Shown: piece after piece, positions 1 through 32,779 of the stretch
Position numbering within the stretch: the stretch's first letter is position 1
Layout of the letters: each line of letters starts with the position of its first letter
Assembly (NCBI GenBank): GCA_002457135.1
Contig: NTKX01000016.1
Span: 1 to 32,779 of the forward strand
DNA length: 32,779 bases
Reading direction: 5' to 3'
Source: SAR116 cluster bacterium MED-G04
GTDB taxonomy: Bacteria; Pseudomonadota; Alphaproteobacteria; Puniceispirillales; UBA1172
Position numbers and translations under genes: made by a program
The notes under the pieces: model-generated
Seen by the model: only the letters and a program-made list of their open reading frames with translations
Databases searched by the model: none
What the model was told of the DNA's origin: nothing

Positions 1-1730
1 ACAGGGTTGCCATCGGCATCTTCGCCCACCGGTTCGGTGGTCAGGTCAACCAGCATTGACCCCGCCAGCGCATAGGCCACCACCAGCGGCGGGCTGGCCA
101 GGTAGTTGGCGCGAACATCAGGGCTGACACGGCCTTCGAAATTGCGGTTACCCGACAGCACCGAGGTGACCACCAGATCATGCTCATGAATAGCGTCAGA
201 CAATTCCTGCGGCAGTGGCCCGGAATTGCCGATACAGGTGGTGCAGCCATAACCAACGAGGTTGAAGCCAAGGGTATCAAGTTCACCCTGCAAGCCGGCA
301 CGGGTCAGGTAATCGGTCACCACCTGGCTGCCCGGGGCAAGCGAGGTCTTGACCCATGGCTTGACCTTCATGCCGCGTTCATTGGCGGCTTTGGCCACCA
401 GACCGGCGGCAATCAGCACCGACGGGTTGGAGGTGTTGGTGCAGGAGGTAATCGCCGCGATTGTCACCGCGCCTTCGGTAAGCGGATCATCACGGCCAGC
501 CACGTCAGCCGATTTCGGTGCCTCACGGCCGAGGTCAGCCAGCAGTTTCTCAAAGCTCGAAGCCGTTTCGGTCAATGGCACGCGATCCTGCGGGCGCTTT
601 GGCCCGGCGAGTGCCGGAACAATCGTGCCAAGCTCAAGGCTCAGCGTATCGGTGAACACCGGTGTTTCCGATGATGTGTCACGCCACATGCCCTGCTCTT
701 TCGCATAGGCTTCAACCAGGGCAACACGTTCAGGCGCACGCGCCGTCAGCTTGAGGTAATTGATCGTCTCATTGTCGATCGGGAAGAACCCGCAAGTAGC
801 GCCGTATTCAGGGGCCATATTGGCAATCGTGGCCCGGTCAGCGAGGGAGAGTTCATCCAGCCCGGGGCCGAAAAACTCAACAAACTTGCCAACGACACCA
901 CGCGCCCTCAGCATTTCGGTAACGCGCAGGACCAGATCGGTTGCGGTTGCGCCTTCGGGCAGTTTGCCCTTCAGCTCAAAGCCGATAACGTCCGGCACCA
1001 GCATGGAAATAGGCTGGCCGAGCATGGCGGCCTCAGCCTCAATCCCGCCAACACCCCAACCCAGAACGGCCATGCCGCCCACCATGGTGGTGTGACTGTC
1101 GGTCCCGACGCAGGTATCAGGATAGGCAACGGTGCGGCCATTGACCTCACCCGTCCAGATTGTCTGGGCAAGGTATTCAACATTGACCTGGTGGCAGATA
1201 CCGGTACCCGGCGGCACAACGCGGAAATTTTCAAACGCCTTGCTGCCCCAGGACAGGAAGGCATAGCGTTCACGGTTGCGCGACATTTCCAGTTCAACGT
1301 TTCGGGCAAAACTGTCAGCACCCGCAAAATGGTCAACCATCACCGAATGGTCGATGACCAGATCAACGGGTGACAGCGGGTTGATGCGGTTCGGGTCACC
1401 GCCAAGTTTAAGCATGGCATCACGCATCGCCGCCAGATCAACCACCGCGGGAACGCCAGTGAAATCCTGCATCAGCACCCGGGCCGGTCGATAGGCAATC
1501 TCATGCTCACCGCCGGTTTCAGCACGTTTGGCAAGGCGGGTGATATCATCTTCGGTGACGGACGCATTGTCCTGGTTGCGCAGCAGGTTTTCGAGCAGAA
1601 CCTTGAGTGAATAGGGCAGTTTTTTCAGCCCCGGGTATTGCTCGGCCAGCGCGGCCAGCGAGAAGTAATCATACTCCTTGCCATCAACGGTCAGCGTGCG
1701 GCGGCATGTTTCGTTCATTTTTTGAGCCAT
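1..1730 (-). CDS. acnA: Aconitate hydratase A, N-terminal part (cut by left edge)
   Basis: Aconitase interconverts citrate and isocitrate in the TCA cycle using a [4Fe-4S] cluster. The minus-strand frame stays open to base 1, giving about 576 residues of a family usually near 900, so the C-terminal swivel domain lies outside the window. The protein begins [13 protein letters not shown]. The cluster Cys motifs are present as SCTN and GYGCTTC, and the substrate-loop motif VGTDSHTTM is intact. The last visible residues ([13 protein letters not shown]) match the region just after the cluster-binding core. I chose the ATG at 1728-1730 because GGGGAGAG precedes it; a second in-frame ATG lies four codons downstream. 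The gene is divergent from ccmA, and a good promoter sits in the shared gap. I see nothing broken. Confidence 0.96.
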
Positions 1731-1843
1731 CGTGTCTCTCCCCGGCTAATTGAAGTATCAGGCATCCTCAATCGAGAATACGGATTTTGGGAAATCCAGC
1801 GGCTCGCAGGGGTGCGCCCCATGGCAAGTCTTGGAACACCATT

Positions 1844-1872
1844 AATATACCCGTTATGGCTGATTTTTTCAA
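1844..1872 (-). promoter_or_regulatory. Putative sigma-70 promoter of acnA
   Basis: On the minus strand TTGAAA (1867-1872) is followed by a 17-base spacer and TATATT (1844-1849), five of six consensus bases in each box. Transcription would start near 1837 and give a leader of about 107 bases. That leader contains a perfect hairpin at 1782-1797 (ggattt, loop tggg, aaatcc) and a short GGGG/CCCC stem at 1809-1820. The role of these stems is unknown. Confidence 0.55.
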
Positions 1873-1927
1873 TACTTGACCAAAGCCGGGGCTGGCCTTG
1901 CGCCACAAAGCGATATACTAAGGATTT

Positions 1928-2674
1928 ATGACGGCATCCGCTTCAGCAACCGATGAAAAAGAGGGTCGCCCCTCAACGCAAGCCCCACTTCTGGAGGCGA
2001 CGGGCATTGCCATGGGGTATGATAACCGGCTGGTGTTGAGCGAGGTCTCCCTCACCATGGGGGCAGGCGATTGCATCATCCTCAAGGGCGATAACGGCAC
2101 CGGCAAGACAACGCTGTTGAGGGGGCTGGCCGGGCTGGCACCCCTGATCACCGGGACGGTGAAAATCGGCGGGGTAAACCTGAACGATGACCGTGTTCAC
2201 GCCAGCAGGAGGCTGCTTTACATCGGTCACCGTGACGGGCTTGCCGCCGAGCTGACGGTGGGGGAAGCACTTAATTTATGGGCCAGCTCACGCGGGTTTG
2301 CCATCAGTCAGGATAACATGGATGAGGGCCTAAACCGGCTTGGGATGGGGGGTATTTCAGGCCGCCTGATCCGCACCCTTTCTGCCGGGCAGAAAAGACG
2401 GGCCGCGATGGCACGGCTGGGCATCATGATCAGCCTTGGCCGGACCGATGAAACCCCGCTCTGGCTGCTGGATGAACCCGCCACCGCCATGGACAACACC
2501 GCAACCGGCCATTTCACCCGCCTGGTTGAGGATCACCTCACGGCAGGGGGTGCTGTGCTGATGACCAGCCATCATGACCTGCCTGTTGCCAGTGCGCGCT
2601 CAATGATGATTACCGACCTTGACCAGGGTTGCAGTAATCGGGGCAAGGGCGATCAGGACAGCGACCATGACTGA
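1928..2674 (+). CDS. ccmA: Heme exporter ATP-binding protein CcmA
   Basis: This is the ATPase subunit of the CcmABCD complex, which releases heme-loaded CcmE during c-type cytochrome maturation at the inner membrane. The 248-residue product has Walker A GDNGTGKTT at 54-62, an ABC signature variant LSAGQKRR, Walker B LWLLDEPATAMD and the switch His in MTSHHD. An N-terminal extension of about 20 residues is rich in Ser, Ala and charged residues and looks disordered. AAGGA lies three bases before the ATG. A TATACT box at 1914-1919 is so close to the start that a very short or absent leader is possible. The gene overlaps ccmB by 8 bases, which implies translational coupling. Confidence 0.93.
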   Translation: MTASASATDEKEGRPSTQAPLLEATGIAMGYDNRLVLSEVSLTMGAGDCIILKGDNGTGKTTLLRGLAGLAPLITGTVKIGGVNLNDDRVHASRRLLYIGHRDGLAAELTVGEALNLWASSRGFAISQDNMDEGLNRLGMGGISGRLIRTLSAGQKRRAAMARLGIMISLGRTDETPLWLLDEPATAMDNTATGHFTRLVEDHLTAGGAVLMTSHHDLPVASARSMMITDLDQGCSNRGKGDQDSDHD

Positions 2675-3344
2675 TGCTCTTGCTGTCATGCTGGCGATTA
2701 TCCGCCGTGATCTGCTGGTTGCCCGGCGCGGGTTTGGTGACACGCTGGCGGGGGCCGGATATTTCGCTGTTATCATCGCGCTGTTGCCGCTGGCCATCGG
2801 CCCGGGGCCGGATACGCTGAGGCTCATCGGCCCGGCCATGATCTGGGTTGCCGCGCTGATCGCTGTCCTGCCGCAGATGGAACGGCTCTACAGCCGTGAT
2901 GCCGCTGATGGCTCGCTCGATGATCTGATCCTCACTCCCCTGCCCCTGCCCATGGTAGTGCTGGCCAAGGTTACAGCCGGGTGGATCATGATCGGGCTTC
3001 CGCTGGTGGTGATGACCCCGCTGCTTGCGCTGGTGCTGGGCCTGCCCGCCAGTATCATGCCGGTGCTGACAGCATCCATTGCCATTGGCAGTGTTGCCCT
3101 GATGCTGCTGGGGTCGATGGCAGCCGCGATTGCCATTGGCGCGAGGCGTGCCTCAATCCTGATCGCGGTGCTGATCCTGCCGCTGGCCATGCCTGTCCTG
3201 ATTTTCGGGACAGCCGCCCCGCTGGCGGTACTGTCAGGCGATCCTGCGTTCCCGCATCTTGCCCTCCTCTCAGCGGCCACACTGGTGCTGCTGGCGATCA
3301 CACCGGTTGCAACCGCAGCCAGCCTCAGAATCGCGGCAGAGTAA
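2667..3344 (+). CDS. ccmB: Heme exporter permease CcmB
   Basis: CcmB is the membrane permease partner of CcmA in cytochrome c maturation. The 225-residue product starts MTDALAVMLAIIRRD and contains about six hydrophobic segments, with the family-typical stretch around YSRDAADGSLDDL on the cytoplasmic side. I chose the ATG at 2667, inside the end of ccmA, over an in-frame start at 2619, because the family begins with this short amphipathic segment and 225 residues is the usual length. The expected next gene, ccmC, is absent: the following gene runs toward ccmB on the other strand. The stop codon lies in a 14-base perfect palindrome at 3342-3355. Confidence 0.92.
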   Translation: MTDALAVMLAIIRRDLLVARRGFGDTLAGAGYFAVIIALLPLAIGPGPDTLRLIGPAMIWVAALIAVLPQMERLYSRDAADGSLDDLILTPLPLPMVVLAKVTAGWIMIGLPLVVMTPLLALVLGLPASIMPVLTASIAIGSVALMLLGSMAAAIAIGARRASILIAVLILPLAMPVLIFGTAAPLAVLSGDPAFPHLALLSAATLVLLAITPVATAASLRIAAE

Positions 3345-3366
3345 TTCCGGAATTATTAATGCTAAG

Positions 3367-3396
3367 GGTATTAGTTCTGGCGGTATTAGTTCTGGC
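3367..3396. repeat. 15-bp direct tandem duplication at the end of the corrinoid-activator gene
   Basis: The unit ggtattagttctggc occurs exactly twice, at 3367-3381 and 3382-3396. The second copy holds the last codons and stop of the minus-strand activator gene, and the first copy lies just past that stop. This looks like a slippage duplication of the gene end. Confidence 0.9.
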
Positions 3397-5503
3397 GGCG
3401 GCGACGACCACGCCGACGGGCTGAGGACGGGTCCTCAAGCGAGGGTTCACCCACCCCAAGCGTGCGTTCAGGCATGGTCACAGCCTCGGTCAGCCTGACG
3501 TAGGGATCGGTCTTGTGGGGGATCGCCATGGCCTTGACGAAATGGTTCTGGAACGACGGTTCGATGGCGGTTTCGATTTTTTCGATCCTGCGCACCATGT
3601 CTTCAACCCTGGACCTTGCGCCGCGATTGAGCAGGCAGATCCGCGCCCCGGTACCGGCTGAATTGCCAGCCGCCTTGACCCGGTCAAGCAGGCAGTCAGG
3701 GATCATGCCCAGCACCATGGCGTATTTCGGCTCAATATGCGTTCCGAACGCCCCGGCCAGCACCACCCGGTCAATCGTCTCAATCTCCAGCTTGTCCATC
3801 AGGAGTCGGAACCCGGCATAGAGCGCGGCCTTGGCCAGCTGGATGGCACGAACATCATTCTGGGTGATCGTCACGGTCTCAGAGACACGATAGCGGAAGG
3901 TCCGGCCATCTTGCTCAATCCGGGGGGAAACAGCGGCTTTCCTGCCATCAACCTCACCATCCTCGGTGATGATGCCGGCCAGATACATCTCGGCGATGAC
4001 CTCAATAATGCCTGACCCGCAGATGCCGGTGATGCCGGTTGCGGCCACAGCCTCATCAAAACCGTCTTCATCGGACCATGGCTCAACCCCGATGACACGG
4101 AACCTTGGCTCCAGCGTTTCGGCGTTGACACGGATGCGTTCAATGGCCCCCGGGGCGGCACGCTGGCCGCTGGAAATCTGGGCGCCCTCAAAGGCAGGGC
4201 CGGTCGGTGAGGATGCCGCCAGCAGGCGGCCACTGTTGCCGCAGATAATTTCAGCATTGGTGCCAACGTCGATGATGAGGCTCATCTCATCGCTGTCATC
4301 CGGGCTTTCGGCGAGCGCAACCGCCGCCGCATCAGCCCCGACATGACCGGCAATGCAGGGCAGCACATAAACCCGTGCGCCGGGATGGATGCTGAAATCA
4401 AGCTCACTCGCCATGACTTCAACACTTTCATCCATGGCCAGCGCAAACGGTGCGCCGCCCAGTTCAACCGGGTCAATCCCCAGCACCAGATGATGCATCA
4501 CAGGATTGCCCACCAGCACGACATCAACAATATCATCGGTTTCAACCCCGGCCTGACTGGCCGCGCCCTCAAGGAGGGATTGCAGACCGGCCCGCACGGC
4601 ATCGGTCATCTCAACCGCGCCGCCTTCATTGAGGAAGCCGTAGGAAACCCGGCTCATGAGGTCTTCCCCGAACCGGATCTGCGGGTTCATGGCACCGGAA
4701 GAAGCCAGCACCACGCCCGAATTCATATCACAGAGATGCGCCGACATGGTGGTGGAGCCGATATCAATCGCGGCACCGACCACCTGTTCCTTCAGCCCCG
4801 GCCAGACCCCGATGATACGATGCCCGTCACGCAGGGCAACGGTGATCTGCCATTTGCCTTTGCGGAGGATGGGCTGCAACCCCTGCAACACTGCCATATC
4901 AGCGGTCACCGGCTGACCGGAGAGGCGATCAGGCCACTGGTCTTGCAGCGCCTCGATCACTCGCCTCAGATCACCGGAAGGGTCATGCATATCGGGTTCG
5001 CGCACCTCAATGAAACACAGCCGGGTCGGTGCATCCATTTCGATCACGCGGGTATCAGCGTCTTTGCGGATGACCTGATCATGGACCTGGCTTTCCGCCG
5101 GAACATCAATCACCACATCGGAACGGAGGATGGCCTGGCAGGAAAGCCTGCGCCCGGTGGCAAGGCCTCGTTTATCGGCATAGCGATCCTCAACACTGGA
5201 CCGCGCCGTCACGCTATCGGCTGAAGATTGAATGCCGTGTTTGGCGAAATCGCCTTCACCAACGACGATCTGGCATCGCCCGCACATGGCGCGGCCACCG
5301 CAAACACTGTCGATATCAACGCCAAGGCTGCGGGCCGCTTGCAGAACGCTCGTCCCCGATGGCACCTCGCCCTGCCGGCCTGATGGCGTGAAGACGATGC
5401 GGATCGACTTATCCCCGGCAGGATGGCCCTCGTTAGGCTGGCCCCCTTTAGAGGGGCTTTCGTTCGGAATACTCTCGTTCCGGGTATTTTCTTTATCCGA
5501 CAT
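3386..5503 (-). CDS. Reductive activator of corrinoid protein (2Fe-2S ferredoxin plus ASKHA domain)
   Basis: RACo/RamA-type proteins use ATP and a low-potential electron to return oxidised Co(II) corrinoid to active Co(I). The 705-residue product has a low-complexity N-terminus (1-30), then a plant-type 2Fe-2S domain with Cys68, Cys74, Cys77 and Cys122 (CX5CX2C...C), a middle linker domain and a long ASKHA ATPase domain. The latter begins with the phosphate loop GAAIDIGSTT near 243-252 and carries DVGTNAE and later VLAGAFGTHIEP. This order matches the DUF4445/RACo family. The C-terminus ends in an Arg-rich tail (SARRRGRRRRQN). GAGGG precedes the ATG. It is the last gene of the corrinoid cluster, 90 bases after the methyltransferase, which suggests it services the corrinoid protein encoded at 7940-8632. 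The family assignment is firm; the target is inferred from context. Confidence 0.9.
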   Translation of the reverse strand: MSDKENTRNESIPNESPSKGGQPNEGHPAGDKSIRIVFTPSGRQGEVPSGTSVLQAARSLGVDIDSVCGGRAMCGRCQIVVGEGDFAKHGIQSSADSVTARSSVEDRYADKRGLATGRRLSCQAILRSDVVIDVPAESQVHDQVIRKDADTRVIEMDAPTRLCFIEVREPDMHDPSGDLRRVIEALQDQWPDRLSGQPVTADMAVLQGLQPILRKGKWQITVALRDGHRIIGVWPGLKEQVVGAAIDIGSTTMSAHLCDMNSGVVLASSGAMNPQIRFGEDLMSRVSYGFLNEGGAVEMTDAVRAGLQSLLEGAASQAGVETDDIVDVVLVGNPVMHHLVLGIDPVELGGAPFALAMDESVEVMASELDFSIHPGARVYVLPCIAGHVGADAAAVALAESPDDSDEMSLIIDVGTNAEIICGNSGRLLAASSPTGPAFEGAQISSGQRAAPGAIERIRVNAETLEPRFRVIGVEPWSDEDGFDEAVAATGITGICGSGIIEVIAEMYLAGIITEDGEVDGRKAAVSPRIEQDGRTFRYRVSETVTITQNDVRAIQLAKAALYAGFRLLMDKLEIETIDRVVLAGAFGTHIEPKYAMVLGMIPDCLLDRVKAAGNSAGTGARICLLNRGARSRVEDMVRRIEKIETAIEPSFQNHFVKAMAIPHKTDPYVRLTEAVTMPERTLGVGEPSLEDPSSARRRGRRRRQN

Positions 5504-5538
5504 GGAAGCGTTTCCCTCACCAAAAACGCGGTATTGGC

Positions 5539-5569
5539 TGGCATTCTATCCGTTTGGCATTCTATCCGG
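5539..5569. repeat. Tandem duplication, 16-bp period, between methyltransferase and activator genes
   Basis: The unit tggcattctatccgtt (5539-5554) is followed at once by tggcattctatccgg (5555-5569), identical over the first 14 bases. It sits in the 90-base gap between two genes of the corrinoid cluster, upstream of the activator's ribosome binding site. Confidence 0.85.
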
Positions 5570-5593
5570 CTGATAGTAAAGCAGCCAGCCTGA

Positions 5594-6493
5594 TCAGGCG
5601 CGGCGACGGCGACGGCTTTCCCTGCCACCACGACCAACACCTTCGGGTGTCGGTTCACGGTATTTCTGAATCCAGCGGCGGCATTCGGGGTCAGTCCCCA
5701 TCATCACATCAGCCCCCATGATAGCTGACATTTCCTCAGAATGAAGGGGGTTCATGATGGCAGAGGTCATGCCCGCGCCAACCGCCATGGAAAGGAAGGC
5801 CGCGTTCATGCCGTGGCGATTGGGCAGACCAAAGGAAATATTGGACGCACCGCAGGTGGTGTTGACCTTCAGCTCTTCACGCAAACGGCGGATCAGATCA
5901 AGCGCTGCCTTGCCCGCCAGGTTGATCGCCCCCACCGGCATGATGAGCGGGTCAACCACAACATCCGCACGGGGAATACCAAAATCCTCGGCGCGTTCGA
6001 CAATCTTTTTTGCGACCTCATAGCGAACATTGGGGTCTTCGGAAATGCCGGTCTCATCATTGGAAATCGCCACAACAGCGGCGTTGTATTTCTTGACCAG
6101 CGGGAGCACGACCTCAAGCCGTTCTTCCTCACCCGTCACGGAATTGACCAGCGGCTTGCCCTTATAAACCGAAAGCCCGGCTTCGAGGGCCTCAACAATA
6201 GAGCTGTCAATCGCCAGCGGCACATCAACGGTGTTCTGCACCAGCTGGATGCATTCGGCGAGGATTTTTGGCTCATCCACCATGGGGATACCGGCGTTGA
6301 CATCCAGCATGGTTGCCCCGGCCTCAACCTGGGCGATGGCATCGGAAACAACACGCGAATAATCGCCCTCGGCCATTTCGGCGGCCAGCAGCTTTCGCCC
6401 TGTCGGGTTGATCCTCTCGCCGATGATGCAGAACGGACGCTCAAAACCGATGGAGATTTCCTGCTTCTCGGATGAAATCAGGGTCTGTGTCAT
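5594..6493 (-). CDS. Methyltetrahydrofolate:corrinoid methyltransferase (pterin-binding family)
   Basis: The protein is predicted to move the methyl group of 5-methyl-tetrahydrofolate to Co(I) of a corrinoid protein. It is equivalent to the folate domain of MetH, or to AcsE/MtgA. The 299-residue product is a dihydropteroate-synthase-like TIM barrel with GERINPTG at 25-32, DVNAG, AIDSS, ISND, DPLIMPVG and a CGASNISFGLPNR segment that fits the family. The C-terminal tail is Arg-rich (RGGRESRRRRRA), like that of the neighbouring activator. AGAGGA lies about seven bases before the ATG. It sits 47 bases after the MetF-like gene, so the enzyme that makes methyl-H4folate and the one that uses it are encoded next to each other. 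True DHPS (folP) is less likely because GERINPTG and the corrinoid neighbours point to the methyltransferase branch. Confidence 0.88.
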   Translation of the reverse strand: MTQTLISSEKQEISIGFERPFCIIGERINPTGRKLLAAEMAEGDYSRVVSDAIAQVEAGATMLDVNAGIPMVDEPKILAECIQLVQNTVDVPLAIDSSIVEALEAGLSVYKGKPLVNSVTGEEERLEVVLPLVKKYNAAVVAISNDETGISEDPNVRYEVAKKIVERAEDFGIPRADVVVDPLIMPVGAINLAGKAALDLIRRLREELKVNTTCGASNISFGLPNRHGMNAAFLSMAVGAGMTSAIMNPLHSEEMSAIMGADVMMGTDPECRRWIQKYREPTPEGVGRGGRESRRRRRA

Positions 6494-6540
6494 GGTGCAT
6501 TCCTCTTGAAATAGTGGCCGTTGAAATCAACGTTGCAGAT

Positions 6541-7440
6541 TTAGTTTTCCTTGACGGAGAAGCCGCCCTTGGGCAGCAGATCAAAATCACCTGCGGCAAC
6601 CGCTGTTGCCCATTTTTCGGTGCGGGCAAAACCGCCAAACGGATAGTAATGAAAATGGCTGAGGCGCGATTCAGGATCATTGGCCATGGCCTCGGCCAGA
6701 CCGGTGATGAGCGTATGCGGCGACTGGACAGTCAGCAGCCTGGTGACGTTGCGGGCCTGTTTGGTGATCATCCGCATGGATGGCCCGATGCCCGAAATCT
6801 GGGCAAAGCGCAGCAGCGTTTTAATCGTGGCAGGGCCGGGAATACCAATGCGGATCGGCAGATCATTACCCCTAGCTCGGATGCGGTTTTCCCAGGCGAT
6901 CACCGGATCAGCCTCAAAACAGAACTGGGTTTCGATGTAAAGCTCCAGCCCTTCACGGCGGGCGAAGTCATTTTTCCATTCCAGCGCCTCGGCGAGCTGA
7001 TCATCATTGATATCGGGGCTGCCCTCGGGATGGCCGGAAACACCGATGCGGCTGATGCCGTTTTCCTGCAACACCCCGGTTTCAAGAATTTCCATCGAAG
7101 ACGCGAAATCACCCACCGGGTTATCCACCCCGCCGCCGATAACCAGCACTTCATCAACATTGGCGCGGCTGGCCATTTCCTTGACGATGCTGCCCAGCTG
7201 ATCCCGCGACTGAACCGAACGCGCCGCGATATGCGGGACAGGGTTCATGCCGTCATCACGCAACCGGACAGCCACATCGACGGTGTCCATCGGGTCCGTA
7301 CCTGGCAGAAAGGTGACATTGACCGTGGTATCCGGGGCCAGAATTTCAGCAAAGCTATCGATTTTGGTGGCACCCGGCGGGGTCACCTCAATCGACCAGT
7401 GCTGGCCAGCGGCGGCAATAGCATCTTTCAGGTCAGTCAT
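6541..7440 (-). CDS. metF: MetF-type methylenetetrahydrofolate reductase
   Basis: MetF reduces 5,10-methylene-H4folate to 5-methyl-H4folate with FAD. From the ATG at 7438-7440 the product has 299 residues, the usual MetF length. It has the catalytic Glu in SIEVTPPG (Glu18), a GGGVDNPVGDF segment where the family carries an acidic active-site residue, SGHPEGSP, and IETQFCF with the substrate-contacting Gln. It is divergent from E. coli-type MetF, and I place it in a MetF-related branch found with corrinoid genes. I rejected an upstream TTG at 7497 because GGAG precedes 7440 with good spacing. A hairpin at 7461-7475 lies in the leader. The gene is probably co-transcribed with the methyltransferase and activator. 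Confidence 0.85.
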   Translation of the reverse strand: MTDLKDAIAAAGQHWSIEVTPPGATKIDSFAEILAPDTTVNVTFLPGTDPMDTVDVAVRLRDDGMNPVPHIAARSVQSRDQLGSIVKEMASRANVDEVLVIGGGVDNPVGDFASSMEILETGVLQENGISRIGVSGHPEGSPDINDDQLAEALEWKNDFARREGLELYIETQFCFEADPVIAWENRIRARGNDLPIRIGIPGPATIKTLLRFAQISGIGPSMRMITKQARNVTRLLTVQSPHTLITGLAEAMANDPESRLSHFHYYPFGGFARTEKWATAVAAGDFDLLPKGGFSVKEN

Positions 7441-7460
7441 CACAATCTCCAAACAGAGGG

Positions 7461-7475
7461 GGCCCCCAACGGGCC
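7461..7475 (-). promoter_or_regulatory. Leader hairpin upstream of metF-like gene
   Basis: On the plus strand GGCCC (7461-7465), loop CCAAC and GGGCC (7471-7475) form a perfect 5-bp GC stem. In the mRNA it lies just upstream of the GGAG ribosome binding site of the metF-like gene. It could affect initiation or be fortuitous. It does not match a riboswitch I can recognise. Confidence 0.3.
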
Positions 7476-7595
7476 TCACACTTAAAACGGCAAGCAATTC
7501 GTTATTGTCATTTCTGATTGCGATTTAACGAGCGTGTTGGCTGGCCTTGTCGCGGCATTCAATCGTCCGTTTGCGACCAATCGCGGGTTTGCCGC

Positions 7596-7614
7596 AAAAC
7601 GCCTGTTTCAGGCG
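7596..7614 (-). terminator. Putative small intrinsic terminator inside the corrinoid cluster
   Basis: Read on the minus strand, CGCCTG AAA CAGGCG is followed directly by TTTT, starting 10 bases after the stop of the small 'virulence factor' gene. The stem is 6 bp with a three-base loop and a short T run, so termination may be partial. It would separate corrinoid protein plus small protein from metF-methyltransferase-activator. Confidence 0.4.
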
Positions 7615-7624
7615 CGGCTATCGG

Positions 7625-7936
7625 TCAGGTTTCCTTACCGCCACTGGCCACCAGGGCTGCCAGTTTTTCCTTGTTGTAGAGGGCATCGAGTTCGGCTGCC
7701 TTGCCCTCGGCCGCGGCGCTCAGGTCACCGTCAATCGCTTCGGGATCAGCCTTGCGCCATTCAGCCAGATAATCATCGGTGCTGTCCGCGCCATCACGCA
7801 TCGCCGCCTCATCAATGGCGAGGGCAAAACGCCGGGGCATTTCAACCTTGGCCTGCTGGCGATTACGGCCACGGCCTTCCTCAGCCACCACCTGGGCGGG
7901 GATATCCCGCCAGTAGATCACGGTCAGGTTTGCCAT
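7625..7936 (-). CDS. Small 'virulence factor' family protein linked to corrinoid metabolism
   Basis: The 103-residue soluble protein begins MANLTVIYWRDIPAQVVAEEG and has an Arg/Gln-rich segment (RGRNRQQAKVEMPRR) followed by acidic helices. I recognise it as resembling the Pfam family labelled 'Virulence factor' (PF13769), small alphaproteobacterial proteins often placed next to metF-like and corrinoid genes. The label is historical and I see nothing toxin-like. There are no Cys, no membrane segment and no signal peptide. It starts three bases after the corrinoid-protein stop without a clear Shine-Dalgarno site, so translation is probably coupled. A role in folding, loading or docking of the corrinoid protein is inference only. 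Confidence 0.75.
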   Translation of the reverse strand: MANLTVIYWRDIPAQVVAEEGRGRNRQQAKVEMPRRFALAIDEAAMRDGADSTDDYLAEWRKADPEAIDGDLSAAAEGKAAELDALYNKEKLAALVASGGKET

Positions 7937-7939
7937 GGT

Positions 7940-8632
7940 TTATTCAGCAGCCGTGCGATCAGCCACCATCGACTTGGCGGTTTCAACAGCAACCGCCGCA
8001 TCACGGCAATAGGCATCGGCCCCGATGGAATCGGCAAAGGCCTCATTCAGCGGCGCGCCACCGACCAGGACGATGAAATCTTCCCTGATGCCCTTTTCTT
8101 CCATCGCGTCGATCACGACCTTCATGTAAGGCATGGTTGTGGTCAGGAGCGCGGACATGCCGAGGATATCGGGCTTATGTTCTTCCAGCGCCTCAAGGTA
8201 GTTTTCAACCGGGTTGTTGATGCCGAGGTCGATGACTTCAAAGCCCGCGCCCTCCATCATCATGGAAACGAGGTTCTTGCCGATATCGTGGATATCGCCC
8301 TTGACCGTGCCGATCACCATCTTGCCCTGCTGGGGTGCGCCGGTTTCAGCCAGGAGCGGGCGCAGGATGGTCATCCCCGACTTCATCGCGTTGGCCGCCA
8401 TCAGCACTTCGGGAACAAACAGGATGCCATCGCGGAAATCAACCCCGACAATGGTCATGCCCTCAACCAGCGCTTCGGTCAGGACACGGTAGGGCGCCCA
8501 GCCGCGTCCAAGGAAGATATTGACCGCTTCAACGACTTCATCCTGAAGACCATCGTAAAGGTCATCATGGATCTGCTGGGTCAGCTCGTCATCATCGAGT
8601 TCGGAAAGGATGATATCATCTTCATCAGCCAT
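7940..8632 (-). CDS. Corrinoid (B12)-binding methyl carrier protein
   Basis: This protein holds the cobalamin that shuttles a methyl group between the folate methyltransferase and an acceptor. The 230-residue product has a helical cap domain (about 15-95), as in MetH modules or MtgC/MtaC, then a Rossmann B12-binding domain with the base-off motif DIHDIG (Asp113, His115, Gly118), the TVKGD lead-in, SALLTTT and VGGAPL. His115 should coordinate cobalt from below. I chose the ATG at 8630-8632 because GGAGGA precedes it. An upstream TTG at 8698 would add 22 residues but has no ribosome binding site. It is the first gene of the cluster and is coupled to the small protein that follows. Confidence 0.92.
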   Translation of the reverse strand: MADEDDIILSELDDDELTQQIHDDLYDGLQDEVVEAVNIFLGRGWAPYRVLTEALVEGMTIVGVDFRDGILFVPEVLMAANAMKSGMTILRPLLAETGAPQQGKMVIGTVKGDIHDIGKNLVSMMMEGAGFEVIDLGINNPVENYLEALEEHKPDILGMSALLTTTMPYMKVVIDAMEEKGIREDFIVLVGGAPLNEAFADSIGADAYCRDAAVAVETAKSMVADRTAAE

Positions 8633-8764
8633 GGCTTTGTCCTCCGGCAGCGCGGGATGCGCATTTATCCAATATTCTTCATCTTTGCTAATCTTCAAGC
8701 GCAGGCGATGCTACTGCCACGACAAAAAATGTTCCACTTTCGGCATAATGACACCAAAAGTATC

Positions 8765-8790
8765 CTGCGGGGGATATCTGCGGGGGAATT
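8765..8790. repeat. Imperfect 13-bp tandem duplication past yciB
   Basis: ctgcgggggatat (8765-8777) is followed by ctgcgggggaatt (8778-8790), 11 of 13 bases identical. It lies five bases past the yciB stop codon, in the 163-base gap that must also hold any promoter of the corrinoid cluster. I see no convincing promoter boxes in that gap and no riboswitch I recognise. Confidence 0.75.
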
Positions 8791-8795
8791 AACCC

Positions 8796-9374
8796 TTAAT
8801 CACCGGTCTTGGAGTCACTGGCCTGTTGCGACAGGTAGATGGCGATCACCACGCCAAAGCCGAGCGAGATGCCGGTCAGGCCGAACACCTTGAAGGAGAC
8901 CCAGCCATCGGTGGAAAGGTTGCGCCATGCCCATTCATTGGCGGCGGCGATGGTGGCGAACATCGCAACCCAGATCAGCGTCAGGTTGAACCAGGCCCGG
9001 TCGGGCAGTTCCATGGACATGGTTTCACCCAGCAATGCCTTGAGCGGATTGCGCCGCAGCACCAGCCCGATCAGCAGGCCCGCGGCAATCATCAGGCTGA
9101 CCACGGTGGGCTTGATCTTGATGAAGGTTTCATCGGCAAAAATCAGGGTCAGCGCACCAAACAGCACCACCGCCCCACAGCCAAACGCCAGAATAACCGG
9201 GATTTTACGGGTCGAAACCCACGAATACCCCACCGCCATCAGGGTCGTCAGCACCAGCACCGCGGTGCCGATGTAAATCCCGTAAAAGGAATTGACGACG
9301 AAAAACAGCACCAGCGGGCCGTATTCAATCAGCATTTTCTTGGTTGAGGGGGATGAGGAAGGTTGCTGTTGCAT
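8796..9374 (-). CDS. yciB: Inner membrane-spanning protein YciB (septation protein A family)
   Basis: YciB/IspZ is an inner-membrane protein connected with cell envelope integrity and septation; its biochemical role is unsettled. The 192-residue product has about five hydrophobic segments. It carries family hallmarks: GPLVLFFVVNSFYGIY near the N-terminus, a TRKIP segment, GALTLIFADETFIKIKPT in the middle, and W-rich NEWAWRNLSTDGWVSFK near the C-terminus. The ATG lies three bases after the dusA stop with no separate Shine-Dalgarno site, so the gene is translationally coupled to dusA. Confidence 0.93.
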   Translation of the reverse strand: MQQQPSSSPSTKKMLIEYGPLVLFFVVNSFYGIYIGTAVLVLTTLMAVGYSWVSTRKIPVILAFGCGAVVLFGALTLIFADETFIKIKPTVVSLMIAAGLLIGLVLRRNPLKALLGETMSMELPDRAWFNLTLIWVAMFATIAAANEWAWRNLSTDGWVSFKVFGLTGISLGFGVVIAIYLSQQASDSKTGD

Positions 9375-9377
9375 GGG

Positions 9378-10394
9378 TCAGGCCGCCAGGGTTCGGGAAT
9401 TGACCGCGGCTTCCACCGCGTCGGTTGCATGGAGAATCAGTTCAGGCGATGCCGTATCGGGCCGCGCCTCCTCGGAAAGGGTGCGGCGCCAGCCCCGCGC
9501 CCCGGGCAGGCCTGCCATCAGCCCCAGCATGTGCCGGGTAATGGCAATCAGCCTGGTGCCATCCGCCATCGCGGTGGCGGCATAATCCGCCATGGCACGG
9601 GCAGTTTCAAACCGGTCTTTTGTATCATGACCATGAATGGCCGCCGCCATCCGTGCCAGCGTGTAGGGATGCTGATAGGCCGCCCGGCCAATCATCACCC
9701 CGGTAAAATCATCGGCCATGGCGGCAGCATCCTCAACCGTTGCGATGCCGCCATTGATGCTGATGCCAAGATGCGGGAAATCATCACGCAACCGCGCCAC
9801 GCGATCATAATCAAGCGGCGGGATGGACCGGTTTTCCTTGGGGCTGAGGCCGTTGAGCCAGGCCTTGCGGGCATGGATGATGAAATGCCTGACCCCGGCA
9901 CCGGCCACGGTTTCCGCAAACCGGTTCAGCCCTTCCTCAGGGTCCATGTCATCAATACCGATGCGGCATTTGACGGTCACGGGCTTGTCGCCTGCGGCGG
10001 TGATCATCGCCTCAATACAGCGTGCCACCAGTTCGGGTTCCGCCATCAGGCAGGCCCCGAAGCGGCCGGACTGAACCCGGTCAGAAGGGCAGCCGACATT
10101 GAGATTGTATTCAGCATAGCCCAATGGCTCAGCCAGATGAATGGCCTCAGCCAGGCGGTCAGGGTCACTGCCGCCAAGCTGCAACACCACCCGCGTGTCC
10201 CCCGCCACAACATGCGCCCCGCCAAGCAGGCGTTCACGCTGGCCATGGATGATGGCATCGGCGGTGACCATTTCGGTATAAAGCATGGCCCCGGGCGCAA
10301 GCAGCCTATGGAAGGCACGGCAGTGCCGGTCCGTCCAGTCCATCATCGGGGCAACGGCAATTTTATGGGCGTTAAACGGGTCCTGTGCGGTCAT
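9378..10394 (-). CDS. dusA: tRNA-dihydrouridine synthase A
   Basis: DusA reduces uridines in the tRNA D-loop with FMN and NADPH. The 338-residue TIM-barrel enzyme has APMMDWTDRHCR near the N-terminus, YTEMV, the catalytic segment NVGCPSDRVQSGRFGACLM with Cys102, VTVKCRIG, FIIHARKAWLNGLSPKENR and SINGGI. These residues, with HARKAWLNGLSPKENR in particular, place it in the DusA branch. The ATG has AAGGA six bases upstream. It is followed by yciB with a three-base gap. Confidence 0.95.
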   Translation of the reverse strand: MTAQDPFNAHKIAVAPMMDWTDRHCRAFHRLLAPGAMLYTEMVTADAIIHGQRERLLGGAHVVAGDTRVVLQLGGSDPDRLAEAIHLAEPLGYAEYNLNVGCPSDRVQSGRFGACLMAEPELVARCIEAMITAAGDKPVTVKCRIGIDDMDPEEGLNRFAETVAGAGVRHFIIHARKAWLNGLSPKENRSIPPLDYDRVARLRDDFPHLGISINGGIATVEDAAAMADDFTGVMIGRAAYQHPYTLARMAAAIHGHDTKDRFETARAMADYAATAMADGTRLIAITRHMLGLMAGLPGARGWRRTLSEEARPDTASPELILHATDAVEAAVNSRTLAA

Positions 10395-10504
10395 GCTCTT
10401 CCTTCAGGCGCGGCTGGGGACGCTTCGCCAGAAAATAGGGGCCATGACCGGCCAAGGCAAGGGGGAAAGCGATCAGCAGGGCTGGCCCGAACACGGCCGC
10501 CGGA

Positions 10505-11182
10505 TCATTCAAACAGCAATTCGGTGCCGAGGTAGAGGCTGACGATTTCATCATCATCCATCGTGTAGGTATCATAGCCAAGCTGGATATTGAGGTTTTC
10601 GGCCACCGCGTAATCAGCCCCGAGGCCCCAGATCATGTCAGAACCGTCAACACTGACATTGGCCGAACCCGTCAGGGACTGAACCTTCATTTCGGTTTCC
10701 CAGAGATGGTAGCCAAGTTTGCCAAAGAAACCGAGGCCATTGCCCACCGGAAAATGCAGAATACTGGCGACACCATAGGACCGGCTTTCGATATCAATGC
10801 TGCCCGCGCCGGTGAAACTGTAGCTCCGGTTATTGTAGCTGTACGATTGCCCGGAGCTGCCCTTGATCCCGGCGATACCGTGATCGGCATAGAAACCTTC
10901 CAGTTTCAGGGCGGTGGTGAACTGATACCCGAAACCGAAGCCATACCCCCCGGCCTCATCATCCAGCTGTATGCTGCTGGTCGGGTTGGTAATAGCGTAT
11001 TCGTTCGTGTTGCTGGCCGCCATGACCCTGGCGTAAAAGCCATAGTCACTGGCCCCGCCAGCAGCAACACCCCCGGTGCTGTGCTTATGATCAGCGAAAG
11101 CCACTGGTGCAGTGAACAGGGCAAGCATCACCAGAATAGAAAGTGCAACGGGTATAAAACGCATCTCAGGAAACCGCATCAT
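10505..11182 (-). CDS. OmpA-like outer membrane beta-barrel protein
   Basis: This is a secreted 225-residue protein with a signal peptide (MMRFPEMRFIPVALSILVM... ending near AFADHK). Alternating aromatic and hydrophobic strands follow, of the 8-stranded porin-like barrel type (Omp25/RopB-like), with motifs such as YGFGFGYQF, GFFGKLGYHLW and IWGLGADYAVAENLNIQLGYDTY. It probably sits in the outer membrane; a specific function cannot be given. The frame is open to 11287, but the upstream part would put a repeated Ser-Lys-Ser-Gly stretch before the signal peptide and overlaps the promoter. I therefore start at 11182, with 11164 as alternative. The last residues are LLFE, so the usual C-terminal Phe is followed by Glu. 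Confidence 0.8.
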   Translation of the reverse strand: MMRFPEMRFIPVALSILVMLALFTAPVAFADHKHSTGGVAAGGASDYGFYARVMAASNTNEYAITNPTSSIQLDDEAGGYGFGFGYQFTTALKLEGFYADHGIAGIKGSSGQSYSYNNRSYSFTGAGSIDIESRSYGVASILHFPVGNGLGFFGKLGYHLWETEMKVQSLTGSANVSVDGSDMIWGLGADYAVAENLNIQLGYDTYTMDDDEIVSLYLGTELLFE

Positions 11183-11200
11183 GGGGTCATCACCGTCAAG

Positions 11201-11248
11201 TTTACTGCCAGATTTACTGCCAGATTTACTACCAGATTTACTGGGGGC
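11201..11248. repeat. 12-bp tandem repeat (three copies plus a partial) in the OMP gene leader
   Basis: The unit tttactgccaga occurs at 11201-11212 and 11213-11224, then tttactaccaga at 11225-11236, and a decayed copy tttactgggggc at 11237-11248. It lies between the putative promoter and the start codon of the beta-barrel gene, so it would be transcribed as untranslated leader. Confidence 0.9.
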
Positions 11249-11278
11249 AGAATAGGTCACCTTGTTCAAAATGGTCAA
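11249..11278 (-). promoter_or_regulatory. Putative sigma-70 promoter of the beta-barrel gene
   Basis: On the minus strand TTGACC (11273-11278) is separated by 18 bases from TATTCT (11249-11254). Predicted initiation near 11241 places the 12-bp tandem repeats in the leader and supports the start codon at 11182 rather than 11287. Confidence 0.5.
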
Positions 11279-11375
11279 TATTATCATGTTCTAATGGAGT
11301 GCATTTTCTTGAACAGGATCAATAAGGCCCCAAGTTATCAGTATTTCCGGGGATATTATTATAGGGAGAGATTGC

Positions 11376-11927
11376 ATGCGCTGGCTGTTGATGATCATGG
11401 CATTGATGCTGGGCGGGGTTGTATCCCAGCCGCTCAAGGCCGAGGCGCTTGGGGACGCGATCAGGGCGATTGATGCCAATGTTGTGTTCATGCGCCATGC
11501 CCTCGCCCCGGGTTATGGCGACCCTGACGACTTTGACATCAGGGATTGCTCAACCCAGCGCAACCTTGATGATGAGGGCCGCGATCAGGCCCGCAATATT
11601 GGCCGTCATCTGCGCAACAACAAGATACGTTTTGATGCCATTCTGTCGAGCCAGTGGTGCCGTTGCCGTGACACCGCGATTGAAATGGGTATCGGTGACT
11701 GGTCCGAATTTGCCGGCCTCAATTCCTTTTTCGAAGGCCATGTTGACCGGGGGGAAACACTCCGCCTGCTGAAATCAAAGCTGGCACAGATCAACCCGGG
11801 GGAACGTGTCCTGATGGTAACGCATCAGGTGGTGATCCAGGCCGCCACCGGTATTTCACCCCGCAGTGGCGGGATGGTGGTGCATAACACCCGCACCGGG
11901 GCATCGCTCAGGGTTCAGCTGGATTAA
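11376..11927 (+). CDS. Periplasmic histidine phosphatase superfamily protein
   Basis: Members of this branch (phosphoglycerate mutase/SixA-like fold) remove phosphate from small molecules or phosphohistidines. The 183-residue product has a signal peptide (1 to about 22) and the catalytic motif FMRHALAPG with Arg40 and His41; the usual RHG is RHA here. It also has a second Arg near SSQWCRCR, and VTHQV with the second catalytic His150. Cys residues at QWCRC and DCST suggest a possible disulfide in the periplasm. AGGGAGAG precedes the ATG. The gene is divergent from the beta-barrel gene and converges on DUF1491 with a six-base gap. The substrate is unknown. Confidence 0.82.
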   Translation: MRWLLMIMALMLGGVVSQPLKAEALGDAIRAIDANVVFMRHALAPGYGDPDDFDIRDCSTQRNLDDEGRDQARNIGRHLRNNKIRFDAILSSQWCRCRDTAIEMGIGDWSEFAGLNSFFEGHVDRGETLRLLKSKLAQINPGERVLMVTHQVVIQAATGISPRSGGMVVHNTRTGASLRVQLD

Positions 11928-11933
11928 CAGCCG

Positions 11934-12260
11934 CTATTCTTGCCTGAACGGGTTGCTGGCGAGGCTGGCATCCACCGCAATGATCCAGAGATCAGGATCA
12001 AAGGATTTCTCACGGCTGATGCGTTCCGCCGCTGCATCGGGCAGGAGCGGTTCAGGCCCCGTGATATCCTGCCATGAATAGGTGCCGTCAAAATCAGCGA
12101 CCCGGCTTTCCAGCCTGCATGTCCCGTCGGGTTGGTCCAGCCGCACCAGAATAGCCCCGCTTTCGGCATTGCCGCGCTGTTCCAGCACCGTTGTCACCAT
12201 GCCCTGATTGGCCGCTGCCATAACGCCGTCAATGAGCATGCGCGTGGTCAGGTCAGCCAT
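11934..12260 (-). CDS. DUF1491 family protein
   Basis: The 108-residue cytoplasmic protein is restricted to alphaproteobacteria as far as I know and has no assigned function. The family pattern is clear: an N-terminal helix, QRGNAESGAILVRLDQPDG, an acidic middle and the C-terminal FDPDLWIIAVD. I chose the ATG at 12258-12260 because the family starts close to this helix and the ATG is two bases after the stop of the DUF1674 gene. A start at 12296 would overlap that gene. It is most likely co-transcribed with the DUF1674 gene. Confidence 0.82.
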   Translation of the reverse strand: MADLTTRMLIDGVMAAANQGMVTTVLEQRGNAESGAILVRLDQPDGTCRLESRVADFDGTYSWQDITGPEPLLPDAAAERISREKSFDPDLWIIAVDASLASNPFRQE

Positions 12261-12262
12261 GA

Positions 12263-12442
12263 TCAGAAATCCGTGCAGCGTCCGCCTTTTTCCCAATCGC
12301 CGTAGCGGGTGGGTTCCGGCCCCTTTGGCCCGCCACGTTCAGGCGGCATGGGAGGGGTTTCAGCAGCTTGAGTGCCGGTTTCAGGTTTGGCTTGATCCTG
12401 GGTGATATCAGCATCAGGCCCGGTTTTGTTTTCGTTTTCCAT
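12263..12442 (-). CDS. SdhAF4-like small protein (DUF1674)
   Basis: This is a 59-residue protein starting MENENKTGPDAD. It has an acidic, Pro-rich, probably disordered first half and the conserved C-terminal block GGPKGPEPTRYGDWEKGG, ending RCTDF. That block defines DUF1674, the bacterial relatives of mitochondrial SdhAF4, which assists flavoprotein assembly of succinate dehydrogenase. The reading frame is intact from ATG (12440-12442) to TGA (12263-12265). The stop is two bases from the start of the DUF1491 gene. A succinate dehydrogenase role is family knowledge; no sdh gene is in the window. Confidence 0.88.
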   Translation of the reverse strand: MENENKTGPDADITQDQAKPETGTQAAETPPMPPERGGPKGPEPTRYGDWEKGGRCTDF

Positions 12443-12531
12443 GATAGAGATATGGACCCCGTTTCAATTTATTTCAAGCGCGGGCATGACTGGGCTTGAT
12501 CACCAGGCCGTGCCGGCAGTATACCCCATCC

Positions 12532-13902
12532 ATGGTTAATCCTCCCCTTAAAAATACCCGTAAAAGCAATCAGCGCTCCCCCTCACTGAAAGGCGTGTCG
12601 ATGGCGCGGCTGGCTGCGCTCAACTTGATCGAGGACGTTATGGGCAAGGGCCTGCCGCTCCAGGAAAGCATCGCCCGGAGCCGGGAATACGATGCCCTCG
12701 ATGCCCGTGATCGCCGCTTCTGCCGCCGGATTATCAGCCTGACCCTGCGGCATCATGGTGAAGCCTCGGCGATACTTGCGCCTCACCTGAACAGGCCACC
12801 CAAGGGCAAGAACCGCAAGGCCGGTTTCGTGCTGATGATGGCCGTGACAGAAATGATCATGGGGGGCGGTGAGCCTCACGCTGTGGTTGACCAGTCGGTA
12901 CGGCTGGTGAAAGCGGTTGAGCTGGCGCATCTCGGCGGGCTGACCAACGCTGTGCTGCGCAAAATCGCGGCCGAGGCGGAAACATTGAAAGCCCGCCCTG
13001 CCGATGCCTGGGCCAATCTGCCGACCTGGCTGGCAAGGGCAATCCGCGCTGACTGGCCTGATCAGGCGGATGCCGTGGCCGCCAGCCTGATGATGACACC
13101 GCCGCTTGATCTTTCGCTCAAGAATACGGGCGGGGATAATACCCGGCACTGGGCCGAACAACTGGGCGGCACCCCCCTCCCCAATGGCAGTATCCGGCTG
13201 ACTGAGGGCCATGTTCCAGCCCTGCCGGGGTATGATGACGGGGCGTGGTGGGTTCAGGATGCCGCCGCCAGCCTGCCTGCCCGATTGATGGGTGATATTG
13301 CGGGCAAGCGAGTTGCGGATATCTGCGCGGCACCCGGCGGCAAGACCGCCCAGCTCTGCGCCGCCGGGGCTGATGTGACCGCGATTGACGTATCAGCCAA
13401 CAGGCTCGAACGCCTTAATGAGAATATGGCCCGGCTCGGCTTTAGCCCTCAAATCGTTGTGGCTGATGCCACCCGATGGCGGCCGGATACAAAATTTGAT
13501 GCTATTATGATTGATGCGCCCTGCTCGGCCACCGGCACGATCCGCCGCCGTCCTGATATTCTCTGCCATGATAATGCGCCTGATTTCGCCAGCCTGCGGC
13601 AGGTCCAGTCCGGCTTGCTGGCGGCGGCGGCTGATCTGGTGAGGCCCGGTGGCGTGGTCATCTTTGCGACCTGCTCTCTCCTGAAACGGGAGGGCGAGGG
13701 CATTATCACCAAAGCGCCCGAAACCCTGCGCCCGATGCCGTTTACCGAGGCTGAACTCAACCTCGGGTTCAGGGCTGATACCAGCGCTGGAGGCCATGCA
13801 TTGAGGCTGATGCCCAACGCCCTCAGGCTGGACAGCACCGCTGATATGCCTCAAGGTAATGACGGATTTTTCATTAGCCGGTTTGAACGAGCTGCTGAGT
13901 AA
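12532..13902 (+). CDS. rsmB: 16S rRNA (cytosine-967 C5) methyltransferase RsmB
   Basis: RsmB makes m5C967 in 16S rRNA using S-adenosylmethionine. From 12532 the product has 456 residues: a NusB-like helical RNA-binding domain (about 20-150), a linker, and a Rossmann methyltransferase domain with ICAAPGGKTAQL, AIDVSANRLERL, DAPCSATG (conserved PC motif) and the catalytic Cys in FATCSLLKREG. The ATG at 12532 has no Shine-Dalgarno site but lies seven bases past a TATACC box (12520-12525, TTGATC at 12496-12501), so it could be leaderless. The ATG at 12601 has AAAGG and would trim 23 residues. It heads an apparent operon with the heparinase-like gene and purH. Confidence 0.92.
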   Translation: MVNPPLKNTRKSNQRSPSLKGVSMARLAALNLIEDVMGKGLPLQESIARSREYDALDARDRRFCRRIISLTLRHHGEASAILAPHLNRPPKGKNRKAGFVLMMAVTEMIMGGGEPHAVVDQSVRLVKAVELAHLGGLTNAVLRKIAAEAETLKARPADAWANLPTWLARAIRADWPDQADAVAASLMMTPPLDLSLKNTGGDNTRHWAEQLGGTPLPNGSIRLTEGHVPALPGYDDGAWWVQDAAASLPARLMGDIAGKRVADICAAPGGKTAQLCAAGADVTAIDVSANRLERLNENMARLGFSPQIVVADATRWRPDTKFDAIMIDAPCSATGTIRRRPDILCHDNAPDFASLRQVQSGLLAAAADLVRPGGVVIFATCSLLKREGEGIITKAPETLRPMPFTEAELNLGFRADTSAGGHALRLMPNALRLDSTADMPQGNDGFFISRFERAAE

Positions 13903-13937
13903 ATGCAACTGAGCCAGCCTGAACAAAGGTGTTGATC

Positions 13938-15581
13938 GTGACCGAAGCCTGGTCCCTGACATATTTGCAACGCCTCTATCGCCGTTCAGCGATATTTGAC
14001 TGGAGAATGCGGCAACAGCCGCGCCCCACGCCAACCCACTGGAAAGCCCGTGACCCATGGCGCGGCAAGGCCAATCTGGGGCAACCGCTGGTCAGCGGCG
14101 ATCACCCGCTTGAACACGATGGGCCGGACTGGCACCGTTTCCGCTGGCTGCGCGACATGCGTGAATTTGGCGGCAGTCAGGCCCGGACGATTTCACGCCG
14201 TGTTGTCATGGACTGGGTCATCCGCAACAGCCGCTGGAGCAATGCTCACTGGCACCCCGATATCATGGCCGACCGGCTCAAGACCATGGTGCTGTTATGG
14301 GGCTGGTATGGGGAGTCGGCATCATTATCACAGCAGCAATCGCTGATCGCCTCCATGGCGGTGCAGTTGCATTGCCTTGAAAAGGACTGGGACGGGCTGG
14401 CGAGTGCCGATGCCCGGGTCAACGCGCTGTCGGGGATTATCTTGACGTCACTGTTCCTTGATCCGGATGCTGATGCCGGCACCCATGCCGCGACCCTGGG
14501 GGAGGAAATCAGCAACCTTGTTCTGGGGGATGGATGCCATGTCAGCCGCCGCCCTGATCAACATCTCGGGCTGCTGCAAATGCTGATCGAAACCCGTGGC
14601 GCCATGACAGCATCACTAGGCTGGATCGGGGAGGCCGGCACAGCCCATCACAAAAGCATCGAGGACAGCCTCTCCCTCATAGAGGATACCATTATCAGGA
14701 TGGGATCAGTGGGGCGGATGTGGCGGCATGTTGACGGCACGCTCATGGCGATCAGGGGCAGTGCCAGCGCTGATCTGGATATGGCGGAACAGATCCTTGC
14801 CCAGGCCGGACCCGAAGGCAAGGTCACGCATCACGCCGCTGACAGCGGGTTTATCCGCATCGCCAGTGGCCGGTCAGTGCTGATGATGAACGCCGCCCCG
14901 CCATCATGGGGGGCATCGAAATCCCTTGCCTGGGGGGCTGATCATGATGCTGGCGCATTGGCGATCGAATTTTCCAACGGCCAGAACCGCATCATCATCA
15001 ACGCCGGGCCGATTGATGGTGATGACAACCCGGCCTTGCGGCAGGCCCTGGCCTCAACCGCGGCGCATTCGACCCTGACGCTGGATGACACCAATTCCGC
15101 CGATATCAGCGATGGTGGTTCACGTCAGGCGCAGGGCAGCGAAACCGAATCCGGCCCGGCCGAGGGCGGCACGCTCGCCGTTGCCAGCCATGACGGGTAT
15201 GAGCCAACCCACGCGCTGACCCATACCCGCCGGATTTTCCTGGCCACCGGCGGCTATGACCTGAGGGGGGAGGATCAGCTGACCTACACAGGCGGGCCGG
15301 GCAGCATCCCCACCGAGGCGGTGGTGCGGTTTCACCTGCACCCGAAAATCACCCCGATCCTGTCGTTAAAAGGTGATGTGACCCTGCGCCTGCCGGGTTC
15401 AGCCGCGCCCTGGGCATTCCGTTCGGACGGGGCCAGGGTCAGTGTCGAGGACAGCATCATCATGGGGCCGGAAGGCGTGGAAAAAACCCGCGCCATCACC
15501 CTCACCGTTGAGACAGCAACAATCCGCCAGCACGGCGAACAGTCAATCCGCTGGGGGCTGAGGCGGGTGGCAAAAAAGTGA
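13938..15581 (+). CDS. Heparinase II/III family protein
   Basis: The 547-residue protein has an alpha/alpha-toroid first half (many Trp-rich helices, such as WHRFRWLRDMREFGG and HWHPDIMADRLKTMVLLWGW) and a beta-sandwich second half, as in polysaccharide lyase-like heparinase II/III proteins. No signal peptide is visible, so it may act in the cytoplasm. I chose the GTG at 13938 because AAAGG lies eight bases before it; GTG 13929 is an alternative. It lies 35 bases after rsmB and 38 before purH. No other polysaccharide genes are nearby. The substrate is unknown, and catalytic residues were not verified. Confidence 0.82.
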   Translation: MTEAWSLTYLQRLYRRSAIFDWRMRQQPRPTPTHWKARDPWRGKANLGQPLVSGDHPLEHDGPDWHRFRWLRDMREFGGSQARTISRRVVMDWVIRNSRWSNAHWHPDIMADRLKTMVLLWGWYGESASLSQQQSLIASMAVQLHCLEKDWDGLASADARVNALSGIILTSLFLDPDADAGTHAATLGEEISNLVLGDGCHVSRRPDQHLGLLQMLIETRGAMTASLGWIGEAGTAHHKSIEDSLSLIEDTIIRMGSVGRMWRHVDGTLMAIRGSASADLDMAEQILAQAGPEGKVTHHAADSGFIRIASGRSVLMMNAAPPSWGASKSLAWGADHDAGALAIEFSNGQNRIIINAGPIDGDDNPALRQALASTAAHSTLTLDDTNSADISDGGSRQAQGSETESGPAEGGTLAVASHDGYEPTHALTHTRRIFLATGGYDLRGEDQLTYTGGPGSIPTEAVVRFHLHPKITPILSLKGDVTLRLPGSAAPWAFRSDGARVSVEDSIIMGPEGVEKTRAITLTVETATIRQHGEQSIRWGLRRVAKK

Positions 15582-15619
15582 ACCTTGACCTCACCCCACG
15601 GCTCCGGCAATAAGACGGC

Positions 15620-17224
15620 ATGACTGATATTGCCCCCATCACCACAGCCCTGATTTCTGTTTCCGACAAGACCGGTATCATCGATCTGGCGCGGCGGCTG
15701 AATGCGGCCGGGGTTCGGATAATCTCAACCGGCGGGACGGCCCGGTTGCTGGCGGATGAGGGCATTGACGTGACCCCTGTTGCGGATGTCACGGGTGCCG
15801 CCGAGATGATGGATGGCCGCGTCAAGACCCTGCATCCGGCGATCCATGGCGGGATTCTGGCCCGCCGTGACAATGCCAGCCACCGCGCTGATATGCAGGC
15901 TGGCGGGATCAGCGCGATTGATCTGGTGATTGTCAACCTCTACCCCTTTGCCGCCACCCTGGCGCGGCCTGATGCCAGCCGTGATGATCTGGTGGAGAAT
16001 ATCGATATCGGCGGCCCTGCCATGATCCGCGCCGCCGCCAAGAATCATGATTTCGTCACCATTGTCACCGATGCCGATGATTACGCCAGCGTGATCGGGG
16101 ATATCACCCAGCATGGCGGCACCAGCACCGCAACGCGGCGGCGACTGGCCGCCAAGGCCTATGCCCATACCGCCCGCTATGATGCAACGATTGCCAACTG
16201 GATGCTGGATGATGGCAATAATGACTCCCTTTCCAAGGACTCCTTACCCAAGGAATTTTCCATCGGTGGCGGGCTGAAAGAAATTCTCCGTTATGGTGAG
16301 AACAGCCATCAGCACGCCGCGCTCTATGCCATGGGCAGCCGCGATCAACGCCCGGGGGTGCTGAGCGCAACCCAGATACAGGGCAAGCCGCTAAGCTATA
16401 ACAACATCAACGATACCGATGCCGCCTTTGAGCTGGTGGCAGAGTTTGATACCCCGAGCATCGCCATCATCAAGCACGCCAACCCCTGCGGTGTGGCCAG
16501 CCATGATGCGATGGAACAGGCCTGGGATGCTGCGTTGAGGGCTGATCCTGTCAGCGCATTTGGCGGGATCATCGCGCTCAATCGCCCCCTCACCGAGGCT
16601 GTGGCGAGGAAGATCACATCGATTTTCACCGAGGTTATCATCGCCCCTGATGCTGATGATGCAGCGCGTCAGGTGCTGGCGGAAAAACCCAATCTGCGGC
16701 TCTTGCTCACCGGCGCGATGCCTGACCCTTCGGCACCGGGGGTGATCGTGAAATCGGTTGCAGGCGGGTTCCTCGCCCAGGGCCGTGATCATGGCAGGAT
16801 CAGCCGCGATGACCTCAACTGCGTGACCAGCCGGAAGCCGAGCGATGCGGAAATCAGCGATATGCTGTTTGCCATGAAAGTCGCCAAGCACGTCAAATCG
16901 AACGCCATCGTCTACGCCCGGGGCGGGGCCACGGTGGGGATCGGTGCCGGGCAGATGTCACGCCTCGATTCGAGCCGTATAGCCGTTCGCAAGGCCGAAG
17001 ACCTGGCACGAGAGGCCGGGCTGGACCAATCGCCTGTCATCGGATCGGTGGTGGCATCGGATGCGTTCTTCCCCTTTGCTGATGGCATGCTCGCCGCCGC
17101 TGAGGCCGGGGCCACCGCGGTCATCCAGCCGGGCGGGTCAATCCGTGATGATGATATCATCAAGGCCGCTGATGATGCCGGGCTGGCTATGGTCTTTACC
17201 GGCATGCGTCATTTCCGGCACTGA
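15620..17224 (+). CDS. purH: Bifunctional AICAR formyltransferase / IMP cyclohydrolase
   Basis: PurH performs the last two steps of IMP synthesis, with 10-formyl-H4folate as formyl donor. The 534-residue product has the MGS-like IMP cyclohydrolase domain at the N-terminus ([34 protein letters not shown]) and the AICAR transformylase domain after about residue 200 ([28 protein letters not shown], and the C-terminal [10 protein letters not shown] and [10 protein letters not shown]). The length is normal. A Ser/Leu/Pro-rich duplicated patch near residue 205 ([14 protein letters not shown]) joins the domains. It is the last gene of the rsmB operon and converges on mutY. Its stop is followed by two more in-frame TGA codons created by a tandem repeat. 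Confidence 0.97.
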
Positions 17225-17254
17225 TTTCTCCGGCACTGATTTCTCCGGCACTGA
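17210..17254. repeat. 15-bp tandem repeat that triplicates the purH stop codon
   Basis: The purH end catttccggcactga (17210-17224) is followed by two exact copies of tttctccggcactga (17225-17239, 17240-17254). Because the unit is a multiple of three, TGA recurs in frame at 17222, 17237 and 17252. Confidence 0.92.
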
Positions 17255-17276
17255 TCTTTCCTTTATCGGAAAAAGG

Positions 17277-18392
17277 CTACCAGGCCTCAAGCCCGGCCAG
17301 CCGCGCCACCTTGCGCATCACGGTGGGCAGGGCCGCACCGGATAGCTCATTCTTCGGAACCTTTAGCCAGCCCTCACCGGATGCAGGCTTCACCCTGATC
17401 ACCGTCAGAATCACCCTGAAATGGCTGAAGATATGCTCAACATTGCCGTTGAGCGTCACCGCCTCCCCGCCTTCAAGCAGGCGTTTTGCGGCCTGATTAT
17501 CCTCAAGCGGATAGCGGGATTGCGCCGGTGTGCCATCCGCCCAGTTGCTGCCGGGAAAAACCAGCATCCCGCCCAGCATGCCCTTGTCACCGCGCCGTTC
17601 GAGGAGGATATTCCCCGCCTCATCCTCAGCCACCACGGCAACCCCGAAACGGTCAGGGCGCGGTGTTTTGGGCTTTTTCATCGGCAGCAATGCAGGGTCA
17701 CCCTGCCGCCCCATGCAGGTTTCAAACAGCGGGCAGGCATCGCAATCGGGCTGGCTCAACCGGCCCTTTGATTTCCGGGCCGGGGTGCAGATCGTGGCCC
17801 CGATATCCATCATGGCCTGCGCAAAATCACCAGCGCGATGATCAGGGGTCAGGGCATCAACCTCGGCATGGATTTCAGGCTTGGCCGCGGGCAACAGCGT
17901 TGTGATCGCCTGCCAGCGTGCCGCCACCCGTTCAATATTGCCATCCATCACCACGGCACGCCTGCCAAAGGCGATGGCCGCAACCGCCGCCGCCGTGTAG
18001 GCACCAACCCCGGGCAGTTTGCGCAATTCATCCTCGGTATCGGGGAAAACCCCGCCATGGTCATTGACCACCGCCACGGCACAGGCATGCAGATTGCGGG
18101 CACGGGCGTAATAGCCAAGCCCGGCCCATTGTTCCATCACCTCATCACGGGATGCGGCGGCCAGATCAGCAACACCGGGCCAGCGGCGGGTAAATTCGGC
18201 AAAGGCTGAGCGCACGGTTGCCACCGTTGTCTGCTGCAACATCACCTCGGACAGCCAGACACGGTAGGGGTCAACCGGCTGGCCCGGACCAGCCCGCCAC
18301 GGCAGATGGCGGCGATGGCTGTCATACCAGTTGAGGACAGCGCTGGCGGCATCAAGGTGGCGTTGCGTGATTTTGGCTGATTTTCCCGTCAT
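17277..18392 (-). CDS. mutY: Adenine DNA glycosylase MutY
   Basis: MutY removes adenine mispaired with 8-oxoguanine. From the ATG at 18390-18392 the product has 371 residues: an HhH-GPD glycosylase core with catalytic Glu49 (WLSEVMLQQT), the helix-hairpin-helix LPGVGAYTAAAV, catalytic Asp150 (VVMDGNIERVAAR), a [4Fe-4S] loop with Cys202, Cys217, Cys220 and Cys226, and a C-terminal NUDIX-like 8-oxoG recognition domain. The first Cys spacing is CX14C instead of the usual CX6C. A GTG at 18419 would add nine residues. Neither start has a clear ribosome binding site. It is divergent from dciA. Confidence 0.95.
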   Translation of the reverse strand: MTGKSAKITQRHLDAASAVLNWYDSHRRHLPWRAGPGQPVDPYRVWLSEVMLQQTTVATVRSAFAEFTRRWPGVADLAAASRDEVMEQWAGLGYYARARNLHACAVAVVNDHGGVFPDTEDELRKLPGVGAYTAAAVAAIAFGRRAVVMDGNIERVAARWQAITTLLPAAKPEIHAEVDALTPDHRAGDFAQAMMDIGATICTPARKSKGRLSQPDCDACPLFETCMGRQGDPALLPMKKPKTPRPDRFGVAVVAEDEAGNILLERRGDKGMLGGMLVFPGSNWADGTPAQSRYPLEDNQAAKRLLEGGEAVTLNGNVEHIFSHFRVILTVIRVKPASGEGWLKVPKNELSGAALPTVMRKVARLAGLEAW

Positions 18393-18440
18393 GATGCGCC
18401 ATGCTAGGACGAGGATCACAAGGGATCAACCGCTTCACCC

Positions 18441-18935
18441 ATGGACAGGAAAACTAATCGCAGGGGCAAGCCGACACGGCTCAACTCGCTGACCGAAAAA
18501 CTGATCGGCCCGGCGATGATGGCACGCGGCTTCAGCCATAGCCGGATCGTCACCGAATGGCCGCAGGTCGCCAGCACCGCCGCTGACTGGAGCGAGCCTG
18601 CCAGCATCACCTTTCCCAGGGGCCAGTCCCGTGATGGCACCTTGCAGGTGAATATCCGATCGGGCCGTGGGCCGGAAATGCAGATGATGATCCCGGCCAT
18701 TATCGAAAACTGCAACGCTGTCTTCGGCTATGCGGCGGTGGCCCGAATCACCATCACCCAGGTGGCCATGGATGCGACCATGAAGGGCGCACCGCCTGAG
18801 CCAGCCGCACCGAAAGCCGATCATGGTGATAAGGGGGAAAGCTACCCCCTGCCGGATAGCCTGCCGGTCAGTGAGGATTTGCGGAAAACCCTTGATAACC
18901 TTGGCAAGTCGCTTTCCCGCCGAAACAGGGGCTAG
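18441..18935 (+). CDS. dciA: DciA-like helicase-loader protein (DUF721)
   Basis: DUF721/DciA proteins help load the replicative helicase DnaB in bacteria that lack DnaC. The 164-residue product has the DUF721 core at about 14-115 (LIGPAMMARGFSHSRIVTEWPQV near the N-terminus, then the block SGRGPEMQMMIPAIIENCN and FGYAAVARITITQ) and a disordered, charged C-terminal tail. This matches the family's core and tail layout. It lies between divergent mutY and the DsbA-like gene, an arrangement common in alphaproteobacteria. The replication role is family knowledge. Confidence 0.83.
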   Translation: MDRKTNRRGKPTRLNSLTEKLIGPAMMARGFSHSRIVTEWPQVASTAADWSEPASITFPRGQSRDGTLQVNIRSGRGPEMQMMIPAIIENCNAVFGYAAVARITITQVAMDATMKGAPPEPAAPKADHGDKGESYPLPDSLPVSEDLRKTLDNLGKSLSRRNRG

Positions 18936-18973
18936 GCGCCGGGTTTTGCGCCGGGGTTTTGCGCCGGGGTTGA
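18936..18973. repeat. 12-13-bp tandem repeat directly after dciA
   Basis: Starting at the base after the dciA stop codon, gcgccgggtttt (18936-18947), gcgccggggtttt (18948-18960) and gcgccggggttga (18961-18973) follow each other. The rest of the 135-base gap up to 19071 holds a weak TGGACA-N18-TATGGT match just before the next ATG and nothing else I recognise. Confidence 0.88.
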
Positions 18974-19070
18974 GGTGGTATAGCGGCACAGCGTGCCTAT
19001 ATGTATATCCTGTCCATGCGATGCATCAATTCCGTGGACATTCTTTCAATCAATACAGTATGGTGTAGTC

Positions 19071-19745
19071 ATGACTAGAAAAAATACTGCATATAGTAAT
19101 CTGAACTGGAATTTCGGCATTGATCGCCTGAATCTCAACCGGCGGGACTTCGTTCTTGGCGGTGCTGCGGCCGGGGCCATGATGATGCTGTCTTCACGGC
19201 ATGCCCGCGCCCTTGATATGGGCAAGGGGCTGGAGCCACGCATTGTCGGCAACCCTGATGCGCCTATCCACATGGCTGAATATTTCTCGCTGTCCTGCGG
19301 GCATTGCGCCAGTTTCCACAAAGGCACCTATAAAACCATCAAGAAAGACTGGATCGATACCGGCCGGATGCGGTTTGAGTATCGTGACTTCCCGCTCCAG
19401 GGACCGGCGATTTTTGCCCATGCCCTCGCCCGTGCGGTGCCGGTCGATGCCTATGAAGGGATGATTGATATTCTGCTGGCCAAGCAGAAACAGTGGACCC
19501 AGTCCCAGGATCCTGTTTCAGAACTGGCCCAGATTGCCCGTGTTGCCGGGATTGGCCGTGATGCCTTTTCTGAGCTGATCGGCAATCGCCCTTTCCTCGA
19601 AGGGATCGTTGCCATCGCGCAGCAGGGTTATGATACATGGGGCATCAATTCGACCCCCAGTTTCGTGATCAACGACAAAGAGGTCATCCGGGGCGATGTT
19701 GGTTACGACGAATTCCTTGATGTCCTGAATTCATATTCAGCCTGA
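19071..19745 (+). CDS. DsbA-family thiol-disulfide oxidoreductase with Tat-type signal
   Basis: The 224-residue thioredoxin-fold protein has a twin-arginine motif NRRDFVLGG (Arg24-Arg25) followed by a hydrophobic stretch and probable cleavage near ARALD, so export is likely by Tat. The active site is CGHC (Cys76, Cys79) in SLSCGHCASFHK, and the cis-Pro loop is STPSFVIND. This fits DsbA-like oxidants with an inserted helical domain (DSBA PF01323 / Thioredoxin_4). I chose the ATG at 19071 because the upstream extension to 18993 is not signal-like. Only a weak GGTG precedes it. smc follows after 24 bases. Its substrates are unknown. Confidence 0.88.
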   Translation: MTRKNTAYSNLNWNFGIDRLNLNRRDFVLGGAAAGAMMMLSSRHARALDMGKGLEPRIVGNPDAPIHMAEYFSLSCGHCASFHKGTYKTIKKDWIDTGRMRFEYRDFPLQGPAIFAHALARAVPVDAYEGMIDILLAKQKQWTQSQDPVSELAQIARVAGIGRDAFSELIGNRPFLEGIVAIAQQGYDTWGINSTPSFVINDKEVIRGDVGYDEFLDVLNSYSA

Positions 19746-19769
19746 TAACGTTCTGACAGGTAGACCGCG

Positions 19770-22700
19770 TTGCAATTCAAACACCTCAAAATGACCGGTT
19801 TCAAGTCTTTTGCCGAACCCGAAGAGGTGGCCATCGAAGACGGCATGACCGGCGTTGTCGGGCCGAACGGATGCGGCAAATCCAACATTGTTGAGGCCCT
19901 GCGATGGCTGATGGGCGAAAGCTCGGCCCGGAACATGCGCGGCAATGAACTCGAGGACGTGATTTTCAGTGGCACTGCATCGCGGCCATCACGCAATTTC
20001 GCCGAGGTGACGCTGACGCTGGATAACACCAGCCAGGATGCCCCGGCTCACCTCAACAGCAGTGATGAAATCCAGATCAGCCGCAAACTGGAACGCGGCA
20101 AGGGGTCAACCTTCCGGATCAATGGCAAGGTGGTGCGGGCGCGTGATGTGCAGCTCATTTTTGCCGATATGGCAACAGGGTCGCGGTCCAGCGGTATCGT
20201 CAGTCAGGGCAAGGTCGATGCGCTGATCAACGCCAAGCCGCGTGATCGCCGTAATCTGCTGGAAGAGGCGGCCAGCATCAGCGGCCTGCATCAACGGCGG
20301 CATGAGGCTGAATTGAGGCTCAACACCGCCGAGAGCAATCTGGACCGGCTGGAAGATATCCTGATCCAGCTGGATGAGCAGAAAGCCACTCTCCTCAAAC
20401 AGGCTCGGCAGGCCGCGCGGTACCGGTCAATCGCTGACCGTATCAGGAAAGCCGATGCTCACCTGATGCTGACCCGCTTCACCGCTTCCATGGCGCAACT
20501 CGACCACACCGAACAAAACCTGCGTGCGGCTGAACGTGAGGTGGCCGCCGCCACCACGGCCGTTTCCGCCCAGCAACGCAAGCGTGATGAGGCCTCATCG
20601 ACAATGCCGCCCCTGCGCCAGGCCGAGGCGGTGGCCGCCGCCGAGATGCAACGGCTCAGCATCGCCCGGTCCGAGCTGGATAATGAGGAAGAACGCGCCC
20701 GTCAGGCAGCGGTTGAAATAGCCCATCGCAAGGAACAGATCAGCACCGATATCACCCGGGAGAGGCAGTTGCTGGCGGATGCTGAAAAAGCCGTCGCCGA
20801 TCTGGCCGAAGAGGCCAGCGCCATCACCCTTGAAAATGAAGGCGAAGCCCCGAAAATCGAACAGGCCGCGGATCAGCTCGAACAGGCCAGGGTTGAGGCT
20901 GACAGCGCTGAAAAGGCACTCGCCGATGCCGCCGCGAGGAGCCGGTCAGCCGAACGCGAGGCTGAGAGCATCCAGCGTCGCAATGATGAGCTGCAACGCC
21001 AGAAGGAAACAGCGCAAAACAGCCTTGCCGCCATCGATCTGGCCTCACTCGAAGACACTGTCAAAGCCTTGGCAACACACCTCAAGACCGCGGAGGCCGC
21101 CAGCACCATGGCGATGACCGCCCGCATTGAGGCTGAGGCCACAATCGAAACCCGCCGATCCGCGCTCAACACACTGACCGGGGACCGCACCACCAGCACC
21201 GAAAACCTGGCCCGCATCAGGGCCGAAACCGAAGCCCTCACAGCCCTGCTCAGCACCAGTGCGGAAAGCACGGCGACCCCTGTTTCAGGCAAGGTCAGCG
21301 TTGATGAGGGGTTTGAGGATGCACTGGCGGCGGTTCTGGGTGAAGGGCTGGCCGCCCCGGTGGGAAAAAACCGCAACGGCTACTGGGCTGAAATCACCAT
21401 CCGGGAGACAGCGAGCTGTCCAGATGGCGCAACCCCGCTCAATGATGCAGTACGCGCCCCGGCAGAGCTTGCCGCCGCACTCTCAGGTGCAGGGGTGGTT
21501 GCCAGCGCGGCTGATGCCGAGTCCATGCAACCGGCCCTCAAGCCAGGGCAGATGCTGACCACGAAAGAAGGCGGGCTATGGCGTTGGGACGGCTTTGTTC
21601 TGCCCCATGGATCAGAGACAAGCGCCGCCCAGCGGCTGAAACAGGAAGCCCGCTTGCGTGATCTTTCCCGTCAACTTGGCCCCCTTGCCGATGCTGCCGG
21701 AGAGGCCGAGGAAAAACTGGCGGCGGCCACAGCCGAGCTTGCCGGGCTGGAGAGCAGCCTCCAGCAATTGAGGGCTGATGAAACCGAGGCCTCAACCGCG
21801 CTCAACACAGCCTTGCGTGAGGATCAGCGCGGCCGTGATGCCCTTGCCTCTGCCGCCAGCCGTCATGATGAGCTGAACGAAACCCTCATCAGTATTGAGG
21901 CCTCCCTCACCGAAGCCGCTGAGGAAGCCGCCAGCCTCGCCGATACATCATCCCTCAATGAAACCGTCACAAGCCTGTCGCTGGTTGCCGAGGAAAAACG
22001 TCAGGCCCTGGCCGATGCCATGGGGGCTGAACGCAGCATCAGCAATGCCCGCGCCATGCGTGATCGCCGTCAGGGTGAGATCAGCCGCGAGCAGACACTG
22101 TGGCAGCAACGCCAGAACGGCGCCAATGAACGCCTCAATGAGCTGAACCAGCGCATGACCGCCGCCAGCAGGGATGAAGAAAACCTGAGCGGTGTGCCTG
22201 AACGGATTGCACAGCAGCGCATAGCCCTTGCCGATACACTGGAGAAGGCGGAGGCTGAACGCCGCGCCGCCGGTGATCGCCTGGCTGAGGCTGAAACCCG
22301 GTTGCAGTTGCTCGAAGCCGCCCTGCGTGATGCTGATCAGAACCTCGCCAAGGCACGGGAAGAGGCGATCCGGCAAGAGGCCCAGCGTGATCTGGCCCGC
22401 CAGCAGCAGCATGATATCGTCTCTCGCATCAGTGAGCGGCTCAACACCCGGCCCGAAGAGCTGGCTGAACTGGCAGGGCTCAACCCGGGTGATGAAATCG
22501 ACACCGCCGAGGATACCATCACGACACTGGAAGCCCGCTATGACCGCCTGATCCGTGAACGTGAGACCATCGGCCCCGTCAACCTGCGCGCTGAAGAGGA
22601 AATGCTGGAAATCGAGGAGCGGATCACCAGCCTTGAGGCTGAACGTGATGATCTCATCGCCGCCATATCCAAGCTGAGGACAGCCATCAATCAGCTCAAC

Positions 22701-23195
22701 CGTGAAGGCCGTGAACGCCTGCTCAAAAGCTTTACCGAGGTTAACCGCTATTTCGGCACGATCTTCAACACGCTGTTCAGTGGCGGTACCGCGGAATTGA
22801 GCCTGACCGAAGCCGAGGACCCGCTCGAAGCCGGGCTTGAAATCCTCGCCAGCCCGCCGGGCAAGAGGCTGCAATCGCTCAACCTGTTGTCGGGCGGGGA
22901 GAAGGCACTGACGGCCATCGCCCTCATTTTTGCGGTGTTTCTGACCAACCCGTCACCGATCTGCATCCTTGATGAGGTTGATGCCCCGCTGGATGACAGT
23001 AACGTTGCCCGGTTTTGCGATATTCTCGGCCAAATTGCCGAAAAAACCGGCACCCGATTCATCATTGTTACCCATCACCGCCTGACCATGGCCAGAATGG
23101 ACCGGCTCTACGGTGTTACCATGGAACAGAAGGGGGTCAGCCGGGTTGTATCAGTTGACCTGCAAGCCGCTGAAAGATATGATAAAACCGCCTGA
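19770..23195 (+). CDS. smc: Chromosome segregation ATPase SMC
   Basis: SMC is the core of bacterial condensin. It dimerises through its hinge and compacts the chromosome with ScpA and ScpB. The 1141-residue product has an N-terminal ATPase half with Walker A GPNGCGKSN (31-39), a long coiled coil to about 480, a hinge domain of roughly 500-620 (VDEGFEDALAAVLGEGLAAPVG onward), a second coiled coil, and a C-terminal half with signature LLSGGEKALTA and Walker B ICILDEVDAPLDD. The start is TTG at 19770 (QFKHLKMTGFKSF), required because the family begins at this strand; ACAGG precedes it. scpA and scpB are not in the window. Length and motifs are normal. Confidence 0.96.
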   Translation: MQFKHLKMTGFKSFAEPEEVAIEDGMTGVVGPNGCGKSNIVEALRWLMGESSARNMRGNELEDVIFSGTASRPSRNFAEVTLTLDNTSQDAPAHLNSSDEIQISRKLERGKGSTFRINGKVVRARDVQLIFADMATGSRSSGIVSQGKVDALINAKPRDRRNLLEEAASISGLHQRRHEAELRLNTAESNLDRLEDILIQLDEQKATLLKQARQAARYRSIADRIRKADAHLMLTRFTASMAQLDHTEQNLRAAEREVAAATTAVSAQQRKRDEASSTMPPLRQAEAVAAAEMQRLSIARSELDNEEERARQAAVEIAHRKEQISTDITRERQLLADAEKAVADLAEEASAITLENEGEAPKIEQAADQLEQARVEADSAEKALADAAARSRSAEREAESIQRRNDELQRQKETAQNSLAAIDLASLEDTVKALATHLKTAEAASTMAMTARIEAEATIETRRSALNTLTGDRTTSTENLARIRAETEALTALLSTSAESTATPVSGKVSVDEGFEDALAAVLGEGLAAPVGKNRNGYWAEITIRETASCPDGATPLNDAVRAPAELAAALSGAGVVASAADAESMQPALKPGQMLTTKEGGLWRWDGFVLPHGSETSAAQRLKQEARLRDLSRQLGPLADAAGEAEEKLAAATAELAGLESSLQQLRADETEASTALNTALREDQRGRDALASAASRHDELNETLISIEASLTEAAEEAASLADTSSLNETVTSLSLVAEEKRQALADAMGAERSISNARAMRDRRQGEISREQTLWQQRQNGANERLNELNQRMTAASRDEENLSGVPERIAQQRIALADTLEKAEAERRAAGDRLAEAETRLQLLEAALRDADQNLAKAREEAIRQEAQRDLARQQQHDIVSRISERLNTRPEELAELAGLNPGDEIDTAEDTITTLEARYDRLIRERETIGPVNLRAEEEMLEIEERITSLEAERDDLIAAISKLRTAINQLNREGRERLLKSFTEVNRYFGTIFNTLFSGGTAELSLTEAEDPLEAGLEILASPPGKRLQSLNLLSGGEKALTAIALIFAVFLTNPSPICILDEVDAPLDDSNVARFCDILGQIAEKTGTRFIIVTHHRLTMARMDRLYGVTMEQKGVSRVVSVDLQAAERYDKTA

Positions 23196-23264
23196 TCAGT
23201 GATTTCACCTGATGCTGCCGGTCATGGCGGGAGGTGAATGTTCGTCGCAGGGCATCAGTTCTAC

Positions 23265-23293
23265 TTGACACACCGCAACCGAGTTCATAATTT
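23265..23293 (+). promoter_or_regulatory. Consensus-like sigma-70 promoter of the F0 ATP synthase operon
   Basis: A perfect TTGACA (23265-23270) is followed by a 17-base spacer and TAATTT (23288-23293), with predicted initiation near 23300. It is the best promoter match in the window and lies 50 bases before the proposed atpI start. Upstream, at 23204-23238, TTCACCT and AGGTGAA can pair over a 21-base interval, perhaps at the smc transcript end, but there is no T run. Confidence 0.7.
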
Positions 23294-23343
23294 GACGACA
23301 ATTTCAGCCTTGCTGGAATCTCTATAACGACGCTTAAAAGGGG

Positions 23344-23781
23344 TGGCAGGCAATCGCCGGAAAAAAACTGCATCAGGATGATCAGGGCAACAATCCCGGT
23401 CAACCATCCGCAGACGCACCCGCGGAAGCCGACAGGCTGAAAGCGTTGCAGCAGCGAATAAGCGATGCAGAAAAATCATCCGATGATGCCAGAGGCGGAA
23501 AGCCGTTACCCGGTTTACCCGCTGAAGCCATGGCCATGGTGGGCAGAATAGCAACGGAAATCGTTTCCGGTGTTGCCGTTGGGGGGTTCATAGGCTGGCT
23601 GCTTGATAACTGGCTTGGCACGACACCGCTTTTGATGATCGTGCTGCTGTTTCTCGGCGCTGGTGCTGGCATGATGAATATCTGGCGCATGGCCTCAGGG
23701 CATGGGCTTAAAATAGGTTATTTTGACGAGGATACCGATGCATCGGTATCCGAAAACAGGAAGAACGGAAAGGCCGAGTAA
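23344..23781 (+). CDS. atpI: ATP synthase subunit I (AtpI)
   Basis: AtpI assists assembly of the c-ring of the F0F1 ATP synthase. From GTG 23344 the product has 145 residues: a charged N-terminal region with a helix (ADRLKALQQRISDAE), then two membrane segments in the family block IVSGVAVGGFIGWLLDNWLG and a second hydrophobic helix ending GAGAGMMNIWR, then a polar tail. The frame is closed by TAA at 23335, and the only common start codons are GTG 23344 and TTG 23446. I prefer 23344 because the charged helix between them resembles alphaproteobacterial AtpI, although AAAAGGG sits almost against the GTG. The stop overlaps the atpB start by one base. Confidence 0.85.
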   Translation, partial: WQAIAGKKLHQDDQGNNPGQPSADAPAEADRLKALQQRISDAEKSSDDARGGKPLPGLPAEAMAMVGRIATEIVSGVAVGGFIGWLLDNWLGTTPLLMIVLLFLGAGAGMMNIWRMASGHGLKIGYFDEDTDASVSENRKNGKAE

Positions 23782-24524
23782 TGCACTCACCGGTTGAACA
23801 GTTCACCATCAAGGCCCTGCTGCATCTTGAGCTGCTCGGATACGATGTATCGTTTACCAATTCCGCCCTATTCATGATCCTGGCTGTTCTGGTCAGCACC
23901 GTCTACCTGACCATGGCCATGCGCAAGCGTGAAATGGTGCCGGGTCGCCTGCAAGCCTCAGCCGAAATGCTCTATGAGTTCGTATCCGACATGGTGCGCA
24001 GCAACGCCGGCAGCGAAGGCCGCCCGTACTTTCCCTTTATCTTTACGCTCTTCATCTTCCTGCTGTTCGGGAACATGCTGGGGCTGATCCCCTATTCCTA
24101 CACGTTTACCAGCCAGATCGTTGTCACCTTCGTGATGGCCGCCATTGTCTTTGTCGGCGTTACGCTTGTGGCGCTCATTAAGCATGGCATGCATTTCTTC
24201 TCTTTCTTTGTGCCGCCGGGCGCACCCAAGGCGCTGATCCCGTTTCTGATTATCATTGAAGTGATTTCGTACTTCGTCCGCCCTGTCAGCCTGTCGGTTC
24301 GTCTTTTTGCCAACATGCTGGCCGGTCACACCATGCTGAAGGTTTTCGCCGGGCTGGCCGTGATGATCACCAGCGCGGGCGGTGTTGCCATGGCGGGGTC
24401 GGTGCTGCCGTTCCTTGCGCTGATCGGGCTGACAGGACTTGAAGTTCTTGTCGCCGGGCTGCAAGCCTATGTCTTCACCATCTTGACCTGTATGTATTTG
24501 AACGACGCGTTGCACCTGCACTAG
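23781..24524 (+). CDS. atpB: ATP synthase F0 subunit a
   Basis: Subunit a forms the proton half-channels facing the c-ring. The 247-residue membrane protein has the essential Arg174 in LSVRLFANMLAGH, GNMLGLIPYSYT earlier, and GLEVLVAGLQAYVFTIL near the C-terminus, with five to six membrane helices. The length is normal. Its ATG overlaps the atpI stop (TAATG), so translation is coupled. The intergenic region to atpE is 72 bases and holds a stable hairpin. Confidence 0.96.
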   Translation: MHSPVEQFTIKALLHLELLGYDVSFTNSALFMILAVLVSTVYLTMAMRKREMVPGRLQASAEMLYEFVSDMVRSNAGSEGRPYFPFIFTLFIFLLFGNMLGLIPYSYTFTSQIVVTFVMAAIVFVGVTLVALIKHGMHFFSFFVPPGAPKALIPFLIIIEVISYFVRPVSLSVRLFANMLAGHTMLKVFAGLAVMITSAGGVAMAGSVLPFLALIGLTGLEVLVAGLQAYVFTILTCMYLNDALHLH

Positions 24525-24543
24525 GGCGTAGCGCAAAACCTAT

Positions 24544-24557
24544 CCGCCGAGAGGCGG
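24544..24557 (+). promoter_or_regulatory. GNRA-capped hairpin between atpB and atpE
   Basis: CCGCC, loop GAGA and GGCGG form a perfect 5-bp stem with a GNRA tetraloop, about 40 bases before the atpE start. It could be an mRNA-processing or stability element that raises atpE expression relative to atpB. No T run follows, so it is not an intrinsic terminator. Confidence 0.45.
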
Positions 24558-24596
24558 TGCATGATCCAACATGACAATCTAGGAAGGATATTAATC

Positions 24597-24824
24597 ATGG
24601 AAGCTGAAGCTGCAAAACTGATCGGTGCTGGTATTGCTGTTCTCCCACTGCTCGGGGTAGGCATTGGTATCGGTAACATCTTCTCCTCGCTGGTGAACTC
24701 GATCGCCCGCAACCCGTCCGCACGAAACGACGTGTTCGGCATCGGCATTCTGGGCTTTGCCCTGACCGAAGCCATCGCGCTGTTCGCGCTGGTTGTTGCC
24801 CTGCTTCTGCTGTTCGTATTCTAG
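24597..24824 (+). CDS. atpE: ATP synthase F0 subunit c
   Basis: Subunit c builds the rotating ring. The 75-residue hairpin has a Gly-rich first helix ([10 protein letters not shown]), a polar loop with Arg38-Asn-Pro40 in ARNPSA (often RQP in relatives), and the proton-binding Glu58 in [14 protein letters not shown]. Residues typical of sodium-binding rings are not evident, so a proton ring is likely. I chose the ATG at 24597 because AGGAAGG lies seven to fourteen bases upstream; a longer start at 24561 would add a non-family prefix. Confidence 0.96.
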
Positions 24825-24910
24825 TCTGGCCGGGGCAGGCACGACCTGCCCCATCGCCTGAATACGTTCACGCAAAATACGGCAATTTAACCGAAGGATG
24901 GGATGACGCC

Positions 24911-25519
24911 ATGGCCTACAGGAAAACAGCCACACGACTAGGGCTTGGTTTGGCAGGCATGTTTATGGCCGTGCCGGTACTGGCCGCGAGTGAGGAAAGC
25001 AGCGGGGGCCTCCCCCAGCTGGATTTCGCCACCTGGCCAACACAGGTATTCTGGCTCATCATCTCATTCACGGTTGCCTATGTTCTGATGTGGCGGGTGG
25101 TCACGCCGAGCATTGCCTCGGTTCTTGAAGACCGCCATACCCGCATCAGTGATGACATGGAACGGGCAAAACAGGCCGCCAGCGAAGCCGAGCAGATGCG
25201 CCTGTCGTTTGAACAACGTCTCAGTGCGGCCCGCAATGAAGCCGCGGACAAAACCCGTGAGACGATTGCCGCCGTCCAGGCCGATGCCGAAAAGAAAGAC
25301 GCGGCAGCCAATAAGCGGATTGCCACCAAGATCAGCAAGGCCGAGGACACCATCATGGAAGCCCGCAGCAAAGCGCTGAAAGAACTTGATGATGTTGCCG
25401 CCGAAGGTGCTGTTGATGCCGCCGCCGCACTGGCCGGGATCAAGGTCACCAAAACAGATGCCAAAAAGGCCGTCAAGGAAGCCGCCAAGGCGATCCCGAT
25501 GGCAGGGGAGCAAAACTGA
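24911..25519 (+). CDS. atpF2: ATP synthase F0 subunit b'
   Basis: This is the b' peripheral-stalk subunit (also called atpX or atpG in alphaproteobacteria), which pairs with b to hold F1 against rotation. The 202-residue product has a hydrophobic N-terminal signal-like segment ending near LAASEE, the conserved LPQLDFATWPTQVFWLIISF membrane region, and a long charged coiled coil rich in Ala, Glu and Lys. The first segment may be a cleaved leader or an extra anchor. Its TGA overlaps the atpF ATG by one base (ATGA). Confidence 0.92.
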   Translation: MAYRKTATRLGLGLAGMFMAVPVLAASEESSGGLPQLDFATWPTQVFWLIISFTVAYVLMWRVVTPSIASVLEDRHTRISDDMERAKQAASEAEQMRLSFEQRLSAARNEAADKTRETIAAVQADAEKKDAAANKRIATKISKAEDTIMEARSKALKELDDVAAEGAVDAAAALAGIKVTKTDAKKAVKEAAKAIPMAGEQN

Positions 25520-26016
25520 TGGATGCAGGAACCGCACCGATGATCAATGAAGGTGTCTGGGTCGCCCTTTCCTTTATTGCCTTTGTTGCCCTGGTCTGGA
25601 AGCGCGCCGGTTCAGCCCTCTCCGCCATGTTTGACAAGCGTGCCGATGATATTCGCAAGGCCCTTGATGAGGCGCATCAGTTGCGCGAAGAGGCCCAGGC
25701 CGAGTTGACCAAATACCAGAAACTGAACCGCGAAGCGATGCAGGAAGCCGAACAGATCACGGCCAATGCCGTTGCCGCCGCCGAGGTTATCCGCGAGAAG
25801 GCCGAAGAGAACGCCAAGGCCGCCATCGCCCGCAAGCAGCAACAGGCCACCGCCAAGATCAAGGCCATGGAAGCTGAAGCGGTTGCCGAGCTTCGCGCCC
25901 GTGCGGCCGAGCTGGCCATTACCGCGGCCGGTGAGCTGATCACCAGCAAACTGGATGACAAAAGCGGGACCGAGATCATCCGCAAGGATATCGCTTCCAT
26001 CCGCAAGATCAGCTAA
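25519..26016 (+). CDS. atpF: ATP synthase F0 subunit b
   Basis: This is the second stalk subunit, one N-terminal membrane helix followed by a coiled-coil dimerisation domain. The 165-residue product begins with a short periplasmic stretch, the helix VWVALSFIAFVALVWKRAG, and KRADDIRKALDEAHQLREEA, typical of alphaproteobacterial b. It is translationally coupled to b'. It is the last gene of the F0 operon; a strong terminator follows 48 bases later. The F1 genes are elsewhere, as usual in this class. Confidence 0.94.
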   Translation: MDAGTAPMINEGVWVALSFIAFVALVWKRAGSALSAMFDKRADDIRKALDEAHQLREEAQAELTKYQKLNREAMQEAEQITANAVAAAEVIREKAEENAKAAIARKQQQATAKIKAMEAEAVAELRARAAELAITAAGELITSKLDDKSGTEIIRKDIASIRKIS

Positions 26017-26064
26017 ACCCGGATCAGATATAACCGGGCAGGTTTATTATCAGCCCCAAAGACC

Positions 26065-26089
26065 AAACCCGCCTTTCGGCGGGTTTTTT
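26065..26089 (+). terminator. Intrinsic terminator of the F0 operon
   Basis: AAACCCGCC (26065-26073), loop TTTC and GGCGGGTTT (26078-26086) form a 9-bp stem running into six T residues (26084-26089). The leading AAA gives three A residues in the opposite orientation, so it might also act weakly on transcripts from the lipoprotein gene, whose stop faces it. Confidence 0.9.
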
Positions 26090-26091
26090 CG

Positions 26092-26113
26092 TGGTAATCA
26101 TTGGGTAATCGTT
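26092..26113. repeat. Imperfect 11-bp tandem duplication past the F0 terminator
   Basis: tggtaatcatt (26092-26102) is followed by gggtaatcgtt (26103-26113), nine of 11 bases identical, then a further ggg. It lies between convergent genes. Confidence 0.6.
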
Positions 26114-26153
26114 GGGTGGACCATTTCAGGACCGGGGTCCTTTGAGCGGGGAT

Positions 26154-26636
26154 TTATTCAGCCTTGCCAAGCCCGAAGACAACCCTCGTGTTATCAGGAA
26201 CCTCAATATTGATGATGGCCACGGGATAGGATTCCGCCTGATAATTCGGGATGAACAGATCATACGAATAGACATATCGGGACTGAAGCTCATCCTGATC
26301 GTTGAGAAAGGCAAAGGTCACATCCAGCGGAACACGTTCAGCCTTGGCCAGGTTTTCCCCTTCACGCTTGAACAGCAGGCCCAGTTCGACCTTCATGTCG
26401 GTGAACCCGTCGCCCTCGGTGCAGGTGCCATCCACGCCATTGACGCGCATTGTGACATAATGGCCGTAATCAGCGCCGATCATGACTGCCTTTTCCGCGC
26501 CTTCCTTAACCCTTATATCCGGGCAGGCAATATACTCCGGCTCAAACGTGCTGCATGCCGAAAGCACGCATCCAACCGTGAGGCCACAAAACAAACGCGA
26601 GACTGACAGCATGGCTTTGGAATTCCTGATCGTCAT
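26154..26636 (-). CDS. Putative lipoprotein of unknown function
   Basis: The 160-residue product has a lipoprotein signal with lipobox VLSAC (lipidated Cys near residue 28), then a mature domain of about 130 residues. It carries three further Cys residues (one in IACPDI, one in GTCTEGD) and a beta-rich character (YGHYVTMRVNGVDG, VPLDVTFAFLND, YVYSYDLFIPNY). I do not recognise the family. It is predicted to be anchored in the outer or inner membrane facing the periplasm. A shorter start at 26612 (MLSVSRLF) has AGGA upstream and an ideal signal length, and may be the true one. It converges on the ATP synthase operon. Confidence 0.75.
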   Translation of the reverse strand: MTIRNSKAMLSVSRLFCGLTVGCVLSACSTFEPEYIACPDIRVKEGAEKAVMIGADYGHYVTMRVNGVDGTCTEGDGFTDMKVELGLLFKREGENLAKAERVPLDVTFAFLNDQDELQSRYVYSYDLFIPNYQAESYPVAIINIEVPDNTRVVFGLGKAE

Positions 26637-26709
26637 GATGGTTAGACACTAGTCGCTTTCCGCGCCTGTTTCAAGTTGACCTGCACTCAAACTTGAAGCA
26701 GAACAGGCT

Positions 26710-27663
26710 ATGGTTTCCGTATCTGAAGAAAGCAAGGTTATCCGCCTCGCCGCGCCAAGGGGTTTCTGTGCCGGGGTTGATCGTGCCGTTCGTATTGTCG
26801 AGGTTGCGCTGGAAAAATTCGGCCAGCCAGTCTATGTCCGCCATGAAATCGTGCATAACCGTTTCGTTGTTGACGGGCTGGCCGCCAAGGGCGCGGTTTT
26901 TGTCGAGGAACTGGACGAAGTGCCAGAAGGCGCACCGGTTGTTTTCTCAGCCCACGGGGTCGCCAAAGCTGTGGTTGCCGAGGCTGATGCCCGCCGCATG
27001 ATCGCCGTTGATGCCACCTGCCCGCTGGTTACCAAGGTCCATATTGAGGCGCATCGCCACGTCCGTGAGGGCTGTCATATCCTGCTGATCGGCCATGCCG
27101 GTCATCCTGAGGTGGAAGGCACAATGGGCCAGGTTCCCAGCGGTACCATGTCGCTGATCGAAACCCCTGACGATGCCGAAACCATCATCCCGCCCGCAGG
27201 CATGGAGGTTGCCTTTGCGACCCAGACCACGCTGTCGGTGGATGATACCGCTGAAATCGTCGGTATCCTGAAACGCCGTTTCCCCGGCATCAAGGGGCCG
27301 CGTGGCGAGGATATCTGCTACGCCACCACCAACCGCCAGAATGCCGTCAAGGTCATTGCCGAGGATGCTGATCTGGTGCTGGTGATCGGGGCTGAAAATT
27401 CATCCAATTCAAAACGCCTGGTTGAGGTTGCGCTCCGCGCCGGGGCGACTGAGGCCGCGCTGATCGCCGATGCCTCCATGATTGATTACACGCTGACCGA
27501 CCGCGCCCGTATCATCGGGATTTCAGCCGGTGCCTCAGCCCCTGAAGTGCTGGTCGATGAGGTGATCGCGGCCCTGTCATCACGCTACAGCGTCACCACC
27601 GAAGAGATCATGACCACTGTTGAAGACGTCGAGTTCAACCTGCCCCCGGCCCTGAGGGACTGA
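26710..27663 (+). CDS. ispH: 4-Hydroxy-3-methylbut-2-enyl diphosphate reductase
   Basis: IspH makes IPP and DMAPP in the last step of the MEP isoprenoid pathway with an Fe-S cluster. The 317-residue product has the three cluster Cys residues: Cys20 in [13 protein letters not shown], Cys104 in [11 protein letters not shown] and Cys203 in ICYATTNRQ. It also has the active-site Glu/Thr-Gln region [12 protein letters not shown] and the C-terminal [10 protein letters not shown] with ENVEF-like [15 protein letters not shown] precedes the ATG. thrB starts four bases after its stop, and the two are probably co-transcribed. Confidence 0.97.
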
Positions 27664-27666
27664 CCC

Positions 27667-28635
27667 ATGGCCGTCTATACCCGTGTTGACGAAGATCAGC
27701 TGAAAGACCTGCTCAGCGGTTATGGCATTGGTGAGCTGACCAGCTTTTCCGGGATTACCCAGGGGGTTGAAAACTCCAATTACCGGCTTTCCACCACCGG
27801 GGGCGAATTTATCCTGACGCTTTATGAAAAGCGGGTGGACCGTGCTGACCTGCCGTTTTTCATCGGCTTGATGGGGCATATGGCCAATGCCGGGATCAAC
27901 TGCCCCAAACCTGTTGAAGATACATCAGGCCAGATATTACAGGAAGTTAGTGATCGCGCTGCCGCCATTGTCACCTTCCTTGACGGGACCTGGTCAAACA
28001 GCCCGACCCCGCAGCGTTGCCGTGCCGCCGGTGCGGTGCTGGCGCGGATGCATCTGGCCGGGGCTGATTACATGACCCTGCGCCGTAACGCGCTCAATTC
28101 AGCGGGCTGGATGCCGTTGCTTGAGGCCTCGGACAAGGGCCAGACCGACGGGCTGCTGCCTGATCTGTGGGCGCAGGCGAAAACCCGCCTCGAAGGCATC
28201 CTCGCGGACTGGCCCCATGATCTGCCCCACGGCGTTATCCATGCTGATCTGTTCCCGGATAATGTGCTGTTTATCGGTGATCGCGTCACCGGGGTGATCG
28301 ATTTCTATTTTGCCTGCAATGATTTTATTGCCTATGACCTCGCCATCATGCTCAACGCCTGGTGTTTTGAGCCGGATGGCAGTTTCAACATCACCAAGGC
28401 GTTGCAGCTGGTATCAGGGTATCAGTCAACACGTCCGCTGAGCAATGCCGAAATTGCCGCCATTCCGGTGCTGTGCCGTGGCGCGGCGATGCGGTTTTTC
28501 CTGACAAGGCTCTATGACTGGATCAACACCCCCGCCGATGCCCAGGTCAGGCCCCATGACCCGATGGATTACTGGAGGCGGCTCAATTTCCATCATCAGG
28601 TCAACACACCCAAAGCCTATGGGTTCGGCGGGTGA
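27667..28635 (+). CDS. thrB: Homoserine kinase, APH-fold type
   Basis: ThrB phosphorylates homoserine in threonine synthesis. The 322-residue product belongs to the aminoglycoside-phosphotransferase-fold branch of alphaproteobacteria, not the GHMP branch. It has [21 protein letters not shown] at the N-terminus, the ATP-lid Glu/Lys strand FILTLYEKR, the catalytic [11 protein letters not shown] and the metal-binding [10 protein letters not shown]. The rnhA GTG overlaps its stop by four bases. The gene order ispH-thrB-rnhA is a recurring alphaproteobacterial arrangement; the three roles are not obviously linked. Confidence 0.93.
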
Positions 28636-29072
28636 GCGGGATAGTCGAAATCCATACCGATGGGTCCTGCCTCGGCAATCCGGGCCCCGGCGGATGGGCC
28701 GCGATCATGCAGTATGGTGAAACCGAAAAAGTCCTGTCAGGCGGTGCGGCGGAGACCACCAACAACCGCATGGAAATGACGGCGGCGATCATGGCGCTCA
28801 ATGCGCTCAAACGCCCGGTTGCGGTGACCCTCACCTCAGACAGTGTTTACCTGAGGGACGGTATCACGAAATGGATTCACGGCTGGAAACGCAATGGCTG
28901 GATGACAGCCGCCAAAAAACCCGTTGCCAATCAGGATCTGTGGCAACAGCTTGATGCTGCCATGCAGGGTCACGATATCAACTGGCAGTGGGTCAAGGGC
29001 CATGCCGGTCATCCGCTCAACGAACGTTGCGACCAACTGGCCCGGGAAGAGGCTGAAAATCAAAAAGGCTAG
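28632..29072 (+). CDS. rnhA: Ribonuclease HI
   Basis: RNase HI cleaves RNA in RNA-DNA hybrids. The 146-residue product carries all four metal-binding carboxylates at the same numbers as the E. coli enzyme: Asp10 (HTDGSC), Glu48 (NNRMEMTA), Asp70 ([10 protein letters not shown]) and Asp134 (NERCDQLA). His124 is in VKGHAGH. The basic Trp-rich handle [11 protein letters not shown] is present. The start is GTG at 28632, overlapping the thrB stop (GTGA). Its TAG shares a CTAG with the stop of the converging peroxiredoxin gene. Confidence 0.97.
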
Positions 29073-29551
29073 AGCCGTGCCAGCACATGCTCGGCGGCTG
29101 AAACCTGAAACGCCGACGGCTTTTCCATGTAAAGCTGGGTGATGACCCCGTCTTCGGCCACCAGCGCCATTCTGGCGGCGCGATTGTTGCCCAGCACCGG
29201 GGTGCTGACCACATCAATCCCCATGGCATGACAGGCCGCACCGAACGGGTCACCCAGCATATCGATCTTGCCCTCGGCCCCCGAGGTCTTGCCCCATGCG
29301 GTCATGACATGAATATCGTTGACGGCAATACAGCCGATGGCATCAACGCCTTTCGGGGCGAACTCATCAGCGTGGTCAACATAGCCGGGCAGGTGACGCG
29401 CCGAACAGGTCGGCGTAAAGGCACCGGGCAGGGCAATCAGAACAACCTTGCGCCCGCTTGACCATTCCAGCAGTGATGTTTCGGTGATCTTGCCATCAAC
29501 CATCTGGTGGATGGTGGCATCGGGGAGTTTCTGGCCGGTTTCGAGCGCCAT
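29069..29551 (-). CDS. Peroxiredoxin, Prx5-like
   Basis: This is a thiol peroxidase that reduces peroxides. The 160-residue product has the peroxidatic Cys49 in [16 protein letters not shown], and the Prx5-type features [12 protein letters not shown] and [13 protein letters not shown]. Two other Cys residues (near 74 and 107) could act as resolving Cys or be non-catalytic. AAAGGA lies about nine bases before the ATG. It sits 51 bases after the DsbD-like gene on the same strand, so a shared thiol-redox transcript is possible. An imperfect TCATC/GATGA stem lies in that gap. Confidence 0.93.
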
Positions 29552-29602
29552 TATTGTTATTCCTTTATTTCATCATTAAGGATGATCTAGTTTCCGCCAT
29601 GG

Positions 29603-31540
29603 TCAATGCAAGGGCGGGCCGGATGCACGCTGCAAGGCATCCCTGATGGCCGAAGTGGTAAGAATTTCAGGGAGCGGCAACCCGTCCGGGGCCGATGGAC
29701 CGTAAACCGCATTGAACGGAATACCATAACGGCCGAATGAGGCCAGATAGGCACTGATCGCATCATCCGGCAGGGTCCAGTCTGCCCTCAGCAACACCAC
29801 ATCCTGATCCGCAAAGGTCTTGCTGACAGTATCGGTATCCAGCACCAGTGCCTTGTTGGTCTTGCAGGTGATGCACCAGTCGGCGGTCACATCAACGAAC
29901 ACCACCCTGCCCTCAGCGGTGAGGCTTTGTGCCAGCCCCGGTTGCCATTCCTGCCAGCCCTGATCAGGGCCTGCACTTGAATTGAAATGACTGCCCAGCA
30001 CGGTCAGGAGCCAGACCGAGGTTGCAAAAAGCCCCAGGGCAAGCACGCGTTTCATGGTGATCAGCCACGGCCCCGGTTTCGGCAGATAGCGGACCAGCGC
30101 CGGGAACGCCGCCACCATCACCCAGGGCAGGGCCAGCCCCGCCCCCATGGAAAGAAAGACCGTCATCAGCATGCCGCCCGGTGCCGCAAGGGCAAAGGCG
30201 ATGGCGGTGCCGACAAAGGGGGCCGAACACGGCGTGGCCAGAAGCGTGGCCAGCGCGCCTGAGGCGAAATCACCGGCTAACCCTGATGATGCCTGGCTTC
30301 CCCCAAGACGCTGGGCAAATTGAGGCACGGGCAAGGTCACTATATCAAGCATCACCAGCCCGAAAAACCCGATGGCAGCGGCGGCAAGGATAAGGAAGGC
30401 CGGTTGCTGGAACTGAATGCCCCAGCCGACAGCAAGCCCGGCCGACCGTGCCAGCAGAAGGGCCGCGCCAAGGATAATGAAGGAGACGATCACCCCCGCC
30501 GCAGTAGCGATGAAGGAACGCCGGATGGCCATGGCCTCCCCGCCGCCGTGACCCATCACGGATGACAGTTTGAGCGTCAGCACCGGCAGCACGCAGGGCA
30601 TGACGTTGAGGATCACCCCGCCGATGAAGGCAACCCCCAGCATGGCCAGCAGGGCAGGCATGATGCTGGTTGGCTTGAGGGGTTCGCCCGCCACCACCGA
30701 TGTTGCCTCAAGCAGGAAATCACGCCCGACCACGGTGATGGTCACGGGATTTCCAGCCAGATCAGCGGCGGGTTTCCCGGAAACCCCGATGCGCGCCAGC
30801 CCACCCGAAAATTGAGGTGACGTGAAGCCATAGCCTGATGCCGCCTCAATAAAGATATCACCATCAAGTCGCGTCAGGGGCTGGCCAACGCGTTCAAGGG
30901 CAAGGCTCAACCCCTCCCCGTCAATGGCCACCCCGCGCAGGCTGACCCCGCCCGCTGTCCCCGCTGATGGCACGCTGGACCTGAATTCAGCCATTCGCCT
31001 TGCATGGGATGACGGCTTCGCCTCCCCTGCCGGGACCGAAAGGGTCAGCACTTCCTGAACCGGGATGCAGATATCGGAGCAGACCAGCCCCTCAAGCCCG
31101 GCCGCCACGACAAGATCACGCCCTGCCCGCACCAGATCGAGCCTGAGCGGCAGGATCACCGCATCGCTGTAACCGTAGCTGTCAAACCCCAGTATCGAAA
31201 ACCGTGTTGGTGCCGGAAACGACAGGTGGTGGCCGGCAACCGCACCAGAACCCGTGAAATCAAGTTCAGGCGGCAGGCCGGCATCACCGGGGCTGCGCCA
31301 GTAGACTTTCCAGCCCGGCGATAACCTGAACTCAAGCCCGGCCTCAAGCGAGGGGGCCTCACCGGTTGCGGTGACCGCGCTGATCAACCTGGCTTCAAAA
31401 TACTCGTTGCCCTGCCATGGGCCGGTATCAGCCTTCGCCCCATGAACGCCATGAATGCCCCCAGGCAGGCCCCCAAACATGCACACCAGCATCAGGGTCA
31501 GCACTCGCTGGAATGAGATTTTTCGCCATTTATTCATCAT
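29603..31540 (-). CDS. dsbD: DsbD/ScsB-like thiol:disulfide interchange membrane protein
   Basis: The protein carries electrons from cytoplasmic thioredoxin to periplasmic thiol proteins. The 645-residue product has a signal peptide (1 to about 37), a periplasmic N-domain with Cys154 and Cys158 (VCSDICIP), a CcdA-like eight-helix membrane domain with the redox pair Cys316 (NVMPCVLPV) and Cys438 (LATPCSAPF), and a C-terminal thioredoxin domain with ADWCITC (Cys556, Cys559). The N-domain CX3C pattern is closer to ScsB-type proteins than to E. coli DsbD. Two adjacent ATG codons follow AAAGGAAC; the second (31537) is better spaced. It may supply reductant for cytochrome c maturation, but the ccm genes here are distant. 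Confidence 0.9.
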   Translation of the reverse strand: MMNKWRKISFQRVLTLMLVCMFGGLPGGIHGVHGAKADTGPWQGNEYFEARLISAVTATGEAPSLEAGLEFRLSPGWKVYWRSPGDAGLPPELDFTGSGAVAGHHLSFPAPTRFSILGFDSYGYSDAVILPLRLDLVRAGRDLVVAAGLEGLVCSDICIPVQEVLTLSVPAGEAKPSSHARRMAEFRSSVPSAGTAGGVSLRGVAIDGEGLSLALERVGQPLTRLDGDIFIEAASGYGFTSPQFSGGLARIGVSGKPAADLAGNPVTITVVGRDFLLEATSVVAGEPLKPTSIMPALLAMLGVAFIGGVILNVMPCVLPVLTLKLSSVMGHGGGEAMAIRRSFIATAAGVIVSFIILGAALLLARSAGLAVGWGIQFQQPAFLILAAAAIGFFGLVMLDIVTLPVPQFAQRLGGSQASSGLAGDFASGALATLLATPCSAPFVGTAIAFALAAPGGMLMTVFLSMGAGLALPWVMVAAFPALVRYLPKPGPWLITMKRVLALGLFATSVWLLTVLGSHFNSSAGPDQGWQEWQPGLAQSLTAEGRVVFVDVTADWCITCKTNKALVLDTDTVSKTFADQDVVLLRADWTLPDDAISAYLASFGRYGIPFNAVYGPSAPDGLPLPEILTTSAIRDALQRASGPPLH

Positions 31541-31653
31541 GTTCCTTTAATACCCGGGACAGGCCAATGCGCAAAGTCACTAATTTATGCTTTCCAGAAC
31601 CTGCCCGAGGGGTTAGGCTTTTAGATATATGGTACCTGAAAGGGGGTTTTGCC

Positions 31654-32211
31654 ATGGCAAATTACCTTGCAGGGCAGATGCTGATCGCGATGCCTCAGAT
31701 GGATGACAAACGGTTTCGCAATTCTGTCATCCTGATTTGCAGTCACGACAGCGATGCCGCCATGGGCCTGATCATCAATCAGCCTATGGATGGCCTGTAC
31801 CTGGATGAGCTGGCAGAACAGATCGGTATTGGTACCCCTCGTTTCTGCGGTGATGTTCCTATTTTCAATGGCGGGCCGGTTGAACAGTCTCGCGGCATGG
31901 TGCTGCATTCGTCTGAACATGTCCTGCCCGATACCATCACCATCAATGATCGCATGGCCATGACCTCAAACATCAAGATCATTGCCGAGATTGCCAATGG
32001 CCACGGCCCCACGGATTTTATTGTCGCCCTCGGCCATGCCAGCTGGTCTGCCGGGCAACTGGAAGATGAGCTGCGCAGCAATGTCTGGCTCACCATGCCG
32101 TTTCAGGAAGACCTGATTTTCGGTGAACCCATGGGCGGGATATGGTCATCATGCTATTCCCGCATGGGCATTTCCACCGCCCATATATCGCCCTTCAGCG
32201 GAAACGCCTAA
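31654..32211 (+). CDS. YqgE/AlgH family protein (UPF0301)
   Basis: This is a cytoplasmic protein of unclear function, widely conserved in proteobacteria. The 185-residue product has the family N-terminus YLAGQMLIAMPQM followed by DDKRFRNSVILICSH, then MGLIINQPM, FNGGPVEQSRGMVLHS, the conserved ALGHASWSAGQLEDEL, and the C-terminal W-Y-RMGI region. I chose the ATG at 31654 because AGGGGG lies about eight bases upstream; a much longer frame from 31417 would overlap the divergent dsbD gene and lacks family similarity. It diverges from dsbD and converges on the M16 peptidase gene. Confidence 0.93.
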   Translation: MANYLAGQMLIAMPQMDDKRFRNSVILICSHDSDAAMGLIINQPMDGLYLDELAEQIGIGTPRFCGDVPIFNGGPVEQSRGMVLHSSEHVLPDTITINDRMAMTSNIKIIAEIANGHGPTDFIVALGHASWSAGQLEDELRSNVWLTMPFQEDLIFGEPMGGIWSSCYSRMGISTAHISPFSGNA

Positions 32212-32215
32212 CCAG

Positions 32216-32243
32216 AAAATAGTGGCCGGAAAATAGTGGCCGG
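32216..32243. repeat. Exact 14-bp tandem duplication between yqgE and the peptidase gene
   Basis: aaaatagtggccgg occurs at 32216-32229 and again at 32230-32243, five bases after the yqgE stop. It lies in a 48-base gap between convergent genes and has no terminator-like T run. Confidence 0.92.
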
Positions 32244-32259
32244 AAATCTCTAAAGGCGA

Positions 32260-32779
32260 TCAGGCCGCGAAGGCAGATCGAAGGGCATCCTCATCAGGCA
32301 GATCACCATCAGCCAGCGGGCCTATCGCCGCCAGCACCGGCGGCTCTTCGATCAGTCGGCTGGCAACACGCCGGATATCAGCCTCGGTAATCCCTGAAAT
32401 TTTCTCCAGCTGTTCAGCCACGGGGATAATGCGGCCAAAATAGATCAGGTGACGCGGCAGGCTCTCACAGACCGAGGCCACGCTTTCCTGACGCATCATC
32501 AGGCTGGCCCTGATCTGCGCCCTTGCACGGGCGGTTTCATCAGCACTGGCCGCTGTGGCCAGGGTCACCATTTCGGCCCCCGCCAGTTTCACCATTTCCG
32601 CGGCATCATCAACCGAAGTGCCCGCGTAAATCGTCAACTGGCCGCAATCAGCGTACCCCTGGGGGTAGGAAAACACACTGTAGCATAGCCCGCGCTTTTC
32701 CCGTGCTTCCTGAAACAGCCGCGATGACATGCCGCCGCCATAGAGAACCGAGAGCAGCGCCAGGGTCAGGGCATCATCA
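32260..32779 (-). CDS. M16 family (pitrilysin/MPP-like) peptidase, C-terminal part
   Basis: The minus-strand frame is open to the right edge, so only the last 172 residues of a roughly 420-residue protein are visible. They include the family block VLYGGGMSSRLFQE-AREKRGLCYSV in the C-terminal half, which matches processing-peptidase-like M16 proteins (PqqL/mitochondrial processing peptidase beta-like), and a closing helix region IIPVAEQLEKISGITEADIRR. The zinc-binding HXXEH lies in the missing N-terminal half, so activity cannot be judged. An ATG at 32728-32730 (MSSRLF) falls inside the conserved block and is not the start. Confidence 0.92.
   Translation of the reverse strand, partial: DDALTLALLSVLYGGGMSSRLFQEAREKRGLCYSVFSYPQGYADCGQLTIYAGTSVDDAAEMVKLAGAEMVTLATAASADETARARAQIRASLMMRQESVASVCESLPRHLIYFGRIIPVAEQLEKISGITEADIRRVASRLIEEPPVLAAIGPLADGDLPDEDALRSAFAA

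Follow-up and report, generated by a model that had tools for sequence, protein, structure and literature searches.

Two enzymes of one corrinoid-dependent pathway, the methyltetrahydrofolate:corrinoid methyltransferase MtgD and a RamA-like enzyme for the reductive activation of the corrinoid protein, were found to end in arginine-rich tails that are near universal in the sampled Alphaproteobacteria. An arginine-rich tail is also present in a third family of partners, MttB/MtgB (PF06253), where it is located at the N-terminus. The corrinoid protein MtgC, on which these enzymes are expected to act, opens with a strongly acidic segment. Judged from sequence, docking of the tails to this segment is plausible.

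The analysed window comprises 32,779 nucleotides of SAR116 cluster bacterium MED-G04 (contig NTKX01000016.1). The ramA-like gene (3386..5503; 705 amino acids) and mtgD (5594..6493; 299 amino acids) lie on its minus strand with 90 bases between them, and, in agreement with the preliminary description, they are adjacent genes of one pathway encoding structurally unrelated enzymes. MtgD matched PF00809 (Pterin_bind) with E = 1e-29 and PRK07535 with 377.8 bits (cutoff 259), whereas the activator is composed of an N-terminal Fer2 domain (E = 1.3e-8) and the RACo linker, middle and C-terminal ASKHA domains (RACo_C_ter, E = 1.5e-86), matching RACo 3zyy. The arginine clusters reported for both C-termini were read in place as RGGRESRRRRRA in MtgD (5597..5632, minus strand) and SARRRGRRRRQN in the activator (3389..3424, minus strand), and both recur in homologues.

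Encoded on the same strand are a MetF2-like (methylenetetrahydrofolate reductase-like) protein (6541..7497, start codon uncertain; PF02219 at 27.5 bits, cut-off 24), a small protein of the corrinoid operon matching PF13769 ('virulence factor'; 7625..7936) and MtgC (7940..8632), a free-standing corrinoid protein with a B12-binding cap and a B12-binding domain (PF02607 + PF02310). For mtgC, the ATG at 8632 with GGAGG just upstream was chosen as the start; the alternative TTG at 8698 in the ORF list was less favoured. The genome of the organism contains one PF02574 match, an MtgE-type gene on another contig (C31; E = 9e-60), and four PF06253 matches of the MtgB type, and MtgC is its sole PF02607 match at E ≤ 1e-6. 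Searches of this 76.6% complete assembly with PF02607, PF02574 and MtgD revealed no MetH-like second match that would represent a classical MetH; MetH-size frames are present in other genomes of the comparison set. An Rfam search of the window returned nothing at gathering scores. The genes are the corrinoid core (MtgC, MtgD, RamA, MetF2-like) of the known split methionine synthase/methylated-amine (glycine-betaine) demethylase.

To quantify the tails, the highest arginine count in any 10 of the last 20 residues was used as a score. Homologous ORFs were retained if they ended in a genuine stop codon and could be aligned as far as query residue 245 (MtgD) or 640 (RamA), and the dropping of duplicates by their last 220 residues reduced the MtgD sequences from 173 to 132 and the RamA sequences from 110 to 103. 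Close orthologues do not lack the tails: in this large set, where many members are close relatives of one another, at least 4 arginines were present in 131/132 distinct MtgD and 101/103 distinct RamA sequences versus 36/652 background ORFs, the latter being mechanically picked ORFs of at least 200 amino acids from 80 loci and not verified genes. With at least 5 arginines, the values were 127/132, 99/103 and 11/652. The MtgD miss (L118) has its arginine cluster farther from the end, one RamA miss (L124) has the cluster followed by a 41-residue extension, and the RamA of L136 lacks an arginine tail whichever of the three frames of that strand is read. In a sparse set of 39 genomes, where two members seldom share a family, the tail was present in 37/39 MtgD and 36/38 RamA; genome G062, with a broken MtgD and neither MtgC nor RamA at the thresholds, was scored as an MtgD miss and kept outside the correlations given below, and the activator of genome G069 is tail-less. 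The tails were also found in 9 genomes of a second proteobacterial class (probably Gammaproteobacteria) and in one named Betaproteobacterium, and C-terminal tails were absent from the few relatives from outside the Proteobacteria that were examined, including RACo, MeTr and RamA-like proteins of anaerobes. The tails of MtgD and RamA are not a chance occurrence.

Residues 281-299 of MtgD were of low confidence in AlphaFold2, and on this model the tail is taken as disordered. The linkers that carry the tails are Gly/Ala/Glu-rich and poorly conserved, and the arginine cluster stays while the linkers diverge. Without the tail, the net charge is −13 for MtgD and −30 for RamA of the window, and MtgC has −28; since the tail-less bodies are net negative, as is MtgC, the tail represents the positive patch of both enzymes.

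In MttB/MtgB, the arginine-rich tail is located at the N-terminus and was present in 110/117 proteins examined, which are a subset of the PF06253 matches listed, taken from 30 + 30 loci and 60 chosen regions. This count considers the 45 residues before the core irrespective of the start codon, and a version cut at an internal Met gave 103/117; for background N-termini, 54/544 had at least 4 arginines under a different rule (45 residues from the first Met). All four PF06253 proteins of the organism and Sinorhizobium meliloti 4yyc_A have an arginine-rich N-terminal end. The seven misses comprise L285 and L284, which are without an arginine tail, and L194, L186, L175, L263 and L325, which reach 3 arginines. 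The L285 paralogue has no cluster, although the corrinoid protein private to it opens with a fairly acidic stretch (36 residues, net −9). The paralogues L282 and L283 have an arginine cluster upstream of the core (start codons uncertain), and each is encoded beside its own corrinoid protein without an acidic extension. They bear on whether a tail may occur where the corrinoid protein lacks the acidic segment, and the answer is divided: the immediate neighbour lacks it, but both genomes also carry an acidic MtgC.

The acidic corrinoid N-terminus of the preliminary description was borne out, with 15 D/E and no K/R in the first 40 residues of MtgC. In the window, this N-terminus reads MADEDDIILSELDDDEL (8632..8582, minus strand). 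An acidic MtgC N-terminus with a net charge of −5 to −14 was found in all 38 MtgC-bearing genomes of the sparse set, and the first ~43 residues have a mean net charge of −14 across 39 aligned sequences. In the structure model of MtgC, low confidence is confined to about the first 8-10 residues, and the remaining acidic stretch is predicted as ordered cap, mostly helix. Of the 39 genomes, 33 have a single PF02607 match within a small frame (<400 amino acids), and PF06253 matches number 1-15 per genome, fragments included. With one small free corrinoid protein facing 1-15 PF06253 matches, the tails may mark the clients of a hub.

Among pathway neighbours, 4 arginines at the C-terminus were reached by 0/63 homologues of the PF13769 protein and by 0/58 MetF2-like homologues, and the window's copies of both are likewise without the tail. 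Judged by eye on the sequence ends, MtgE had no tail in 12/12 matches, and neither had the DUF1638 proteins of Azoarcus, S. meliloti and Paracoccus, which are annotated in the operons of these organisms. A tail on enzymes acting on MtgC and not on others fits MtgD, RamA, MttB/MtgB, the MetF2-like protein and the PF13769 protein; MtgE, which must also meet MtgC, breaks the pattern.

According to the reading we prefer, and to which we assign a little less than an even chance, the arginine tails work as electrostatic docking tags, through which the enzymes would encounter the MtgC hub at a higher rate. MtgC would be the single small, strongly acidic corrinoid hub of these proteobacteria, and it would have to meet three kinds of client one after another: a donor methyltransferase from among several MttB/MtgB paralogues, MtgD, and RamA as the reductive activator. 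The clients would present their flexible arginine-rich terminal tails on poorly conserved linkers, and a tail would attach reversibly to the acidic N-terminal segment and the cap helices of MtgC and thereby take the place of the covalent domain linkage of classical MetH. Tail-MtgC binding, the binding site and the kinetic benefit are what we infer. Conservation of the tails, the third tailed partner, the preference for arginine over lysine, the tail-less PF13769 and MetF2-like neighbours, the acidic MtgC and the tail-less relatives in anaerobes support the docking originally suggested, and the tail-less MtgE, the L282, L283 and L285 paralogues, the tail-less activator of G069, the mostly ordered acidic stretch and the nonspecific co-variation described below weigh against it.

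Co-variation of the tails with the acidic corrinoid N-terminus, which had been proposed as a check, was confirmed as a correlation and failed in specificity. Total tail arginine correlated with the acidity of the MtgC N-terminal extension in an analysis of contrasts (r = 0.46, p = 0.004; 0.39-0.51 upon leaving out single genomes) and by Spearman analysis (0.47, p = 0.003; alphas only 0.47, p = 0.009). The r of 0.46 includes an adjustment of genome G013, whose RamA arginine count was manually changed from 0 to 6, as the cluster there precedes an extension; before this adjustment, r was 0.41 (p = 0.011). The contrasts with the acidity of the MtgD body gave r = 0.49 (p = 0.002), and those with the first cap helices of MtgC, the RamA body and the MtgC body gave 0.45, 0.33 and 0.32, respectively. 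Because MtgD body acidity correlates as well, the link between tail and MtgC is not specific, and co-variation was dropped as proof of docking to MtgC. It may reflect a general acidity effect.

This lack of specificity would also be in line with tails that bind another polyanion (RNA, polyphosphate or acidic lipid) or drive a shared condensate, with MtgC not being the specific receptor, which we regard as an unlikely yet serious alternative. The Arg/Gly-rich composition resembles that of RGG segments, with RGGR present in 12/39 MtgD tails compared with a shuffle mean of 2.65, and the L282 and L283 paralogues keep the cluster beside corrinoid proteins that have no acidic extension. However, in the operons read, the tailed proteins are those with an expected action on MtgC and the other neighbours have no tail; a general localisation tag should also occur on the MetF2-like protein or MtgE. 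Regarding longer motifs, RRGGR exceeded within-tail shuffles in all three families of the large related set (MtgD 24/132, RamA 22/103, MttB/MtgB 13/115), and in the sparse set it did so for MtgD only (6/39, reached by 0.4% of shuffles), with RamA (1/38) and MtgB (2/39) not enriched. GGR[DE][AS]RR occurred in 7/39 MtgB, 1/39 MtgD and 0/38 RamA of the sparse set. We do not propose an exact motif common to all three tails.

The correlation of tail arginine with how acidic the bodies of MtgD and RamA are would fit a charge-balancing or solubility tail, where a positive flexible end tunes colloidal stability or shields the repulsion of acidic enzymes without a defined receptor. We consider this to be improbable, as such ends are rare in background ORFs of related loci and lysine should do equally well, yet the MtgD tails strongly favour arginine, and those of RamA and MtgB favour it too. 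At the ten mtgD loci of at most 52% GC (34-52%), MtgD tails contain 66 R : 3 K versus 122 R : 103 K in MtgD bodies; in the same ten genomes, the preference is less strict in RamA tails (54 R : 11 K) and MtgB N-terminal ends (69 R : 23 K).

Alternatively, a tail might act on its own enzyme or ligand, such as the polyglutamate chain of folate or an acidic surface of the enzyme itself. Cellular folates are polyglutamylated, MtgD uses folates and the enzyme bodies are acidic; on the other hand, folate use is not expected for the tailed RamA and MttB/MtgB, and the MetF2-like protein, which should use it, has no tail, leaving this with a slim chance. A compositional accident, by which GC-rich genomes would drift to CGN-rich termini without function, would fit the GC-rich arginine codons CGN and the ~60% GC of the window. 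It is disfavoured to the point of being hardly credible, since the tails remain mostly arginine at the low-GC mtgD loci where lysine nearly equals arginine in MtgD bodies, background ORFs rarely show a tail and the cluster outlasts the divergence of its linkers.

Returning to the docking tag, it may be speculated, with a likelihood that we put clearly below even, that aerobic proteobacteria swapped the fused domains of MetH for a soluble plug-in system in which acidic MtgC recognises any arginine-tagged enzyme, new donors of the MttB superfamily join the hub and its reactivase via the tag, and the tag keeps the O2-sensitive cobalamin near the reactivase. Docking provides a testable account of how the separate enzymes of a split B12 methyltransferase find their shared corrinoid protein in glycine-betaine (and related) demethylating bacteria. 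It also yields a prediction for the many MttB-family paralogues of unknown substrate, namely that an arginine-tagged paralogue is a client of MtgC. If this is true, corrinoid partners could be assigned from the tags, and B12 methyl transfer could be engineered with them in a modular fashion.

In comparison with the MtgBCDE + RamA system of Phaeobacter inhibens and Ruegeria pomeroyi, the families are the same according to the available sections of the respective papers (PMC5764234, PMC12478193), with MtgD, MtgC, the RamA-like and the MetF2-like protein encoded in one operon here and genes of the MtgB and MtgE types at other sites of the genome. PMC12478193 names SAR324 and Actinomycetota as groups outside the Proteobacteria that have MtgC. 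The available sections of both papers mention neither the tails nor the acidic N-terminus of MtgC (the main text of PMC12478193 contains none of the words 'arginine', 'acidic' and 'electrostatic'), and no description of the tails was found among the literature entries listed. MeTr (AcsE, 1f6y), RACo (AcsV, 3zyy) and the free corrinoid protein 1y80 of anaerobes are homologous across the catalytic or B12-binding core, but the MeTr (262-272 amino acids) and RACo (631 amino acids) chains, which are crystallised constructs read over their aligned part, extend no more than about 10 residues past the aligned core, the point at which a tail would start; for 3zyy, the chain end is within 9 residues of the core aligned to the RamA-like activator. 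Ahead of the aligned cap, 1y80 has 5 residues and MtgC has 19. In the MttB/MtgB superfamily, the PF06253 core is common to 2qne and 7xcl of anaerobes and to 4yyc of Sinorhizobium; the arginine-rich opening is found in the 110 proteobacterial proteins counted above and in 4yyc; for 2qne, what was read is the length of the stretch before the aligned core, 19 residues.

As precedents, the available part of PMC9842639 offers two corrinoid systems. The MttC cap makes a main contact of MttB-MttC, and in the methanol:corrinoid methyltransferase complex MtaB-MtaC the corrinoid protein, MtaC, has an additional domain at its N-terminus, which appears to stabilise the complex and to aid docking. As described there, the MtaC extension is a domain in the groove between the MtaB subunits, whereas MtgC has an acidic segment for which basic tails are the proposed partners.

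Five genes of the window's minus strand are listed here in transcription order: mtgC (8632..7940), for a free-standing corrinoid protein; a gene for a small protein of family PF13769 (7936..7625); a gene for a MetF2-like protein, resembling methylenetetrahydrofolate reductase (7497..6541); mtgD (6493..5594), for the methyl-THF:corrinoid methyltransferase; and a gene (5503..3386) for RamA, the RACo/RamA-type corrinoid reductive activator. The best relatives in the genome collection were from the SAR116 cluster, Puniceispirillum and other Alphaproteobacteria. The PF13769 gene lies in the same frame as mtgC, separated from it by the stop and one codon. It belongs to the corrinoid operon here and also in Azoarcus and Sinorhizobium meliloti; its Pfam name, 'virulence factor', is probably misleading. 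Convergent with the activator gene, a CcmA-type heme exporter ATPase gene is located on the plus strand within 1928..3344; the next ORF there may encode its membrane partner. A predicted outer-membrane beta-barrel protein (10508..11287) has an SGSKSGSKSGSK repeat close to the start of the listed ORF, the true start of which may be downstream.

MtgD ends in RGGRESRRRRRA and RamA in SARRRGRRRRQN, confirming the Arg-rich C-terminal ends noted in the preliminary description. Among 80 related loci, the fetched stretch contained the methyltransferase in 80, the activator, whole or in part, in 75 and the corrinoid protein, whole or in part, in 64. An Arg-rich end was visible by eye in every gene read to its stop except the activator of locus L028, whose ORF terminates in unrelated sequence; a few activators ended Arg/Lys-rich rather than Arg-rich. 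Counting the most Arg in any 10 of the last 20 residues, tails of at least four Arg were obtained for 131/132 MtgD and 101/103 RamA distinct homologues versus 36/652 background ORFs taken from the 80 loci, and tails of at least five Arg for 127/132 and 99/103 versus 11/652. A further set comprised 39 genomes, 30 from the class to which the window belongs and nine from another class in the phylum, probably Gammaproteobacteria; here 37/39 MtgD and 36/38 RamA proteins had at least four. The tails, whose absence from close orthologs would have spoken against docking, are kept.

The Arg cluster is retained, but the segment preceding it differs in both length and sequence. In the AlphaFold2 model of MtgD, the mean pLDDT of residues 281-299 is 64, falling to 49, suggesting a flexible tail. 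Arg was preferred over Lys: in 10 genomes with an mtgD-locus GC of ≤52%, MtgD tails contained 66 R and 3 K versus 122 R and 103 K in the bodies; the preference was weaker in RamA tails (54 R, 11 K) and at the MtgB N-ends (69 R, 23 K). One activator (L136, genome G069) was without any Arg tail, and the MtgC N-terminus of that genome was the least acidic of 38 (net -5). In another genome (G062), MtgD (L111) and an MTTB gene (L200) are each split into two pieces that overlap, and neither MtgC nor RamA was matched at the thresholds used, a pattern of decay or assembly error.

A third expected partner of MtgC, encoded outside the coordinates of the preliminary description, is tailed as well: the donor methyltransferases of the MttB/MtgB family (PF06253) carry an Arg-rich segment at the N-terminal start. 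Four PF06253 matches were found in the window's own genome, one starting with MTEATASERRSRRGGGRDARRAIR and the remaining three having such a segment too. At least four Arg in 10 residues were present in 110/117 distinct PF06253 proteins examined, as against 54/544 background N-termini, counted by another rule. The segment extends to distant paralogues, to the second class of the phylum and to the solved S. meliloti protein (4yyc).

MtgC starts with MADEDDIILSELDDDEL, and its N-terminus was net negative (-5 to -14) in 38/38 genomes having MtgC, so that the acidic N-terminus earlier described is borne out. Its alignment revealed a conserved DLxxLxDxEL-like pattern; in the structural model, confidence is low only in the first ~8-10 residues, the rest of the acidic stretch running into the first cap helix. 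A PF02607 (B12-binding cap) search returned exactly one small open frame (<400 aa) in 33/39 genomes, two in G104, G072, G128 and G436, three in G064 and none in G062; 18 further matches were in large frames (>650 aa), mostly of MetH-like size. Since each genome has between 1 and 15 PF06253 matches, counting fragments, a single MtgC would have to serve all methyltransferases in most of these genomes.

The favoured mechanism, at somewhat less than even odds, is that the Arg tails are an electrostatic docking tag to MtgC. By their flexible Arg ends, MtgB, MtgD and RamA would encounter the acidic hub more often and keep it loosely bound, so that separate proteins gain what MetH achieves by fusion. 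Operon members without known action on MtgC are tail-less, namely PF13769 proteins (0/63), MetF2-like proteins (0/58) and DUF1638 in three named operons (Azoarcus, S. meliloti, Paracoccus). The clearest misfit to docking is the homocysteine methyltransferase MtgE (PF02574; one, on another contig of the own genome), which has to accept the methyl group from MtgC, yet lacked a tail in 12/12 matches, the remoter of which may be other homocysteine methyltransferases. Polyanion binding or condensate formation by the tails is a less likely alternative reading, and charge balance is less likely still. The enzyme bodies of the window are net negative (MtgD -13, RamA -30), and MtgC totals -28; the tails therefore form the positive patches on otherwise acidic enzymes.

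Co-variation, the check on docking proposed in the preliminary description, was present: summed tail Arg and MtgC N-terminal acidity gave a Spearman coefficient of 0.47, and contrasts on an MtgD tree, with one Arg count corrected by hand, r = 0.46 (p = 0.004). Specificity did not hold. MtgD body acidity, as control, correlated equally (r = 0.49, contrasts), the signal therefore not being specific to the proposed receptor, and RamA (0.33) and MtgC (0.32) body acidity more weakly; the correlation may be a genome-wide acidity effect. Three MttB paralogues adjoin a private corrinoid protein. As a natural experiment they are mixed: the paralogue of L285 is tail-less, and L282 and L283 have an Arg cluster (start codons uncertain) although their private protein is without acidic extension. 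Since an acidic MtgC is encoded in each of the two genomes (G072 and G064) as well, the comparison does not decide. With a private corrinoid protein in addition to the shared MtgC, these loci are useful for testing the roles of Arg tag and acidic extension.

Both MtgD and RamA carry Arg tails in Azoarcus (Betaproteobacteria), S. meliloti and Paracoccus; on S. meliloti pSymB, mtgD and ramA are separated by a small hypothetical gene (L385:11601-11939) that encodes a product with a basic C-terminus. Outside Proteobacteria, no Arg tail was found on RamA-like proteins of Acetoanaerobium, Vescimonas, Gemmatirosa and the haloarchaeon Halomicrococcus. The haloarchaeal corrinoid protein has an N-terminus of net -16 in 47 residues, and the adjoining activator and MtrH-like protein are without tails; haloarchaeal proteins are acidic in general. 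For anaerobe homologues of known structure, the crystallised constructs of MeTr (262-272 aa) and RACo (631 aa) end at most ~10 residues past the aligned core; the 1y80 corrinoid protein has 5 residues ahead of the aligned cap, compared with 19 in MtgC. This contrast, drawn from few lineages, may reflect descent only. We infer that aerobes, unlike strict anaerobes, may have the docking tag because they need to re-reduce oxidised cobalamin often. Among the matches listed from the open-licence literature on corrinoid methyltransferases and MttB/MtgB/C/D, judged mostly from title and abstract, no mention of the tails was found, and 'arginine', 'acidic' and 'electrostatic' have zero occurrences in the main text of PMC12478193. 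As far as the consulted parts of both papers describe them, the split methionine synthase of Phaeobacter inhibens (PMC5764234) and, likewise, the MtgBCDE glycine betaine demethylase/methionine synthase of Ruegeria pomeroyi (PMC12478193) have a gene set matched by the window and its own genome. The enzyme system is already known, and the tails are the question.
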